From: Rhodospirillaceae bacterium
Lineage (GTDB): Bacteria > Pseudomonadota > Alphaproteobacteria > Rhodospirillales > Rhodospirillaceae
DNA length: 64,000 bases
Assembly (NCBI GenBank): GCA_002737725.1
Contig: NSIP01000003.1
Span: forward strand, 84,501 to 148,500
Direction: 5' to 3'
Shown: positions 1-64,000 of the stretch, in pieces
How positions within the stretch are numbered: position 1 is the stretch's first letter
Layout of the letters: each line of letters opens with the position of its first letter
Made by a program: the position numbers and the translations under genes
Notes under the pieces: generated by a model
Seen by the model: only the letters and a program-made list of their open reading frames with translations
Databases searched by the model: none
What the model was told of the DNA's origin: nothing

Positions 1-731
1 TCCCAGTTATTCAGCGACTGCAGATGGAAATACACTGCGTGCAGAAAACCCTTTTTCTTCCAATCTAAAATCGTGACATCGGACAGGGCTTTGAATTTCT
101 CTTCATTCACGGCCATGAAGGTGCCCACGTTCATCTTCTCGCCGTTGGCTAGTTGAACGTCGAGGGTGCGCTCTTCGACTAATTTGGAGTCCGCAATCGC
201 CTTGGAAAATTCGCGTGTGAATAAATAGGCCTGATGGAATTGCTCGCACATGCTGAGCGCCGCGGTGACGATTTCAGTCTCTTTCTCGCCATTGAACAGC
301 GCGCGCGCATCGGCTTTTTTTGAGGCTGACGCTTCGTCGATGCCTAGTTGTAGGCGTTCAGCCCCTTGATCGCCCAATAAGATGAACGGATAGCGGCGCA
401 CATAGGCTGGAACGTAGCTGAAACGGTCCCATTCGCCCTCAGGTGTGACAAAGAGGTTTTCGTCGGGCTGGAAACCCAGGGCAGCGGTGGGGACCAGACC
501 ATCACCAATAAAGATGATCGGGTATGTGCGTGCGGCCATCACAAATTCTGGCGCAGTCACCGGAACCGCATTGGTCTTAATGGCATGGGTAAAATCAAGT
601 TCGGGGCGAATGCTGAACGTCCCATGGGCCGCAGCTGATACCGGAGCGGGCTTCCCATAGAACATCGGCGGGCGCTGTGCGTCGTCGTTGCTCGGGGGGG
701 TAGAGCCGTTGGCCTTGGCAGAATCGCTCAC
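1..731 (-). CDS. SapC family protein (3' end beyond window)
   Basis: Reading the minus strand from a GTG at 731 gives 243 open codons running off the window edge, so the C-terminus is missing. The start has a good AAGGA ribosome-binding site seven bases upstream. The N-terminal 20 residues are polar; then come the SapC-family signatures FYGKPAPVSAAAHG (about 24-37) and PEFVMAARTYPIIF (about 61-74), followed by FSYVPAYVRRYPF. There is no signal peptide, so the product is probably cytoplasmic. SapC-family proteins often lie beside TonB receptor genes in alphaproteobacteria, as here, but their biochemical role is not established. Divergent from the phoD-like gene. Confidence 0.85.
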   Translation of the reverse strand, partial: MSDSAKANGSTPPSNDDAQRPPMFYGKPAPVSAAAHGTFSIRPELDFTHAIKTNAVPVTAPEFVMAARTYPIIFIGDGLVPTAALGFQPDENLFVTPEGEWDRFSYVPAYVRRYPFILLGDQGAERLQLGIDEASASKKADARALFNGEKETEIVTAALSMCEQFHQAYLFTREFSKAIADSKLVEERTLDVQLANGEKMNVGTFMAVNEEKFKALSDVTILDWKKKGFLHAVYFHLQSLNNW

Positions 732-1056
732 GGGAGAATCCTTCTTTGGAACTGAATTGCGGCGGAGAATAGGGACCCGCCAGATAAAGACAAGGGGGAG
801 GAATTGGGCCTAAAATGGCTCATTAGGGGGGCTTGGCCGCTCGTTTTTGACCCCTCGCGACCGCGCGAGGCGGTTTTAACCATAGGTTATAAATCGGCTA
901 TATTTATCAATTATTACGAGATATTTGACGATGAGGTTTTCTCGCTCAGCGGGCTTTGGCCGAGATCAATGATGTCTTGTTATGGAAATGTCATCGATTG
1001 GCTATGGTGCTCGTGCGTATATAACGTCACCCCAGTCTTATGAAGATTACCCGCCG
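732..1056. promoter_or_regulatory. Divergent intergenic region sapC / phoD
   Basis: This 325-base gap separates divergent genes and should carry both promoters. It has an AT-rich stretch at about 875-930 that stands out from the neighbouring GC-rich coding DNA. TGTC words at 973 and 989 are 16 bases apart, not the 11 of a Pho box, so no PhoB site is claimed. I see no RNA gene or convincing small ORF. Confidence 0.4.
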
Positions 1057-2625
1057 ATGACCCAAGACATTTATCGCCGTCGTTTTATCCGCAGCGCTGC
1101 TCAGTGGGCAGGAATTGCGATGGTCGGCCTTGGGCCGGTTCGCCGCGCGTTAGCCGCTGCACCCAAGTTCATCAATGACCCCTTTCAGCTGGGCGTGGCC
1201 TCGGGCGATCCGGTGCCCGATGGTTTTGTGATTTGGACGCGCCTGGCGCCTGACCCTTACGACCCTAAGGCCCTGCCCGATGAAGCGATCCCTGTGGCGT
1301 GGGAGGTGGCCAGCGATGACAAAATCAAAAAAATTGTCCAACGCGGCAATGTTTATGCGCGGCCCGAGCTGGGCCATAGCGTGCATGTGGAATTGCATGG
1401 GCTCGAGCACGGGCGGCAATACTTCTATCGCTTTACTTGCGGTGATGCGCGCAGCCGTGTGGGCCGGGCTATCACCACGCCCACGCCCTACACCAAAACC
1501 GAACGCCTGAAATTCGCGTTGGCCTCGTGCCAGCATTACGACCAGGGTTATTTCACCGCCTACCGCGACATGATTGCGCAAGATCCTGCCATGATCGTGC
1601 ATGTGGGGGATTACATTTACGAGGCCTCGTGGGGCCAATCGATTCGTCATTCGCCGATTGCCGATGCCTGGACGCTGCACGATTACCGCCTGATGCATGC
1701 GGTCTACAAACTCGACCCCGATTTGCAAGACGCCCACGCCTATTGCCCCTGGGTATTGACGTGGGACGACCACGAGGTTGATAACGACTATTCGGACCTG
1801 GTTGCAGAGGACGAAACTAACCCTGTTCTTTTTGCCAAACGCCGCGCAGCTGCCTATCAGGCGTACTACGAAAACATGCCGCTACGCGCCATGGCCGCGC
1901 CCGATGCCAATATGAATATGCAAATGTTCCAGCGTTTGAACTTCGGTGATTTGGTAGAGTTTGATGTGCTGGATTTGCGCCAGTATCGCTCAGTACAATC
2001 GTGCCGCCAGCCGGGAATGCGCGTCGGTCGCGTGATTGACGCGGCCCATTGCCCGGATTTTGACGATCCCAAGCGTTCTATGCTGGGGGCCATTCAGGAA
2101 ACCTGGATGGGCATGAACTTCGGTCGCACCAATGCGCGTTGGAACGTGATTGTGCAAAGCCTGATGATGATGAACTTCGACCAGTTGCCGGGCGAGGGGC
2201 GTGGGGCCTGGAGCGATAACTGGGGCGCCTATGGAACAGCACGTAAGAAAATTGTCGACCTGGTGCTCAAACGCGGCCTGACCAACGTGATTTCACTGGG
2301 CGGCGATATTCACTCTTACTTCGCAGGCGATGTAGTGACGACCGACGCCGACCCGAACTCCGCCACCGTCATCAGCGAATTTGTTGGCACGTCGATTACG
2401 GCGGAAAGTTATAACACAAAATTATTTGACTCGTTGATGCCCGAAAACCCCAACATCAAATACGTCAACGATCGGTTCCGAGGATATGTGATGTGCGATG
2501 TGGGCCGCGATGTGTGGAATACCGATTTCCGCATTGTTGAAGATGCCCGCGTGCGCACGCCAACATTCCGCAGCCTGGCCAAATTCACGGTCGAGAACGG
2601 TAATCCGGGCGTGAAGCCAGCATAA
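1057..2625 (+). CDS. phoD: Alkaline phosphatase D (PhoD family), Tat-exported
   Basis: 522 residues, the usual length of PhoD enzymes, which are periplasmic phosphodiesterases/phosphomonoesterases with an Fe/Ca centre. The ATG at 1057 is chosen because it directly precedes a twin-arginine signal (RRRFIRS at residues 7-13, then a hydrophobic stretch ending ALAA); an upstream ATG at 982 would bury this signal. The N-terminal PhoD domain begins at FQLGVASGDPVPDGFVIWTR. Metal and active-site motifs are SCQHYDQGYF, HVGDYIYEA (about 181-189), TWDDHEVDND (about 234-243) and GGDIHSYFAGD (about 414). Convergent with the TonB receptor gene and separated from it by a shared terminator. With the nearby PhoX it suggests phosphate-ester use; no Pho box was recognised. 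Confidence 0.93.
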   Translation: MTQDIYRRRFIRSAAQWAGIAMVGLGPVRRALAAAPKFINDPFQLGVASGDPVPDGFVIWTRLAPDPYDPKALPDEAIPVAWEVASDDKIKKIVQRGNVYARPELGHSVHVELHGLEHGRQYFYRFTCGDARSRVGRAITTPTPYTKTERLKFALASCQHYDQGYFTAYRDMIAQDPAMIVHVGDYIYEASWGQSIRHSPIADAWTLHDYRLMHAVYKLDPDLQDAHAYCPWVLTWDDHEVDNDYSDLVAEDETNPVLFAKRRAAAYQAYYENMPLRAMAAPDANMNMQMFQRLNFGDLVEFDVLDLRQYRSVQSCRQPGMRVGRVIDAAHCPDFDDPKRSMLGAIQETWMGMNFGRTNARWNVIVQSLMMMNFDQLPGEGRGAWSDNWGAYGTARKKIVDLVLKRGLTNVISLGGDIHSYFAGDVVTTDADPNSATVISEFVGTSITAESYNTKLFDSLMPENPNIKYVNDRFRGYVMCDVGRDVWNTDFRIVEDARVRTPTFRSLAKFTVENGNPGVKPA

Positions 2626-2648
2626 AGCAGCGCCAGATACGGCAAAGA

Positions 2649-2681
2649 AAAAGGGCGACCCGCAAGGGCCGCCCTTTTTTG
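2649..2681. terminator. Bidirectional intrinsic terminator
   Basis: AAAGGGCG at 2650-2657 pairs with CGCCCTTT at 2670-2677, followed on the plus strand by a T-run and preceded by an A-run that serves the minus strand. It lies between the convergent phoD and TonB receptor genes. Confidence 0.85.
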
Positions 2682-2700
2682 ATGCTCGCTGTTGTGGCGC

Positions 2701-5700
2701 TTAGAACTCGTAACGCGCGCCGAACTGGATCGCCCACACAGAAGTGCGAGCCGTCAGTGAACGGTTCGGATTTTGCAAGACTCCGTTCACTGGGGCGTAG
2801 ATGTACTTGCCAGCAGCGTTGATTCCAGTGGCTTGGACGACGGGAGCCACAAACGGGAAGCCAACCTGAATATCGCGACCCCAGCTAGAATTAATCAGGT
2901 TGGTGAGGTTACGAATATCCATCGAGAAGACGCCCTTGCTACCTTCGAACAGGCCAGGAATTTCCTGGGTGAAGCGCGCATCGAGTATGGCCACACTTGA
3001 ACTGCTGAAAGCGTTGCGGGGCACAATCTTTCCGCGATACTTATCGAGGCCATTAGCAACGATATACTTGTCAAGCAGTTCATAGGTCAGCCCGCCGGCA
3101 AGCTGCACATCGTTGGAGTCTTTTGGAACATAAAACAACTGACGCTGACGTGATGCTTGACGGGGGTCGCCAAACACGCCGCTAGCGCCAGCAAAGGTGT
3201 AGCTATAAGGGCGGCCCGTGCGGGCCTGACCGAAGAACGAAACTGAAGTTTCGTAGTCACCCCAGAATTCTTCGGACCATTTCACCGCAGCGACGGCGTT
3301 GTGCTTGATCTCGTAGTTCGACGTCGATTCTTTGGGGTTGTTGATATCGTCGGTCGCCAAGTTGTCCCAGTTCGATTGCGCCGTCGAACTTGTTCCCGGG
3401 TTCACTTCAGTGATGTCCTGCCATGTGTAGCCCAGTTCGACATCGAATTTGCCGATGTCGGTATCCCAATTCTTACTCAACGCGAGGGAGGCGACCCAGC
3501 CACGACCCTGATCAGTGTTAGTCAAGACGAGATCGTTCCCCGCCGCAGGAATCGCGGGCCCCCCGGCCGGAGCTATTGTGCGGTTGTAAAGGGGGCGGCC
3601 ATCGGGCGCGGTTGCCCCGGACGGACACGTGGCCGTCACTGCCACGCATTTAGACACGCGGTTCTCTTTCCACAGAACGGCCTGCTTGACGCGACTATAG
3701 ATCAAGTCGCCCTTCAAGACATAATCATCGCCAAACATACCCGCGTCGAAAGTTTGGTCAAAACCCAACGTCGCTTTCCATGTCGAGGGCATTTTGAAAT
3801 TGGGGTCGAGGGCGTTAACGTTACCGTCACCGACCACCAACGATGACTGAACAGCAGCAGGCACAATGCCTGAGACGTTATTCAAGGCGGCTAGTTGCAG
3901 CGGTGTCAAAGCGACGCTAGCTGCTGGGCGTGTAATTGTTGTCGCCGAAGCCGCAACGCCCGTGTTGGAGTAACTGTTCGATAGCCACACGTTCGGGCTG
4001 CCACCGCCGAACAAGCCGACGCCGCCGCGGATGCTGGTGTCGCTGCTGTAGTCATAATTGAACGATAAGCGCGGCAGCACAAAATCCCGGCCATCGAAGG
4101 TTTCTGTGTTCACGAAGCCGTATCGCTGTTGGAATCGCGTATTCAAGATTGGCACGCTGTTGCTAGAAAAACGTTCGTAGCGCAAGCCACCAGTGACGGT
4201 GAGTTCGTTGGTCACATCCCATGAATCTTGGAGGTAGAACGAGCTGACCGAGTACTTAAATGTGCCAGCTGCGTCGTTGATGTTGCGACTGGGGGCATTC
4301 TGGTAGACCAGTTGCTGCGCGTTCCGAGCTTGAAAGTTAGCGATCGAGTTAAAAGCGTATACGCCATAAGCGTCTTGTAAGAATGCGTTAAACACGTCGA
4401 GATGGTCACGTTCATAGCCCGCTGTAATGGTGTGGTCGCCGAGCAAGTAGTCGCCCTTTAACTTGTAGTTTAACTGCTCATTGGCAAGCGAGTTGAAGTG
4501 ACGGAAGCGGTCAGGTCCAAAAACGATGAAGCCGCCTGCAGCCGTCTGAACCTGCATTTCTGCGAAGGGGACTTTCCCGAGCGGATTCGGATTCGCTTTT
4601 TGGTTCTTGTAGCCTACCTTGACTTCGGTTTTGAACGCGTCGGACCAATCGGAGAACAATTGGCCTGAGACGGAGTCCACAACTTGGGTATTGTCGTACC
4701 AATTTGATCCATAACCAAGTTGGCTGCCAGCCGGGCTGGTGAGCAACGCAACGGGGCCTGGGTTAATTACGACGTTGCCCTTGCCGCGATTGTAGGAGAC
4801 GACAAAACGGTGATCTTCGGTTACGTTCCAATTGAGCTTTGCGAAAATCTTTTCATCGGTTTCAGGCAGATCAGCTGGTAAGCCTAAAGTATCGTAGCCA
4901 TAAACCGATTGGGCAATAGACTTGACTTGGTCAAACTCCGCCTGAGTGACCTGTGTAACTGGATTGGCGAAAGTGCCGCCTGTTGGTCCGCGCGTAACGG
5001 GGTTGGCGGTCGAGAACTTTTCGTAACCGGCGAAGAAGAACAATTTGTCCTCAACAATCGGGCCGCCCAAGGTGGCGCCCCAGGTCTTATCCTTGAATTT
5101 GTAGCCAACAACCGGGCGCGCGCCGCTGTTGTTTCCAAGCAGGCTGTCATCGGAATAATAATAATAGGCCGAACCGGTGAAATCGTTGGTGCCCGATTTG
5201 GTAACAATGTTGATGTTGCCGCCTTGGAAGCCTGAGTAGGTCACGCCATAAGGCGCAATGTTGACGGATAGTTGATCGATAACGTCAAGGCTGAGGGGCG
5301 CACGCAGGCCAGAGTAGCCGCCGTTGTTCAGGCCGAAATCGTCGTTGTTTCGCACGCCGTCAATCGTCAGCAGATTGAAGCGGTTGTTGGTGCCGGCAAT
5401 TTGAATGGCATCAACGTTGGCGCGGTCGATGTAGACTTTTGAGTCACCGCGCAGAACATCTTTCAAATCGCGCGTGGTTGTCGGCGCAGAGAGGATGCGA
5501 TCACGATCAAAGGTGCTCACGGGGCCAGACACGTCATTGCGAACGCGCACGCCTGAAACCGTAATCTCCTCCAAGGCTGGTGTGCCAATCGTGTAGTCGA
5601 GAGCGTAAGGCTCACCCAAAACCAAGAACACCACGGTGTCGATCTTTTCATCCTTGCCACCAGGCGATGTCACGACGACTTCGTAGGGGCCACCAATACG

Positions 5701-5928
5701 AAGGCCGCGACCGATGAAACGTCCCTCAGCATTCGTCGTCACTGTTTGCAAGGCGCCGGTTGGCTTGTGCAAAACACGCACCTGGGCATTGGCGAGCGGC
5801 TGTCCATCTGCACCGGCAATAACGCCATTGATTTGCCCGGCGGTTTCTTGCGCCATGGCAGGTGCGCCTATCAGCGCGACAGAGATCAAAAGGGCGCTGC
5901 GGAAGCCCTTGAGCAGATTCGGTTTCAT
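2701..5928 (-). CDS. Oar-like TonB-dependent receptor with carboxypeptidase-regulatory domain
   Basis: 1075-residue outer-membrane protein. A clear signal peptide ends APAMA near residue 26. Residues about 30-95 form a carboxypeptidase-regulatory-like beta-sandwich (GVIAGADGQPLANAQVRV). A plug domain follows (LEEITVSGVRVRND; GGNINIVTKSGTNDFTGSAYYY near 240), then a long beta-barrel ending in the terminal Phe (RYEF) needed for barrel assembly. This layout matches the Oar family, large receptors for oligopeptides, glycans or unknown nutrients. An AGGGG motif about eight bases upstream supports the start. The gene lies between phoD-like and phoX-like genes, so a phosphorylated substrate is possible, but that is inferred from position only. 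Confidence 0.9.
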   Translation of the reverse strand: MKPNLLKGFRSALLISVALIGAPAMAQETAGQINGVIAGADGQPLANAQVRVLHKPTGALQTVTTNAEGRFIGRGLRIGGPYEVVVTSPGGKDEKIDTVVFLVLGEPYALDYTIGTPALEEITVSGVRVRNDVSGPVSTFDRDRILSAPTTTRDLKDVLRGDSKVYIDRANVDAIQIAGTNNRFNLLTIDGVRNNDDFGLNNGGYSGLRAPLSLDVIDQLSVNIAPYGVTYSGFQGGNINIVTKSGTNDFTGSAYYYYSDDSLLGNNSGARPVVGYKFKDKTWGATLGGPIVEDKLFFFAGYEKFSTANPVTRGPTGGTFANPVTQVTQAEFDQVKSIAQSVYGYDTLGLPADLPETDEKIFAKLNWNVTEDHRFVVSYNRGKGNVVINPGPVALLTSPAGSQLGYGSNWYDNTQVVDSVSGQLFSDWSDAFKTEVKVGYKNQKANPNPLGKVPFAEMQVQTAAGGFIVFGPDRFRHFNSLANEQLNYKLKGDYLLGDHTITAGYERDHLDVFNAFLQDAYGVYAFNSIANFQARNAQQLVYQNAPSRNINDAAGTFKYSVSSFYLQDSWDVTNELTVTGGLRYERFSSNSVPILNTRFQQRYGFVNTETFDGRDFVLPRLSFNYDYSSDTSIRGGVGLFGGGSPNVWLSNSYSNTGVAASATTITRPAASVALTPLQLAALNNVSGIVPAAVQSSLVVGDGNVNALDPNFKMPSTWKATLGFDQTFDAGMFGDDYVLKGDLIYSRVKQAVLWKENRVSKCVAVTATCPSGATAPDGRPLYNRTIAPAGGPAIPAAGNDLVLTNTDQGRGWVASLALSKNWDTDIGKFDVELGYTWQDITEVNPGTSSTAQSNWDNLATDDINNPKESTSNYEIKHNAVAAVKWSEEFWGDYETSVSFFGQARTGRPYSYTFAGASGVFGDPRQASRQRQLFYVPKDSNDVQLAGGLTYELLDKYIVANGLDKYRGKIVPRNAFSSSSVAILDARFTQEIPGLFEGSKGVFSMDIRNLTNLINSSWGRDIQVGFPFVAPVVQATGINAAGKYIYAPVNGVLQNPNRSLTARTSVWAIQFGARYEF

Positions 5929-6087
5929 CGGTCTAACCCCTAGGTTTTATTATGGAAATTCAGATTCGGACGAGCCGATATTATCTGTTGGTTTTTTTCA
6001 GGTCGATGGCAGTTGTGTGAAGCAAACATGAAAGAACTATGATTGGTTCTTTGCTACGCCCAGCGTGCTTCGTCAACCCAATCAGGG

Positions 6088-7950
6088 CTAACCGATGGGT
6101 TTCCCGTCAGTGCGTTGCACAATCATCACGCTGGAGCGGGGCGGGACACCCTCCTGGAAGTCGGGCCATCGGGTGGTCGGGAATTTAAAGCCCGAGCCTT
6201 CGCCGGGGTGCTGAACAGACACAAATAACGTGGTCCCATCTGGCGTAAAGCAAGGCCCCGTCATCTCGGCGCCCGAAGGGCAGGCAAAAAAGTGCCGGGT
6301 TAAAGCCCGCCCGGGGCCGGTGACATCGGCGGCCCACAGGCCATCGGCGCGGTCAAAATTGATCGATCCGTCTGTGGATAACCAGATGCGTCCCTTGGGG
6401 TCGAAGGTCATGTTGTCGGGGTTGGAAAACCAACCATTGGCTGAAATGTCGGCGTTGTACTGGGCGCCCGAGTCGGCCTGGGTGGGGTCGCCCGCCCAAA
6501 GGAAGGGTCGCCAGCCATAGGTGGTCGCGCCATGGTCGGCCGCCCGCCTTTCATATCCCGGGGGCAGGAATTCAATCATGCCGCCATGTTTGTTATTCGC
6601 GCGAGGATTGGCAGCGTCGGTTTGCGTGCGTCTTGAGTTCTTGGTCAGCGCCGCAAAGACTGTTCCCGTCACCGGATTGGGCACAACTTCTTCGGGCCGG
6701 TCCATGGGCGTTGCTCCCAGCAGCCTGGCTGCGCGGCGGCTTTCAATCAGCACATCTCCTTGATCGTTAAATCCATTGGCAGGCGTCAGCGCCCCTTGGC
6801 CCCAGATCAGCGGCAGCCACGTCAACGTTTCATCGTCGTTAAAGCGCGCCACCGACAGCACGCCATCGTCCATGATGTCGTCATTCTTTTTGCGCTCGCT
6901 GCGGTTGAAGGCGCGCGCGGTGACGAAGCGATAAATAAACTGAAACGCTTCGTCATCGCCCGAGTACACCGCAACGCGCCCATCGGGTGTAAAGGCAAAG
7001 CCCACACCTTCGTGTTTGAAGCGGCCCAGCGCGGTGCGCTTTTTGGGCATCGATGTCGGATCGTAGGGATCAATCTCGACCATCCAACCAAAGCGATTGG
7101 GTTCATGGGGCTCGGCGGCCAAATCAAAGCGCGGGTAATGCTTGTGCCAACTAAAATAAACTTCATTGGTGAGTTTCATATCCGCGTGGTTGGCTTCCTC
7201 AGATGTGCCGCGCGGGCTGCCGCCGAAGTAATGCTGAATGTTTTCTTCGGCAATCATCACCGTGCCCCACGGCGTTTCGCCGCCCGCACAGTTTGCAAAA
7301 GTTCCCAGCACGCGGCGTCCCGTGGGGTCATCGCGCGTCTTCATGCGCTTGTGGCCTGCCGCAGGCCCCGTCAGCGCCATGGCCGTATCAAGGGGCGTGA
7401 TGCGCCGGTTATAGGGGCTGTCATACTTGACCGTCCATTTGCCATCGATACGTGCCACCTCAACAATACTGTGGCCATGGGCGACCATCTCAAGATCACA
7501 CATTTCTTTGCTGCGCTTGTCGTCGTATTGCTCCATCACGCCGGGAAACATCAGTGTGCTATGAACCATCTCGTGATTGACGCACAGCAAGCCCGAGGTA
7601 GATGAAGTTGAGCCCATTGGTAAGGGCATAAACCCAATATAATCGCTCTCAGAGCCGAATTGCCGTTTCTGCGCGCCAGCCGTTTGTGCAAGCGGGTCGT
7701 ACTTCGGCGCGCCAGCAAAAATCGGGTCGCCCTGACGCAAAAACACCTGCGCCGTATGCCCAGGTGCGACGTGATGGTGATCATCAAGAACGCGCTCGAG
7801 TTCCGTGAACGTCAGTGTTGAGGATGTACTTGCGGCTTGGGCATGAGGCGCTATCACGCTCGCGACTGTTCCCAGTGCTGCGATTTGAAGCGTTTCGCGC
7901 CGCGACGGCTCGGGTGTGTGTTTTTGGGGGTCTGACATCGGGGCCATCAT
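6088..7950 (-). CDS. phoX: PhoX family phosphatase (DUF839), Tat-exported
   Basis: 620 residues. The N-terminus has a twin-arginine signal, SRRETLQIAALG (about 16-27), ending near the AQAAS cleavage site. The body is DUF839/PhoX-like: VNHEMVHSTL, CAGGETPWGTVMIAEEN, EIDPYDPTSMPKKRTALGRFKHEG and DPKGRIWLSTDGS. PhoX enzymes are calcium/iron-dependent alkaline phosphatases that fold before Tat export. The first ATG of a cluster (7950, 7947, 7938) is used; none has a strong ribosome-binding site and the third is equally possible. Same strand as the Oar-like receptor, 159 bases upstream of its start, so co-transcription is possible but not shown. Confidence 0.9.
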   Translation of the reverse strand: MMAPMSDPQKHTPEPSRRETLQIAALGTVASVIAPHAQAASTSSTLTFTELERVLDDHHHVAPGHTAQVFLRQGDPIFAGAPKYDPLAQTAGAQKRQFGSESDYIGFMPLPMGSTSSTSGLLCVNHEMVHSTLMFPGVMEQYDDKRSKEMCDLEMVAHGHSIVEVARIDGKWTVKYDSPYNRRITPLDTAMALTGPAAGHKRMKTRDDPTGRRVLGTFANCAGGETPWGTVMIAEENIQHYFGGSPRGTSEEANHADMKLTNEVYFSWHKHYPRFDLAAEPHEPNRFGWMVEIDPYDPTSMPKKRTALGRFKHEGVGFAFTPDGRVAVYSGDDEAFQFIYRFVTARAFNRSERKKNDDIMDDGVLSVARFNDDETLTWLPLIWGQGALTPANGFNDQGDVLIESRRAARLLGATPMDRPEEVVPNPVTGTVFAALTKNSRRTQTDAANPRANNKHGGMIEFLPPGYERRAADHGATTYGWRPFLWAGDPTQADSGAQYNADISANGWFSNPDNMTFDPKGRIWLSTDGSINFDRADGLWAADVTGPGRALTRHFFACPSGAEMTGPCFTPDGTTLFVSVQHPGEGSGFKFPTTRWPDFQEGVPPRSSVMIVQRTDGKPIG

Positions 7951-8025
7951 CTTAATTGGGCAAGAGCGGACTTCATATATAGGTGGTTTGGGCGATCACC
8001 CCTGATGACAGTTTTGCGAAACTGC

Positions 8026-8691
8026 TTAGCTCTTTGTACCCTTAGCGGCTTTGGCTTTCTCCGCCAAGTGATGCCAATAATGCCATAATAAAAGTGCGGC
8101 GCTGGAGCGATAGGGCTTCCAGTCGTCGCCGAGTTTGGTCAATCTTTCCGCGCTGGGGCGCTTGCGAAGGCCCAGCAAAGCGCGGGCCGAGTTTTGGATA
8201 ACCAGATCTCCCACGGGCCACACATCAGGGCGCCCCATGCCAAACATCAGATAGATATCCACGGTCCATGGCCCGACACCCTTGAGCGCAATGAGGGCGC
8301 TGCGCACAGCCGCATCGTCCATGGTCTCCAGCGCATCAAAGTCAAGCTCGCCCGCTTTCGTGACTTCGGCCACGCCGAGCGCATAGCATACTTTTTGCCC
8401 GCTGAATCCGCAAGCTCGAAGTCCCGGTTTGCTCAGTTTCAAAAGACTGTCCGACGTGACCTCGCCGTTGCACGCGGCTTCAAGCTTTGCCCAAATCGAA
8501 GCCCCCGCAGCCACCGACACCTGCTGGTCAACAATAATGCGGATCAGCGTGGCAAAGCCCGGTTGCATTTTGCGCAAGCCGGGCAAGCCCGCGGCTTTGA
8601 TGGCCTTCGCAAGATGTTTGTTGCGACGGCGCAAAATACCAAGGTGTTTGTGGATGTCGCTCGTAGATGAAACGTGTCTCAACCTACTCAT
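8026..8691 (-). CDS. DNA-3-methyladenine glycosylase II (AlkA-like, HhH-GPD)
   Basis: 221 residues, matching short single-domain AlkA-type enzymes that remove alkylated purines in base-excision repair. The helix-hairpin-helix and catalytic segment is LKGVGPWTVDIYLMFGM followed by PDVWPVGDL, the Asp of GDL being the expected catalytic residue. The N-terminal segment LIRIIVDQQVSVAAGASIWAKL is the family's first conserved helix pair. There is no transcription-factor or Ada domain. Divergent from the peptide-binding protein gene, with 141 bases between starts. Homology is clear; damage specificity cannot be read from the sequence. Confidence 0.9.
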   Translation of the reverse strand: MSRLRHVSSTSDIHKHLGILRRRNKHLAKAIKAAGLPGLRKMQPGFATLIRIIVDQQVSVAAGASIWAKLEAACNGEVTSDSLLKLSKPGLRACGFSGQKVCYALGVAEVTKAGELDFDALETMDDAAVRSALIALKGVGPWTVDIYLMFGMGRPDVWPVGDLVIQNSARALLGLRKRPSAERLTKLGDDWKPYRSSAALLLWHYWHHLAEKAKAAKGTKS

Positions 8692-8832
8692 GATATGCCT
8701 CAGTCATCGTGCGACTTGATCGTGCGATCTAGAAGTATTTATCGCAGAATCGTGAATAAAGCTCTGGGTAGCGCGCCTACGTGCGGTATAACAAAGTGTA
8801 TGTGCATGCTGACCGATGCATTGGAGATTCAG

Positions 8833-10419
8833 ATGTCGCGCAAGTCTCAGATTGCAGCCGCCGTTTTGGCTCTCTTGGCATTTGGGGTTCCCCCGCAAGA
8901 AACCCAAGCCGCTATGATTTTTCATCGCGGCAATACCGCCGAGCCCGATAGCCTCGATCCGCATCTCACCACGTCAGGGTATGCGGGCAATATTATCTTC
9001 GACATGTTCGTTGGCCTGACGACGCTGGATTCGAAAGCCAATCTGCTGCCCGGCGCTGCGGAAAGCTGGACCATTTCGCCCGATGGCAAAACCTACACCT
9101 TCAAAATTCGCAAAGGGATGTTGTGGTCGGATGGCACGCCGGTCACGGCCGAAGATTTCGCCTACGCTTTCCGCCGCACGATGGACCCCAAAACGGCATC
9201 GCGCGCGGCTCCAATGCTGTACATGATTTCGAATGCCCGCGAGATCAACAGTGGCAAAGCCCCGGTTGAAAGTTTGGGCGTGCGCGCTGTGGATACCTCT
9301 ACTTTTGAAGTCAAACTGCTCAACCCCACACCCTATTTTCTCGAGCTCATCGCGCATCGTTGCTACCCGGTGCCGCGTTGGGCCATTGAAAAGTTTGGCA
9401 AGGATTGGACCAAGCCAGCAAACATTGTGGTCAATGGCGCATTCAAGCTCGCTGAATGGACGCCACAAAGCCAAATCAGGCTCGTGCGCAATCCAAAATT
9501 CTTTGCCAACGATACAGTGAAACTAGATGAGGTGATTTTCTATCCGACCGAGGATCAAAACTCAGCGCTGAAGCGCTACCGTGCCGATGAACTTGATGTG
9601 ATCGTCAATTTTCCGCCCAGCCAATACGAGTGGTTGAAGGAAAACTTGCCCAAAGATCTCACCAGCACACAGAATTATGGCTTGCTGTACTATACGTTCA
9701 ACACACGCAAAGCGCCGTTCAACGACCCGCGCGTGCGAAATGCCTTGGCCATGACGCTGGATCGCGAAATGTTCGTCGACAAAATCATGCGCGGCGGCGA
9801 GCTTGCTGCCTACAGCCTGATCCCCGAGGTGATGCGCAAAGGCTATGTGCCGCCGCCGTCGCCGTGGCATAATGTGCCGATGGCTGAACGGATGACTAAG
9901 GCCAAAGCGTTGCTGGCGGAAGCGGGGTATGGCCCCGACAAGCCGTTGAGGTTTACCTTCCGCTACAACACCGACGACATTCAACGCCGCGTGGCACTTG
10001 CGGCTGCGCAAGTTTGGAAAACTATGGGCGTAGAATCGCAATTGCAAAACAGCGAGTTGAATATTCTCAACGCTGACTTGCGCAATGGTGACTACGAGGT
10101 GGCGCGCTATCAATGGTTTGCAGAGTATGCCGACCCCACATCTTTCCTATACCTGCTGGAGTCCACGACAGTGGGCGACAATCACTCCAAGTACAATAAC
10201 CCAGAATACGACGCTGTGATGCAGAAGGTCTATCAAGAGGCCGATATAGCCAAGCGCACGAACCTGATGCGCGAGGCCGAGGCGATTGCTTTGCGCGATT
10301 CACCGATTACACCCATCAATTTTTATGTCAGCAAACGTTTAGCTAAGCCCTATGTTAAAGGCATGGACGCCAACCCACGCGGCATCAACATCAGCCGGTA
10401 TGTGACGATTGAGAGGTAG
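8833..10419 (+). CDS. Peptide ABC transporter substrate-binding protein (OppA-like)
   Basis: 528 residues, solute-binding protein family 5. The start at 8833 is chosen because GGAG lies six to seven bases upstream and a Sec signal peptide follows (MSRKSQIAAAVLALLAFGVP, cleaved near TQAA); the open frame reaches back to 8674 but those residues are not signal-like. Family hallmarks are EPDSLDPHLTTSG, LTTLDSKANLLPGAAESWTIS, YTFKIRKGMLWSDGTPVTAEDFAYAFRR and the C-terminal KRLAKPYVKG. It should bind oligopeptides in the periplasm. No permease or ATPase gene lies nearby, so the transporter is encoded elsewhere. It ends six bases from the convergent yaaA gene. Confidence 0.93.
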   Translation: MSRKSQIAAAVLALLAFGVPPQETQAAMIFHRGNTAEPDSLDPHLTTSGYAGNIIFDMFVGLTTLDSKANLLPGAAESWTISPDGKTYTFKIRKGMLWSDGTPVTAEDFAYAFRRTMDPKTASRAAPMLYMISNAREINSGKAPVESLGVRAVDTSTFEVKLLNPTPYFLELIAHRCYPVPRWAIEKFGKDWTKPANIVVNGAFKLAEWTPQSQIRLVRNPKFFANDTVKLDEVIFYPTEDQNSALKRYRADELDVIVNFPPSQYEWLKENLPKDLTSTQNYGLLYYTFNTRKAPFNDPRVRNALAMTLDREMFVDKIMRGGELAAYSLIPEVMRKGYVPPPSPWHNVPMAERMTKAKALLAEAGYGPDKPLRFTFRYNTDDIQRRVALAAAQVWKTMGVESQLQNSELNILNADLRNGDYEVARYQWFAEYADPTSFLYLLESTTVGDNHSKYNNPEYDAVMQKVYQEADIAKRTNLMREAEAIALRDSPITPINFYVSKRLAKPYVKGMDANPRGINISRYVTIER

Positions 10420-10425
10420 AGGGGC

Positions 10426-11199
10426 TTACTTCCCCTTGCGGGTGAACACGTACATGCGCTCGCTTGAGGATTTGGTGTCGAAAGTATAACCGCCCGTGTC
10501 AAACGCCTTGAGACCTTCGGGCGTTTCGATGCGGTGTTGCACAATGTAGCGCGCCATTTGGCCACGTGCCTTTTTAGCTAAGAAACTCACAATCGTGGCT
10601 TTGCCGTTCTTGATCTCTTTGAACGCGCATTGCATCACGGGGATTTTGAGGGCTTTTGTGTCCACCGCGCTCCAGTATTCCTCGGAAGCTAGATTGACGA
10701 TGGTTGGATTTTTCGCTTTCGCCAGCATTGCGTTGAGGTGCTTGGTCAGGCCTGCGCGCCAAAAGTCATACAAATCTTCACCCTGGTCGGTGTCGACGCT
10801 GGTACCCATTTCCAGGCGATAAGGTTGAATGGTGTCGAGCGGGCGCAACACCCCGTATAACCCAGAGAGAATGCCAACGTGATCTTGAGCGTATTTGATG
10901 TCTGCAAGGGTAAGCGTCTTGGACTCAAAGCCCATGTAAACTTCGCCAGCGAAAGCATAAATGGCGGGCTTGGTCTCGCCGCCATTTTTAAGATCAAAAG
11001 CCCGAAAACGTTCAAAATTCAATGTCGCTAATTTATCGCTGATGCCCATCAGGCGCTTCAAATCGCCGGCAGTATATTTCTTCACGCGCTTGGCCAGGTT
11101 GGTGGTCGCGGCCATGAGTTCTGGCGCTGTGGCCTTCACGCCCGCAGGCGCAGGGCTGAAGTCGAGCCGCTTGGCAGGCGAGAGCAGGGCGTACAACAT
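10426..11199 (-). CDS. yaaA: Peroxide stress protein YaaA (UPF0246)
   Basis: 257 residues, the usual size. It starts with the family signature MLYALLSPAKRLDF and carries GISDKLATLNFERF, AIYAFAGEVYMGF, ILSGLYGVLRPLDTIQPYRLEMG and VNLASEEYW, all typical of YaaA. In E. coli YaaA is OxyR-controlled, limits intracellular free iron during peroxide stress and binds DNA. It is a cytoplasmic single gene, convergent with the peptide-binding protein and divergent from the DUF1330 gene. No OxyR site was identified in the 130-base upstream gap. Confidence 0.95.
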   Translation of the reverse strand: MLYALLSPAKRLDFSPAPAGVKATAPELMAATTNLAKRVKKYTAGDLKRLMGISDKLATLNFERFRAFDLKNGGETKPAIYAFAGEVYMGFESKTLTLADIKYAQDHVGILSGLYGVLRPLDTIQPYRLEMGTSVDTDQGEDLYDFWRAGLTKHLNAMLAKAKNPTIVNLASEEYWSAVDTKALKIPVMQCAFKEIKNGKATIVSFLAKKARGQMARYIVQHRIETPEGLKAFDTGGYTFDTKSSSERMYVFTRKGK

Positions 11200-11329
11200 G
11201 ATGTTTCCAACTTTAGAGGACGATCAGACCGGTATATCATGCCAAGTGACGTTAGGATCAATGCCGCTGCGTTGACTTTCACAGAGCACTGGCTCAAAGC
11301 TGATATTATTCGGCAAGAAAGATCGCACT

Positions 11330-11956
11330 ATGGCTGCTCCGGGCTACCTCCTCGTTTTGGGTCATTCTTTGGATATGGCGAAGATGGCGGCCTACTCGGC
11401 GGCCTTACCTGCCATCTACAAAAAATTTGGCGGCTTTTATTTAGGTATCGGTGGACCACGCCGAGGCGTCGAATTTCTGGAGGGCGGCTGGTTCGATCAT
11501 TCTATGGTGTTGGCACGCTTTGCTGCCAAAGCCGATATTCCTAAATTTTGGCGCTCGCCCGATTACACGCAAGCCAAAGAACTACGTAAAAACGCTGGCA
11601 CCTTTAATGTTTTCGCCATGGCTGGTAACGCGCATGAAGCGCCGCTGGGCCAGCCTTCGTTCATGATTACGATTTTCCGCTCCTTTGATGCGGCAAAAAC
11701 CACTGAACTTCATGCGCAGGAAGACGCTAAGCTGGCCGGTCGTGGCGTGTATCTTATTGCCGCTGCCAAATTTGCCGAGACCGAATGCCTTGAGGGTGAT
11801 TTGCGAGACTTTGATTTCCGCATTACGGCATTTCCCACGCAAGTCTCAGCCACCAGTTACTGGAATGAACCAACCACACTGCAGTGGCGTGAAGAGCGCA
11901 CGAAGGTGGCTGGTGTAAATACATTTCTCGTCTCGGGATTGCTCCGTAAAGCATAA
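11330..11956 (+). CDS. Double DUF1330 domain protein, cytosolic
   Basis: 208 residues holding two DUF1330 ferredoxin-like units: residues about 1-95 (YLLVLGHSLDMAKMAAYSAALPAIY, VEFLEGGWFDHSMVLARF, FWRSPDYTQAKELR) and 105-200 (FMITIFRSFD, ECLEGDLRDFDFRITAFP, SYWNEPTTLQWREER). No signal peptide is visible. The biochemical role of DUF1330 is unknown. Its neighbour at 11986 has the same double architecture plus a signal peptide, so the pair arose by duplication. The stop codon overlaps an ATG, but the next gene's real start is 30 bases further. Confidence 0.85.
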   Translation: MAAPGYLLVLGHSLDMAKMAAYSAALPAIYKKFGGFYLGIGGPRRGVEFLEGGWFDHSMVLARFAAKADIPKFWRSPDYTQAKELRKNAGTFNVFAMAGNAHEAPLGQPSFMITIFRSFDAAKTTELHAQEDAKLAGRGVYLIAAAKFAETECLEGDLRDFDFRITAFPTQVSATSYWNEPTTLQWREERTKVAGVNTFLVSGLLRKA

Positions 11957-11985
11957 TGATTGCTGATTCCAAAAGGATAACCCCT

Positions 11986-12702
11986 ATGATCAAACACATT
12001 GTCGGATTGACGCTAACATTGCTGGCTATGAGTTCGCCGGTTCAGGCGCAACAAGCCGCCGCACCCGACGCACCTCTCCCCGGATATACCTTCGTGATGG
12101 GTAGCACGACCGATCGCGAGGTCCTCGGCAAGTATGCCCGCACGTTGCCTGCCATTTATGAAAAGTATCAAGGTTACTATTTAGCCAGCGGCGGTGTTGG
12201 TCGCGGCGTGCGCGTGCTGGAAGGTGAATTCAAAGACCAGTCCGTCATCCTGGCAAAATTCCCCGCGATGGACGGCCCCAATTCATTCTGGTGGAGCCCC
12301 GAGTACCGCGAAAGTGTCGAGATCCGCAAAGGTGCTGGCACATTCAATGTGCTGAAACTCAAAGGAACACCTGGCGATCTGGACAAGCCCACAGGCAAGC
12401 CCGCCTACCTCATTTCCATTTTCAGCGTTAAAGACCGAACGAAGCTCAAGCCTTATGGCGATGTCGCTGGCCCACTGCTGAAAGTGGCGGGCGGCAAATT
12501 TATTTTAACGGGCGGGCGCAAGGATATCGAATTGTTGGAAGGCGAATTCGGCAACAAGAACGTCAGTATCATTCAGTTTCCATCGCTGGAAGCCTTGCGC
12601 AAATTCTATGACGACCCGGCCTACCAAAAAGTGATCCCGATCCGTCAAAGTGCTGGCGAGTACACCATCCTTGAAATTGATGGCGTCCAAGCCAGTAACT
12701 AA
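11986..12702 (+). CDS. Double DUF1330 domain protein, exported
   Basis: 238 residues. The start at 11986 is preferred over 11956 because AAAGGA lies eight bases upstream and a clear Sec signal follows (MIKHIVGLTLTLLAMSSPVQAQQ). The mature protein has two DUF1330 units, with YARTLPAIYEKYQGYYLASGGVGRGVRVLEG and SVILAKFP in the first and DIELLEGEFGNKNVSIIQFPS and FYDDPAYQKVIPIRQ in the second. It resembles the cytosolic protein just upstream (shared RGVxxLEG, FWxSPxY and AGTFNV). bioM begins 14 bases downstream, so the pair may be co-transcribed with the biotin genes. Confidence 0.85.
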   Translation: MIKHIVGLTLTLLAMSSPVQAQQAAAPDAPLPGYTFVMGSTTDREVLGKYARTLPAIYEKYQGYYLASGGVGRGVRVLEGEFKDQSVILAKFPAMDGPNSFWWSPEYRESVEIRKGAGTFNVLKLKGTPGDLDKPTGKPAYLISIFSVKDRTKLKPYGDVAGPLLKVAGGKFILTGGRKDIELLEGEFGNKNVSIIQFPSLEALRKFYDDPAYQKVIPIRQSAGEYTILEIDGVQASN

Positions 12703-12716
12703 GCCGCTTCAGTCGC

Positions 12717-13394
12717 ATGACGATTACATTTGACCACGTCGCTGTTCGGTTTGGTGATCTTGATGTGCTGCGTAATGTCAGCTTGAGCTTGGCCGAGGGA
12801 CGCGTCGGCGTGATTGGCAACAATGGCTCGGGAAAAAGTACATTTGCGCGGCTGATCAACGGCTTGGTGTTGCCGACGTCAGGCCGTGTCACAGTCGAAG
12901 ACCTTGATACGCGTACACACGGCCAAGAGATCCGCAAGCGTGTCGGTTTTGTGTTCCAAAACCCGGACGCGCAAATCGTGATGCCCACGGTGGCCGAAGA
13001 CGCAGCCTTTGGTCCCCGTGCTCATGGCTTCAGCGGTGACGAGGCCAATGCGCGCGCCGATGCAGCGCTGGCGTTGTTCAATCTCGCACATCTTAAACAT
13101 CGCGCGGCTTTCACGCTGAGCGGCGGCGAAAAACAGTCATTGGCGTTGGCAGGTGTATTGGCGCTTGACCCAGCATGGGTCGTGTTCGACGAGCCCACCA
13201 CCATGTTGGATCGCAACCGTGCCAAGGCTGCGATGACGGTGATTGCAGGGTTGTCGCAACGCGTAATCGTGGTGACGCACCATGTGGAACTGTTGGCGGG
13301 GTTCGAGCGCGTGATTGTGCTCAGCAACGGCGGCGTTGTGTGTGACGACACGCCTGAGCGCGCAATTGCGTACTATGTCGAGACGCTTACATGA
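12717..13394 (+). CDS. bioM: Biotin ECF transporter ATPase BioM
   Basis: 225-residue ABC ATPase of the CbiO/EcfA type. Walker A is GNNGSGKST (about 35-43), the Q-loop is FVFQNPDAQIVMPTV, the signature is LSGGEKQSLALAG, and Walker B is PAWVVFDEPT followed by the switch His in VVTHH. Followed by bioN (4-base ATGA overlap) and bioY, the standard BioMNY set: BioY binds biotin, BioN is the transmembrane coupler and BioM energises uptake. No BioR-like or BirA-like operator was found just upstream. A single ATPase subunit is normal for BioMNY. Confidence 0.93.
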   Translation: MTITFDHVAVRFGDLDVLRNVSLSLAEGRVGVIGNNGSGKSTFARLINGLVLPTSGRVTVEDLDTRTHGQEIRKRVGFVFQNPDAQIVMPTVAEDAAFGPRAHGFSGDEANARADAALALFNLAHLKHRAAFTLSGGEKQSLALAGVLALDPAWVVFDEPTTMLDRNRAKAAMTVIAGLSQRVIVVTHHVELLAGFERVIVLSNGGVVCDDTPERAIAYYVETLT

Positions 13395-13993
13395 TTGCGG
13401 GTGTCTACCAGCCCGGTAACTCATGCTTTCATCGCGCCACGCCGGGGCTGAAACTCGCCGCGTTAGCGATTTATGCGGTGGCGCTCTCGGTGGTTGAGCA
13501 GATTGTATTGTTGATGGGATTGAGCGCGCTGGTTTTGGTTGCATGGCAGATTGCAGGGCTCACCTGGGCGCAATTGAGCGCGAACTTGAAACTATTGATC
13601 TGGATTTTGCTGGCGCTATTTGGGTTTCAGCTCTTCGTCGCAGGATTTTGGCGCGCGTTTGATACGATCCTGACGCTGGCCGCACTGGTTGTGGCCGCCG
13701 CATTGGTCAGCCACACCACACGCACGGATGATATGCTCGATACCCTGACTGCGGCATTTTCACCTTTCGCGCGCTTTGGTGTGAAACCCGAAGATGCCGC
13801 CTTTGTTTTGGTCTTCACTGTGCGCTTAGTGCCGTTTGTCTCGATTGTGGGCCGTGAAGCCATCGACGCGCGCCGCGCGCGAGGGGCCGGGCGCAATCCT
13901 GTGCCCGCGCTGGTGCCCATGGTCATCCGGCTGATGCGCGAAACCGATGCACTGTCCGAGGCTTTGGTTGCGCGCGGGTTCGGGCGGACTTAA
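13391..13993 (+). CDS. bioN: Biotin ECF transporter transmembrane subunit BioN
   Basis: 200 residues, CbiQ/EcfT family. Several hydrophobic helices (LAALAIYAVALSVVEQIVLL, LLIWILLALFGFQLFVAGFW, AALVVAAALV) precede the cytoplasmic coupling segment AIDARRARGAGRNP, which holds the Ala-Arg-Gly-type motif that docks on the ATPase. The ATG overlaps the bioM stop (ATGA), implying coupled translation. Length matches short BioN proteins. bioY begins 11 bases after its stop. Confidence 0.92.
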   Translation: MIAGVYQPGNSCFHRATPGLKLAALAIYAVALSVVEQIVLLMGLSALVLVAWQIAGLTWAQLSANLKLLIWILLALFGFQLFVAGFWRAFDTILTLAALVVAAALVSHTTRTDDMLDTLTAAFSPFARFGVKPEDAAFVLVFTVRLVPFVSIVGREAIDARRARGAGRNPVPALVPMVIRLMRETDALSEALVARGFGRT

Positions 13994-14004
13994 AACCTTT
14001 TCCT

Positions 14005-14553
14005 ATGTCAGTCGCCAGTCAAAACCTCGATGTGAAAGCCCTCGTGCGGTGTGCAATGTTCGCAGCGCTCATTGCTGCGTTGGGGTTGCTGCCGCCCATT
14101 CCCGTGCCCATCATTCCGGTTCCCATCACCGCGCAGACTCTCGGCGTGATGTTGGCAGGTGCTGTGCTGGGCCCCAGACGCGGCGCGTTGGCGGTGATCA
14201 TCTTTCTTGGTGTTGTGCTGCTGGGCTTTCCGCTGCTGTCGGGTGGACGTGGCGGCTTGGGCGTTTTCTTTGGTCCCAGTGCAGGGTTTTTGGTGGGCTG
14301 GGTTGCAGGGGCCTTTTGTGTTGGCCTATTGGCGGCAAAGTCATTGCCGCGCCTGACGGCTGCGTGTCTGGTCGGTGGTATCGGCGCGGTGTATCTCGTG
14401 GGCGTGCCCTGGATGGCGCTTGTGGCCGATATCTCAGTCGCGCAAGCGCTCATCGCATCGGCAGCCTTCTTGCCAGGTGATCTTGTAAAAGCGGTACTGG
14501 CGGCCATTGCCGCACGCGCCATTCAACGCGGCTATCCCTTAGGCACCTCATGA
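14005..14553 (+). CDS. bioY: Biotin ECF transporter substrate-specificity subunit BioY
   Basis: 182 residues, a hydrophobic six-helix protein. Family hallmarks are the proline-rich loop LPPIPVPIIPVPITAQTLGVMLAG, then LGPRRGALAVIIFLGVVLLGFPLLSGGRGGLG and FGPSAGFLVGWVAGAF. It binds biotin with high affinity in the membrane. Its last four bases overlap the ligase start (ATGA), so the downstream ligase and thiolase are in the same translational unit. Confidence 0.95.
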   Translation: MSVASQNLDVKALVRCAMFAALIAALGLLPPIPVPIIPVPITAQTLGVMLAGAVLGPRRGALAVIIFLGVVLLGFPLLSGGRGGLGVFFGPSAGFLVGWVAGAFCVGLLAAKSLPRLTAACLVGGIGAVYLVGVPWMALVADISVAQALIASAAFLPGDLVKAVLAAIAARAIQRGYPLGTS

Positions 14554-15995
14554 CCGCGTCCCTATTTGTATTCGATGGCGTGCTGCAATCCTCGATGCGT
14601 ACGCCCGACAGCCCGGCGATTATTTTTGGCGACGAGACGTTGAACTATGGCGAGTTTGCTTGGCGCATATGCCGTGTGGCCAGTGGCGTCGAAGCCAAGT
14701 CGGCCCAGCGTGTAGCGGCGTCGCTGCCCAATCATCCCGCTCTGCTGGAAATTTTCTTTGGTGCGACATTGGCGGGTGCAGTGTTTGTGTTGCTTGAGCC
14801 GAAATGGCCACAAGAGACATTGGCGGCTGTGTTGCAAGGCCACGCGCCACAGCTCTTTTTTGGCGATGAGAAGGCTGCCCATGTAAACTTGCATGACTAT
14901 GCCGCCTGGCGCGAGAGCCAAGATCCTAATCGAGAGTTATCGATACGGCCCACGCCGCAAAGGCCATTCATGGTCGGATTTACATCGGGCACCACAGGCG
15001 TTCCCAAGGCCTTCATTCGTAACCATGCCTCCTGGACGAATAGTTTTTCCGCCTCGCGCATCGAGTTTGGAATCACCAACAAAATGCATCTTCTTTTGCC
15101 CGGGCCGCTGTCTCATGGGTTGTCACTGTATGCGGCCGTGGAGACGTTGAATGCGGGCGGCAGCGTGACGATTGAGCCTACGTTTGATGCCCAACACATG
15201 ATGCATATCGCCGAAGCCGGGCATGTGAACACCATTGTTGCCGCACCGACATTGCTCGATCTCATGTTGGCTGCCGCACCGGGCGCGAGCATCAGCGCCA
15301 TCACCACGATTATTACAGCGGGCGCAAAATTGTTACCCGGTTTGCGCACGCGGCTGTTGCGCACATTCCCCAACGCGCGCGTCATCGAATACTACGGCGC
15401 GTCGGAGCTTAGTTTTGTCAGCGTCGCGCGCACGGACGAGGGGTGCCCGCCAAACTCTGTCGGCCGTGCCTTCAACGGTGTTGAGATCAAAATTGAAAAA
15501 GACGCAGGCGAGATCGGAACGGTATGGGTCAAGAGCGCCATGATCGCCGCCGTATATGTCGGCCCCACAGACGGCGTGGGTCTGCGCATCAAAGATGGGT
15601 GGGCCACGGTGGGGGATCGAGGCAGTCTTGATGCGAACGGCTTTCTGACGCTGATCGGTCGTGAAGGAGATATGATTATTTCTGGCGGCTTGAATGTCTA
15701 TCCGTCCGAAGTTGAGGCGGTGCTGTCCGCTGTGCCGGGCGTGTCGGAAGTTTGGGTGACGGGTCAATCCGATGATCGCTGGGGCGAAGTGGTGACGGCG
15801 GTTGTGTCGTCGACAGCCACCGCCTCGCTTGATGTGGCAGTACTCAAAAAGGCATGTATCGAGCGACTGGCCCCGCATAAACATCCACGGCGCTGGTTTC
15901 TGATCGACAAATTTGTGCACACGGCCAGCGGCAAAATTGATCGCGCTGATGCCACGGCAAAACTACGCGCCCATACGTTGAAAGTTTTATCGTGA
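14550..15995 (+). CDS. AMP-dependent acyl-CoA ligase in the bioMNY operon (YhfT-like)
   Basis: 481 residues, ANL superfamily. The phosphate-binding loop is VGFTSGTTGVPKAFIRNH, core A5 is EYYGASELSFVSVA, A8 is GREGDMIISGGLNVYPSEVE, and the C-terminal catalytic Lys is in ASGKIDRA. It should activate a carboxylic acid to its CoA thioester. The start overlaps bioY by four bases and its end overlaps the thiolase start. Bacillus yhfU(bioY)-yhfT-yhfS joins the same three functions under biotin control, so a role with a biotin precursor or other acid taken up by or linked to BioY is plausible, but the substrate is unproven. Confidence 0.88.
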   Translation: MTASLFVFDGVLQSSMRTPDSPAIIFGDETLNYGEFAWRICRVASGVEAKSAQRVAASLPNHPALLEIFFGATLAGAVFVLLEPKWPQETLAAVLQGHAPQLFFGDEKAAHVNLHDYAAWRESQDPNRELSIRPTPQRPFMVGFTSGTTGVPKAFIRNHASWTNSFSASRIEFGITNKMHLLLPGPLSHGLSLYAAVETLNAGGSVTIEPTFDAQHMMHIAEAGHVNTIVAAPTLLDLMLAAAPGASISAITTIITAGAKLLPGLRTRLLRTFPNARVIEYYGASELSFVSVARTDEGCPPNSVGRAFNGVEIKIEKDAGEIGTVWVKSAMIAAVYVGPTDGVGLRIKDGWATVGDRGSLDANGFLTLIGREGDMIISGGLNVYPSEVEAVLSAVPGVSEVWVTGQSDDRWGEVVTAVVSSTATASLDVAVLKKACIERLAPHKHPRRWFLIDKFVHTASGKIDRADATAKLRAHTLKVLS

Positions 15996-17137
15996 GCGCG
16001 GTTATTATTGCCGCAAGGCGCACACCCATCGGCAAAGTGCGCGGGTCTCTGCGTCGATGTCGGGTCGAAGAGTTGGCTGCACCCGTTTTTCAAGCGTTGC
16101 TGGCCGATGCGAAATTGCAAGCCCACCAGATCGATGATGTGATTTTGGGCAACGCCGCCGGGCCCGGTGGTAATGTGGCGCGGCTCTCGGCGTTGCAGGC
16201 TGGTTTTCCAGTGAGCGTGCCGGGCGTCACAGTTGATCGCCAGTGTGGCTCGGGGCTTGAGGCCATCAACATCGCTGCGCGATTGATCGAGGCCGGGGCA
16301 GGGGAGATTTACATCGCTGGTGGCGTGGAAAGCACCTCCACCGCGCCCTTGCGCTATGAGACGGCTGAGGGCGGTGAGTCGCCGAAGCCATTTACCCGCG
16401 CGCGCTTCTCACCTGACTTTGTCGGCGACCCTGAGATGGGCGCGGCGGCGGAGAACGTGGCGCGTGCATTTAAAATATCCCGCGCGCGCCAGGACTCATT
16501 TGCATTGCGTAGTCATCAAAAAGCGATTGCGGCCATCAGTGCTGGGCATTTCAACGCCGAGATTGTGCCGATACAAGGCGTTGATGCTGCGATGAGCCGC
16601 GACGAATGCCCGCGCGCCGACACGAGACTCGAGAAACTTTCTGCTCTCGTGCCGGTTTTCGCAACTGATGGCACCGTTACGGCGGGCAATGCCTGCCCCA
16701 TCAACGACGGCGCGGCTGCGGTGCTGATGATGTCAGCAGCCAAAGCCAAGCAGCTGGGTTTTGAGGACTGCTTGAAGGTGGCAGACTCTGCGGTCGCGGG
16801 CGTCGATCCCAATATGCTGGGCACTGGGCCTGTGCCTGCGGTTCAGAAGTTATTGAAACGCACGGGATTCACGTTGGCCGATATTGATGTGGTGGAATTC
16901 AACGAGGCCTTTGCCGCGCAAGTGTTGGCCTGTTGTGATGAGCTTGGAATTTTAGAAGAGCAGCTCAATATCGGCGGCGGCGCCATTGCGCTGGGCCATC
17001 CTTACGGCGCATCTGGCGCGATTTTAGTAGTGCGCCTGTTCACCGAACTCGTGCGTCGCGATGGCGGCACGCGCGGTTTGGCCACGCTGGGCATCGGCGG
17101 CGGCATGGGCTTGGCGACATTGTTTGAGAGAACATAA
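15992..17137 (+). CDS. Thiolase family protein lacking the second catalytic Cys (YhfS-like)
   Basis: 381 residues, near the normal thiolase length. Start GTG overlaps the ligase stop (GTGA). The nucleophilic cysteine is present in VDRQCGSGLEA (Cys85), as are NEAFAAQV and the GHPYGASGA motif (His336). The C-terminal motif, usually CxGGG, reads LATLGIGGGMG: the residue is Gly367 (codon GGC), so the general-acid/base cysteine is absent while the surrounding motif is intact. Classical thiolases need that Cys for Claisen chemistry. The protein may do acyl transfer or another reaction, or be impaired. It terminates the bioMNY-ligase-thiolase operon. Confidence 0.88.
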   Translation: MSAVIIAARRTPIGKVRGSLRRCRVEELAAPVFQALLADAKLQAHQIDDVILGNAAGPGGNVARLSALQAGFPVSVPGVTVDRQCGSGLEAINIAARLIEAGAGEIYIAGGVESTSTAPLRYETAEGGESPKPFTRARFSPDFVGDPEMGAAAENVARAFKISRARQDSFALRSHQKAIAAISAGHFNAEIVPIQGVDAAMSRDECPRADTRLEKLSALVPVFATDGTVTAGNACPINDGAAAVLMMSAAKAKQLGFEDCLKVADSAVAGVDPNMLGTGPVPAVQKLLKRTGFTLADIDVVEFNEAFAAQVLACCDELGILEEQLNIGGGAIALGHPYGASGAILVVRLFTELVRRDGGTRGLATLGIGGGMGLATLFERT

Positions 17138-17140
17138 CTG

Positions 17141-17170
17141 TCATGCCCCGAATTGTTCGGGGCATCCAGG
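17141..17170. repeat. REP-like palindrome, copy 1
   Basis: ATGCCCCGAA at 17143-17152 is perfectly inverted at 17156-17165 with a TTG loop, within a GTCAT...ATCCA-type frame (here TGTCAT...ATCCAG). It lies just past the thiolase stop and may act as a transcript 3' end. Two other intergenic elements in the window share this frame (24430, 40664). Confidence 0.6.
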
Positions 17171-17220
17171 GTCGCGCACCAGCGGAATCAAAACGCCCTT
17201 CGCTGTCACCGTAGTCATCT

Positions 17221-17254
17221 AAAAAAAGGGGCGCGATTAACGCTCCTCTTTTTG
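17221..17254. terminator. Intrinsic terminator between convergent operons
   Basis: An A-run and GGGGCG at about 17221-17232 can pair with CGCTCCTC followed by TTTTT at 17241-17253, with a small bulge. On the minus strand the stem ends in a seven-base U-run, serving the TonB receptor gene that stops at 17275. Confidence 0.7.
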
Positions 17255-17274
17255 ATGTTCTTTCTCAGATGCGA

Positions 17275-19278
17275 TTAGAATGTGGTTCGGATCGTAAACC
17301 GGACATCACGACCAGGCAAAACCACCTCGTCTTTGTTAAAGGCGACAGCGCTCCGTTCCATTGTGTTGGTGAGGTTGCGCCCGACCACACTGAACTCAAG
17401 ATCGGGCTGTTGCGTCCAGGGCTTGAAACTGATGCGGGCATCAAGCGACGAGTAACCCTCGGTTGGCGTTTCGCCCGCAGACGTTTTCGTTTGTTTTCCA
17501 CTATAGCGCCACTGTACGCCTCCGTTGAGAATATCACTGGTCCAGCTTAGGCCTGCCCCGACATGATAGGGCGGAATACGCGGCACGTTTCCTGCTCCAG
17601 AAAGTGTGGCCCGCACAACATCGGCCAAGACATCCAGCGAGAGTGCTCCTTCGGGGGCTTTGATCAATGCGAAAGCCGCTTTGCCTTCGAGCCCGCGAAA
17701 TTTCGCTTTACGTTGCTCGTAAACCAACTCACGCAAATCGTTGCCATCACCAACAATGCAATCACCTTCTTCATCGCACGTCCGCCCTGTCAAACGTCCG
17801 TAAATAAAGTTATCGAAGTGCGCTGCCCAAGCTGTGCCCTCAAAAGTGATATGCGGTAGGTTCATGCGCATCGTGCCTTCCACCGAATTGGAACGCTCGA
17901 TTCGCAAGTTGGGATTGCCCAGTTCAAATGTCTGGGGGCCGTCATGGGGGCCGCGTGCGAATAGTTCGGTTTGTCCCGGTGCGCGCGCCGCGCTTGATAG
18001 CGTGATACCAAAGGTCCATTCGTCAGTCGGCGACAGCACCAGCCCCGCCGACCCGCTCACAGGCGTGAACTTGCGTTGCACATCCACGTTACTCAGTGGC
18101 GTGCCTTTCGTATCCACATGCTCCACGCGTGCGCCCATTTGCAGTTTCAACAGATCCGAAAGCGGTGCTTCGGCAAAGGTAAACGCGGCCATCGACTGCG
18201 TTGTCGTGGGGAGCAGAAAGTCTTCGCCTTCTCCTAATGCGGTGAACTTGCGATGCTGGGCTTGCACGCCAACAGCACCCGCAGAGAGGACGTCGTTCGG
18301 GGCGAGCAAGGCTTCAGCGCGGCTATCCCACTCCTTGTCGGTAAAGGTCGATAAAATCGCGTTCGCCGCATCTTTTTCGCTATGGCTATAGTCGGCATAG
18401 CCTGCGTCGATATTGAGTGCATTGATCAGGCCGCTTTCGAAGGTGATGGCCGAACGCGCCAATCCCTTCGTCTGTGTCATGTCGATGTATGAGTTTTCAG
18501 CCGGTATGCCGTAGCGCGCACTATAGCGTACGATAGCACCCCCCGTTTTGGCCTCCTCGCCGATATAAGCCGTTCCAAACGAAAGGCCCTCACCGCGAAA
18601 GAACGAATTGGATTGAGTCCCGCCGGGGATATTGTAATCGCCCGTGTGCCGCCCAAACCCGTCGGCGTGAAACGCGAGTTTGTCGGAACGGGCATCGACC
18701 ATCGCAGCGCCCTCATACAAATCCGATCCGGTTGCGAAAGTTCCCGACGCCTCACCTGAGATTGGCTTATCAAGCGTCGCAAACGGCACGCGATTGTTGA
18801 TGGCATTTACCACGCCGCCGATAGCCTGGCTGCCATAGCGCAATGTTGCGGCCCCACGCACGACCTCAATCTCTTGGGTTGAAAGTGGATCAATAGGTGT
18901 GCCGTGGTCGGGTCCAACATCGGCGACATCAAAGCTGCCAATGCCATTCTCCATCACCTTGACGCGGCTGGCATCGAAGCCCCGTATGATTGGGCGGCTT
19001 GCGCCTGCCGCAAAGCTTGATCCTGTCACACCTGGAATATTGGCCAGTGCTTCGGCCAGGTTGGAGCCGCCGTTACGCAAAATCTCAATTCGGTTGACTT
19101 GACCAACAATGGTCGCAAGCTTGTCTGGATTGCTGGAATACGGTGTTGCGGTCACAACAATCTCTTCAATTTTAGCGGGCAGGTCTGTATCGCTCGCATG
19201 AGCTGTATGGACGATAAAAATGCATGGCAGCAGGAAGGCGCGCGCCATAGAGGCGCGGCCTATTTTGCGGTATGGCAT
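17275..19278 (-). CDS. ZnuD-like TonB-dependent receptor (probable zinc receptor)
   Basis: 667 residues from the ATG at 19278, chosen because GGAGAG precedes it and a signal peptide follows (MARAFLLPCIFIVHTAHAS); the frame is open to 19332. The TonB box/plug begins IEEIVVTATPYSS. The plug segments SFDVADVGPDHGTPIDPLS and VEVVRGAATLRYGSQAIGGVVNAINNRVP-type blocks match the ZnuD family of zinc receptors, as does a loop with a Cys pair (TCDEEGDC). The barrel ends in Phe. A DUF2946-like gene lies 83 bases upstream on the same strand. No Zur palindrome was seen near this gene, unlike znuA, so the zinc assignment rests on similarity recalled from the family. Confidence 0.8.
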   Translation of the reverse strand: MPYRKIGRASMARAFLLPCIFIVHTAHASDTDLPAKIEEIVVTATPYSSNPDKLATIVGQVNRIEILRNGGSNLAEALANIPGVTGSSFAAGASRPIIRGFDASRVKVMENGIGSFDVADVGPDHGTPIDPLSTQEIEVVRGAATLRYGSQAIGGVVNAINNRVPFATLDKPISGEASGTFATGSDLYEGAAMVDARSDKLAFHADGFGRHTGDYNIPGGTQSNSFFRGEGLSFGTAYIGEEAKTGGAIVRYSARYGIPAENSYIDMTQTKGLARSAITFESGLINALNIDAGYADYSHSEKDAANAILSTFTDKEWDSRAEALLAPNDVLSAGAVGVQAQHRKFTALGEGEDFLLPTTTQSMAAFTFAEAPLSDLLKLQMGARVEHVDTKGTPLSNVDVQRKFTPVSGSAGLVLSPTDEWTFGITLSSAARAPGQTELFARGPHDGPQTFELGNPNLRIERSNSVEGTMRMNLPHITFEGTAWAAHFDNFIYGRLTGRTCDEEGDCIVGDGNDLRELVYEQRKAKFRGLEGKAAFALIKAPEGALSLDVLADVVRATLSGAGNVPRIPPYHVGAGLSWTSDILNGGVQWRYSGKQTKTSAGETPTEGYSSLDARISFKPWTQQPDLEFSVVGRNLTNTMERSAVAFNKDEVVLPGRDVRFTIRTTF

Positions 19279-19361
19279 TGACTTCTCTCCGGACTCGAAT
19301 GGAATAGGCCGCGACCTCTTGCAAATCAGCATGCAAGAGAAGTCACGGCATCATGATGTTT

Positions 19362-19706
19362 TTAGGCGGAGAGATGCTGAGGTGGTGCGCGGGCTCGGAA
19401 GGCGGCGCATGAGCAAAGCGCGCTAATGTGCTCCACCAATGCGGGGACCGTGTTGGCGAGTATAGACCGCGTTGGGGGCGTAATACTGATGGCGTCTGGT
19501 GCTGCCGCCATCGCGGAGGCAAAACTGCAAAGGGCACAGTCATCGCTCTCCGTGGCGACATCAAAGTGGCTGTGATGTTCGAATTGGTGCGCTAATAAAG
19601 CAACATGTGCGCCGATCACAAGTGCGACCAGCAGCGGCCAATGCCACAGACGACGTAGTCCGTGACGAATTGTAGCTGTTGGTATGGTGAGGCTTGTTCT
19701 GATCAT
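19362..19706 (-). CDS. DUF2946-like small membrane-anchored protein
   Basis: 114 residues. One N-terminal hydrophobic segment (WHWPLLVALVIGAHVALLAHQ) is followed by a metal-ligand-like region: HQFEHHSHFD, then CALCSFASA and a later CSC. This His/Cys arrangement is typical of DUF2946 and related proteins found next to metal-uptake or TonB receptor genes. Same strand and directly upstream of the ZnuD-like receptor, so probably one transcript. The C-terminal tail is Arg/Ala-rich and low in confidence. Function unknown; a metal-binding accessory role is inferred from residues and position. Confidence 0.6.
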   Translation of the reverse strand: MIRTSLTIPTATIRHGLRRLWHWPLLVALVIGAHVALLAHQFEHHSHFDVATESDDCALCSFASAMAAAPDAISITPPTRSILANTVPALVEHISALCSCAAFRARAPPQHLSA

Positions 19707-19808
19707 TGTATTTTCAGGAAACTACAAAACATCACGAGATATGGCAAGGGTACAAGCGCTCAGGTTGATTTGCGCAATCTTGCAGCTCGCTAGGCTAGAT
19801 AAAAGTAT

Positions 19809-20408
19809 CTACCGGCATATCGTGGTTTGTCCGGTGACGCGCTGGCCGTCGATCAACACCACATGTGCGAACTCGCGGCACGGCCGGTTGTTTTGCATCC
19901 GGTCGGCCATCACGCGCACTTCGCCCGAGCGCCCCTGGTCATTCCACAAAAAACCCTCGCCCAGCGGCGATGACATGGCGCTGGTTTCGGCTTGGCGGTG
20001 CAGGTCTTGTTGGCGCGGGCTCAGCAAAGCCCACGTCTGCGGAGGTAATCCTTGACGGCCGGTTGCGGCGGGTGGCAGTGAGACAATCACAGGGCGGTTC
20101 GTGGGCGCACCACTTTCGTCGCGCACAAAGGGCCGGTTGATCTCATCGCGGGGTGCTGGCAAAAACCCCGGCGTCGAGAGAAACGTGCGGCCCCCGGGCG
20201 GCGAGCCTGTAGGTGCATCACCAAGATAGTTGGAACTCAGCGGTGTGACGCCGTTGCCCGAGAATGGTGGAATAACGCCCGGCGGGTTTAGGGGTACAGC
20301 CGGGTTACCGGCATCGGGTGTGCGTTCATACGCGTTTTGGAGCTGAGCAAAGGCAGGCGGGGCGATGGCCATGCCAAGGACCAAAATCATAATTTTTGTC
20401 TCACGCAT
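19809..20408 (-). CDS. 17-kDa surface-antigen-like protein, paralogue 1
   Basis: 199 residues. A signal peptide (IMILVLGMAIAPPAFAQ) precedes a long proline/glycine-rich spacer and a C-terminal RT0821/Lpp0805-type surface antigen unit: LGEGFLWNDQGRSGEVRV, then NRPCREFAHVVLIDGQRVTGQTTICR, with the paired cysteines of this family. It lacks the glycine-zipper and the N-terminal lipobox cysteine of classical 17-kDa lipoprotein antigens. It is the last of three tandem paralogues on the minus strand, 27 bases after the preceding one. Probably periplasmic or outer-membrane associated; role unknown. Confidence 0.75.
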   Translation of the reverse strand: MRETKIMILVLGMAIAPPAFAQLQNAYERTPDAGNPAVPLNPPGVIPPFSGNGVTPLSSNYLGDAPTGSPPGGRTFLSTPGFLPAPRDEINRPFVRDESGAPTNRPVIVSLPPAATGRQGLPPQTWALLSPRQQDLHRQAETSAMSSPLGEGFLWNDQGRSGEVRVMADRMQNNRPCREFAHVVLIDGQRVTGQTTICR

Positions 20409-20435
20409 ATCGTTCGCCCCCGTTGATCAGTGGAC

Positions 20436-21243
20436 CTAGTATGTCACAAGTCGCCATGCTTGGCCCCGCCTCAAACAGACGCGGCCATCAGCGGTGCGCT
20501 TAAACCAGGGCGTGCGAATAGTCTGCACCACGTCGCGACAAAATGATGAGCCGTAAAATCCTTCATCGATCACGGTAATTTCGCCGCGCAACTGGCGCGA
20601 CCGCCAGCTTTGTGTGACGCCGATCTCGGACGTCAGGGCCGCAACAAACACGCGTTCATGGGTGGTGCGCACGCCGTAGGAAAGCGAGTCGTAGAGATCG
20701 CGGGGAAACAGATCCCAGATCACGGCAGCGGGCACAGGCCCCACCCATGGCCGTGGCGCCTCGTAATAGGGCGGTGCGTAAACTGGCGGCGGCAAATAAA
20801 CCGGGGGTGGGAAATAGGGGCGAATGATCACGGGAGGAGGACGATAGTGGTGCCGCTTGCGATCACGTTCCACATCATCACGGCGTGGCTGGTCATAACG
20901 CGGTTCTCGCGGGTGGCGGTTGATCTCGTCGCGGCGCGGGGATCGGCTGCGGTCTTCGATCTCGGGCCGACGCGAATCATCTGGGCGGGCCCACGGGTTT
21001 GTGGCGGTGCTTGATCCTGAGGCGGTGCCGTGAGCGGAACATTTTCGCCGGGCACAATGCCCATATTCGGCGTCAAGCCGGGTGGTGGGTCTCTGCCTCC
21101 ATTGTTTTGTTCTTCGACACGACGCTCCATGTCGGCACGGGCATCTGCGTTGGGTCGTCCTGGGCCACCGCATCAAACACCGTCATCGCCAACAGGGCAA
21201 TGACGGTGCTGATTTTGCTCAGGTGGGGCACAAGCGCAGGCAT
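20436..21243 (-). pseudogene. 17-kDa surface-antigen-like paralogue 2, frame broken twice
   Basis: The coding signal changes frame twice. From an ATG at 21243 one frame gives a signal peptide (MPALVPHLSKISTVIALLAM..DAVAQDDP). Near 21145 it passes to a second frame giving NADARADMERRVEEQNNGG, which matches DNASARAQMESQQS of paralogue 3, and on to TAPPQDQAPP. Near 21005 it passes to a third frame, PWARPDDSRRPE, continuing through a tyrosine/proline-rich segment to the antigen-like end (FYGSSFCRDVVQTIRT; DGRVCLRRGQAWRLVTY). Both changes are explained by one missing base each. Either a pseudogene or two indel errors in the assembly. The longest single frame (21176-20436) has an arginine-rich out-of-frame N-terminus and is not credible as written. 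Confidence 0.7.
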
Positions 21244-21281
21244 GGCGCGCGGGATGTTGCGGGTTGCGGGCCGGGCGTGAC

Positions 21282-21953
21282 TTAGTTTTGCGGCTGGATG
21301 CGCCAAGACCCATCGGGTTCCTGGCACGAAATCCCCCATGCCTCCTGTTGCTGGCCATTAATCCTGATGGTTTGCTGGAACTCGCGGCAGTACTTGTTGC
21401 CTGAATAGCCGTCGCGGGTCACCCGGATCGTGCCGTTCGAATTATTGTCATTCCAGATAATGTTCTGGCCCACGGGTGCGCTGAGTGCGCTGGTATAGGC
21501 CGTTTCATGACGGCGGCGTTGATTATCACTCAACGCATCAATCACCACCGCACCAAAGAGACCCAGCACAATGGCATCAAATGTACTGATGTGATTGCTG
21601 CGATATGAGCCGCCGTAATAGCCGCCATAGTAGCCACCGTAGTACCTTGGTGCTGGCGCCCAAACCACGGCTGGTCCGCCCCAGCCCCAACCGCCGCCGC
21701 GCCAATGACGGTCACGATGGTTGTGTCGATCCCAATGGTCGTGGCGATCATGACGATCATAGTTGCGTCCGCCATCGTGTCGGCCGTTGTCAACATCGCC
21801 GCGACCACGTCCGCCGCGATAGGATTGTTGCGATTCCATTTGTGCCCGCGCGCTTGCGTTATCGCCACCGCCTTGCTCAACGGCATGCCCAGAACTGGCA
21901 AGGCATGCAATGAAAGCGAAACCCAACGACCCAACCCAACCCGACGCTGACAT
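21282..21953 (-). CDS. 17-kDa surface-antigen-like protein, paralogue 3
   Basis: 223 residues. GGAGG five bases upstream fixes the start; a signal peptide ends near GHAVEQ. A His/Arg/Asp-rich segment (about 50-85, many RHD repeats) and Gly/Trp- and Tyr/Gly-rich stretches (GGYYGG repeats) precede a short hydrophobic helix (FDAIVLGLFGAVVIDAL) and the C-terminal antigen unit: IIWNDNNSNGTIRV, KYCREFQQTIRINGQQQEAWGISCQEPDGSWRI. The full cysteine pair and DGSW end are intact. First gene of the three-paralogue run, divergent from the response regulator. The His-rich part could bind metal, but that is inference. Confidence 0.8.
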   Translation of the reverse strand: MSASGWVGSLGFAFIACLASSGHAVEQGGGDNASARAQMESQQSYRGGRGRGDVDNGRHDGGRNYDRHDRHDHWDRHNHRDRHWRGGGWGWGGPAVVWAPAPRYYGGYYGGYYGGSYRSNHISTFDAIVLGLFGAVVIDALSDNQRRRHETAYTSALSAPVGQNIIWNDNNSNGTIRVTRDGYSGNKYCREFQQTIRINGQQQEAWGISCQEPDGSWRIQPQN

Positions 21954-22203
21954 TTGATCCTCCGGGACTTTCGAGCAGGAGAATCCTGTCTCACCGTCCG
22001 ATCAATAAGATAGAAACAGGCCTTGTCGGAATTAAGGCAAAACCGCCTTAAATTCAGTGCCCTGCATCACTCTTTTGTGAGCGTTCCGGGCTCCGGTGAC
22101 GCGGCCATGATCCATGCCTGACAGGTTTTTAATCCCGGCGTAAGCCCCTGGTAACGGGTAAGCGCTCAAAACCAGCCGTGCAAATCGACACCAAGGAATT
22201 ATA

Positions 22204-22971
22204 ATGCAAACTCAACATGTTTCGGGTTCTGATGTCGCTCAGTCCGGGTTTGGGCCGATTGCAACCGCTGACCCTCGGCAAAAGGTAACTGTACTGGCGA
22301 TGCGCATATTGGTGATTGAAGACGACCGCGAGGCCGCCGAGTACCTCGTCAAGGGCTTGCGCGAAAGCGGCTACACCGTTGACCATGCTGCCAATGGCAA
22401 GGATGGCATGTTTTTAGCCCTGTCTGAGCCTTACGACGTCATGATCGTGGATCGGATGTTGCCCGGGCCTGACGGTTTGACAATTGTTGATTCTGTTCGC
22501 AAATCCAACATCACAACACCGGTTCTGTTCCTCAGCGCGCTGGGCGAGGTGGAAGATCGCATCGCAGGCTTGAAAGCCGGTGGCGACGATTATCTGGCCA
22601 AACCCTATTCATTCTCGGAGTTGTTGGCGCGTGTCGAAGCGCTGCTGCGCCGGGCCGGAACGCAACCTGAGAATACCTTCCTCAAAGTTGGCGACCTCGA
22701 AATGGATTTGTTGGCCCGCAAGGTCGTGCGCCAAGGCAAGCGTGTCTATTTGCATCCTCGCGAGTTTCGCTTGCTCGAATATCTCATGCGCCATGCGGGC
22801 CAAGTGGTGACGCGCACCATGCTGCTGGAAAACGTGTGGGAATATCACTTTGATCCGCAGACCAATGTGATTGACGTGCATATCAGCCGCTTACGCCAGA
22901 AGATCGACAAGCCTTTCGACAAGCCGATCCTTGAGACGGTACGCGGGGCTGGTTATAAGTTGGAAGTATAA
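22204..22971 (+). CDS. OmpR/PhoB-family response regulator
   Basis: Receiver domain plus winged-helix DNA-binding domain. The phospho-acceptor Asp is in DVMIVDRMLPGPDG, the Lys in DDYLAKPYSFSELLAR, and the winged helix includes LHPREFRLLEYLMRHAGQVVTR and HISRLRQKIDKP. Two starts compete. ATG 22204 has a textbook AAGGA six bases upstream and gives 255 residues with a 32-residue N-terminal extension. ATG 22300 gives the usual start MRILVIEDD (223 residues) but only a distant AAAGG. The first is annotated because of its ribosome-binding site. The kinase gene starts five bases after the stop, so the two form an operon. Confidence 0.9.
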   Translation: MQTQHVSGSDVAQSGFGPIATADPRQKVTVLAMRILVIEDDREAAEYLVKGLRESGYTVDHAANGKDGMFLALSEPYDVMIVDRMLPGPDGLTIVDSVRKSNITTPVLFLSALGEVEDRIAGLKAGGDDYLAKPYSFSELLARVEALLRRAGTQPENTFLKVGDLEMDLLARKVVRQGKRVYLHPREFRLLEYLMRHAGQVVTRTMLLENVWEYHFDPQTNVIDVHISRLRQKIDKPFDKPILETVRGAGYKLEV

Positions 22972-22976
22972 CGCAC

Positions 22977-24404
22977 GTGGGTTGGCTGAAGCGCCTTGTC
23001 CGATCGATTACGTTTCGGTTGGCGTTGTTGTATACCGCGATCTTTGCCGTATCGGTCAGTGGGCTTTTCTATTTCGTTTTTTGGACCACCTCTGGGTTTG
23101 CTCAACGCCAGCTTGAAGCAGCCATTCAAGCCGAGATTGCGGGTTTCCAAGACTCCTACGACCGCTCGGGCACAGCGGGCTTGGTCATGGCCATCAACCG
23201 CCGTCTCGACCCATCACGGCGAGATGGTGCCATTTATCTTTTGGTCGATCAGGTTGGCACGCCGATTGCTGGAAATCTGGGCAGTTGGCCGCGGCGTGTG
23301 GCGGTCGACGATTTGTGGGTCAACTTTAATATTCGCGATATGGAAGGCGCGCCCGAAGAGATCGCCGAAGCTCGGGCGCTGCAATTTTTAACGCGCGATG
23401 GCTTCCGGTTGATGGTGGGCCGCGATATTCGCGAATCTCAACAATTCCGGCGGCAACTTTTACAGTCGCTGAATGTCGGACTGGCTGTCACGGTTTTCTT
23501 AGGCTTGTTGGGTGGTTTTGTGTTTGGGCGCGGTGTGATGCGCCGTATCGAGGGGATCACGTCGACGTGCCGCTCGATCATGAGTGGCGACCTCACGCGT
23601 CGTGTGCCGGTGGGGAACGCCAATGATGAGTTGGGCCGATTGGCACAAAACATCAATTCGATGCTCGATCAGATCGAACGCTTGATGCGCGGCATGCAAC
23701 AGGTGTCCGACAACGTGGCGCACGATTTACGCACGCCATTAACACGCCTGCGCAGCCGCCTCGAAGCGGCGTTGCGCAAGCTTGAGGACCCGCAGCAAAT
23801 CGATGTGATCGAAAGCGCCATTGCCGATGCCGATCAACTCCTTGCAACGTTCTCCGCCCTGCTGCGAATAGCGCGTGCCGAAGCTGGGCTTCAGCGTAAT
23901 TTTATTCCGCTCAATCTGGCCGCGATTGGGGAGGACGTGGCTGAGATGTATGGGCCGCTTGCTGAAGAAAAAGGCTTGTCGTTCACAGCGCAATTCGAAC
24001 CGGGGCTCTGGGCTAAAGGTGAACGCAATCTGATCGCTCAGGCTTTGGCGAATTTGCTTGATAATGCCATTAAGTACAGCCCCGAGGGCGGGGCGGTGAC
24101 CGTCGTCTCAGTGTTGCTCAAAGGCAAGCCCGCATTTTTGGTTTCTGATACGGGCCCCGGTATTCCTGACGAATTTAAGTCCAAGGTCTTGGAGCGGCTG
24201 TTTCGCATGGAGCAAAGCCGCACCTCGCCCGGCAGCGGGCTGGGTCTCAGTTTGGTGCAGGCCGTGGCCCGCTCGCATAACCTCGAGATCAAACTCGAAG
24301 ACAATCACCCCGGATTACGTGTGACCCTGACATTTTCCGAGGCATTGCTTGCGCCGGTAAAGATTGAAACGCCGACCTCTCTTCCTGACGCACAAGCGGC
24401 GTAA
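22977..24404 (+). CDS. Two-component sensor histidine kinase
   Basis: 475 residues with a GTG start five bases after the response-regulator stop. TM1 is about 11-34 and TM2 about 160-182 (LAVTVFLGLLGGFVFGRG), enclosing a periplasmic sensor of about 120 residues. A HAMP domain follows (GITSTCRSIMSGDLTRRVPVG), then HisKA with the phospho-acceptor His249 in NVAHDLRTPLTRLR, and the ATPase with N-box LLDNAIKYSPEGG, DTGPGIPDEFK and GSGLGLSLVQA. The arrangement is QseC/TctE-like. The stimulus cannot be deduced from the sequence; nearby envelope-antigen genes make envelope sensing possible. Confidence 0.93.
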   Translation: MGWLKRLVRSITFRLALLYTAIFAVSVSGLFYFVFWTTSGFAQRQLEAAIQAEIAGFQDSYDRSGTAGLVMAINRRLDPSRRDGAIYLLVDQVGTPIAGNLGSWPRRVAVDDLWVNFNIRDMEGAPEEIAEARALQFLTRDGFRLMVGRDIRESQQFRRQLLQSLNVGLAVTVFLGLLGGFVFGRGVMRRIEGITSTCRSIMSGDLTRRVPVGNANDELGRLAQNINSMLDQIERLMRGMQQVSDNVAHDLRTPLTRLRSRLEAALRKLEDPQQIDVIESAIADADQLLATFSALLRIARAEAGLQRNFIPLNLAAIGEDVAEMYGPLAEEKGLSFTAQFEPGLWAKGERNLIAQALANLLDNAIKYSPEGGAVTVVSVLLKGKPAFLVSDTGPGIPDEFKSKVLERLFRMEQSRTSPGSGLGLSLVQAVARSHNLEIKLEDNHPGLRVTLTFSEALLAPVKIETPTSLPDAQAA

Positions 24405-24429
24405 TTATATCCTTTAGTTTAAATTTCTC

Positions 24430-24504
24430 GTCATTCCTGCGCGCGCGGGAATCCAACTTTTTGTTTGCATTGTTGGAAAGATACAAGATTGGAAAGATAT
24501 AAGG
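24430..24504. repeat. REP-like palindrome, copy 2, with 16-base tandem repeat
   Basis: GTCATTCCTGCGCG...GCGGGAATCCA spans 24430-24455, with a GC-rich palindromic core. It is followed at 24473 by TTGGAAAGATACAAGA and, immediately after, the near copy TTGGAAAGATATAAGG (24489-24504). Lies in the 202-base gap after the kinase gene. The GTCAT..ATCCA frame is shared with elements at 17141 and 40664. Confidence 0.65.
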
Positions 24505-24606
24505 TGGGTCCCCGCGTTCTTAAGGACGGCAACAATCTAAAATAACAAGCTTTGAGGCGGTGGAATTGCGTCGACGCCAATTCCTCTTTATCAATATTCG
24601 AACATT

Positions 24607-25860
24607 ATGAACACTTCCACTCCCCCCATCGATCTTCGCAACCCGTACGTACGCGCTATTGCGTTTGGACGCATGGCGGGCGTGTTGGGCCTTCAAATTA
24701 TCATCGTGGCGGTGGGCTGGCAGCTTTATGAACTGACCAATAGCGCTTGGTCGCTGGGCATTGTCGGGATTATCGAGTTGGTGCCCGTGCTGTTGCTCAT
24801 GGTCCCCGCCGGCAACCTTGCCGACCGCATGGCCCGGCGTAACATGGCAATCTATGCACAGATCGTGATGTTTGCCGCCGCTGTCGGGTTGATGGTTGCT
24901 GCGGCGACGTACGCGCCCACCTGGATGATCTACGTTATGATTGTGCTGGTGGGCGTGTCGCGCGCGTTTTCAGCTCCATCTGTGGGCACGATATTGCCGC
25001 AGTTGCTAAAGCCTGATCAGTTTGTCCACGCCAATGCCTGGGTCTCGTCTGGGTCGCAATTCGCAGCCGCGGCGGGCCCAGCCATCGGTGGGTTCTTGAT
25101 TGCGGCCACGGGAAGCACTGTTACAGCTTACGCGGTCGCGGCGGCCTGTCAGTTGGTTTATATCGCCCTGCTGTTAACCTTGCCGCGTGTCGGCCCACCA
25201 CCTTCGTCCGTGAAAAGATCAATGGCCGAGGTGTTGGCGGGCTTTACGTTCATTCGCGATAATCCGCTATTCCTTGCTGCCATCACGCTCGATCTTTTCG
25301 CGGTGGTGTTGGGTGGTGTGGTGGTGTTGCTGCCGTTGTTTGCCAAGGACATCCTCGATGTCGGGCCTATTGGCCTGGGGTGGTTACGCGCCGCACCTGC
25401 TTTGGGGTCGTTGACCATGGCCTTGGTGCAAGCGCGCATATCGCCGTGGCAAAGGCCAGGCGCGGTGATGCTGGGTGCATTTTTTGGCTTTGGCTTGGCG
25501 ACGATGGGGTTTGGCTTGTCGACCAACTTTGCGCTGTCGATAGCCTGTTTGTTTCTCACCGGCGCATTTGATTCTGTCAGCGTGGTGGTGCGCACCTCGC
25601 TGGAGCAAATCATTACCCCCGATCCCTTGCGCGGACGGGTGTCGTCGGTGAATTATATTTTCATCGGCATGTCCAATGAGTTCGGCGCGTTTCGCTCGGG
25701 TGCGTCGGCAGCTTTGCTCGGCGCTGTGCCTGCGGTCGTTGGCGGCGGCGTTGCGGTGTTGGCTGTTGTCGGGGCTGTCATGCTAAAGTGGCCGCAGCTC
25801 GTCAAGTTAGGGCCGTTGCATACGCTGTTGCCAAAATTGCCAAACGTCGAGAAGACCTAG
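24607..25860 (+). CDS. MFS exporter (EntS-like)
   Basis: 417 residues, predicted 10-12 transmembrane helices. N-terminal features include IAFGRMAGVLGLQIIIVAVGWQLYELT and the loop motif AGNLADRMARRNM (motif A-like) after TM2; SSGSQFAAAAGPAIGGFLIAATG and a second-half loop DPLRGRVSSVNYIFIGMSNEFG are typical of the EntS/enterobactin-exporter-like branch. It should export a small molecule by proton antiport; the substrate is unknown and no siderophore genes are visible nearby. The stop TAG overlaps the GTG start of the SDR gene (TAGTG), so the two are translationally linked. Confidence 0.88.
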   Translation: MNTSTPPIDLRNPYVRAIAFGRMAGVLGLQIIIVAVGWQLYELTNSAWSLGIVGIIELVPVLLLMVPAGNLADRMARRNMAIYAQIVMFAAAVGLMVAAATYAPTWMIYVMIVLVGVSRAFSAPSVGTILPQLLKPDQFVHANAWVSSGSQFAAAAGPAIGGFLIAATGSTVTAYAVAAACQLVYIALLLTLPRVGPPPSSVKRSMAEVLAGFTFIRDNPLFLAAITLDLFAVVLGGVVVLLPLFAKDILDVGPIGLGWLRAAPALGSLTMALVQARISPWQRPGAVMLGAFFGFGLATMGFGLSTNFALSIACLFLTGAFDSVSVVVRTSLEQIITPDPLRGRVSSVNYIFIGMSNEFGAFRSGASAALLGAVPAVVGGGVAVLAVVGAVMLKWPQLVKLGPLHTLLPKLPNVEKT

Positions 25861-26690
25861 TGGAGCGATTTAAAGACAAGGTGGTGTGGATTACTGGGGC
25901 GTCGTCGGGAATCGGTGAGGGCTTAGCGTATGGCTTTGCGCGCGAGAGCGCGAGATTGGCGCTGTCTGCTCGTCGTGTGAGCGAGCTTGAACGCGTGAAA
26001 GCAGCGTGTGTTGGCTCGCCGAATATTTTGGTTGTAGCCTTTGATATGGTCGACGAGGTGGGGCGGGCGCGGGCCGTGGATACGGTTCTAGCGCATTTTG
26101 GCCACATCGACATCATGGTTCAAAATGCCGGCGTATCGCAACGCGCGCTCGCCAAAGACACCGCCTTGTCGGTGGATCGCAAGATTATGGAACTCGACTA
26201 TTTCTCGGTGATCGCGCTGACAAAACTGATTCTGCCCAGCATGATTGCACGCAAGTCGGGCCACTTTGTTGTGACCTCTAGTGTGGCTGGAAAATTCGGT
26301 GTGCCCATCCGCAGTGCGTATTGTGCGGCCAAGCACGCGCTGCATGGCTTTTTCGATACGCTGGCGATTGAGTGTTCACCCTACAAAATTTACACCTCTT
26401 TGCTGGTGATCGCCGGTGTTCAGACCGACGTGTCCAAGAATGCGCTGAAAGGTGATGGCACCGAATGGGGCAAGATGGACGATACCCAATCACGAGGGAT
26501 GGATGTTGCTGAATGCACGCAGATCATCCTGGATGGCGTAGCCAAGAAAAAGCGCGAGATCAATGTGCTGGTTCCACCCACGGGCATGTTCATCTGGCTC
26601 AAGCGTCTTCTGCCCAACGTGCTTCATAACATGATGGTTAAAAAGACCCTGGAGCGCCTCAAGCAAGGCCAGATGGGGATCGGCCGATAG
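25860..26690 (+). CDS. SDR family oxidoreductase (DHRS7-like)
   Basis: 276 residues from a GTG at 25860 that overlaps the MFS stop. This start yields MERFKDKVVWITGASSGIGEG, the expected beginning of a classical SDR; the frame is open to 25788 but that part lies inside the MFS gene. NAD(P)-binding TGASSGIG is at about 12-19, NAG at VQNAGVSQ, and the catalytic Ser-Tyr-Lys at TSSVAGKFG and SAYCAAKHAL. The C-terminal FIWLKRLLPNVLHNMMVKKTL is hydrophobic and may be membrane-associated, as in DHRS7-type enzymes. Substrate unknown. Confidence 0.88.
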   Translation: MERFKDKVVWITGASSGIGEGLAYGFARESARLALSARRVSELERVKAACVGSPNILVVAFDMVDEVGRARAVDTVLAHFGHIDIMVQNAGVSQRALAKDTALSVDRKIMELDYFSVIALTKLILPSMIARKSGHFVVTSSVAGKFGVPIRSAYCAAKHALHGFFDTLAIECSPYKIYTSLLVIAGVQTDVSKNALKGDGTEWGKMDDTQSRGMDVAECTQIILDGVAKKKREINVLVPPTGMFIWLKRLLPNVLHNMMVKKTLERLKQGQMGIGR

Positions 26691-26872
26691 ATGCCCATAG
26701 GCCGCTGCACCTTGGCCTCAACTGCCAGGTGATAAAAAGCGCGCAAAAAGGGTTGAAAACATGCGGCGCTTTAGCATCTCATGGCATACAATCAGCGCCA
26801 ATATGGAACATAACAGCGTGCCGCGCTCAGCGCGCCGCCATCGCCGTTAAGACGGGCGAAGAGGGGAATGTC

Positions 26873-27961
26873 GTGCGCGTCTTAAACGTGATGCTGAGCC
26901 TTGGATTGGGCGGCGTTCAAAAGGCTTACGCGGGATATACGAAACTTCTGTGTCACTTAGGGCACGAGGTGGTGTCGTGTGTCGCCCCCCGCTCGGCTGT
27001 CAGCATGTATCTGCCCGCCGACGCGAACCTTGTAACGCTGTCAAATTTTTTCGAACGCGACCCCGTCGCCATTATCCGCGCGGCATTTTTATTAAGATCG
27101 CAAAAGCCCGACCTGATTATGGTTCATGGCAAACGGGCGCTGATGTTGTTTTCGCGGGCACGGCATTTGTCAGGACTTCATATTCCGCTGGTCAATGTGT
27201 TGCACCGCCACCGCCTCAAACACATCGCGCGGTCAGACTTAAATATTTGTATTAGCGAACCCTTGCGCGATGAAGCCGCCGCCGCGGGCATTGATAAAGC
27301 CATGCTGGCGTATATTCCGAATTTTTTGACCGGTGAGCTAGATGCCTCTTCGCCCACACCTTGGAACGACCCTCCTGTGATTGGCTTTCTGGGCCGCATG
27401 GTGCCTGAAAAGGGGCTCGATCTTTTCATCGATGCCCTGGCGATTTTGAAAGAGTCTGGGGTTCATTTCGCGGCGCGGATTGGCGGCGACGGCCCCATGC
27501 GGCAAACCTGGAAAGCTTATGCGGCTGCGCGCGGGCTTGGGCACGATCTGCAATGGGTAGGTTGGGTGAACGCGGTGGGCGAGTTTCATAAATCCATCGA
27601 TGTGCTGTGCATCCCCTCGCGTTGGGAGTCGTTTGGTCTGGTGATTCTTGAGGCATATAAAGCTGGTAAGGTTGTCGTGGCGACGCGCACCACCGGCCCG
27701 GCCAGCATTATCAATGACAAGGTCAACGGGCTGATGTCCGACATCGACGCCAAAGACTTGGCGGCGAAATTGAAAGTCGTGATCGAAAACCCAGAGTTTG
27801 CCGAGCGCATGGCGACTCAGGCGGCCTATGATATTATGCAGTATGAGATCGACGCTGTAGCACCTGCGGTCGACACGCTGCTCAAAAATTTAGTCAAAAA
27901 TTTTCATCACGCTCCGGGGCTTGGCCTGTCATCCGCCGCCAGCGGCGTTGCAGATCGATAG
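26873..27961 (+). CDS. Glycosyltransferase family 4
   Basis: 362 residues from GTG 26873, preferred because GAGGGG lies upstream and the protein then begins with the Rossmann strand RVLNVMLSLGLGGVQKAYAGY; the open frame extends to 26729 without GT-like sequence. The C-terminal domain has GFLGRMVPEKGLDLFIDAL, ARIGGDGPMRQTW and the donor-binding E-x7-E in WESFGLVILEAYKAG. GT4 enzymes are retaining transferases for surface polysaccharides. Its last 68 bases overlap the end of the oppositely oriented gene at 27894. Together with the O-antigen ligase it marks a small surface-glycan locus. Confidence 0.9.
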   Translation: MRVLNVMLSLGLGGVQKAYAGYTKLLCHLGHEVVSCVAPRSAVSMYLPADANLVTLSNFFERDPVAIIRAAFLLRSQKPDLIMVHGKRALMLFSRARHLSGLHIPLVNVLHRHRLKHIARSDLNICISEPLRDEAAAAGIDKAMLAYIPNFLTGELDASSPTPWNDPPVIGFLGRMVPEKGLDLFIDALAILKESGVHFAARIGGDGPMRQTWKAYAAARGLGHDLQWVGWVNAVGEFHKSIDVLCIPSRWESFGLVILEAYKAGKVVVATRTTGPASIINDKVNGLMSDIDAKDLAAKLKVVIENPEFAERMATQAAYDIMQYEIDAVAPAVDTLLKNLVKNFHHAPGLGLSSAASGVADR

Positions 27962-28820
27962 CTAAGCGCCGTGGTGAACGTTCAATACGTTTCACGTCCA
28001 ATAAGGTCACCTCACCGCACGCCGACAACGTATGCACACCATCTGTGAAGGCTGTGCTGAATGCGGTGGGTGTGATTGTGCGCACAGCCGAGGCATTCCA
28101 TTGCGGCGTGAGGTCATCAACCCGCAGCAGTGTCACTGCTCCGCCGTAAGTCTGTGTACAGTCCTGCATGGGCAAGTACAGCTTGCCGTCTGTGAAAAAT
28201 GGCGCCCCACCCATCCGCGAAGACTCTAAGCTCGACCGAACAGGATTGAGCGCATGGGGCGTCCACGGACCTGTGAGGTGCGGGGCAGAAGCCACATGTA
28301 GTTCGCACATCGCTCGATCATCCGGGCCGGGCAGTCCATAGAACATCCACCACATCTCGCCGTGGCGGATCACGCTGGCGTCAATGGCGGGCAGGTCCAA
28401 AATATCGCACACGCGTTCCCATGCATTCGGAAATTCACGGGCGCGGTATAGCGTCAGTTTGCCCGAGCGATGCGCCTCGGGCAGCATAAAAACCTCGCCG
28501 CCGTCCTCGATGATAAACGGGTAAGACAGATGGTGCTTGGCCTCCAGCGCTGGGCTTTTCTCGCACAATGTGAGTTTGCGGTCATAGGTGTAACGCCGAA
28601 TGACGCCATGCTTGTCGCGGTAGTCGTAGGCTTCGACAAACACATGCAAATGCTCACCGCGCCAAACCCCGAAGGGGTCGGCTAAAAAGCAGAAATCGCG
28701 CTGAGTCGGCAACCACGTTATCGCAATTTCGCCGGGGGATACGGATTCCAACAGCCGCGCGATTGGCGCGTGCAGAATGCCAACTTGCCAAATGTCGGTG
28801 TGCGTGCGCCCCCAGCTCAT
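27894..28820 (-). CDS. GINT1-N-like / GH43-like beta-propeller protein
   Basis: 308 residues, no signal peptide. Blade-like repeats are WLPTQRDFCFLADPFGVWRG, LHVFVEAYDYRDKHGVI, LSYPFIIEDGGEVFMLPEAH, ASVIRHGEMWWMFYG and SRMGGAPFFTDGKLYLPMQDC. This pattern matches the N-terminal propeller of glucosamine-inositolphosphorylceramide transferase 1 and bacterial relatives, which resemble family 43 glycoside hydrolases and may be fused to formyltransferase domains. A formyltransferase remnant lies 20 kb away. A role in surface-glycan modification is inferred from context. It overlaps the GT4 gene tail-to-tail and is divergent from the O-antigen ligase. Confidence 0.65.
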   Translation of the reverse strand: MSWGRTHTDIWQVGILHAPIARLLESVSPGEIAITWLPTQRDFCFLADPFGVWRGEHLHVFVEAYDYRDKHGVIRRYTYDRKLTLCEKSPALEAKHHLSYPFIIEDGGEVFMLPEAHRSGKLTLYRAREFPNAWERVCDILDLPAIDASVIRHGEMWWMFYGLPGPDDRAMCELHVASAPHLTGPWTPHALNPVRSSLESSRMGGAPFFTDGKLYLPMQDCTQTYGGAVTLLRVDDLTPQWNASAVRTITPTAFSTAFTDGVHTLSACGEVTLLDVKRIERSPRRLAIDLQRRWRRMTGQAPERDENF

Positions 28821-28954
28821 GGCTGCTACATTTCCCCCAACGGCGTCATTTTACGTGGCCCCAAACCATATCTGCACGATATGATGGAACGTCACTCGTT
28901 TCGTATGCGGGTGCAAGCCGTAACGCGCATTTTTATCTCTGTTGGACCTTCATC

Positions 28955-30181
28955 GTGACAGCCTCCGCACCAACGCCACCTCAGCCTGCTGTTGCCGCGA
29001 TCATGCTGGGCGTGGTGGCGCTGCTGCCGTTGCTGGCCTTGCTCAGCGCCATGGCCATGACGCCCGCCGTGCTCATCTTGGCGCTCCTGTTCGGTCTTGC
29101 CGTTGGTCCGTGCTCCGTTTTTCCGCTGGTGGCTGCCGAGGGGCGCGTGTTCTGGCTGGCGGTGTTGGGCGTATGTGCGTGGGCCATGCTCAGCGTGGCG
29201 TGGTCCATCGCGCCCGCGTTTTCGGCGGTTGAGGGTTTGCGCTTTGGCGCGTTGATGCTGATTGCGGCGGCAGCATTCGTGTTAAGCCCGCGTGTTGCAC
29301 TTCCCCCACGGACTATAGGCTGGCTGGTTGTTAGCTTTGTAGTTTGCATCGTAGCGCTAATGATCGAGCTTGTTCCCGGTGGCGGGATCATCCGCTGGGC
29401 TCATGGGATGCTAGGCCTCGACTACGCCCGCTTTATTGATAAGAACATCAATCGCGGCCTCTGCGCGCTGGTGGTGTTGTCGTGGCCTGCGGCGATGGCG
29501 TTTCACGCGGCGGGATATGCGCGTGCCGCATATGCCCTGCCGCTGTTCTTGGCCGTGCCGGTGTTTGGCTTCGACAGCCTCTCGGCACAACTGGCCCTCG
29601 CCCTGGGGCTGATCGCCTTTTATGCCGTGCTGCTGTCGCCGAAGGCGGTGCCGCGTGTGCTGGCGGTGCTGATTCCCGCAGGCTTGCTGGCCTGGCCGCT
29701 ATTGTTTCTGGTTCTCGACCGCGTGCTGTTTTCCGACCCCACGATTTACGCAGCCCTGCCTAATACCGCCCAGCATCGTGTCGAGATTTGGCGCTTTGTG
29801 ACCGAACGCATCGCAGATCGCCCATGGCTGGGGTGGGGCATGGAAACCGCGCGCCATATTCCCGGTGGCGATGTGGTGTATTTTGGCGAGCGAAAATATA
29901 TGCCGCTGCACCCCCACAACAGCGCGCTGCAAGTTTTTCTGGAACTGGGCGTGGTGGGTTTCGCGCTGGCCGTCACGGCACTGACTTTGAGTTTGCGGCG
30001 CTGGTCGCGGCTTCAGGGCGTGCCCGCTCCCACCCAAGCCGCCGCAGTGGCAATGATCGTGGCTTATCTCAGCATCGGCTTCACGGCTTTTGGGGTGTGG
30101 CAATCCTGGTGGATCGCGGTGGGCTGGATTGGGGCCGTGCTGTGGCGGATGCATATTCGCCCAGTCACGGTCAGTGGATAG
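28955..30181 (+). CDS. O-antigen ligase / Wzy_C family membrane protein
   Basis: 408 residues from GTG 28955, after which the protein goes straight into hydrophobic helices; the frame is open to 28763, but that extension overlaps the divergent gene and looks non-coding. About 10-12 transmembrane segments are visible. The large periplasmic loop has ERIADRPWLGWGMETARHIPG and the Wzy_C motif HPHNSALQVFLELGVVGF, with the catalytic His region of ligases and polymerases. It ligates or polymerises surface oligosaccharides at the outer face of the inner membrane. Ligase and polymerase cannot be separated by sequence alone. Confidence 0.85.
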   Translation: MTASAPTPPQPAVAAIMLGVVALLPLLALLSAMAMTPAVLILALLFGLAVGPCSVFPLVAAEGRVFWLAVLGVCAWAMLSVAWSIAPAFSAVEGLRFGALMLIAAAAFVLSPRVALPPRTIGWLVVSFVVCIVALMIELVPGGGIIRWAHGMLGLDYARFIDKNINRGLCALVVLSWPAAMAFHAAGYARAAYALPLFLAVPVFGFDSLSAQLALALGLIAFYAVLLSPKAVPRVLAVLIPAGLLAWPLLFLVLDRVLFSDPTIYAALPNTAQHRVEIWRFVTERIADRPWLGWGMETARHIPGGDVVYFGERKYMPLHPHNSALQVFLELGVVGFALAVTALTLSLRRWSRLQGVPAPTQAAAVAMIVAYLSIGFTAFGVWQSWWIAVGWIGAVLWRMHIRPVTVSG

Positions 30182-30818
30182 TTGTGCTCCGAGGGCCCGT
30201 TAGCAGAGCCGGACGTTCCATTTTCCGGCCTTGGTTGAGAATTCTCTCACTCACCTCTTGCCCTTCGCCTAAGCCAGGATCAGACTTTTCTCATCCAGTT
30301 TTGTGAGAGGGCCATGCCATGTTCCCACGCCACATCAAGCTCCCACGCCACACATTGATCCGCGCTGCATTGGGTCGCGTAGCATCGCCCAGCTCTTCGG
30401 CGGCAGCCACGCGCAGCGCGACATTCTTTCGCTCACTGCGCTGCACGCAGCGTTCAGAGGCGGTATAAGCGAAGCCGCGCAAGCGACGGCGTTCGAACGC
30501 ACCCAACATAAGCCGACAAGCCCATGGGCCAGGCGGCTCTCACGCCATGCCGCTCAGCTTTCCGCACATCAACGCGAGGCGTAGAGGAGGATTCGCGTTT
30601 CAAGGTGTATTTGTGGTTAAAGTAAAAACCCATGGCCTTGAGCCCTTGGTCAAGTCGCGCGGCTGATCGCCTTCGGACTGCGCACAGTTTGTAGCCCGCC
30701 CCTCCGGGGGATGTCGTGAACTCGCCAATACGGCTCATGACCTTCAGCCCTGAAGCGTTTGCTCGTATCACTCCATTGTTTCACGTGAGACATTTTTTGC
30801 GCGACAATGAGCATCTAG
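30182..30818. other. Region without a confident gene
   Basis: About 640 bases. Two overlapping minus-strand ORFs (30771-30454 and 30509-30291) sit downstream of a good promoter/operator and could be one gene with a frame change near 30500, but neither translation resembles a family I recognise and both are arginine-rich. TGTGGCGTGGGA occurs twice on the minus strand near 30320-30355. I looked for tmRNA, RNase P RNA and SRP RNA signatures and found none. Confidence 0.35.
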
Positions 30819-30852
30819 ATTATACCGCTACGGTATATACCGCTCAGGTATG
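30819..30852 (-). promoter_or_regulatory. TetR-type double operator over a TATAAT promoter
   Basis: TATACCG (30821-30827) is perfectly inverted as CGGTATA (30831-30837). A second, overlapping dyad follows: TATACCG (30836) with GGTATG (30847). On the minus strand a perfect TATAAT -10 element (30824-30819) lies under the first dyad, so a bound repressor would block leftward transcription toward 30771. No TetR-family regulator gene is nearby. Confidence 0.5.
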
Positions 30853-30883
30853 CCTGTTAATTTTGAATTATTAGTCCTGTTGA

Positions 30884-31456
30884 CTATACCGCGGCCTTCG
30901 GGATGAACGGGCAGGTGTCTTCTTTTTCCACCAGGTCGTAGGCGAAGATCATCTTTGCCATGCCGCACAGCACCGCCATGATGACGCCAAGTTCCACTAA
31001 CTCGCCATCGCTGAAGTGCTGCTTCGCCCGCGCATACACTGTGGGCGTGATGTGCCCCTTCGGGTTGGTCAGCACCATGACGTCGGCTAATTCCAGCGCG
31101 GCCTTCTCTTGCGCGCTGAAGGGGCCGTAGGCGTAGTTGGGCAGGGCGTCGATCTGCGCTTTGGTAATGCCCGCCTTTAGGGCCGCAACCGTGTCGGAGC
31201 GATTACAAAAAGCGCAGCCATGAATGTTGGCCAGCCGCAGCCGCACCAGCTCGACGACTTTAATGGGGATGCGCCCGCCGTAGAACACCTTTTTATAGAA
31301 GTCGTTGAGATACCAGTCGTAAATGTGGGGCGCGTTGCCGAACACTTCGGTGAAGGTGGTGTCACCATGCATCTTCAGCGCACCGTCCCAGGCGGGCTGC
31401 ATGTGGGCGGGCAATTGGTCGCGCGGCACACGGGCCAAAGGGGTGTCAGGTTTCAT
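30884..31456 (-). CDS. Carboxymuconolactone decarboxylase-family (AhpD-like) protein
   Basis: 190 residues from the ATG at 31456, which has AAAGGAG seven bases upstream; an ATG at 31477 lacks this. The CMD core carries VVELVRLRLANIHGCAFCNRSDTV, with the redox-type CxxC (Cys-Ala-Phe-Cys) found in AhpD-like alkylhydroperoxidases, and ELVELGVIMAVLCGMAKM. Such proteins act in peroxide reduction or as small decarboxylases; with CxxC, a redox role is likelier. Divergent from the DUF1838 gene (70 bases between starts), so a shared control region is possible. Confidence 0.82.
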   Translation of the reverse strand: MKPDTPLARVPRDQLPAHMQPAWDGALKMHGDTTFTEVFGNAPHIYDWYLNDFYKKVFYGGRIPIKVVELVRLRLANIHGCAFCNRSDTVAALKAGITKAQIDALPNYAYGPFSAQEKAALELADVMVLTNPKGHITPTVYARAKQHFSDGELVELGVIMAVLCGMAKMIFAYDLVEKEDTCPFIPKAAV

Positions 31457-31526
31457 GCGCGGGCTCCTTTTCATCATCCTATTCTAGCCCCATACTACAG
31501 ACTTCATAGGTCTGGGAGGATGAATC

Positions 31527-32369
31527 ATGAAACGTAGAATGGCACTGGGACTGTTGGGCGCAAGCGCAGTCGCACCGGCGATTATCGGCAAGGCAGCCCA
31601 AGCCGCGCCGCTGAATTTGGACCCCGCCAACCCTGACCATGTGAAGCTGATTCATCGCAAACTCTGCTTCAGCATGGATACTACGCCCACCTTCATGTGG
31701 CTCCGCGCCACACGTTTTGGCCTGGTCGACAGCCGCTTTATCCCCTTCTGGGAGATGCATGTGGGCCAAGCGTTTAGCACCAAAGATATGCCCAACGGCG
31801 ACTACGAAGTCACCTCGTGGAGCGCGATTTTTTATACAGATATTGCCTCCAGCAAGTACATCGAGACGTTCAAGAACCCGCTCACGGGCAACACGGTGGC
31901 GATTCGTTACGGTGCGCCACGGGTGAGTAAGCGACTGCACACTAAATCCGGCGAGGCGCGCGAGCCCATGAACCGGCCCGAGATGAACATCGACGCCAAC
32001 ACCGATATCGGCCCGGCCTGGATCGAGGGGGGTGCGGTGTGGGTGCGCGGCGACACACGTATTCGTCTCGAGCCGAAGGAAGCCACCAAAGGCCGCATGA
32101 GCCAGGTTAATGATTGGAGCACCTTTTATGGCGTAACCAAGGATGTGGCCGACCCCGACAATAAAAACCCGGCCTCGACCTGGATCTTTAATGACATTAA
32201 TACCTGGGCGGCATGGTTAGAAATGGGCGATCAACCGGGCAATTATGTGTCGCGCGGATTGGGCCAAAAAGAGTTCAAATACGACAGCCTACCCAGTGTT
32301 TGGCGCAAGCTGATGACCGAGCGGTTTCCAGACTTCGCCAAGGACCCCATCGGGGCTTTGAAGGGATAG
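31527..32369 (+). CDS. DUF1838 family exported protein
   Basis: 280 residues with GGAGG just upstream. The N-terminus KRRMALGLLGASAVAPAIIG is a twin-arginine-like export signal, cleaved around QAAP. The mature part has conserved aromatic segments of DUF1838: ATRFGLVDSRFIPFWEMHVGQ, YEVTSWSAIFYTD, RYGAPRVSKRLHTK, WIEGGAVWVRGD and STWIFNDINTWAAWLEMG. The function of the family is not known. It starts a run of three closely spaced plus-strand genes (4 and 5 bases apart) with the PCuAC-like protein and the methyltransferase. Confidence 0.8.
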   Translation: MKRRMALGLLGASAVAPAIIGKAAQAAPLNLDPANPDHVKLIHRKLCFSMDTTPTFMWLRATRFGLVDSRFIPFWEMHVGQAFSTKDMPNGDYEVTSWSAIFYTDIASSKYIETFKNPLTGNTVAIRYGAPRVSKRLHTKSGEAREPMNRPEMNIDANTDIGPAWIEGGAVWVRGDTRIRLEPKEATKGRMSQVNDWSTFYGVTKDVADPDNKNPASTWIFNDINTWAAWLEMGDQPGNYVSRGLGQKEFKYDSLPSVWRKLMTERFPDFAKDPIGALKG

Positions 32370-32373
32370 TTGA

Positions 32374-32832
32374 ATGCGCGCTTTTTTGATGTTGGTTGCG
32401 ATGGTGTGTGCGCTGCCGTTTGTGGCACACGCGCAGTCCTCGAAGCCCAAGATCGAAATTCGCGATGCCTGGGCGCGGCTTCCCGCAGACGGCGGCAAAA
32501 GCACCACTGTCTATGCTGATATCGTCAACCTAACCAGTGAGACAGATCGCTTGCTGGGCGCAAGTTCCCCATGGGCTGATCGCATTGTGTTCCAGCACAA
32601 TAAGATGAAAGGCTACGACATGATCGCCAAAGTCGTGCCGTCTATCAAGATTGGCGCACGTCAACTCGTCAAGCTTGATCCCGGTGAGTACTATTTGAGG
32701 CTTGAGGGCTTGACTCAGCAACTTGTGCCGGATCAGAAGATTCCAGTCACCTTGCGGTTCCAGAACGTTGGCCGGGTTGAGATGGAAGCCTCGATCTCAA
32801 ATCAGAAGCTCGGCAATATGGACATCAGGTAA
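32374..32832 (+). CDS. PCuAC-like copper chaperone homologue with altered ligands
   Basis: 152 residues with a clear signal peptide (FLMLVAMVCALPFVAHAQ). The fold signature is present: IEIRDAWARLP, YADIVNLTSETDRLLGASSPWAD, VPSIKIGARQLVKLDPGEYYLRLEGL and KIPVTLRFQNVG. True PCuAC proteins bind copper with two His/Met pairs. Here a first pair may remain (FQHNKM), but the second motif, normally HxM in the GGYHLML position, reads YYLRL, so one His and one Met are missing. Copper binding may be lost or altered. It starts four bases after the DUF1838 stop, in the same operon. Confidence 0.75.
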   Translation: MRAFLMLVAMVCALPFVAHAQSSKPKIEIRDAWARLPADGGKSTTVYADIVNLTSETDRLLGASSPWADRIVFQHNKMKGYDMIAKVVPSIKIGARQLVKLDPGEYYLRLEGLTQQLVPDQKIPVTLRFQNVGRVEMEASISNQKLGNMDIR

Positions 32833-32837
32833 GCACC

Positions 32838-34061
32838 ATGTCACTGCCCACCCCGTTACCACCGACCTTCGATAAAGCGCAGTTGCATGGCGTGCTGCCA
32901 TCGGTGGATCACGACGAAGCGGCGCGGATGAACTTTACCGCTAGCATTTCGGCGTTCGTCAATTCTCAACTCTCACCCGGCGTGAAGCTGGCTTACGACA
33001 AGCACGTCAAATCTGCCTCACCACCGCTGCAATCGGCCACTGATATTCGTGATGCGATGTTGACGCACCCATTTTATCAAACTTGGGCGGCATTGCGCCG
33101 GAATAACCAAGAGGTCGCCAAACAGATCGCGCTGGAGATCGTGGCGCGGCGCATGGATGACATCAACGCGCGCACGGCGGACCTGAATGCGGGCAAGAAC
33201 ACGCTGGCGCTTGATCCTTCGGTCGTTCCACCAGCGTATCTGACTCAGGTCGAAAACCACTGCGCGCCGGGCGGCTATTTTGCTACCTACGGCGAAGATG
33301 ATGTGACGGTGGCAGCCGCCTACGAAGTGGGTCTGTGGCCAGTGGGCATGGGCTCATTGGGGCCAGCGGCCGAGGGCGGTGGACGGGCGGCGGTGAAATG
33401 GGTGCGCGAGCGCTTTCCCCATCTCAAACCTAAACGCATTCTCGATTTGGGTGCGGGCTGCGGCTCGAACACGCTGCCCTTAGCCGAAGGTTTCCCCGAG
33501 GCCGAGGTGGTGGCGATGGATGCGTCAGCTCCGCTGATGAGGTACGGGCATGCTCGCGCTCAGGCGATGAATTATGGCAGCGTGCGCTTTGTGCAGGCCA
33601 CGATTGAATCGCTCGATCCCACCGTTCATGGCACGTTTGATTGGGTTCACACCACGATGGTGTGGCACGAAACCTCAGCCGAAGCTTTGCGCGAGGGCTT
33701 GAGGCGCATTCATGCTATTTTGACACCTGGTGGCGTCACCACGCATTTCGAGCAGCCCAACTTCACGCCGGAGACAAAACTGTTTGATCAATTTCTGCGC
33801 GACTGGGACGCCTGGTACAACAACGAGCCGTTCTGGACCAAACTGCATCGCATGGACATGACCGAGGAGTTGGTGGCGGCTGGATTCGCGCGCGATCAGG
33901 TCGTCGATGGCAGTGCTCCGCCGCTGATTCCGCCCGGCAGCTATCCGGCGTGGTCAGGCCTGACCAGTCGTCACGCGCATGAAACCACCACCGTCACAAA
34001 AGCCGCTGGGCCAGGTAGTTACAATGGCAGGGGCTGGTACGTATTTGGCGCGACCAAGTAG
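32838..34061 (+). CDS. Class I SAM-dependent methyltransferase
   Basis: 407 residues. An N-terminal helical domain of about 190 residues precedes the Rossmann fold. Motif I is RILDLGAGCGSNTLPLAEGFP, with the acidic ribose-binding residue in VVAMDASAPLM, then TFDWVHTTMVWHET and a C-terminal STRAND-type LTPGGVTTHFEQPNF. The substrate is not evident; the extra N-terminal domain suggests a specialised small-molecule or quinone-like acceptor, which is speculation. Third gene of the DUF1838-PCuAC-methyltransferase run (5-base spacing). Convergent with the autotransporter gene, only nine bases apart. Confidence 0.85.
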   Translation: MSLPTPLPPTFDKAQLHGVLPSVDHDEAARMNFTASISAFVNSQLSPGVKLAYDKHVKSASPPLQSATDIRDAMLTHPFYQTWAALRRNNQEVAKQIALEIVARRMDDINARTADLNAGKNTLALDPSVVPPAYLTQVENHCAPGGYFATYGEDDVTVAAAYEVGLWPVGMGSLGPAAEGGGRAAVKWVRERFPHLKPKRILDLGAGCGSNTLPLAEGFPEAEVVAMDASAPLMRYGHARAQAMNYGSVRFVQATIESLDPTVHGTFDWVHTTMVWHETSAEALREGLRRIHAILTPGGVTTHFEQPNFTPETKLFDQFLRDWDAWYNNEPFWTKLHRMDMTEELVAAGFARDQVVDGSAPPLIPPGSYPAWSGLTSRHAHETTTVTKAAGPGSYNGRGWYVFGATK

Positions 34062-34070
34062 TGCGTGAGG

Positions 34071-37000
34071 CTAGAACCGGAATCTAAACGTCGCCGATAA
34101 GGTATGGCCGAGGAAATCGCCGCTTTTTTCAGCGTCGTAGTCGACGCTGAACGCGGTAAAAATATCGCGGACGCCAAGGCTTGCTCCTAAGCCAAAAATA
34201 TTCTTATCAGGCGTCTGCCCGATGCTGGTGAACTTCGGCCCGCCAACGGTAAACCGCGCGGTGATATTCGCCGGGTCACCAGATAACGCGCGCGCCACGT
34301 CGCCGCGCAATTCAGCCTCGATGCCAACATCTTGGAACACCACAAAGCGACGTTGGGCGACCAAGCCTGCGCCCGCGCGCATCGAATCTTGGTTGCGGGC
34401 ATCGTAAGTCAGGTTGACGCCGTTGCCGCCGTCGCGCTCGGCGTAGCCATTTTCGTGGGTACGGATGTAGGAGCCGCGCACATAAGGCGTCAGTCGGATG
34501 TCGTCGAGGCGAATCATTGTGCCCGTGTCGACAGCGCCTCCGAAGTGATAGCCCTTCCAATTGCCGAGTGGCGAGCGCGAAACTGTATCGACGACAACGC
34601 GGCGCTCGCTTTTGTAGGTATTATAAGCCCCACCGAAGATGGCTTGCGTGTACGATGGGCCATTCTGGTGGCGACCGTAAAAATCTATCTGCGTTGTCGA
34701 AATGCGCGTGGGTCGATCGCTGGTGCCTTTTTCGTCAGGCAAACTCCAGACTTGCGACAAACTCATGCCGCCTTTGATCTGCGGCGTAAATTGCTGATCA
34801 AATCCTGTCGCAATTCCGACCGAGTAGATTTTGTAGCCCCGGTTCTCACCGTCTGGGTCGCGCTTGCCAAACGAGCCCAGTTGCTGCAGCCAGAATGATG
34901 AATAGTCGGTGCCTGCCGCGCTGCCGCTGGTGCGCGGAATGCCGGCCAGGCGATTACGGATGACGCCATAGGCCAGGTTTTGCGTGCGCAGCGCCGAATA
35001 CAAAGAGGCGTCGCTCGTGTCTGGCATGAGCTGCTGCACGGCGCCTTCAAAACCGGCTTTGGTTGTCGTCGCAGCGATCACCGAGAATAATTCGTTATCG
35101 GCGGCAAGTGCCGTCAATGAATTCTCGTAGACGGTGCCCATGTTCTGGGCCAATCCCAATTGGGTCGCTGTTCGGCGCGTCACATCAAGCAGCACTTGGT
35201 TTCTATTCGTTGGCGCAAGGCGGTATTGGAAACCGTAGATATACGATGTCGACGCCGAGGCCAGTTGTGCAACCGGGATCCCCAGTTGTAGGTCACCGGC
35301 ATTGATGACCGTGATGGTCGAGCTTTGCGTGACAAGACCTGAGAGCCGTGTGGTCAACTTGACGCTTGAATCAATGACCAAACGGCCTGTGGCTTCGATC
35401 AGGGGGCGCGTTGCATTTTGGCCATCGATAGAAATATCCAGCGTTGAGGTACCGGTAATGCTGCCGGTGGTTGTTTCAATACGACGTCCGCCTGTAATCG
35501 CGACATCTGAATTTTGTATCGTCAAAGTTGTGGTGCCAACTCCACGTGCAATCCCGCCGCTGAATTTCGTACCACCGTCGATGATCACGTTATGATTGCC
35601 TGCGCCCAGGTCGACGCCGCCAGTAAAGACGGTATTGCGGATGGTGACGTTGTCGTTGCCTGCACCAAAATTGTAGTTACCAGAGACGACGCCAGCGGTT
35701 GATATAAAGCTATCGTTGCCCGCTCCAAAAATCACGTCACCACGGAGCGTTCCGCTATTGCGAAAGTCGATATTGCGCGTTGAACGGCCCAAATCAGCCG
35801 CGATGGCCCGACCGTTTGAGTAGGATTTAATCAGGGCTTCGTAGGTGCCGGTGTTCTCGAAAAAGGTGAGTGTGCCTGAGTTGTCGAGCAGGCCTGTCGC
35901 GCTGAACGTGCGTCCGCGTGAGTCGACCGTAAACGTGCGTGTGTTGATGAAAGAATTCATCACACTCGAACTCGCAATGGTGATGCCGAACGCTGATCCG
36001 CCGCCGCTGCCTGCGGTTGTTCCCAGAGTATTTTCAGTCGAGTCCGTCGCACGAACAACAAAATCACCCGTATTAATAAAGTAAGGCACAGTTGCGAACG
36101 CGCCAATCTCGAAACCTGTCGCCTGCGCATCGATACTGACAGCATCAACGTTGCCACCAGCATTGCGTATGCCGCCCGCCAGAATTGTGGCTTGGCTCGT
36201 GCTTGCGCCGCTAACGTTCATCGCCTTAACGGCTTTGGCCAGAGTCGATGTTGCAGACTGGATGCGCCCGCGCATGGTCACGCTATCGCCGTCGGCACGG
36301 ATGCCGATATTCAGATTGCCCGCAGGGCTTGAGGCGTTAGGGCCAATACGAAACGCGCCAAAGTTTGAACCTTCGGTGGCGATGAGTGAATCGGCGGGTG
36401 AGCCAGCCGGAACAGTGATTGTTTGCTCCTGAACGGATGTTAATTGGTTGCCGTCCAGCAGTACGCCAGCGCCAACACTGCCCCCGATCCAAAAAGCTGG
36501 GCCGCCAATCACGGCATCAACGCGCCGACTATTCGAATCAAAAAACGCCTGTGCGCCAGTGACAACACTAGATGAATGCGTCACTAATCCGCCAACATTT
36601 CCAGCAATCAGAACGCCTAACGAATCTGCCCCGGCTGTGGCGACATTGCCGTTGACTGTGAAATTCCCGGTCACTGTTCTGGTGGAGCGAATACCAATGG
36701 AGCCGCCGCCCGCCGCACTGATTGACGCCCCTGAAACAAACGACCCATCAATAATGCTATCGATGGATATGCCGAACGACTCGCGCCCGCCGACGGTAAT
36801 TTGACTGCCAGCGTTACCAGTGAAATTTCCCTTAAACGTACCCGCGCCCGAAAAGCGCACACCGAAATTACTGGACGCCGTGGCTAACGCAGTGGTGGGG
36901 CCCGGCAAATTGATCAGCCCACCCAAGATGACGTTGCTGGTGATAGTACGCCCAGAATTGTTCGCATCGTTGGTGTTGATCAGCACGCTGATCGCGTTGT

Positions 37001-37271
37001 TCTGAGCGTCATTGCGCAGCGTGCCATTGAGGGTGGCGTCATTATCGCTATCGACCGTGACCGCAACGCCGCTGGGAACGGTGATCGATCCTGCCGCATC
37101 GACAGTGATATTGCCGGGGCCTTGGCCGTCGCCTGTGGTTGTGCGCAGTGCTGTGGACGTTGATGTTGTCACGGTGACCGGACCCGCATGTGCAACCAAG
37201 GGCGCGCACAGGGCTGTGCTGGCAGCCAAGGCTGTCCAAAATGATGAGTAAATGTGGGTTCGACCACGCAC
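34071..37271 (-). CDS. Autotransporter (type V secretion) with large beta-helix passenger
   Basis: About 1066 residues from GTG 37271, selected because a signal peptide follows closely (FWTALAASTALCAPLVAHAG); the frame is open to 37382 and no strong ribosome-binding site decides. The passenger (about 40-780) is rich in Gly/Asn/Thr repeats such as GAGNDSFISTAGVVSGNYNFGAGND and NHNVIIDGGTKFSGG, typical of beta-helices. The translocator barrel occupies about the last 280 residues (GTDYSSFWLQQLGSFG; YDARNQDSMRAGAGLVAQRR) and ends in Phe (FRFRF). It displays or secretes its passenger at the outer membrane. No protease or adhesin motif was recognised. Confidence 0.9.
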   Translation of the reverse strand: MRGRTHIYSSFWTALAASTALCAPLVAHAGPVTVTTSTSTALRTTTGDGQGPGNITVDAAGSITVPSGVAVTVDSDNDATLNGTLRNDAQNNAISVLINTNDANNSGRTITSNVILGGLINLPGPTTALATASSNFGVRFSGAGTFKGNFTGNAGSQITVGGRESFGISIDSIIDGSFVSGASISAAGGGSIGIRSTRTVTGNFTVNGNVATAGADSLGVLIAGNVGGLVTHSSSVVTGAQAFFDSNSRRVDAVIGGPAFWIGGSVGAGVLLDGNQLTSVQEQTITVPAGSPADSLIATEGSNFGAFRIGPNASSPAGNLNIGIRADGDSVTMRGRIQSATSTLAKAVKAMNVSGASTSQATILAGGIRNAGGNVDAVSIDAQATGFEIGAFATVPYFINTGDFVVRATDSTENTLGTTAGSGGGSAFGITIASSSVMNSFINTRTFTVDSRGRTFSATGLLDNSGTLTFFENTGTYEALIKSYSNGRAIAADLGRSTRNIDFRNSGTLRGDVIFGAGNDSFISTAGVVSGNYNFGAGNDNVTIRNTVFTGGVDLGAGNHNVIIDGGTKFSGGIARGVGTTTLTIQNSDVAITGGRRIETTTGSITGTSTLDISIDGQNATRPLIEATGRLVIDSSVKLTTRLSGLVTQSSTITVINAGDLQLGIPVAQLASASTSYIYGFQYRLAPTNRNQVLLDVTRRTATQLGLAQNMGTVYENSLTALAADNELFSVIAATTTKAGFEGAVQQLMPDTSDASLYSALRTQNLAYGVIRNRLAGIPRTSGSAAGTDYSSFWLQQLGSFGKRDPDGENRGYKIYSVGIATGFDQQFTPQIKGGMSLSQVWSLPDEKGTSDRPTRISTTQIDFYGRHQNGPSYTQAIFGGAYNTYKSERRVVVDTVSRSPLGNWKGYHFGGAVDTGTMIRLDDIRLTPYVRGSYIRTHENGYAERDGGNGVNLTYDARNQDSMRAGAGLVAQRRFVVFQDVGIEAELRGDVARALSGDPANITARFTVGGPKFTSIGQTPDKNIFGLGASLGVRDIFTAFSVDYDAEKSGDFLGHTLSATFRFRF

Positions 37272-37505
37272 AACCGTGCGGTCGAAGGGGCGGAAAAAAG
37301 GGCTCAAAACCAAGGAAAATCTCCCATCTACAAGACCTGCGAGCGGCATCCGCTGGGCCGGACAGCGTTGGTGTCCGAACATCGGCCCGCCGTCAAGGGT
37401 CGCGTAACCCCAAAGCCGCGCCTAGGGCCAATGACTTAGTGTAATTCATGGAGAAATTAAGGCGAACCAGCCATAACTGGGTCTAAATTTTGAAATAGAA
37501 AGCCC

Positions 37506-38027
37506 ATGACCTCCGCCCTTGACCGCCTACTGCCGCGCTATCAGTTCGTCGAACGCCACCGCATTGTGGTGCGGGCTGCGCCAGATGCGGCTTTTGTCGC
37601 CATTGAGGCTGTCGATTTATCGGACTCAAAAATAGCACAAGGCTTTATGGCGGTTTGGCGGATTCTGGCGCGACTGTTCATCAAGAACTTACCCGAAAGA
37701 TCCATGAGGGTCGGTGATTTTATCCCACTGTTGCGCGAGCCGCCGCGCGACCTGGTGCGCGGGTTAATCACCGGGACGGCCCGACGCTCCTGGACCGCCG
37801 ATGAATTTGCGGCGCACACAGCGCCTGGGTTGAAACTCGCTTGGGGTTTTTCAGTGACCGATCTCGGCGATGGTCATTGCCGTATCGATACGGAAACCCG
37901 CGTTCTGTGCTGCGATGCCAAAACCAAACGCTGGTTCAATTTTTACTGGCTGGTCATTCGGTTGCCATCGGGCCTGATCCGTCTCGACATGCTGCGGATT
38001 ACTAAACAAAGCGTGGAACGCGGGTAG
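37506..38027 (+). CDS. DUF2867-like (SRPBCC-fold) protein
   Basis: 173 residues, no signal peptide. The pattern is that of DUF2867: LPRYQFVERHRIVVRAAPDAAFVAIEAVDLSDS at the N-terminus, GDFIPLLREPPRDLVRGLITG in the centre, and RIDTETRVLCCDAKTKRWFNFYWLVIRLPSGLIRLDML at the end. These proteins resemble polyketide-cyclase/SRPBCC lipid-binding folds; the role is unknown. Monocistronic by position, convergent with the first MDR gene, with one base between stops. Upstream 37383-37505 is an ordinary intergenic gap. Confidence 0.7.
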   Translation: MTSALDRLLPRYQFVERHRIVVRAAPDAAFVAIEAVDLSDSKIAQGFMAVWRILARLFIKNLPERSMRVGDFIPLLREPPRDLVRGLITGTARRSWTADEFAAHTAPGLKLAWGFSVTDLGDGHCRIDTETRVLCCDAKTKRWFNFYWLVIRLPSGLIRLDMLRITKQSVERG

Positions 38028-38028
38028 C

Positions 38029-39039
38029 CTATCCGTGTTTGATCACGACCTTGCCGATGTGTGACGCGCCGTCGAGGTATTCATACGCCTTGGGAATGTC
38101 ATCGAAGGCAAACACGCGGTCAACCAACGGTTTCATCTTCACCGCTGCGATGCAGGCCAACATATCTTTGAGCATTTTGACGCTGCCGACCGTAATGCCG
38201 CCGAGAAGTGCGTTCTTCGACACCAAGGGAAGAACTTGAGGCGGCTGGCTGGCATCGAGCCCGCCAATGAGCCCGATACGCGCGCCAAATGCTGCCGCTT
38301 GTAGCGATTTCGTCAGCGAACCTGTGCCGACGGTTTCCAGAATAATGTCAGCGCCGTATCCGTTGGTCGCGCTCATCACTTCCTTTTCCCAATCGGGCGT
38401 TTTTTTGTAATTAATCAAAATGTCCGCGCCGAGTTTCTTGGCTTTGGCCAGTTTTTCATCGCTGGAGGAGGTCACAATCACGCGCCCACCGCCCGCCTTG
38501 GCCAACTGCAAACCCATGATTGAAACACCACCAGTGCCCAGCACCAGCACCGAATCCCCGGCTTTCATGCGACCCAGGACATGAAGATTATTCCAGGCTG
38601 TGACGCCAGCGGATGGAAGTGTAGCGGCTTGTTCCCACGACAAATGCTCGGGTACTTTTGCCAGCGAGATCGCAGGGGCTGAAATGCGCTCGGCCGCCCA
38701 ACCATCGCGGGTGTTGCCGTAATCGGCGCTGAACAAACCCGGAACCCAAGGCCCATCAATCCAGTTGGCAAACATGTTGGCAACGACGCGGTCGCCGATT
38801 TTGACGTTGCTCACGCCTTCGCCAACAGCAATCACTTCGCCCGCGCCATCGCTTAAAGGGATACGGTTCTCGGGCTTCGCGCCGCCATACTTCTTTTCCG
38901 TGATCATCAAGTCGCGGTGATTGAGCGCGCTGGCATAAACCTTGATGACGGCATGACCTGCCTGCGTTTCCGGATCGTTGCGTGTGGCGCTGCGCAATGA
39001 CGAAATACCAGTCTGCGCACCCACTTCCCAAACTTTCAT
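38029..39039 (-). CDS. MDR-superfamily oxidoreductase (zinc-free), copy 1
   Basis: 336 residues from the ATG at 39039, which has GGAG six bases upstream. N-terminal GroES-like domain: SALNHRDLMITEKKYG, IPLSDGAGEVIAVGEGV. Rossmann domain: GVSIMGLQLAKAGGGRVIVTSSSDEKLAKAKKLGAD. The usual catalytic-zinc ligands (Cys, His-Glu, Cys) of alcohol dehydrogenases are absent; the GHE position reads SDGAGE. This matches the MDR7/quinone-oxidoreductase-like group, which reduces carbonyls or enones with NAD(P)H. It closely resembles the next two upstream MDR proteins, so the three are tandem duplicates on one strand. Confidence 0.9.
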   Translation of the reverse strand: MKVWEVGAQTGISSLRSATRNDPETQAGHAVIKVYASALNHRDLMITEKKYGGAKPENRIPLSDGAGEVIAVGEGVSNVKIGDRVVANMFANWIDGPWVPGLFSADYGNTRDGWAAERISAPAISLAKVPEHLSWEQAATLPSAGVTAWNNLHVLGRMKAGDSVLVLGTGGVSIMGLQLAKAGGGRVIVTSSSDEKLAKAKKLGADILINYKKTPDWEKEVMSATNGYGADIILETVGTGSLTKSLQAAAFGARIGLIGGLDASQPPQVLPLVSKNALLGGITVGSVKMLKDMLACIAAVKMKPLVDRVFAFDDIPKAYEYLDGASHIGKVVIKHG

Positions 39040-39058
39040 ATAACTCTCCAACTCAAAA

Positions 39059-39604
39059 TTACTGCGCGCCCCAGTTAATTGGTTTGCGCGTGAAGGCGCT
39101 GTTGAGCATCTCAGCCCACTTGCCGTCTTTGGCTTAAATCTCAGTGCGCCAGCTCATGCTATTTGCATCAATGGGCTTAACGGTGCCGCGTAATTTTATC
39201 TCGCCTTCTTCGCCGATATAGCACTCGTCATCGAAGATGATGTTCGCGCCGTCGGTTTTTACTGAGCCAGTCGAATATCCGCCGTCATTGCCCCAATAAA
39301 TATACTTCACGGCTTTCGCATCTTGATCCCAGTAGTAAGTTGTCTCGCCGCCGTAAGGTGGGTTCGAGCCCTTGAGTTCAAACCGATCGCGTAAGTATCG
39401 CCCGCGCATGAACCAGCGCACGCAGTGCGAGGCGACTTGCTTGCCGTCGGGCATGGGGCCTTCCCAACACGCCCCTGCCATGAAGGCCAACGGCTTCAGT
39501 TCATCAGGGATGGTGACCGGAATGTCCGTGGTGAGTTGTTCCTGCGCATGGGTCTGTATGCTCACGAAGGTCAGGGCAGACAATATGAAAATGAGACGCT
39601 TAAT
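39059..39604 (-). pseudogene. Exported lipocalin/DUF1579-like gene with ATT start and in-frame TAA
   Basis: An AGGAG site (39615-39611) sits six bases before ATT-AAG-CGT, which gives a perfect signal peptide IKRLIFILSALTFVSIQTHA; an ATG appears to have become ATT. The frame then encodes FMAGACWEGPMPDGKQVASH, RGRYLRDRFELKG, YYWDQDAKAVKYIYWGNDGG and SMSWRTEI, and meets TAA at 39134-39136. The same frame continues beyond it with AKDGKWAEMLNSAFTRKP and INWGAQ to a second TAA at 39059, which looks like the true C-terminus. The fold is probably a small beta-barrel (DUF1579/nitrobindin-like), function unknown. The upstream MDR stop overlaps the ribosome-binding site, so it belongs to that operon. 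TTG 39583 is a possible alternative start. Confidence 0.75.
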
Positions 39605-39613
39605 GGATCTCTC

Positions 39614-40630
39614 CTAGGTGTGTGTGATCACAATCTTGCCGATGAATTCACTGTCCATCATGTATTGATAGGCTTTGTTCGCATCAGTCAGTTTGAACGT
39701 CTTGTCGATCACGGGCTTGGTGCCGGTGGCGTCCATGGCTTTGAGCAAGTCCTGGAACATGCGCCAGCTGCCCGAGGTGATACCCTTCATAGTCAGGTTT
39801 TTGAGCAGTAACGGCGCGGTGTTAGGCGGGTTCTCGGCCCGGCCGCCCAGCGCGCCGATCACGCCGACACGGCCGTTGGGCGCACATGCTGCAAGCGATT
39901 GGCCCAGCGTGGCCTGGCCGCCGGTTTCCAACACAATATCGACGCCGCGATTACCTGTGGCTTTGAGAATCTCTTTCTCCCACTCCGGCGTGGTTTTGTA
40001 GTTCACTAGAATGTCCGCGCCGAGTTTTTTGCAGCGTTCCAGTTTGTCATCTTGTGACGAGGTGATGGCAAAGCGCGCACCACTCATTTTGGCGATTTGC
40101 AAAGCAAAGATTGACACCCCGCCGGTGCCCAGCGCCAGCACCGTATCGCCCGCTTTGATTTTGGCGAAGGGTTGCATCGCCGACCAGGCCGTGACAGCGG
40201 CCACCGAGAGGCACGCGGCTTGCTCGTAGCTCAGCGAAGCGGGGACTGGCAGTAAGCAGCCAGCAGGCACAATCACTTTCTCGCCCAGCCAGCCATCGAT
40301 GGTGCTGCCAATATCAGCACCAAAGAAACTTGGGTCGAAGTCGCCTTCGAGCCAGGGCGAAAAGTGTGCTGCCGTCACGCGCGCGCCCACTTTGACATTG
40401 CTCACGCCGTCGCCAATCGCGATGACATCACCCGCCCCATCCGACAGCGGAATGCGCGTGGGTGGACGTGTGCCTAAGTACTTGCCTTCGGTAATAGCGA
40501 TATCGCGGCGATTAAGCGCCGAGGCCTTCACCGCGATCAGCGCTTGTCCGGGGCCAGGTTTTGGTTCGGCCCGCTCGACCATGCGCAGTGAGGTAATTCC
40601 CTTTTGCTCGCCGAGTTCCCAGACTTTCAT
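39614..40630 (-). CDS. MDR-superfamily oxidoreductase (zinc-free), copy 2
   Basis: 338 residues from the ATG at 40630, which has GGAG six bases upstream and aligns with the starts of its two paralogues (MKVWELGEQKGITSLRMV). The open frame reaches 40693, but that part lies in a repeat palindrome. Substrate domain: SALNRRDIAITEGKYLG and IPLSDGAGDVIAIGDGV. Cofactor fold: GVSIFALQIAKMSGARFAITSSQDDKLERCKKLGAD. Zinc ligands are absent, as in copy 1. Its stop codon overlaps the ribosome-binding site of the broken gene downstream. The physiological substrate is unknown. Confidence 0.9.
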   Translation of the reverse strand: MKVWELGEQKGITSLRMVERAEPKPGPGQALIAVKASALNRRDIAITEGKYLGTRPPTRIPLSDGAGDVIAIGDGVSNVKVGARVTAAHFSPWLEGDFDPSFFGADIGSTIDGWLGEKVIVPAGCLLPVPASLSYEQAACLSVAAVTAWSAMQPFAKIKAGDTVLALGTGGVSIFALQIAKMSGARFAITSSQDDKLERCKKLGADILVNYKTTPEWEKEILKATGNRGVDIVLETGGQATLGQSLAACAPNGRVGVIGALGGRAENPPNTAPLLLKNLTMKGITSGSWRMFQDLLKAMDATGTKPVIDKTFKLTDANKAYQYMMDSEFIGKIVITHT

Positions 40631-40663
40631 GCCGTACTCCATGACTAAAACACGCGGCATCAT

Positions 40664-40691
40664 GGATTGCCCGGGTAAAGCGGGCAATGAC
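40664..40691. repeat. REP-like palindrome, copy 3
   Basis: ATTGCCCG (40666-40673) is inverted at 40681-40688. Read on the minus strand the element is GTCATTGCCCGC...GCGGGCAATCC-like, the same GTCAT..ATCC frame as at 17141 and 24430. It lies between two MDR genes, just upstream of the copy 2 start. Confidence 0.6.
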
Positions 40692-40717
40692 AACTTTGGT
40701 TGAAGGGCTCTTGGGCC

Positions 40718-41728
40718 TTAGTGTTTGATGACGATCTTGCTCAGATGCGTTTGACCTTGCATGTGCGTGTAGGCCGCACCGGCCTCTTTGAAGTCCACGA
40801 CCTTATCGATCACGGGCTTCTGGTTGCTTTTGACCATCGCGGCCAACAGATCCTCCATCATCTTGCGGCTGCCGACAGTGATACCCCGCAGGCTCAGGTT
40901 CTTGCCTACCAAGCCCATGGTGTTAATCGGGCCCTTGGCTTGGTCGAAGCCACCGATGAGAGCGATGAATCCGTTGAATGCGGCTGCGGCAAATGAATTC
41001 TCTAGGTTTCCGGGGCCAGCAGTTTCGACAATCACGGCCGCGCCTTTGCCGCCTGAGGCCTCAAGAACGGCTTTAGGCCAGGCGGCGTTGGTTTTGTAAT
41101 TCACGCCCGTATCAGCACCGAGTGTTTTGGCTCGAGCGAGTTTGGCTTCGCTCGACGAAGTGATGATCGATTTCAAACCCATCGCCTTGGCGATCTGAAC
41201 GCCAAAAATTGAAACGCCGCCGGTTCCGAGCAACAGAACCGTATCGCCAGCTTTGGCTTTGCCAGCTTCGACAATGGCATTCCATGCCGTCACGCCCGCA
41301 CACGGGAGGCAGGCACCTTCTTCGAACGTCCAGGCATCGGGAAGTTTCACCAACGCATCAGCGGGGAATGCGCCCATCTCGGCTAAGGTGCCGTCAGCAC
41401 CGCCGCCTAAGTCGCTACCGAAGTATTGCGGGCCCCAGGGGCCATCGACCCAGCGCGAGAAAAAGCTAATGGCGACCCGGTCGCCAGGCTTTACGCGCGT
41501 GACGCCATCGCCCACCGCCACCACTTCGCCCGCGCCATCACTCAGCGGGATCAGCGTTTCAGGCCGGGCAGGGCCATACCAGCCGTTGAGCACCATCACG
41601 TCGCGATAATTAAGCGAGTTGGCTTTGATGCGCACCAGGGCTTGGCCGGGCCCAGCCGTAGGGGCGGGCCGATCAAGCAACCGCAAACTCTCTAAGCCTT
41701 TTTGCGCGCCGACTTCATAGGCTTTCAT
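40718..41728 (-). CDS. MDR-superfamily oxidoreductase (zinc-free), copy 3
   Basis: 336 residues. It starts MKAYEVGAQKGLESLRLLDR, parallel to the other two copies. Substrate domain: NSLNYRDVMVLNGWYG and LIPLSDGAGEVVAVGDGVTRVKPGDRV. Rossmann motif: GVSIFGVQIAKAMGLKSIITSSSEAKLARAKTLGAD. Zinc ligands are missing. The ATG overlaps by four bases the TGA that ends the small broken secreted-protein frame upstream (ATGA), implying the operon began with that gene. Retaining three copies suggests distinct substrates, but residues around the active site give no clear answer. Confidence 0.9.
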   Translation of the reverse strand: MKAYEVGAQKGLESLRLLDRPAPTAGPGQALVRIKANSLNYRDVMVLNGWYGPARPETLIPLSDGAGEVVAVGDGVTRVKPGDRVAISFFSRWVDGPWGPQYFGSDLGGGADGTLAEMGAFPADALVKLPDAWTFEEGACLPCAGVTAWNAIVEAGKAKAGDTVLLLGTGGVSIFGVQIAKAMGLKSIITSSSEAKLARAKTLGADTGVNYKTNAAWPKAVLEASGGKGAAVIVETAGPGNLENSFAAAAFNGFIALIGGFDQAKGPINTMGLVGKNLSLRGITVGSRKMMEDLLAAMVKSNQKPVIDKVVDFKEAGAAYTHMQGQTHLSKIVIKH

Positions 41729-41961
41729 GGTAGTGTCCCTGATGTGAGTGATGGCGAGGTTGCGCCCTTATCGTCTTTGGCGGCGATTGTGATGGTGGCA
41801 GCGCTGGTGCTGCGATTATACAAGCCGAGATAGCCCACACGACTCGAATTATCGGCAGGCTGAAAGAAAAAGATGGTGGCCGCTTAGGCTGCGACACCGA
41901 TACACCCGAAACCAATTAAGGTGAGGGCGGTTGTCTGGCGAAGGCGGCGCGTGAAGGTCAT
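41725..41961 (-). pseudogene. Small exported protein gene interrupted by in-frame TAA
   Basis: ATG 41961 follows a GGAGAA site and encodes a signal peptide, MTFTRRLRQTTALTLIGFGC then IGVAA, immediately followed by TAA (41886-41884). The same frame continues AATIFFFQPADNSSRVGYLG, LYNRSTSAATITIAAKDDKG and ATSPSLTSGTLP to a TGA that overlaps the MDR copy 3 start. If TAA were CAA, the sequence would read VAAQAATIF, an ideal signal-peptidase site, so a C-to-T change is the simplest explanation. The remaining stretch resembles the start of an Ig-like adhesion-type domain and is itself truncated. Not a functional gene unless the stop is read through. Confidence 0.6.
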
Positions 41962-42034
41962 GGGGCATTCTCCAATTGAGTTGAGACCGCCAATTTAGGC
42001 CGAGAGCCCCCATCGTTTTGTATCTATGTGTCGC

Positions 42035-44437
42035 TTACTTCAGGCCACTTAAAACGGTGTTGGGTAAAATTGCGTCGTCCCAATCGGGGCGGTTTACCGC
42101 GCCCGTCCGCACAATAACCAATTGCTTTGATGGCACGATATACACGCGATGCCCACCGCCGCCATCAAAGAACACAATATCATCGGCGAGGTAGGGCTCC
42201 GAATGCTTCGCACCGAAGGGTGTGCTTCTATTGTAAATGCGCTGGCCACCCTTGTAGGTCATGGGCGGTGCGCCCAACCACATTTGAAATCCATAGTTTG
42301 GATTGGTGGCTGATGGCGTGGTCATATCTGCAATCCAACTTTCGGGCACGATCTGGCGGCCGTTGAACTGACCCTTATTGGCGATCATCACGCCCAGCTT
42401 CAGCCAATCGCGTGGACGAGCCTGAAAATACGAGAAGCCTTTGGCCGTGCCATTTGGTCTGTCGAGCCATAGAGTCGCGTCATGGGCGCCAAGTGGCTGC
42501 CAAAGTTTTTCAGAAATATAGTCGGCGTATTTTTTGCCTGTGGTGCGTTCTACCGCCGTCAAAAGAATTTGCGAGTTGGCGCTGTTGTAATTGAATTCGG
42601 CACCGGGCACGCGCTCGATGTCGTGCGCCAGAACATGCGAAGCAATGTCTGTGCCCAAAAATGTGCGCAAGCCCTCTGAACATGGGCTTTGGCTCAAGGC
42701 GTAATTGAAACGGAAGTGCTTTACGCCCGAGGCCATTTGCAGCAATTGGCGGATCGTCAAGGTTTCTTTCGCTGTCCCGCGCCACTCGGCAATGTAATTT
42801 GCAGCGGCATCGTCAACCGAAGTAATGCTGCCATCGGCGATGGCCAATCCGACGGTTAGGCCCAGCACAGACTTCGCCATCGAATAAGTTTCTGAAACTG
42901 TATCTGGCCCGGCCCCATTCCAATATTGTTCGTGCTCAATTTTCCCATTGCGCGCCACAATCAGCGACAGCGATGTCATCTTTTCGGCGTAGCTCGCGGC
43001 ATTTGAAATAGCCTCGGGCGAGATTGATTTCTCTGTCTCACCGGCTACAGCAATCTCGGGGCCGTTGCTACCTTTGACGACGGCGCGCGGGTCAATCCAC
43101 TCGGGCAGGCTCTGGGGCGTTTGACCCTGAATCGAAATCCACCGCGACCAGAAGGTGCGTTCGCCAGCGATCCGGTCTTCCAACGTTGGTGGCGGCGTTG
43201 CCAGCGCGGCAATCATGCGCTTCGGCTTTGGCGGTGCACCGACGTCCAACCCGCGCAAAATCATGTTGGGGAGTTTGGCGTTATCCCATTCCGGCTGGCC
43301 CGGCGGCGGGCGTAAGCCGGTGCGCACAATCACCAAGTCTTGCGAGGGAATCATATAAACGATTTGCCCGTTCATGCCGTCGAACAAAAACAAATCGTCT
43401 GCCAGATAAGGCTCGGACGCAAAGGCACCCGGTCGCGGGTTGGCGTTATTTGGTGAATCTGGACGATGATAGAGACGACGCTGCGTATAAGGTTGGCCCA
43501 GCCAGGTCATCAGCCCAAAATGCGGATTGTTGGGCGAGGGCTTGCGCATTTCCGTCGTCCACCATTCGGGCAGAAGTTGTCGATCACCGGCTTTGCCGCC
43601 GTTGAGAACCAGCAATCCGACCCGCAGCCACGTCTCGGGCGGCAGCATCAGGCAGCACCCACCATGAGGCTTTCCATCGGGACGGTTGACCCAAATGTTT
43701 CCACCGGCCGCACCGATGGGTTTAATGATCGCGTCGCTGAGATAGTCGGCATATCTCTTTTTCGTCGCGCCCTCGATGATCAATGGCATCAGGTCGGCGG
43801 TGATGTCGCTGTAGTCATACGCTGAGCCCGGCTCAAATTCTTGCGGGATACTGTTGGCGATGAGTTCATCCCAATGGGGATCAAGATAGCGTCGCGAGGC
43901 CAGGCTATAAGGCCCGCCGCCACGAAACCACATCAGCCCGCTCGACATCTGCAAGACGTTACGAATGGTCGCCTTGGCTTTAGGGGTGTTGCGCCACTCG
44001 GGGATGTAGTCGGCCACCGAGTCATCAAGCGATTTGATAAAACCGTCTTGTATTGCTGCGCCAATGACAAGCCCGCCCAACATTTTGTGCAGGCTGCGCG
44101 AATTCACTAATGTGTCGCGCCGCCCACCCCAGTAAGATGCCAGTTGCAGTTTTCCTTTGTGCCACACGAGCAGGCTGCTGCTGCGGTTTTGCCCCGCGTA
44201 TGCTCGGGCTTGCTCTAGGACGGCTTCGGGAATGGTGTGTTCGACGGCTGGCGCGGTATCAATGAATTCAAAATGTGCTCCTGCAACGGGCTCGGTCGGT
44301 TCATAGACATCGACATCGCCGCTGCCGCCTTTTTCTGCCACCGCGATGAAGCGATCCCAATACACGGGATTGGTCGCATAAAAAGCAGTGGCAAAGATCG
44401 CGAGTGCCGCAACCGCGATGATCAACTTACGTTTCAC
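42035..44437 (-). CDS. Tandem-duplicated serine hydrolase (beta-lactamase/PBP fold)
   Basis: 800 residues: an N-terminal membrane anchor (LIIAVAALAIFATAFYATNP) followed by two serine beta-lactamase-like units. Unit 1 (about 60-400) has SLHK as the Ser-x-x-Lys motif, YSD as the Tyr motif, LLPEWWTTEMRKPSPNNPHFGLMTWLG and IPSQDLVIVRTG. Unit 2 (about 440-800) has SMAK, FNYNSANSQIL, IVPESWIADMTTPSATNPNYGFQMWLG and VPSKQLVIVRTG. Both halves keep the catalytic pair, so both may be active. Relatives include 6-aminohexanoate-oligomer hydrolases and class C enzymes; the real substrate (amide or ester) is unknown. It is a single gene, likely facing the periplasm. Confidence 0.87.
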   Translation of the reverse strand: MKRKLIIAVAALAIFATAFYATNPVYWDRFIAVAEKGGSGDVDVYEPTEPVAGAHFEFIDTAPAVEHTIPEAVLEQARAYAGQNRSSSLLVWHKGKLQLASYWGGRRDTLVNSRSLHKMLGGLVIGAAIQDGFIKSLDDSVADYIPEWRNTPKAKATIRNVLQMSSGLMWFRGGGPYSLASRRYLDPHWDELIANSIPQEFEPGSAYDYSDITADLMPLIIEGATKKRYADYLSDAIIKPIGAAGGNIWVNRPDGKPHGGCCLMLPPETWLRVGLLVLNGGKAGDRQLLPEWWTTEMRKPSPNNPHFGLMTWLGQPYTQRRLYHRPDSPNNANPRPGAFASEPYLADDLFLFDGMNGQIVYMIPSQDLVIVRTGLRPPPGQPEWDNAKLPNMILRGLDVGAPPKPKRMIAALATPPPTLEDRIAGERTFWSRWISIQGQTPQSLPEWIDPRAVVKGSNGPEIAVAGETEKSISPEAISNAASYAEKMTSLSLIVARNGKIEHEQYWNGAGPDTVSETYSMAKSVLGLTVGLAIADGSITSVDDAAANYIAEWRGTAKETLTIRQLLQMASGVKHFRFNYALSQSPCSEGLRTFLGTDIASHVLAHDIERVPGAEFNYNSANSQILLTAVERTTGKKYADYISEKLWQPLGAHDATLWLDRPNGTAKGFSYFQARPRDWLKLGVMIANKGQFNGRQIVPESWIADMTTPSATNPNYGFQMWLGAPPMTYKGGQRIYNRSTPFGAKHSEPYLADDIVFFDGGGGHRVYIVPSKQLVIVRTGAVNRPDWDDAILPNTVLSGLK

Positions 44438-44479
44438 GACGCCCCCGCGCTGTGAGGAATGAAGTTGACAGCGTAACTT

Positions 44480-44728
44480 TTAACGCGATTGCAGTCGATA
44501 GCCGACGCCCGGTTCGGTCAAAAGATGGCGCGGGCTTGCGGGGTCTTTTTCGAGCTTTTGACGCAGTTGCCTGACGTAAACACACAAATACTGCGTCTCC
44601 TGCACATATCCTTGTCCCCAGACTTCTTGCAGAAGCTGCTGATGGCTAATGACCTTGCTAGGGTGTAAAGCTAAGATTCGTATTAAATCATATTGCTTGC
44701 GTGACAAAGACACCGCTTGCCCGCCGCG
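44480..44728 (-). pseudogene. KdpE C-terminal DNA-binding domain remnant
   Basis: An open frame of 82 codons encodes only a winged-helix effector domain: GGQAVSLSRKQYDLIRILAL, HPSKVISHQQLLQEVWGQGY, then YVRQLRQKLEKDPASPRHLL and TEPGVGYRLQ, very close to the end of KdpE, the potassium-response regulator. A TAG (44731-44729) precedes it in frame, and a receiver-like domain cannot be recovered from the further upstream sequence (44732-44850). No kdpFABC or kdpD lies nearby. Most likely a decayed fragment; a GTG at 44713 could in principle start a free DNA-binding domain. Confidence 0.7.
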
Positions 44729-44857
44729 CTAACGCACGATCCATGCGGCCTCGCGAATCAAGGCTTCGAGATCAGCATGAATATCGAAGACCACCGTCAC
44801 GATACGCCGAGGGGCAAGTATGGTTGAGGCGGTGGGTGTGTTTATCGGCACTGATAA

Positions 44858-45661
44858 TTATGACGTTCGTGGCTGAGAGGCGCTGGGACCCATCAATAAC
44901 GATAGAACGAACAAAAAGGTTGCTACTACAACAATGGCCGGTCCTGAAGGTAAATCCCAGGTCACGGACGAGAAAAGCCCGCCGCCGACCGCAAGCATTC
45001 CCAGCAGAATAGTTCCAAGGGCCATGGATTCAGGGCCCTTGGCAAAACGTCGCGCCGCAGCGGTGGGGATGATCAGCAAGGCCGAAATCAACATGACGCC
45101 GACAATTTTCATGGCCAAAGCGACGGTGACAGCAATCAAAAGCATAAAGATGATTTTCAAGCGGTTGGCGGCAATGCCTTCGGCCATGGCCAGGTCAGCG
45201 TGAACGGTCAGTGCGACGAGGGGGCGCCAAATGATGGCAAGCACCGCAAGCACGGCAATGGCACCGCCATAAATCCAGGCGATGTCTTCGGCTGTCACAG
45301 CAAGGATGTCGCCAAACAAATAGCCCATGAGGTCGACACGCACGGTATCCATAAAGCCAATGGCAATCAGACCAAATGACAAGGCCGCATGCGAGAGAAT
45401 GCCCAGCAACGTATCTGTGGGCACGCGCGCCTGGGATTGAAACCCAAGCAGAAGCGCGCCGACGGCAATACAAGTCAATATGACACCAAGCATGGGGGCC
45501 ACGCCCAACGCAAAGCCAGCAGCTACGCCTAACAATGCGGCATGAGAAAGCGTGTCGCCAAAATAGGCCATGCGTCGCCAGACGACGAAGCAACCCAGCG
45601 GCCCCGCAACCAGTGCGATGCCACAGCCAGCCACAATCGCGCGGAGAATGAAGTCATCCAT
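44858..45661 (-). CDS. znuB: Zinc ABC transporter permease ZnuB
   Basis: 267 residues, an ABC-3 family integral membrane protein with about eight helices. Typical segments are GPLGCFVVWRRMAYFGDTLSHAALLGVAAG, LLGILSHAALSFGLIAIGF and MKIVGVMLISALLIIPTAAARRFA. It forms the zinc channel with ZnuC on the cytoplasmic side and ZnuA as the periplasmic receptor. The start overlaps the znuC stop (TAATG), so the two are translated together in the zur-znuC-znuB operon. Confidence 0.95.
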   Translation of the reverse strand: MDDFILRAIVAGCGIALVAGPLGCFVVWRRMAYFGDTLSHAALLGVAAGFALGVAPMLGVILTCIAVGALLLGFQSQARVPTDTLLGILSHAALSFGLIAIGFMDTVRVDLMGYLFGDILAVTAEDIAWIYGGAIAVLAVLAIIWRPLVALTVHADLAMAEGIAANRLKIIFMLLIAVTVALAMKIVGVMLISALLIIPTAAARRFAKGPESMALGTILLGMLAVGGGLFSSVTWDLPSGPAIVVVATFLFVLSLLMGPSASQPRTS

Positions 45662-46440
45662 TAGTGCGGGCCATGCGGATGGTCGTGTTTGTGATCATGT
45701 CCATGATCATGCACCACATGGCCGTCGGGGGCGTGCTCGTGATCATGATGATGCGCGTATAGGGCCAGCGTACTCGCGCCGACAGGCCCGAACAGACGCA
45801 GGAACTCGGGGTCGCGGCTGACGGCATCGGGGTGGCCCGAACAGCACACATGACTGTTGAGGCAATACACGCGGGTCGTGGCCGCCATGACGATGTTCAA
45901 GTCGTGCGAGACCAACAGCACGCCACAGCCTGTGGCGTCACGGAAGCGCTGAATAATCTGATAGCACTCTACAGCGCCGTTGATGTCGAGGTTTTGGGTG
46001 GGTTCATCGAGGACGAGAAGATTTGGGCCTCGCAACATGGCGCGTGCCAGCATCACGCGCTGCAATTCGCCACCCGATAAATGATGAACGCTGGCATCAA
46101 TCAGTCCGCCAACACTGAGTTCTTCAAGTGCGGCACGAAGCTTGCCTTCCGTGGCATCCACCGTCAACTTCATGAGGTGTCGCACCGACATGGGTAATGT
46201 GGAATCAAGTTGAAACCGTTGTGGCAAATAGCCGATGCGCAAATCAGATCGCCGCGTGACCTTACCCTGATCGGCATTCTCGAGTCCGAGCGCAACCTTC
46301 ACCAACGATGACTTGCCCGCGCCGTTGGGTCCAATGAGCGTAACGATCTCGCGCTCGCCCACGGTGAGATCAACGTGGTCCAAAATCCGTTTACCGCTGC
46401 GGACAAGGCCTACATTTTTGAGGTCCAGCAATGCGGTCAT
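45661..46440 (-). CDS. znuC: Zinc ABC transporter ATPase ZnuC with His-rich tail
   Basis: 259 residues. Walker A is GPNGAGKSS, the signature is LSGGELQRVMLARA, Walker B is LLVLDEPTQNLD and the switch His is in LVSHDLN. The last 30 or so residues hold about a dozen His alternating with Asp (HHHDHEH, HDHGHDHKHDH), a probable zinc-sensing or buffering tail. It begins three bases after the zur stop and overlaps znuB. Expected to be repressed by Zur in zinc-replete cells. Confidence 0.95.
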   Translation of the reverse strand: MTALLDLKNVGLVRSGKRILDHVDLTVGEREIVTLIGPNGAGKSSLVKVALGLENADQGKVTRRSDLRIGYLPQRFQLDSTLPMSVRHLMKLTVDATEGKLRAALEELSVGGLIDASVHHLSGGELQRVMLARAMLRGPNLLVLDEPTQNLDINGAVECYQIIQRFRDATGCGVLLVSHDLNIVMAATTRVYCLNSHVCCSGHPDAVSRDPEFLRLFGPVGASTLALYAHHHDHEHAPDGHVVHDHGHDHKHDHPHGPH

Positions 46441-46443
46441 GAC

Positions 46444-46938
46444 CTAGGTGCCCCGGCAATGTGGGCACAGGCCCATCACTTCAACGATCTCGCCTGACGG
46501 CTTAAAGCCACGCGCGGCGGCAGCACGTGCCACTGTCTTTGTGACGGCGTCACTCGTGATCTCGGCAACCAGGTTACACTGACTGCAAATCAAAAATTGA
46601 CCGCTGTGACTGCGACCTACATGACGGCATCCGATGTAGGCGTTCAAGCTAGATAGGCGATGGACGAGGCCATTCTCGATCAGGAAATCAAGCGCACGAT
46701 AAACCGCCATGGGCGCGTTGCGCTCGCCGCTGGCATTCAGCTTGGCCAGAATGTCATAGGCCCCCAGCGGGGCGGGGTCTTCCCAAATGGTCTCCAGAAC
46801 TTTGCGGCGCAAGTCGGTGAGGCGTGCGCCACGCGAGTGACAGATCGCTTCTGCCTCGGCTAACGCATGCGACCCACAGGCCCGATGATCATGGCCATGT
46901 TTGGGAAAATCCGACAGAACAGCGCTGGTGCGGGGCAT
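46444..46938 (-). CDS. zur: Zinc uptake regulator Zur (Fur family)
   Basis: 164 residues from the ATG at 46938; the longer frame to 46977 would start inside the operator. The winged-helix part is ARLTDLRRKVLETIWEDPAPLGAYDIL, and the dimer/metal part has YIGCRHVGRSHSGQFLICSQCNLVAEI and a final GLCPHC, giving the two CxxC pairs of the structural zinc site. A His-containing N-terminus (KHGHDHRACGSH) is present. First gene of zur-znuC-znuB, divergent from znuA, with the Zur box only 22 bases from its start, so it should repress itself. Confidence 0.94.
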   Translation of the reverse strand: MPRTSAVLSDFPKHGHDHRACGSHALAEAEAICHSRGARLTDLRRKVLETIWEDPAPLGAYDILAKLNASGERNAPMAVYRALDFLIENGLVHRLSSLNAYIGCRHVGRSHSGQFLICSQCNLVAEITSDAVTKTVARAAAARGFKPSGEIVEVMGLCPHCRGT

Positions 46939-46960
46939 TGAGTTGTACCATTTCGATAAT

Positions 46961-46977
46961 ATGTTATAATATAACAT
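46961..46977. promoter_or_regulatory. Zur box between zur and znuA
   Basis: ATGTTATAATATAACAT is an 8-base perfect inverted repeat around one central A. It fits the alphaproteobacterial Zur consensus (TGTTATA-N-TATAACA) and sits between the divergent zur and znuA starts, so one bound Zur dimer could control both directions. Confidence 0.88.
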
Positions 46978-46998
46978 TCTGAACCGCTGGTGACCACC

Positions 46999-47937
46999 AT
47001 GAAATCGTCTCTTACCTGGACCTGTGTGTGGCTTGGTGCCCTCGTGCCGATGTCAGCCATGGCCGCGCCGAAGGTGGTGGTTTCGATTAAACCCATTGCC
47101 TCGCTGGTGGACGGCGTGATGGCGGGCGTGGGAGTACCGACGGTGATCGTTGGCGCAGGGCAGTCCCTGCATACCTTTTCCATGAAACCCTCCGACGCCA
47201 AAGCGCTGAACACTGCCGATGTTGTGTTTTGGGTTGGCGAGGGGCTTGAAACATTTTTAGATAAGCCGATCCGCGCTCTCTCCAGCACCGCAACCGTTGT
47301 CGCATTAATGGATGCGCCGGGCCTGACGCTGCTGAAGGGTCGGGAAGGGGGCGTGTGGGAAGAACAAGCAGATGAACACGCTGACCATGATCACGATCAC
47401 AGCCAAGACCACGATGATCATGAAGTCGATGGTCACCTGTGGCTTGATCCAAAAAATGCAAAGGCCGTTGTGAATAAGGTTCATCTTACACTCTCTCAAA
47501 TCGACACAGTCAATGCAGCCATCTACGCTGCCAATGCCAAGTCGTTGTCACAACGCATAGACGTGCTGGACCTCGAATTAAAACAAAACTTGGCGCCAAT
47601 TGCGCAGAGACCCTTCATTGTCTTCCATGACGGCTATCAGTATTTTGAGGCGCATTACGGATTGAACGCGGTGGGTTCCATGACCGTCAGCCCAGATCGT
47701 ATGCCAGGGGCAAAACGCGTGGGTGAAATCAAGGATAAAATCAGAACACTCCAAGCGGCGTGTGTGTTCGCAGAACCGCAGTTCGAACCAAAATTAATTC
47801 AAACGCTGATTGGTGGCACGAGCGCGAAGATCGGCACGCTGGACCCCGAAGCCTCGACCTTGCCTGCAGGGCCAAATCTTTATTTCGACTTGATGCGGGG
47901 ATTAGCCAACAATTTGCGCAATTGCTTGGCGCTTTAA
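46999..47937 (+). CDS. znuA: Zinc ABC transporter substrate-binding protein ZnuA
   Basis: 312 residues from ATG 46999; a GTG nine bases upstream is possible. A signal peptide ends near AMAAPK. The family A-1 metal receptor features are: IKPIASLVDGVMAGVG, the His ligand in GQSLHTFSMKPSD, an acidic His-rich loop (about 125-145, with HDHDHS and DHDDHE), then GHLWLDPKNAKAVV and FHDGYQYFEAHYGL. It captures zinc in the periplasm for ZnuBC. It is transcribed divergently from zur, across the Zur box, and ends with a 4-base tail-to-tail overlap with the formyltransferase remnant. Confidence 0.94.
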   Translation: MKSSLTWTCVWLGALVPMSAMAAPKVVVSIKPIASLVDGVMAGVGVPTVIVGAGQSLHTFSMKPSDAKALNTADVVFWVGEGLETFLDKPIRALSSTATVVALMDAPGLTLLKGREGGVWEEQADEHADHDHDHSQDHDDHEVDGHLWLDPKNAKAVVNKVHLTLSQIDTVNAAIYAANAKSLSQRIDVLDLELKQNLAPIAQRPFIVFHDGYQYFEAHYGLNAVGSMTVSPDRMPGAKRVGEIKDKIRTLQAACVFAEPQFEPKLIQTLIGGTSAKIGTLDPEASTLPAGPNLYFDLMRGLANNLRNCLAL

Positions 47938-48636
47938 TTGATTTCGCGGCCACCGCCCACAACGGGTGCGTCGCGCTGATTATCAAGTTTAAAGCGCTGG
48001 CCAAGAAGCTCGATTGACAGCGCATGGTTAGGACCTTCGCCGATGGCGCGGTAGCGGCGATGGAATTCGTCCTCGGCCACATTCGGCGGCAAGCTGAAAA
48101 GTGCATTGAAATCGGCGCGCGTTCGGACCGGGCCTGACCATATGTCCGCGCTGTGTGCCAAGGGCGGTGAAATATCGACCAGACGCGGCGCAAGTTTTTC
48201 AACAAGCCCGATGAGCGCGCGATAGGTCAAAGTGTCGAGGGCTTCTCGGTTCGCGCCGTCGGGGATCGCAAATCGATCCACCGCAATGATAGGTCCGCTA
48301 TCAACGGCGGCCGCTATCTCGTGACACGTCACGCCAAAGCTTGCGGCCCACTCAATACAGCGCAAAGACCGATGGAAAGGGTCCGCGGTACTCAGGCGGG
48401 CCTGGTTGGAAATTATAAGCTGGCCCATCTATGGCAGCCAAAATATCAGCAGGCACAATCACCCCGCTGCTAAACGAGATCAGGCTTATCGGGGCCTTGT
48501 TTTGTGACGGTGTTGCCTTTAGCCCTTCTAATATAGTGGCTATAACTAGGCTGACCGAGGGGTCTGCGGCTAGAAGCCGCGCCTTCAAATCTTGGGAAAA
48601 AGCGTTGTCCGTCAGAAGGATAGGGCGCCCTTACAT
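47934..48636 (-). pseudogene. Formyltransferase-family gene, frameshifted and active-site altered
   Basis: The N-terminal part (GRPILLTDNAFSQDLKARLL, SLISFSSGVIVPADILAAID, GPAYNFQPGPPEYRGPFPS, VFALY) and the C-terminal part (EWAASFGVTCHEIAAAVDSG, PIIAVDRFAIPDGANREALD) are in different frames. Removing one T in TATTGAG near 48361 joins them as FALYEWAASFGVTCHE. The catalytic motif of formyltransferases, N-x-H-P, reads NFQP here (codon CAA), so the essential His is gone. The likely ATG (48636) is directly followed by TAA. Three lesions make real decay more likely than a single sequencing error. The family transfers formyl groups, for example to sugar amines. Confidence 0.72.
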
Positions 48637-48705
48637 GCATCTGATTTTCCCTCTCTCTAGCAACTGCAGGCTTGAAAGCGTCGCCGGGCAGGCTTATGAC
48701 ATATA

Positions 48706-48734
48706 TTAATACAGACTAAATTGGTCTGATTAAT
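48706..48734. promoter_or_regulatory. Dyad upstream of the suf operon
   Basis: TTAATACAGAC (48706-48716) is mirrored by GTCTGATTAA (48724-48733), a 10-base dyad with one extra base and a short AT-rich centre. It lies about 110 bases before sufR and is a candidate binding site for the operon's own Rrf2-type regulator or another iron regulator. No match to a named consensus was recognised. Confidence 0.45.
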
Positions 48735-48841
48735 TCTAGTGGTTGGCTTTTAACATTCGCATCCCGGTCCGGATGGCTATTTTGCAAATGTGAAATCCTC
48801 TCCACGAACCTCGGGGTAATTTATGCCTCTCGGAGCAAAAG

Positions 48842-49303
48842 ATGTTCAAAGTCAATAAATTAACAGATTACGCCATGGTCGTCCTGATCGACATTGCGTG
48901 TGCCGATGGACGCCGCTCGGCTCATCAGGTGTCGGATCATACCGGAATTCCGCTGCCAACGGTGGCGAAGTTGATGAAGAGTTTGAACAAGGCCGGGTTG
49001 GTGGCCTCGCAGCGCGGTGCGACGGGCGGTTATGCGCTGGGTCGTCAGCCCCGCGAGATATCAGTCGCCGACGTGATTGAGGCGGTCGAGGGCCCCATCG
49101 CGTTAACGGCCTGCGCGGATACCTCCGATGAAACGTGCAGCATGCAAAGCAGCTGCTTGGTCCAAGGCAAATGGAACCGCGTGAATAGGGCCGTGCGTGC
49201 CGCACTGACGGATGTCACGCTGGCTGAAATGATTGCCGACATTTGTTCGTTCGGTTTGCTTCCGATCCAACGCCCGCGAGATTTGGCTGCGGTCGGGGGA
49301 TAG
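48842..49303 (+). CDS. SUF operon transcriptional regulator, Rrf2/IscR family
   Basis: 153 residues. The winged helix is at the N-terminus ([52 protein letters not shown]), followed by the effector loop [16 protein letters not shown] with three Cys that can ligate an Fe-S cluster. A CGGAGC site precedes the ATG. It heads the suf operon; the sufB start lies seven bases after its stop. IscR-like proteins sense Fe-S status and repress or activate cluster assembly genes. Its operator may be the dyad at 48706. Confidence 0.92.
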
Positions 49304-49310
49304 ACGTCTC

Positions 49311-50765
49311 ATGGCCGCCACCGCAAAAACCGTTGAAACTGTTCGTGACGTCGAGGCCTACAAATATGGCTTCGTGACGGATATTGAATCTGATCTGGCA
49401 CCTAAGGGTCTTAGCGAAGAGATCGTTCGCTTTATTTCGGCCAAGAAAAACGAACCAAAGTGGATGCTCGAGTGGAGGCTCAAGGCCTATCGATATTGGT
49501 TAACGCTGGCCGATGAGGAGCCAACTTGGGCTAAGCTACATTTTCCAAAAATAGATTATCAAGATTCGTATTACTACGCTGCACCGAAACAAAAAGTCGG
49601 ACCCAAAAGCTTGGACGAGGTCGATCCGCAATTGCTCGAGACCTACAAGAAACTGGGCATACCTTTATTGGAGCAACAAATCCTCTCGGGCGTAGCGGTG
49701 GATGCGGTGTTCGATAGTGTCTCGGTGGCCACGACCTATAAGAAAAAGCTCAATGAACTCGGTGTAATCTTTTGCCCGATTTCCGAAGCCGTGCAGAAAC
49801 ACCCCGAGTTAGTGCAGAAATATCTGTGCTCGGTCGTGCCAGTGGGTGACAATTTTTATGTAGCCCTCAATAGTGCGGTGTTCACAGACGGGTCGTTCGT
49901 TTACATCCCCAAGGGCCTGCGTTGCCCGATGGAACTTTCGACGTATTTTCGCATCAACGAAAAAAACACCGGCCAATTCGAGCGCACGCTGATTATCGCC
50001 GATGAAGGCTCTTACGTTAGCTATCTCGAAGGCTGCACCGCGCCGCAGCGCGATGAAAACCAGCTGCACGCCGCTGTTGTGGAATTAATCGCGCTCGACA
50101 ACGCGGAAATTAAATACTCGACAGTTCAGAATTGGTATCCCGGCGACAAGGACGGCAAGGGTGGCATTTATAATTTCGTCACCAAGCGCGGCGCGTGCCG
50201 GGGTAAGAACTCGAAGATCATGTGGACCCAGGTTGAGACGGGCTCGGCGATTACCTGGAAATACCCCAGCTGCATTTTGCAGGGCGATGGCTCGGTCGGC
50301 GAATTTTACTCGGTGGCGATTACCAACAATCATCAGCAAGCCGACACCGGAACGAAAATGATTCATATTGGCAAGAACACCCGCTCGAAAATTATCTCAA
50401 AGGGTATTTCTGCAGGTAAGTCGTCCAATACCTATCGCGGCCTGGTGCGCATCCAGGGCAAAGCCGATGGTGCGCGCAATTATACAAAATGCGACAGCTT
50501 GTTGATTGGCTCGACCTGCGGGGCGCATACGGTTCCCTATATCGAGAACCGTAGCCCAACAGCACAGACCGAACACGAAGCCACGACCTCGAAGATTGGC
50601 GAAGATCAGCTGTTCTATTGCATGCAGCGCGGCATGACCCAGGAAGAGGCGGTCTCTCTGATCGTCAATGGGTTCTGCAAAGAAGTGCTGCAAACCCTGC
50701 CGATGGAATTTGCCGTCGAGGCGCAGAAGCTGGTCGGCGTTAGTCTTGAAGGCGGCGTCGGTTAA
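49311..50765 (+). CDS. sufB: Fe-S cluster assembly scaffold SufB
   Basis: 484 residues from ATG 49311, seven bases after the regulator's stop; the open frame extends into that gene from 49233 but gives unrelated residues. Conserved blocks include [80 protein letters not shown] and [17 protein letters not shown] (with the conserved Cys). SufB forms the SufBC2D scaffold on which clusters are built. Confidence 0.97.
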
Positions 50766-50779
50766 ATCGGAAAATCACC

Positions 50780-51532
50780 ATGGCCCTGATTGAAATCAAA
50801 AATCTCCACGTCTCGGTTCAAGGCAAAGATATCCTGAAAGGGATTTCGCTTACGATCAACGCTGGCGAAGTTCACGCCATCATGGGCCCTAATGGGACGG
50901 GCAAAAGCACGTTGTCGAATGTGATCGCCGGTCGTGAGGGTTATGAGGTTACGCAAGGCTCAGTCAGCTTCGACGGCCAAGATTTATTGGCGATGCCGCC
51001 CGATGCACGGGCCCGCGCAGGTGTGTTCTTGGCTTTTCAATATCCTGTCGAAATTCCGGGCGTCTCAACCTCGGCATTTCTGAAAACCGCCATCAACGCA
51101 AAGCGGCGCACGGAAGGCAAACCCGAGATTGATGCCATGGAATTCTTGAAGCTGGTAAAAGCCAAGAACAAGGCCCTGGGTATTCCTGACGATATGATCA
51201 AGCGCCCGCTCAATGTCGGGTTTTCGGGCGGCGAAAAGAAGCGCGCCGAAGTGCTGCAAATGACATTGCTCGAACCGCGCTTTGCGGTGTTGGATGAAAC
51301 CGACTCAGGCCTCGACATTGACGCGCTCAAGATAGTCTCGGACGGCGTGAATGCCTTGCGCGGTCCGACGCGCGCTTTTTTAGTGATCACGCATTACCAA
51401 CGTTTGTTGAACTACATTGTGCCTGACTACGTTCACGTGATGGCGGGCGGGCGTATCGTGAAAAGCGGCGGCAAAGAATTAGCCTACGAGCTCGAGGCCG
51501 AAGGTTACACCAAGTATTTGGCGGCGGCCTAA
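50780..51532 (+). CDS. sufC: Fe-S cluster assembly ATPase SufC
   Basis: 250 residues, ABC-type ATPase. Walker [10 protein letters not shown] (about 35-43), the SufC-specific [14 protein letters not shown], signature [15 protein letters not shown], Walker [13 protein letters not shown], and VITHYQRLL. It drives conformational change of SufBD during cluster assembly. 14 bases after sufB and nine before sufD. Confidence 0.97.
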
Positions 51533-51541
51533 GCGAATCAA

Positions 51542-52864
51542 ATGCGCCTCACCAGTTTACTCGATCATCCCTTTCGCGACGCTTACGCGGCCAAGTTCGG
51601 CGCGTTGCCTGGCGCGACGCAAGCCTGGATTGATGGTTTGCGCCAAACGGCGCGTGGAATTTTGAATACGTCGGGCCTGCCGGGCCCGCGGGTCGAGGCT
51701 TGGAAATTTACGGGCCTTGGCGACGTGGTCAAAATCCCGTTTCTGCCGTCTTCGAGCGCCGAGGACATTGATGTGCGCGAAATTCCCTTGGGCGTGCCGC
51801 ATATCCCCGGTGCACGGCGCATCGTATTGGTGAACGGTGTCTTGAGTGCAGAATTGTCAGATGCGGTCAATGATCCTCCAGGCCTGCGGATCGGAACCCT
51901 CAAGCATTACCTCGCGCGCGAGCCACAAATACTTAAGCCGATTTTGGGTGGGCTTGCTTCGAGTGGATCGTACCCGATGGCGGCCCTCAATACCGCATAC
52001 ATGAGCGACGGCCTTGTGATCCTTGCCGACAAAAACTTTCCCGGCTCAACGTTGCATATCATTTCCATTGGCGCGGCGGGGGCCGACCCTGTCGCGTTTC
52101 ACCCTCGTCATATCATCACGCTTGCCGCTGGCGCGCAGCTCAACGTCATTGAAACGCACATCGGTCTTCCGGGGCAGAGCTATTTGTCAAACCCCCTGAC
52201 GGAAATCAGCGTCGGCGAGAATGCGACATTGAAACGTTACGTCATGGTTGCCGAAGATAACGATGCGTTTCATTTGTCGACCGCTGCCGTAGCTTTGGCG
52301 GCCCATGGTACCTTCGAGGCGTTTCACTTGGTGGTGGGCGGCGGCAAGGTGCGCCAAGAAGTCGCGGTTGCCATGAACGGGGCGGGCGCGACGTGCCGCA
52401 TCAATGGCCTCTATGCGTTGACCGGCAAGCAGCACCACGATTTAACTACCGTGATCGACCATGCTGTTGGGCATGGCACGTCTTCGCAGTTGGTGAAGGG
52501 TGTGGTGGATGGTCAATCGCACGGTGTATTCCAAGGCCGCATTCATGTTGCCAAAGACGCGCAAAAGACCGACGCGCGGCAGTTGCACAAAGCGCTGTTC
52601 CTGTCCAAAGGGCCAGAAGTTGACTGCAAGCCCGAGCTCGAAATTTTCGCCGACGATGTGCAATGCGCCCATGGTGCAGCTACCGGCGAAATGGACCCCA
52701 ATCATTTATTTTATTTGATGGCGCGCGGCATTGATGCGGACACCGCCCGTGCCATGTTGGTATCGGGCTTCCTAGAAGATGCGATTGCGACCATCAGTGA
52801 TGAGCTTGTTCGCGCAGCGTTTAGCGATCTCGTTCAGTCTTGGCTGAAGCGCAGGGCCGCATGA
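51542..52864 (+). CDS. sufD: Fe-S cluster assembly protein SufD
   Basis: 440 residues, homologous to SufB in its C-terminal beta-helix. Recognisable segments are RVEAWKFTGLGDV, ASTSRALTEISVGENATLKRY-like core (here LTEISVGENATLKRYVMV), VDGQSHGVFQGRIHVAKDAQKTDARQLHKALFLS and ADDVQCAHGAATGEMDPNHLFYLMARGID. It pairs with SufB in SufBC2D. Its stop overlaps the sufS start (ATGA). Confidence 0.95.
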   Translation: MRLTSLLDHPFRDAYAAKFGALPGATQAWIDGLRQTARGILNTSGLPGPRVEAWKFTGLGDVVKIPFLPSSSAEDIDVREIPLGVPHIPGARRIVLVNGVLSAELSDAVNDPPGLRIGTLKHYLAREPQILKPILGGLASSGSYPMAALNTAYMSDGLVILADKNFPGSTLHIISIGAAGADPVAFHPRHIITLAAGAQLNVIETHIGLPGQSYLSNPLTEISVGENATLKRYVMVAEDNDAFHLSTAAVALAAHGTFEAFHLVVGGGKVRQEVAVAMNGAGATCRINGLYALTGKQHHDLTTVIDHAVGHGTSSQLVKGVVDGQSHGVFQGRIHVAKDAQKTDARQLHKALFLSKGPEVDCKPELEIFADDVQCAHGAATGEMDPNHLFYLMARGIDADTARAMLVSGFLEDAIATISDELVRAAFSDLVQSWLKRRAA

Positions 52865-54111
52865 CCGCGCTCGCCCACAAATCAGCTCCTCCGGCGTTCG
52901 ATGTGTCGCTCATCCGCAAGGATTTCCCCATTCTGGCCCGCCAGGTTCATGGCAAGCCTTTAGTATTTCTCGATAGCGCAGCCTCGACCCAGAAGCCCCG
53001 TGCGGTGCTGGATGCCATGACGTTCGCCTTTGAAAACGAATATGCCAACGTCCATCGCGGGGCCTACTGGCTGAGCGAGAAAGCGACGATCAACTATGAA
53101 GCCGCGCGCGAAAAGGTGCGGGCATTCATCAATGCAAAAAGTGCTTCGGAGGTTGTGTTCACGAAGGGTGCGACTGACGCCATCAATTTAGTTGCGGCCA
53201 GCTATGGCTGTTTAGCTCTACGGCCTGGCGATGAAATCGTTCTGACCGAGCTAGAGCATCATTCCAATATTGTACCGTGGCAATTGATTCGTGACCTGAC
53301 CGGCGCGGTGATCAAAGTTGTGCCGATCAATGCCGATGGCAGCATCAGCATTGATGCGTTTGCGAAAATTATCGGGCCCAAGACCAAAATCGTGGCCGTG
53401 GCGCATGTGTCCAATGTTTTGGGCACTGTGCTGCCCATCGAAGCGATTGCTGAGCTGACCCACAAATTTGGCGCGAAGTTGCTTGTGGATGGATGCCAGG
53501 GCATTGTTCACGAGCACGTCGATGTTCAGGCGATGGGCTGCGACTTCTACGTTTTTTCTGGCCACAAGCTTTATGGCCCCAACGCCATTGGTGTTTTGTG
53601 GGCGCGGCTTGAGCTGCTCGATGCCATGCCACCTTATCAGGGTGGCGGGGATATGATCGCCACCGTCACGTTTGAGAAAAGCACCTGGGCCGAGGCGCCT
53701 ACAAAGTTCGAAGCTGGTACACCGCCGATTGTTCCCGCGATTGGTTTGGGTGCGGCGATTGATTACTTGAACAGCATTGATCGCGTGGCTGCTGCGGCTC
53801 ACGAGCGTGATGTGTTGCAATACGCCATGGTTGAACTGTCCAAAGTGCCAGGCGTGAAACTGATTGGCACGGCACAAAACAAGGCCTCGGTACAGTCCTT
53901 CACCATGGAGGGCGCCCATCCGCATGATCTGGCGACGGTGCTGGATCGTTCAGGTGTTTGTGTGCGTGCCGGTCACCATTGCGCGCAACCGCTGATGGAT
54001 GTGTTGGGCGTGAGCGCCACAGCCCGGGCCTCGTTTGGGATTTACAGCACGCGTGGCGAAGTCGATGCCCTCGTGGCGGCCTTGCACAAAGCGCGCGAGG
54101 TGCTGCTATGA
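52861..54111 (+). CDS. sufS: Cysteine desulfurase SufS
   Basis: 416 residues from ATG 52861, which overlaps the sufD stop. Class II desulfurase: FLDSAASTQKPRAVLDA, EYANVHRGAYWLSEKAT, ELEHHSNIVPWQ, the PLP Lys in FSGHKLYGPNAIG, and the sulfur-accepting Cys in RAGHHCAQPLM. It takes sulfur from cysteine and passes it to the scaffold via SufU. Overlaps sufU by four bases. Confidence 0.97.
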   Translation: MTALAHKSAPPAFDVSLIRKDFPILARQVHGKPLVFLDSAASTQKPRAVLDAMTFAFENEYANVHRGAYWLSEKATINYEAAREKVRAFINAKSASEVVFTKGATDAINLVAASYGCLALRPGDEIVLTELEHHSNIVPWQLIRDLTGAVIKVVPINADGSISIDAFAKIIGPKTKIVAVAHVSNVLGTVLPIEAIAELTHKFGAKLLVDGCQGIVHEHVDVQAMGCDFYVFSGHKLYGPNAIGVLWARLELLDAMPPYQGGGDMIATVTFEKSTWAEAPTKFEAGTPPIVPAIGLGAAIDYLNSIDRVAAAAHERDVLQYAMVELSKVPGVKLIGTAQNKASVQSFTMEGAHPHDLATVLDRSGVCVRAGHHCAQPLMDVLGVSATARASFGIYSTRGEVDALVAALHKAREVLL

Positions 54112-54614
54112 ACGCCGTCGCCCATGTTGAAACTGATGATCTGAAGGTGCTTTACCAAGAGCTGATCTTGGATCACGGCAAGAGCCCGCGAAATGCGCGC
54201 CTTGTCGAACACGCGACGTGCACAGCCAAAGGCAACAATCCATTGTGCGGCGACCGCCTCACCGTGACGGCCCGCGTGAATGCAGGCGGTATGATCGAGG
54301 ACGTGGCTGCCGAGGGTAAGGGCTGCGCGATCTCGATCGCGTCAGCCTCGATGATGACCGAGGCTTTGAAGAATGCGTCTGTTGCGACGGCCCGCCAAGT
54401 GTTCGAGGCCGTACATCAGCTTTGCACCGGCAAAGCTGATGTGGCCTCTGCTAAGGCCATGTTGCCAACGTCCATGAGCGAGGATGTGGAAAAACTTGCG
54501 GCGCTGAGAGGCGTGAGGCAATTTCCTGTGCGTGTGAAATGCGCCACTTTGCCTTGGCACACGCTGATGTCCTGCCTTGATGGCAAGGTCGACGCCACCA
54601 CCGAGAAAGTTTGA
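54108..54614 (+). CDS. sufU: SUF system sulfur-transfer protein SufU
   Basis: 168 residues from ATG 54108, which overlaps the sufS stop (ATGA). NifU-N/IscU-like, with cysteines at NPLCGDRL, GKGCAISIASASMM and PVRVKCATLPWHTL, the SufU arrangement that binds zinc and relays sulfur from SufS. An insertion relative to IscU (about residues 85-125) is present, as expected for SufU. The longer frame from 53958 lies inside sufS and is not coding. Confidence 0.93.
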   Translation: MNAVAHVETDDLKVLYQELILDHGKSPRNARLVEHATCTAKGNNPLCGDRLTVTARVNAGGMIEDVAAEGKGCAISIASASMMTEALKNASVATARQVFEAVHQLCTGKADVASAKAMLPTSMSEDVEKLAALRGVRQFPVRVKCATLPWHTLMSCLDGKVDATTEKV

Positions 54615-54626
54615 GGATTTAGGTCG

Positions 54627-55025
54627 ATGATGCCGCCATATGAAATGCCCGCCAGTGAAGGTGAGCCGCCCCAAGAGGGCGAGAAGATTATCTCGGGTGC
54701 GCCGTTGCCGCCTGGCACGAATGTCGCTAGCGAAGACAGCGTGGTTGAGGCAATGCGAACGGTATTCGACCCTGAAATCCCGGTGAACATTTACGATCTG
54801 GGGCTGATTTACGACCTGAAGGTGCAAGACAGCGGCAATGTCGATGTGCTGATGACGTTGACGGCCCCGGCGTGCCCGGTGGCGGGCACGTTGCCCAAGG
54901 AAGTGGCCGATAAAGTGGCTGCGGTTCAAGGTGTGGGCGAGGTGGGGGTGACCATCACCTGGGACCCGCCGTGGACCCAGGCCAACATGTCCGAAGTCGC
55001 GCGCGTGGCATTGGATATGTTTTAA
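54627..55025 (+). CDS. sufT: SUF system protein SufT (DUF59/MIP18 family)
   Basis: 132 residues, start ATG 54627 (ATG 54630 equally possible). A low-complexity acidic N-terminus of about 40 residues precedes the DUF59 core: VVEAMRTVFDPEIPVNIYDLGLIYDL, TLTAPACPVAGTLP (with the conserved Cys) and GVGEVGVTITWDPPWTQANM. It assists maturation of Fe-S proteins. Sits between sufU and sufA in the operon. Confidence 0.92.
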   Translation: MMPPYEMPASEGEPPQEGEKIISGAPLPPGTNVASEDSVVEAMRTVFDPEIPVNIYDLGLIYDLKVQDSGNVDVLMTLTAPACPVAGTLPKEVADKVAAVQGVGEVGVTITWDPPWTQANMSEVARVALDMF

Positions 55026-55097
55026 CGCGGATACGTTTTAACGAATCATTTGAGGGACTGGCGTAATCTTAACTCCAGCGCCATATTAGGACTTACG

Positions 55098-55481
55098 ATG
55101 ACCGAGATTGCAAAACCCAGCGTTGCCCCAAAGCCCCAGCGGATGAAACCGCCTGCGCCCATCACCATGACCACGCGCGCCACCGATCGCGTGCGCGAGC
55201 TCATGGCCAAGGCCACAAAACCGGTGCTAGGCTTAAGGGTAGGTGTGAAAGCGCGCGGCTGTTCGGGGATGTCCTACGTTGTGGAATACGCCGAAGAGCA
55301 GCGCAAATTCGAAGATGTTCTGGAACAAGATGGGGTTAAATTATTTATCGACCCCACAGCGGTGATGTACTTGCTGGGCAGCGAACTTGATTATCGCGAA
55401 GACAAAATGGAAAGCGGGTTCGTCTTTACCAACCCGAACGAAAAAGGTCGTTGTGGCTGCGGCGAAAGCTTTACAATTTAG
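55098..55481 (+). CDS. sufA: A-type Fe-S carrier SufA
   Basis: 127 residues from ATG 55098, with AGGA seven bases upstream; the longer frame to 55050 is not preferred. Conserved cysteines are in VGVKARGCSGMSYVVEY and KGRCGCGESFTI. A proline-rich N-terminal tail of about 30 residues precedes the core. Carries Fe-S clusters to apo-proteins. Last gene of the suf operon. Confidence 0.94.
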   Translation: MTEIAKPSVAPKPQRMKPPAPITMTTRATDRVRELMAKATKPVLGLRVGVKARGCSGMSYVVEYAEEQRKFEDVLEQDGVKLFIDPTAVMYLLGSELDYREDKMESGFVFTNPNEKGRCGCGESFTI

Positions 55482-55583
55482 TGGAGCGGATTTGACATTC
55501 GCACCCCCAGCCGTTTCGCAGCATTACTCGAGTGAGCTGCAGTTTAGACGTATGAAGAATCCTGCAACAGTGAGAAGCGGTCG

Positions 55584-55790
55584 ATGATGATCACGATCCT
55601 CAATGTATTAGTGGGCGTTGCCCTGTTTTCCGTCTTCGCCGTTTTAATGACCGGTGTTGTCGGGCTTGCCATTGGGGGCGAGTTCAATCGCAAATACGCC
55701 AACAAGCTGATGCAGCTGCGCGTGGCCACACAGGCTACGGCGGTCCTCCTGCTCGCGCTTCGTGCTTTCGCGCCGAATTGGCTTTCGTAG
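55584..55790 (+). CDS. HIG1-like twin transmembrane protein
   Basis: 68 residues with two hydrophobic helices (ILNVLVGVALFSVFAVLMTGVVGLA and TAVLLLALRAF) around the loop GGEFNRKYANKLMQLRV, which matches the HIG1/twin-transmembrane family that associates with respiratory complexes in alphaproteobacteria and mitochondria. 102 bases after sufA, so separate or loosely linked. A small minus-strand ORF ends just past its stop. Confidence 0.78.
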   Translation: MMITILNVLVGVALFSVFAVLMTGVVGLAIGGEFNRKYANKLMQLRVATQATAVLLLALRAFAPNWLS

Positions 55791-55794
55791 GTTT

Positions 55795-55899
55795 TTAAAC
55801 GAACCGCGGACGCTCGGGCCGGTAGACGACTTTGTTGGCTTTTTCAAAATTCGCAAGTGCTTCGATCAATTCACGGCGGCGGTTCCGTGTGGCTTGCAC
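55795..55899 (-). CDS. Possible 34-residue ORF
   Basis: From GTG 55899 the minus strand encodes ATRNRRRELIEALANFEKAN followed by KVVYRPERPRFV. The composition looks protein-like rather than antisense, but it is short, a TAG immediately precedes the GTG and there is no ribosome-binding site. It may be the end of a lost larger gene. The surrounding 55800-56076 gap holds nothing else recognisable. Confidence 0.25.
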   Translation of the reverse strand: MQATRNRRRELIEALANFEKANKVVYRPERPRFV

Positions 55900-56076
55900 C
55901 TACGAGGGTGTGATGGCTCAGACGTCGATCATTGCAGCCTTCTAGCGTCTGATGGCGATACTTAACAAGCACTTAGCCCCAGAAATAGCGCCAAGCCATT
56001 AAAAAAGCCTAAGGAAGATAGAAATTACACTGCAGCGTTAATGTGTTACAAAAAAATCAGCTAACAGTTGTGACAT

Positions 56077-57000
56077 CTACTCAGCGCTCATGCGTTGATA
56101 TCTGAGGGATTTTTCTGAGCGACTAACGGCGTCTGCCAACGATGCGACCACTGCCCCTAAGTGTGCCCGCAGTTTGCCGAAGGCAGCCCTGCGCATCAAT
56201 GTCGCCTCATCCATATACAAAGACCGGTTAATTTCGATTTGCACCGCATGGACGCCATTGGCGGGGTCACCGTAATGTTGGGTGGTGAATCCACCTGCAT
56301 AAGGGTTATTACGCAAAACCCGGTAGCCCAAGTCGTGCAAGGACTCATCAATCGTGTCGGTGATCAGGGGGTGGCAAGACAGGCCACTGCGATCACCCAA
56401 TACAACATCCACAAGTTGCGGCGCACTGTCGATGTCGAGCGGCAAGCCAGATGAGGGCATCGAGTGGCAATCCACCAGCACGCAGTATCCAAAATTATCG
56501 AGCGTGCGGTTGATCATCATGCGCACCGCACGATGGTAGGGCCGGTAGAACTCGGCCAACCGAAGCTCGACATCTGCGAAGGCCAGCTTGTGGCGGTAAA
56601 TCTCGCGCCGGGTGGCCACAATGCGCGCCACTGTGCCTAAGCCTGCCGCAACGCGGGCCGACGAACTATTCACAAAGGCGGGCAAAGGGCCGTCGAACAT
56701 ATCGGGGTCAAGTTCATAGGGCTCGCGATTCACATCTAAGTAGGCCCGCGGCAGCAAGGCCTTGACCAAGGGCGCGCCCAACTCTGGGACATCACCAAAT
56801 AACTCGTCGACGTAACAGTCTTCTGATTTGCGCAAGGCCGCCAAATCAAGGGGGGAGGAGCCGATGAAATGCGCCGGGTAGCTACAGCCTGAGTGCGGCG
56901 AGGCAAACACCAACGGAAGGCGCAGCTCATGGGCATCGGCGATCTCGATGGCTTTGCCAAGCGCAGTCTCAAATTCCGTATCGCGGTGATCGCTCGACAT
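56077..57000 (-). CDS. N-formylglutamate amidohydrolase
   Basis: 307 residues from ATG 57000; the frame is open to 57117 but the extra N-terminus overlaps upstream sequence and is Arg/Trp-rich. Zinc-hydrolase features: LVFASPHSGCSYPAHF (the HSG motif), RAYLDVNREPYELDPDMFDG, DCHSMPSSG and GGFTTQHYGDPANGVHAVQIEINRSLYMDE. It hydrolyses N-formyl-L-glutamate, the last step of one histidine degradation route; relatives act on other N-formyl or N-acyl amino acids. No hut genes in the window, so the exact role is open. Confidence 0.88.
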   Translation of the reverse strand: MSSDHRDTEFETALGKAIEIADAHELRLPLVFASPHSGCSYPAHFIGSSPLDLAALRKSEDCYVDELFGDVPELGAPLVKALLPRAYLDVNREPYELDPDMFDGPLPAFVNSSSARVAAGLGTVARIVATRREIYRHKLAFADVELRLAEFYRPYHRAVRMMINRTLDNFGYCVLVDCHSMPSSGLPLDIDSAPQLVDVVLGDRSGLSCHPLITDTIDESLHDLGYRVLRNNPYAGGFTTQHYGDPANGVHAVQIEINRSLYMDEATLMRRAAFGKLRAHLGAVVASLADAVSRSEKSLRYQRMSAE

Positions 57001-57237
57001 AACCAAAATGTGCTCAACGTTCCCAAAGCCTGCGGGCCGTTTGATGCCCCAGGTCGCCCAACTTCCCAAGGGCCAAGTGTAACGCGGAAAGGGCCGCCCG
57101 CAAGCACTGCTCATCAAGCCAAATCATGACTTTTTTAGGGGTTGCCTTGGTTTGGGCCAAGGCTTGCCAAGCCCAGCCCAACTGGCTAAACAACCGCCTC
57201 TGCTGGCCGGTCACCAAGACCGGCAGACCACACGGAT

Positions 57238-57312
57238 GCGCGGTTAGCTCAGCGGTAGAGCACTACCTTGACATGGTAGGGGCCACAGGTTCGATCCCTG
57301 TACCGCGCACCA
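57238..57312 (+). tRNA. tRNA-Val (GAC), CCA encoded
   Basis: Full cloverleaf: acceptor GCGCGGT with ACCGCGC, D-arm TAGCTCAGCGGTAGAGC, anticodon stem CTACC/GGTAG with loop TTGACAT giving anticodon GAC, and T-loop GGTTCGATCCC. CCA is encoded. Its 3' part is duplicated at 59403, so this gene was an integration target. Confidence 0.96.
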
Positions 57313-57316
57313 TCTT
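57289..57316 (+). repeat. Candidate att site, left copy (in tRNA-Val)
   Basis: A 28-base stretch from the T-loop through CCA and TCTT, beginning GTTCGATCCCTGTACC, recurs exactly at 59403-59430. This is the standard sign of site-specific integration into a tRNA 3' end. Confidence 0.75.
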
Positions 57317-57719
57317 TAACCAAGCATTATCACCATGATGAGCACTCGCGAGTGATCCGTGGGTACCACATGGGTACCAAGCATACCCGGCTCATTCACA
57401 ACTGGCGCTAAAAGCGATCAACCAACAAGGCCAATGGATCGAGACGTTGATCAGCAAGCAAGTCGCCGACGTTGAAACAATCGCAACAAGAAGTGTCGAT
57501 GAACGGTTTGAATTAATTGATATCAAGCAATCACCAAGCGCCTCATAACGTCACCTGCGATTTGCTTTCCCCGACCCCCACCCAGGCACTTCGCCCCAGC
57601 GTCCGCATGAAGTTGGCGAGGTTGTAGGCGAGTGCATGAAGCTGAAGCCGGACGGCATTGGCCGCGAACGAGCAGCACGACAGCCGTGCCCACTTTACGG
57701 CGTTCTTGCCCTCCTTGAT
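57317..57719. other. Left part of the tRNA-Val element
   Basis: No intact gene. A 45-codon plus-strand open stretch at about 57406-57547 (ALKAINQQGQWIETLISKQV, then ADVETIATRSVDERFELI) looks protein-like and could be a gene end cut off by rearrangement. At 57548-57719 the minus strand still encodes the last part of the IS1380-type transposase beyond a nonsense codon. No integrase gene survives. Confidence 0.4.
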
Positions 57720-58256
57720 TCATTGTTCGCAGGTGCCGCGCTGATTGTAGAAACTGACCACCCGCTCGGACGGGCGTGACAGGTTGGTGACGATGAATCC
57801 GACGCGGGGATAAAGCTCGCCCGGATGCCACTCGACCTTGGCCACGACCCGGCGCGGCGCTTTCCAACTCTGCGCCCGATAGCTGAAGTTGGCGTAATAT
57901 CGCCGAACCTCGATGAGAGGACGACCGACAGGACGCTTGAGCAGATGAGCGATGCTTTCCTGCAGGATTTTGTTGCCCGGCAGCTGGATCGTATACTTGA
58001 AGCCTTCGGCCTCCAGGAACTCGTAGACCTCAGGGTTCACGAAGGCGGCGTCGGCGTGGAAGTGGCGGCGTATCTTGCCGTTCCTGTAACGCGCGACCAC
58101 GGGTTCGAGCACGTCCTTCCAGCCGTCCGCCGAATGGACATTTCCCGGACGCAATGCGCAGCGTTCGAGATCGCCAAATTGATTGAAGACGAACAGCGGA
58201 TGATAGCAGGTGCAGGCAAAATGGCCGTTGGCTTTGAACCCCTGGGGGCGCGGCAA
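57548..58256 (-). mobile_element. IS1380-family transposase remnant
   Basis: The minus strand encodes the middle and end of an IS1380-like DDE transposase: CTCYHPLFVFNQFGDLERCA, RPGNVHSADGWKDVLEPVV, HADAAFVNPEVYEFLEAEGF and FYNQRGTCEQ, then TGA (57722-57720), where the family has Trp (TGG). The frame continues IKEGKNAVKWARLSCCSFAA and NAVRLQLHALAYNLANFMRT before diverging. The N-terminal third is missing: the match stops abruptly near 58256. The insertion sequence is therefore truncated and carries a nonsense mutation; no terminal repeats were found. Confidence 0.82.
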
Positions 58257-58554
58257 TCAAAGCTCACACCCGCCAAGGCCCCACCCAAAGGCGGCAAAGC
58301 CACACCAAGCCCGCTGCCATCAGCAAAAGTGTCTTCGCCTTTGGGTTTCGGATGGGCTACAGCCGCTTTGCCACCAATCCTAGCCCGCGGCGCGGTTTGG
58401 ATGAGGTGATGGCAGTCTAGAAACCCCTCACGCTACCCTCTCCCGCAAGCGCGGGAGAGGGTTTGAGCCGTCCAACTGTCGGGCACAGCCAGCATTCTTC
58501 TTCCTACCCCATCGTTATCATCTATGGCTGGCACCCATATTTGGGGAGGCTTCC
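58257..58554. other. Gap with strong GC hairpin
   Basis: A plus-strand open stretch to about 58422 (ISKSVFAFGFRMGYSRFATN) has no clear identity. CCCTCTCCCGC (58436-58446) is perfectly inverted as GCGGGAGAGGG (58451-58461), a strong hairpin without a T-run, of a type often dispersed in proteobacterial genomes. The rest is promoter space for the downstream SDR. Confidence 0.45.
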
Positions 58555-59376
58555 ATGACCGACACACCATTCATGACCCGTCGCGATGTTGTCGCGGGCA
58601 GCATTGCAGTTGCTGCGGTGACAACCATGAGCAAAAACGCCAACGCGGCCGATGCCATGACCGTGATGATCACCGGTTCCAATCGCGGCATAGGGCTTGA
58701 GTTCGTCAAGCAATACGCTGCCAAAGGATGGGTGGTAATTGCCACCACGCGCAGCCCCGACAAAGCTGATGAACTGAAAAAGGTCGCGGCCGCCAACAAA
58801 AGCGTGGTCATCGAACAGCTTGATGTGACGAGCAATGCCTCGGTCGACACTCTGGCGGCAAAGTACAAAGGCAAGCCCATCGATCTGCTGATCAACAACG
58901 CAGGCATTACGGGCGACTTCCGCAGGCCTAAGCAGGCAAGCTTTGGTACGCTTGATCATGCGGTGCGCGACGACTTCATGCACACCAACGCGCTCGGACC
59001 GTTGAAAGTGACTGAGGCGTTTTACGAGAACGTCAAACTGGGCAAGGGCAAAAAAATCACAGCCGTGACCTCACTGGCGGGTTCCTTTGGGGCCAAGTTC
59101 GGCGGCGGCATTCCGGGCAATTATTGGTACAAGATCAGCAAGGCGACTCTCAACGCAGCGATGGTCAACGTGTCGATAGATGCCAAGAAGGACGGCGTGA
59201 TTGTTACGCTGCTCTCGCCAGGCATTGTGCAGGTCGAGAAAATTGGCAACGCCCGAAGGCCCGGGCAGATCGAACCGTTTGAAAGCATCAGCGGCATGAT
59301 TAAAGTCATCGATGCCCTGACCATGGACGACGCGGGCGTGATTATCCGCTACAATGGCGAACGCCAGCCGGTTTAA
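58555..59376 (+). CDS. SDR family oxidoreductase with Tat-type signal peptide
   Basis: 273 residues; GGGAGG six bases upstream fixes the start. The N-terminus MTRRDVVAGSIAVAAVTT then NANAADA is a twin-arginine export signal, unusual for this family. The SDR core follows: VMITGSNRGIGLEFVKQYA, LINNAGITGDF, a Ser in TSLAGSFGAKFGG and Tyr/Lys in NYWYKISKATLN. NAD(P)-dependent enzymes are normally cytoplasmic; Tat export would move the folded enzyme with bound cofactor to the periplasm. The gene lies inside the 2.1-kb stretch bracketed by tRNA-Val repeats, 27 bases before the right copy. Substrate unknown. It resembles the SDR at 60376, which lacks a signal. Confidence 0.87.
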   Translation: MTDTPFMTRRDVVAGSIAVAAVTTMSKNANAADAMTVMITGSNRGIGLEFVKQYAAKGWVVIATTRSPDKADELKKVAAANKSVVIEQLDVTSNASVDTLAAKYKGKPIDLLINNAGITGDFRRPKQASFGTLDHAVRDDFMHTNALGPLKVTEAFYENVKLGKGKKITAVTSLAGSFGAKFGGGIPGNYWYKISKATLNAAMVNVSIDAKKDGVIVTLLSPGIVQVEKIGNARRPGQIEPFESISGMIKVIDALTMDDAGVIIRYNGERQPV

Positions 59377-59402
59377 TCCGACACCAGAGAATACCAATGC
59401 CC

Positions 59403-59430
59403 GTTCGATCCCTGTACCGCGCACCATCTT
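59403..59430 (+). repeat. Candidate att site, right copy
   Basis: Exact 28-base duplicate of tRNA-Val positions 57289-57316. A weaker match to the same tRNA end occurs at about 59482-59505 (GGTTGGTCCCTGGTCCGCGC), perhaps an older, decayed copy. Confidence 0.75.
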
Positions 59431-59525
59431 CTCACCATTGAATAAGGTCTTTGTTTGCCAGGCTCACGACATTTGCCGGTTGGTCCCTGGTCCGCGCGCT
59501 ATATTTTCCTTCCGCGGTCGATTCC

Positions 59526-60227
59526 TTAAAAAACGGCTGCAAACTTCAACGCAAATTCGTTCCCTGGCTTCACGATGCCTAAGACCGCCTCCGCAAAGAC
59601 CACGGCCCAAATCGATAAAACCCAAGGCCGCGCCCCATTGAGTCCCTTGTTCATGAGGAAATTCTGCTCATCGGTGATGGAGCCCTTCGCCAGCGCTTGA
59701 AGGCCGACAATAAAGCCCGGCAAGTGTCTGCGGATCATGACGCCGGCAAAAATCAAATAAGCAAACAGGGCCACTTTTGCCGTCAGCCACGGTGTGTCAG
59801 GGAGCCGGTCGGTGGCGAGCGTATAGATGACGGAGGCGATGATTCCCGCGATCAAAGCGCGACGCAGCCAATAGTCGACCGTCCCCAAAGTTTTAGAGAG
59901 CGCGCTGCCGTGGCTAAAGTGCATGTAAATTACCATGAAACACCACACGGGTGCCAGCAGCCAAAGGACGATCATCTGCCCCGGATAATGATCGATGCCT
60001 TGCAGACTGGCCAAGGTTCCGCCAATGGTCAGCATCAGCGTCATGCAAATTCTGGGAATAAGATCGAGATCCATCATAATCTTCGACGCGACCATCCGCG
60101 TTTCAGCTGAGTATTTGGGATTGACCACGAAGCCGCTGGAATAAAACACCCCCACGTCGCCGCCGAGCCAATAAACAAAGCCTAAGATATGTAAAATGAT
60201 AAAAAGCTCGTAAGCGAATTCGGTCAT
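59526..60227 (-). CDS. Unassigned integral membrane protein
   Basis: 233 residues with about six hydrophobic helices. The first carries ELFIILHILGFVYWLGGDVGVF, with His and Gly-Gly-Asp placed as in CopD/DUF2269-type or haem-associated membrane proteins. Other helices: VLWLLAPVWCFMVIYMHFSHG, ALIAGIIASVIYTLA and VALFAYLIFAGVMIR. Function unknown. Single gene between the tRNA-Val element and the SDR, on the same strand as that SDR but 148 bases away. Confidence 0.65.
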   Translation of the reverse strand: MTEFAYELFIILHILGFVYWLGGDVGVFYSSGFVVNPKYSAETRMVASKIMMDLDLIPRICMTLMLTIGGTLASLQGIDHYPGQMIVLWLLAPVWCFMVIYMHFSHGSALSKTLGTVDYWLRRALIAGIIASVIYTLATDRLPDTPWLTAKVALFAYLIFAGVMIRRHLPGFIVGLQALAKGSITDEQNFLMNKGLNGARPWVLSIWAVVFAEAVLGIVKPGNEFALKFAAVF

Positions 60228-60375
60228 CGATTGTCCCCTTAAGACTGTCCTAGATTGTTCTTTATGAGATTGCCGACGCGCCTTCGTGAGAGGGCGTTGG
60301 TGATCGAAAGCCTAGTCTACACGAAAGCACTCGACCCTGGCTAGAAGTTGGCGGACGGAAGTTTTCCAACATGCC

Positions 60376-61086
60376 TCACCATGCAATCAACTCGCCATTA
60401 TAAAGCCAGAACTGGCCCGAGCTTTCGGGCGTAAGGTCGGCGATCACGCGCCGTAAACTGGCCATGGCCTGGGGGGCCAGCAGGGTTGCGCCGTCGCCGC
60501 CCATGCGGGTGCGGACCCAACCGGGGCAAAAGGCTGCCGTGATCACGCCACGACTTTTGAGATCGAACGAGAGGTTGCGCATCAGCATGTTGGCGGCTGA
60601 TTTACTTGTACGATAAGCGATGGTGCGGCCTTCCGCGCGCGTGATCGATCCGACCGAGGATGTGATGGTGACGATTTTTTTCTGCGCGCTGGCACTGATG
60701 TTGTCGATCAACGCTTCAGCCATTTTCATCGGTGCCATAGCGTTAACGCGAAACAGCCCCGCCCACATGTCGTAATCCATATGGCCGAATTCTTGGCGCG
60801 GGTCGTTCTCGGCTTTGGCTTTGGGGCCAAATACGCCTGCGTTATTCAGCAGAATGTCGATGGGCCGCCTCTTCAACTCGCGTGCAAGCCTGTCGATGGC
60901 AGCAAAATCAGACACATCAAGCGCATGGACATTGAGGCTGGGGTACTGCTTGTCTAGTTCCTGCAACTCAGCGCTGTCAGCGGGGTTGCGTGCCGTGGCA
61001 ATCACGTTCCAGCCATCGGCGGCGTACTGGCGCGCAAGTTCTAACCCTAATCCACGGCTTGCCCCTGTAATCAGTGCGGTCGGCAT
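60376..61086 (-). CDS. SDR family oxidoreductase
   Basis: 236 residues from ATG 61086, with AGGAG eight bases upstream. The C-factor/carbonyl-reductase-like pattern: ALITGASRGLGLELARQYA at the N-terminus, LLNNAGVFGPKA, catalytic Ser in TITSSVGSITRAEG and Tyr/Lys in IAYRTSKSAANML. Cytoplasmic, with no signal, in contrast to its relative at 58555, with which it shares order and length of the core. Divergent from the MDR gene at 61161 (74 bases). Substrate not deducible. Confidence 0.9.
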   Translation of the reverse strand: MPTALITGASRGLGLELARQYAADGWNVIATARNPADSAELQELDKQYPSLNVHALDVSDFAAIDRLARELKRRPIDILLNNAGVFGPKAKAENDPRQEFGHMDYDMWAGLFRVNAMAPMKMAEALIDNISASAQKKIVTITSSVGSITRAEGRTIAYRTSKSAANMLMRNLSFDLKSRGVITAAFCPGWVRTRMGGDGATLLAPQAMASLRRVIADLTPESSGQFWLYNGELIAW

Positions 61087-61160
61087 AGCGCTTTCTCCTG
61101 ATTGATTCGCAACCAACCTACCATAGGATGGCGTCACGCGTAGTTGAGGGAATGGGGTAG

Positions 61161-62201
61161 ATGGCAGAGAAAAATCGTCAGTGGTGTTTGAAACGTCGGG
61201 TCGAGGCTAGTGAGCTGATTGGCGCGCAGAATTTTGAGTTTATCGAGACTGACATCCCGGCGCCAGCCGACGGACAAGTGTTGGTGCGCACGCTGGTGCT
61301 GGGCACCTCGCCTGCGCAACGCGGCTATGTCTCGGACGGACGCAGTATGCACGAGAAGCTGGCCGTGGGCGCAGTCATGCGCGGGCGCGGCGTGGCTGTG
61401 GTGGTCGAGAGTAAACACGCAGCCTTTAAGCCGGGCGACGTGCTGACAGCATCCGTCGGCTGGCAGGATTATTCTGTGCATACGCCGACCGAATCCAACA
61501 TGAGCATTTTTAATATCGCCAAAATCACGAACGCCACTAAACCGCTGAGCTTGCATATCGGCCTATTGGGCGGGGCAGGGGCCACGGCGTACTTCGGCCT
61601 GTTGGATGTAGGCCAAGCCAAAGCCGGTGATACGGTGGTGGTGTCGGCGGCCGCAGGTGGCATTGGCTCGCTCGCAGGCCAAATCGCTAAACTCAACGGC
61701 TGCCGAGTCATTGGTATTTGCGGCAGCGACGCCAAAGCACAATGGATCACGCGCGATCTGAAAATGGATGGCGCCATCAACTACAAAACCGAGAATGTCG
61801 AGGCGCGACTGAAGGAGCTCTGCCCCCAGGGCGTGAAAGTGTTCTTCGATAATGTGGGCGGCGCTGTGTTAGAAGCTGTGCTGAACAACTTGGCGACCCG
61901 CGCACGCATTGCCATTTGCGGGTTCATTTCAACTGACTATGCCATCGGTCAGCAATCGGGACTCGCCAACTACGGAAACTTGGTGCGCAATCGGGCGCGC
62001 ATTGAAGGCTTTTATATCTTCGATTACATCCCGCGCTTTGCAGAGTCCGAGGCCAAATTGCGCGCGTGGTACGAGGCCGGTCAGATTTCATCATGCGAGG
62101 ATTTCGACGATGGCCTGGAGCGCATGCCCGACACGCTGGCGAGTTTGTTCAAAGGAACAAATCAGGGCGTGAAGATGAACCGCGTAGCGCCCGATCCATA
62201 A
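61161..62201 (+). CDS. NADP-dependent oxidoreductase (MDR, CurA/leukotriene-B4-dehydrogenase-like)
   Basis: 346 residues. N-terminus NRQWCLKRRVEASELIGAQNFEFIE; the PTGR-type substrate domain has LGTSPAQRGYVSD. Rossmann part: VVSAAAGGIGSLAGQIAKLNGCRVIGICGS, then DGAINYKTEN and VFFDNVGGAVLEAVL. C-terminal YGNLVRNRARIEGFYIFDYIPRF. These enzymes reduce the C=C bond of enones or curcumin-like compounds with NADPH and need no zinc. It is a different branch from the three MDR copies at 38-41.7 kb. Confidence 0.92.
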   Translation: MAEKNRQWCLKRRVEASELIGAQNFEFIETDIPAPADGQVLVRTLVLGTSPAQRGYVSDGRSMHEKLAVGAVMRGRGVAVVVESKHAAFKPGDVLTASVGWQDYSVHTPTESNMSIFNIAKITNATKPLSLHIGLLGGAGATAYFGLLDVGQAKAGDTVVVSAAAGGIGSLAGQIAKLNGCRVIGICGSDAKAQWITRDLKMDGAINYKTENVEARLKELCPQGVKVFFDNVGGAVLEAVLNNLATRARIAICGFISTDYAIGQQSGLANYGNLVRNRARIEGFYIFDYIPRFAESEAKLRAWYEAGQISSCEDFDDGLERMPDTLASLFKGTNQGVKMNRVAPDP

Positions 62202-62203
62202 GG

Positions 62204-63730
62204 TCAATCGACGAGTTCAATCGTCTCGTAATTCAGTTTGCCTTTCTGCGGGGCATAGTTCTTCACGCGCTTGGCCACACCTTCGAGCAGCGGAATCTCA
62301 TGGAGCATGATGGCTGTGGCTTCGTCGTGATAGAAGCGTAAAACCTCGCTGGTAAGTTTAGCGCGTTGTTCTAAATCCGGGGCCGACATCGCGGCCTTGA
62401 AGGTCGGCATAATACGCTGGTCGCAATACCAGGGCTTGGGCCACAGGCACGAATGAAGACGCAGCGTGCGTAAGGGCTCGAATGTTGGCCACGACCCAAA
62501 CACCTGGCTGAAGGCATCGCCCTTCCATTCGCCCTGATTAATGATGCGTATCATTTGTGGGGTGGGGATGGTGATGAGATTGAGCTTCACATTCACCGCA
62601 GCCAGATTGTTGGCCACAAACTGATAGATCGGCCCATCGCCCGCGTTGGACGACACAATCACTTCCGCATCCAACGTAAAACCTTTTTCGTAGCCCGCCT
62701 CTTTCAGCAGCGATTTGGCTTTGGCTGGGTCGTAGGGGTAGGGTTTGAGGTCGGGGTCGTAACCCAGCAAGCCTTCCACGGCACCTTGCGTGGCCGGGCG
62801 GCTGAAGCCCTGCAAAATAACTTTTGTGATCGACACTTTGTCGACGGCGTAGTTCAGCGCTTGCCGCACCCGGACATCGGCAGCAGGTTTGCCGGGTTCG
62901 ACAACCAGCGACAGCGAGATCACGTCATGAGGTTGGCGCTTATGTAAAAGTCCACCTGCAGCTTCGATCTCGGGCAGTTCGTCTGGTCCCATGCCGATGG
63001 CGATGTCAGCCTGGCCCGTCAACAGGGCCTGAAGTCGTCCTGTACTCTCGGCCATTTCGCGAATTTCAAGCGCTTTGACTTTCGGCGCGCGCCACGACAG
63101 CGCATTGGGCACATAGTCAATTTTCGCATCTCCCCATTTTGCCAGTTTGAACGGGCCCGTGCCGACGGGATTGCGAGTGAATTCCACTGGCCCCAGTTTG
63201 CGCCACGCTTCGGGCTCGAGAATAAAAAGCGCCGAAAGTTCGCGCGGCAAAATGGCATTGGGTTGCGCCGTCTCCACAAGTACTGTGCGGGTATCGAGTG
63301 CGCGTGCGGTTGTGATGCTCTCGAGTTGGCGCGCGACAGGTTGCAAAGCCCCGTCGCCTTGCTTCAGGCCCATAATGTTATCGACGATATCTTGAGCGAC
63401 GAGGGGTTTGCCGTTGGAAAACGTCACGCCTTCACGCAGCTTAAATTCCCAGCTTGTCGGTGAGGCGCGCTCCCACGAGGTCGCCAATTCAGGCATCAGC
63501 GTGCCGTCTTCGCCAAAGGTGGTCAGCGCCTCGTAGATGGGCGACCAGGTGTAGGTGGCAAACACGCTGACGGATTTGCGCGGGTCGGCGCCACCTGGCG
63601 GGAATGTGACCACCGCCACACGCAGGGTTTGGTCGGCATGAGCTGGTGCAGCCCAAAGACCCGATGCGAGGATACAGAAACCCCATAACCCGAGCGCGAG
63701 TAACTGATTGAAACTTTTGAAGACGGCCAT
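62204..63730 (-). CDS. Peptide ABC transporter substrate-binding protein
   Basis: 508 residues from ATG 63730, where a Sec signal peptide begins (QLLALGLWGFCILASGLW, cleaved near HADQ); the frame extends to 63973 without export features. Family 5 binding-protein features: YTWSPIYEALTTFGEDGTLMPELATSWE, EFKLREGVTFSNGKPLVAQDIVDN, VRQALNYAVDKVSITKVILQG and DPAKAKSLLKEAGYEKGF. No permease or ATPase genes lie adjacent. Sequence clearly differs from the first peptide-binding protein (8833), so the two likely bind different ligands. Stop codons of this gene and the MDR gene are two bases apart. Confidence 0.92.
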   Translation of the reverse strand: MAVFKSFNQLLALGLWGFCILASGLWAAPAHADQTLRVAVVTFPPGGADPRKSVSVFATYTWSPIYEALTTFGEDGTLMPELATSWERASPTSWEFKLREGVTFSNGKPLVAQDIVDNIMGLKQGDGALQPVARQLESITTARALDTRTVLVETAQPNAILPRELSALFILEPEAWRKLGPVEFTRNPVGTGPFKLAKWGDAKIDYVPNALSWRAPKVKALEIREMAESTGRLQALLTGQADIAIGMGPDELPEIEAAGGLLHKRQPHDVISLSLVVEPGKPAADVRVRQALNYAVDKVSITKVILQGFSRPATQGAVEGLLGYDPDLKPYPYDPAKAKSLLKEAGYEKGFTLDAEVIVSSNAGDGPIYQFVANNLAAVNVKLNLITIPTPQMIRIINQGEWKGDAFSQVFGSWPTFEPLRTLRLHSCLWPKPWYCDQRIMPTFKAAMSAPDLEQRAKLTSEVLRFYHDEATAIMLHEIPLLEGVAKRVKNYAPQKGKLNYETIELVD

Positions 63731-63863
63731 AACCTGATCATAAATCCTTTGCGTGGGCGTGCAATCAGCTGAAATACGAATATGAGAGGGGAATAGTTGA
63801 ATTATGCCTATGCCGCCGCTGCCGATTGGATAAGATAGACATAGAGAATAGGGAGATTCATGG

Positions 63864-64000
63864 ATGCGACTTTTGATTTTGGCAATAATCGATTTTTTAG
63901 CAGGAGTATCATTTGCAAGTGCCATGTCCATCGAGAGCCGGTCTGATCGCAATATCGCGTTTGTTCGTAGCACCCCATTTGGCGATATGGCCGACTACTA
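63864..64000 (+). CDS. Start of an exported hypothetical protein (partial)
   Basis: ATG 63864 has GGGAG about eight bases upstream and encodes MRLLILAIIDFLAGVSFASA, a signal-peptide-like start, followed by SIESRSDRNIAFVRSTPFGD to the window end (45 codons visible). Too short for a family call. An ATG four bases earlier opens a different frame that stops after 29 codons and is rejected. Confidence 0.5.
   Translation, partial: MRLLILAIIDFLAGVSFASAMSIESRSDRNIAFVRSTPFGDMADY

Follow-up and report, generated by a model that had tools for sequence, protein, structure and literature searches.

The window analysed in this study is a stretch of 64,000 nucleotides from a Rhodospirillaceae bacterium, and it carries an operon on the forward strand in which EcfA, EcfT, BioY, an acyl-CoA ligase and a thiolase-like enzyme are co-directional, with 4-base overlaps at three of the four joints. 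EcfA (12717..13394), the ABC ATPase of an ECF biotin transporter, was identified by Pfam ABC_tran and by a gene order that is the same in relatives, and it overlaps by 4 bases with EcfT (13391..13993), the transmembrane T component, which matched Pfam CbiQ. BioY (14005..14553), the biotin-specific S component (Pfam BioY, 8.8e-39), overlaps by 4 bases with an AMP-forming acyl-CoA ligase (14550..15995), which was recognized by Pfam AMP-binding and AMP-binding_C and by NCBIfam, where its best match was NF005797 (PRK07638) at 343.7 bits, below the cut-off of 518. The last gene (15992..17137) starts with GTG, overlaps the ligase gene by 4 bases and encodes a Gly-type thiolase-like enzyme, assigned by Pfam, NCBIfam and alignment.

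Several further features surround the operon. Two DUF1330 genes (11330-11956 and 11956-12702, in the region 10426-12702) end 14 bases 5' of EcfA; the pair recurs before the operon in three relatives (L088, L089 and L092), at least one DUF1330 gene does so in L090, and a presumably YaaA-like gene lies nearby. A perfect inverted repeat (arms of 10 bases, loop of 3 bases) was read from the sequence at 17143..17165, just past the thiolase stop, and as a terminator it is only possible, since no T-run follows it. A TonB-dependent receptor gene (17275-19332) on the reverse strand is convergent with the thiolase gene, and a 67% homologue of it lies near the operon in L090. With the operator patterns used, no exact BioR or BirA match was found in 10-20 kb of the window, and no BioR match with one mismatch was found upstream of the operon. 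The pattern TTATCKATAA, with at most one mismatch, occurred nine times in the whole window against 2.25 expected, never before the operon, and eight of the nine occurrences were the same four places counted on both strands.

The open reading frame at 15992-17137 was translated into 381 amino acids with a single terminal stop. Pfam Thiolase_N and Thiolase_C (249.6 and 136.1 bits) and TIGR01930 (438.2 bits, above its cut-off of 240.55) covered nearly the full length of the protein. Translation and codons bore out the earlier note, which had read GIGGG in place of the thiolase CxGGG with the other catalytic motifs intact: the nucleophile Cys85 is encoded by TGT (16244..16246), N304-E305-A306-F307 and G335-H336-P337 are both in place, with the codons of Asn304 at 16901..16903 and of His336 at 16997..16999, and Gly367, encoded by GGC (17090..17092), occupies the site of the CxG cysteine. 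The profile score, the nucleophile cysteine, NEAF and GHP thus place the protein in the thiolase family, and the CxG cysteine, described as the acid/base of classical thiolases (PMC3406046, PMC6790690), is absent. Three further full-length thiolases of the source genome all carry CIGGG, and two partial matches were found besides.

Relatives were gathered from genome contigs (7 loci), 289 class genomes, 61 relatives, 398 phylum genomes and plasmids, and from 199 genomes of the Rhizobiaceae-type family of G381. After removal of duplicates, the alignment held 98 sequences, namely 34 with Gly at the CxG site (G-type, the window's own included), 63 with Cys (C-type, a set of high-scoring hits and not a random sample) and one with Ser (S-type, L094). 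The CxG site was therefore Gly in 34/34 members of a distinct clade and Cys in 63/63 other thiolases. All clade members but one frameshifted fragment kept Cys85 (33 of 34), and Asn304 and His336 were kept in all members of both groups. A second change had escaped the earlier note. Position 235, in the motif GN[AS]CPxND of the pantetheine loop (codon TGC, 16694..16696), was Cys in 34/34 G-type sequences, and Ser in 62 and Pro in one of the 63 C-type sequences; Cys235 was likewise present in L094. Also fixed in the G-type were Cys206 (codon TGC, 16607..16609; 3/63 in the C-type), Pro236 (5/63) and F303 (1/63), and R136, P141, P147, D265 and R348 were each found in 34/34 G-type and 0/63 C-type sequences. 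Position 148 was His in 48/63 of the C-type and Asp, Glu or Ser in the G-type. The earlier statement that all neighbours of the lost cysteine are preserved is thus incomplete, as Cys235 was gained, the usual His148 was lost and several Arg and Pro residues were changed along with the glycine.

The G-type members are 43-96% identical in pairs, and the retention of Gly367 and Cys235 across this range gives both residues evidential weight. In a tree of 87 sequences, 23 G-type sequences and L094 formed one clade with a support of 100/100 and a long stem (0.63); the place of L094 within it is unsure because its branch is long. Since all members belong to one clade, Gly367 and Cys235 may have changed in a single past event, and possibly for unrelated reasons. 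A gap in score separates the clade from other thiolases: with the clade profile A2, 4 of the 398 phylum genomes (source genome included) gave at least 603 bits, the next best match being 385.6 bits, and 12 of the 199 Rhizobiaceae-type genomes carried the gene at a threshold of E 1e-140. Sources of the G-type include Rhodospirillaceae MAGs, Azospirillum, Rhizobium, Shinella, Sinorhizobium, Bartonella and one actinomycete plasmid (Streptantibioticus). In one scan of viral contigs, the only relative was L058, a C-type sequence. In Rhizobium sp. C104, the thiolase gene (L105:2489-3738) is split across two frames.

At the equivalog level, the window protein matched best to NF005212 (PRK06690), an acetyl-CoA C-acyltransferase family that we take to be a Bacillus family, at 436.8 bits, under the family cut-off of 498. 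Of 14 control genomes, five, including B. subtilis, gave a match to NF005212, and in one of them it exceeded the cut-off. The residues favoured by this profile were probed by scoring single-residue variants of the window protein, not member sequences, against it. Replacement of Gly367 by Cys, Ala or Ser gave 433.6, 433.5 and 433.7 bits, and replacement of Cys235 by Ser or Ala gave 433.6 and 433.1; because variants at both positions score lower than the wild type, NF005212 prefers Gly367 and Cys235. Ala at E90, R136, R138, P141, P147 or R348 lowered the score by 2.5 to 4.2 bits, and the positive control C85A cost 5.0. The likeness to the clade is incomplete: Ala at R121, D265 or F303 cost less than 1 bit, and the residues found here at 206 and 236 were not preferred, since His or Ala in place of Cys206 gave 436.9 or 437.6 and Gly in place of Pro236 gave 439.5. 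Against TIGR01930, Gly367Cys gained 5.4 bits, as expected, and Cys235Ser gave no gain (437.8 against 438.2, a change of -0.4). These scores suggest that the NF005212 family shares the preference for Gly367 and Cys235.

An acyl-CoA ligase gene lies upstream of the thiolase gene in all 33 G-type loci that could be assessed (the L048 locus is cut), usually with EcfA-EcfT-BioY upstream of both. BioY adjoins 22 of the 34 G-type genes, as well as L094; it was not found in the fetched stretch of nine loci (three Bartonella and six Rhizobium-type), and three further contigs are cut. None of the 23 thiolases next to bioY carries Cys at the CxG site (22 Gly and one Ser), so the outcome that the earlier note had named as refuting its reading did not arise. 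Neither BioY nor EcfA was found at 62 loci of the 63 C-type thiolases, for most of which the flank was about 1.5 kb only. In the divergent clade member L094 (L094:6914-8656), the CxG site is Ser and Cys235 is present; it directly adjoins BioY, and no ligase gene was found beside it. In one S. meliloti pSymB (L054:3487-4978), the ligase, which matched as two pieces and is missing from the gene table, may be broken. These observations indicate that the window gene is a member of a distinct old thiolase subfamily linked to an acyl-CoA ligase and in most cases also to BioY.

The biotin status of the genomes carrying the gene was then compared. In the source genome, which is 98.33% complete, bioB had no match at E 1e-30, and neither bioA (best 155.3 bits against 405) nor bioF (best 308.7 bits against 426.45) was found over its cut-off; a role in de novo biotin synthesis, such as pimelate supply, was therefore rejected for the source organism. 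bioB was present in 0/13 genomes with the gene, among them that of L094, and in 8/13 comparison genomes hand-picked from gene-lacking relatives, with a Fisher p of 0.0016 that is overstated because the genomes are related. The Rhizobiaceae sample showed no such association (bioB in 4/12 genomes with the gene vs 33/187 without it, p 0.24), and a strict tie to biotin auxotrophy was dropped. When both samples were pooled, four of the 23 distinct genomes carrying the gene had bioB. In most of these genomes the gene therefore has no part in de novo synthesis, yet it also occurs outside auxotrophs. R. etli CFN42 and R. phaseoli CIAT652 are reported to recover growth when given biotin or biotin-synthesis genes (PMC8914248). 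A G-type gene (L051) is present on a plasmid of R. etli CIAT 652, and a plasmid of R. etli CFN 42 carries a close relative, matched by similarity.

A link to biotin is also described in Bacillota. In S. aureus, BirA with biotin controls bioY as well as the operon yhfT-yhfS, which it represses and whose product names correspond to a ligase and a thiolase (PMC7235819, PMC6391492); the same BirA control is stated for B. subtilis in a review (PMC11089781). YhfS of the BirA regulon is probably a member of NF005212 / PRK06690, with which the window shares a further likeness in that the ligase upstream of its thiolase best matches NF005797. If the paired signature extends to the yhfT-yhfS pair, as the profile scores suggest, its thiolase would be unlikely to be an ordinary acetyl-CoA acetyltransferase.

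Considering all the above results, we tentatively favour the view that the clade is an old thiolase subfamily that would form an acyl-enzyme on Cys85, may have abandoned the CxG acid/base chemistry and may act in the acquisition of biotin or its vitamers. The acyl-enzyme is supported by the retention of Cys85 together with Asn304 and His336, the latter two being oxyanion residues. In the process that we propose, the ligase would make an acyl-CoA and Cys85 would accept the acyl group and hand it on to another acceptor with no need for the CxG proton transfer of classical thiolases, possibly with help from Cys235. The net reaction would be an acyl transfer or another reaction needing no CxG base, and the neighbourhood points to a role in acquiring or interconverting biotin, or else a related acid, rather than in de novo synthesis here. 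The earlier note had suggested a changed reaction, perhaps acyl transfer only. This reading was partly supported. A changed reaction is plausible, because Gly367 is fixed in a distinct, bioY-linked clade and no bioY-adjacent Cys-type thiolase was found; acyl transfer only is one possibility among others. The clade has also gained Cys235, for which roles as a new acid/base, relay thiol, redox partner or binding residue are all conceivable, and the family may perform unusual chemistry. The present work names two residues to mutate, and it may lead to a catalytic cysteine that has moved or to a new acyl transfer step in vitamin acquisition.

It is possible, if rather unlikely, that the acid/base has been relocated, in which case thiolysis or Claisen condensation would be retained and Cys235 of the pantetheine loop would replace the CxG cysteine. 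The loss at 367 and the gain at 235 coincide in all 34 members, Cys235 accompanies Ser367 in L094, NF005212 prefers Gly367 and Cys235 but not Cys206, and SCP2-thiolases offer a precedent (PMC7682436). The geometry argues against such a takeover. In MasL, a polyyne is reported to be attached to the nucleophile at C16 while its C6-OH is contacted by Pro249 of the pantetheine loop (PMC9098870); from these contacts we estimate that the loop lies about 13 angstrom along the tunnel, which is too far unless the loop is shifted. The absence of a preference for Ser over Cys at 235 in TIGR01930 also speaks against it. An AlphaFold2 model built from 8 sequences, with a mean pLDDT of 36.8, was too poor to locate Cys235. 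Owing to the MasL loop geometry, we place more weight on the CxG base being dispensable than on its takeover by Cys235. Should relocation nevertheless apply, which we hold to be the less probable case, it would represent a third thiolase acid/base solution, in a biotin-acquiring subfamily of Alphaproteobacteria, an actinomycete and, by profile, probably Bacillota.

A decarboxylative condensation, as in ketoacyl-ACP synthases, seems improbable. The CxG cysteine would then be superfluous, because a malonyl-type donor needs no proton abstraction, and the retained Cys85, Asn304 and His336 would suit such a reaction. The thiolase-fold protein TbSLP is described as decarboxylating malonyl-CoA very slowly (PMC12329534), and a 4HBT thioesterase gene and an MDR oxidoreductase gene, as a chain-building module might have, were found in the fetched stretch of 18 of the 34 loci (the two query source loci included). 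However, the window operon shows neither of these two genes, malonyl or ACP genes were likewise not noted next to the thiolase gene, and the Pfam ketoacyl-synt match of the window protein was weak (20.4 bits, below the cut-off).

We likewise consider it doubtful that Cys235 is a redox partner of Cys85, forming a disulfide switch, or a mere binding residue, in a slow or regulatory thiolase. The thiolase of C. acetobutylicum is reported to be switched by a disulfide between its catalytic cysteines, and type I thiolases to use a cysteine from another domain (PMC4595758), but this reading leaves the constant loss of the CxG cysteine unexplained. Finally, a sequencing error, chance or a decaying gene can practically be dismissed as the source of Gly367: GGC and TGC differ by one base and one relative (L105) is frameshifted, but Gly in 34/34 members from many genomes, against Cys in 63/63 other thiolases, with frames that are nearly all open, refutes it.

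Several thiolase-fold systems can be compared with the clade. The fold domains, the nucleophile cysteine, NEAF and GHP are common to the clade and the TIGR01930 thiolases (PhaA, FadA and PcaF), from which it differs by Gly in place of the CxG cysteine, Cys235 in place of Ser and the lack of His148. By motif, Cys235 takes the place of Ser284 of human T2, a residue described as belonging to the pantetheine-binding loop and lining the CoA tunnel (PMC6790690). SCP2-thiolases also lack CxGGGxG, and a cysteine elsewhere, that of HDCF, is thought to serve instead (PMC7682436); HDCF replaces NEAF there, whereas the window protein has NEAF, Asn304 and Glu305 are kept in 34/34 clade members and the extra cysteine lies in the pantetheine loop. 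The CxG cysteine is replaced in TLP1 too (NGG; PMC3406046), but TLP1 also lacks the CxS, NEAF and GHP motifs, all of which are kept in the window protein. The steroid aldolases Sal and Ltp2, likened here by description, show a thiolase fold with repurposed catalytic residues (PMC12329534), with other residues (YDCY/YDHF) and another reaction.

As for the loss of the cysteine itself, Cys378 of the Zoogloea enzyme was reportedly changed to Gly in a mutational study. The PcaF double mutant H356A-C386A is reported to have 5% of the native activity (PMC7337054), and by analogy a thiolase lacking the CxG cysteine may keep some activity, a point against the view favoured here. In the open-licence literature, neither a Gly-type CxG thiolase nor the mechanism of YhfS was found to be the subject of a paper, and the paired Gly367/Cys235 signature was not found in print. 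Annotation and work on the BirA regulon have already described the family and its neighbours, and it is the paired signature that appears to be new.
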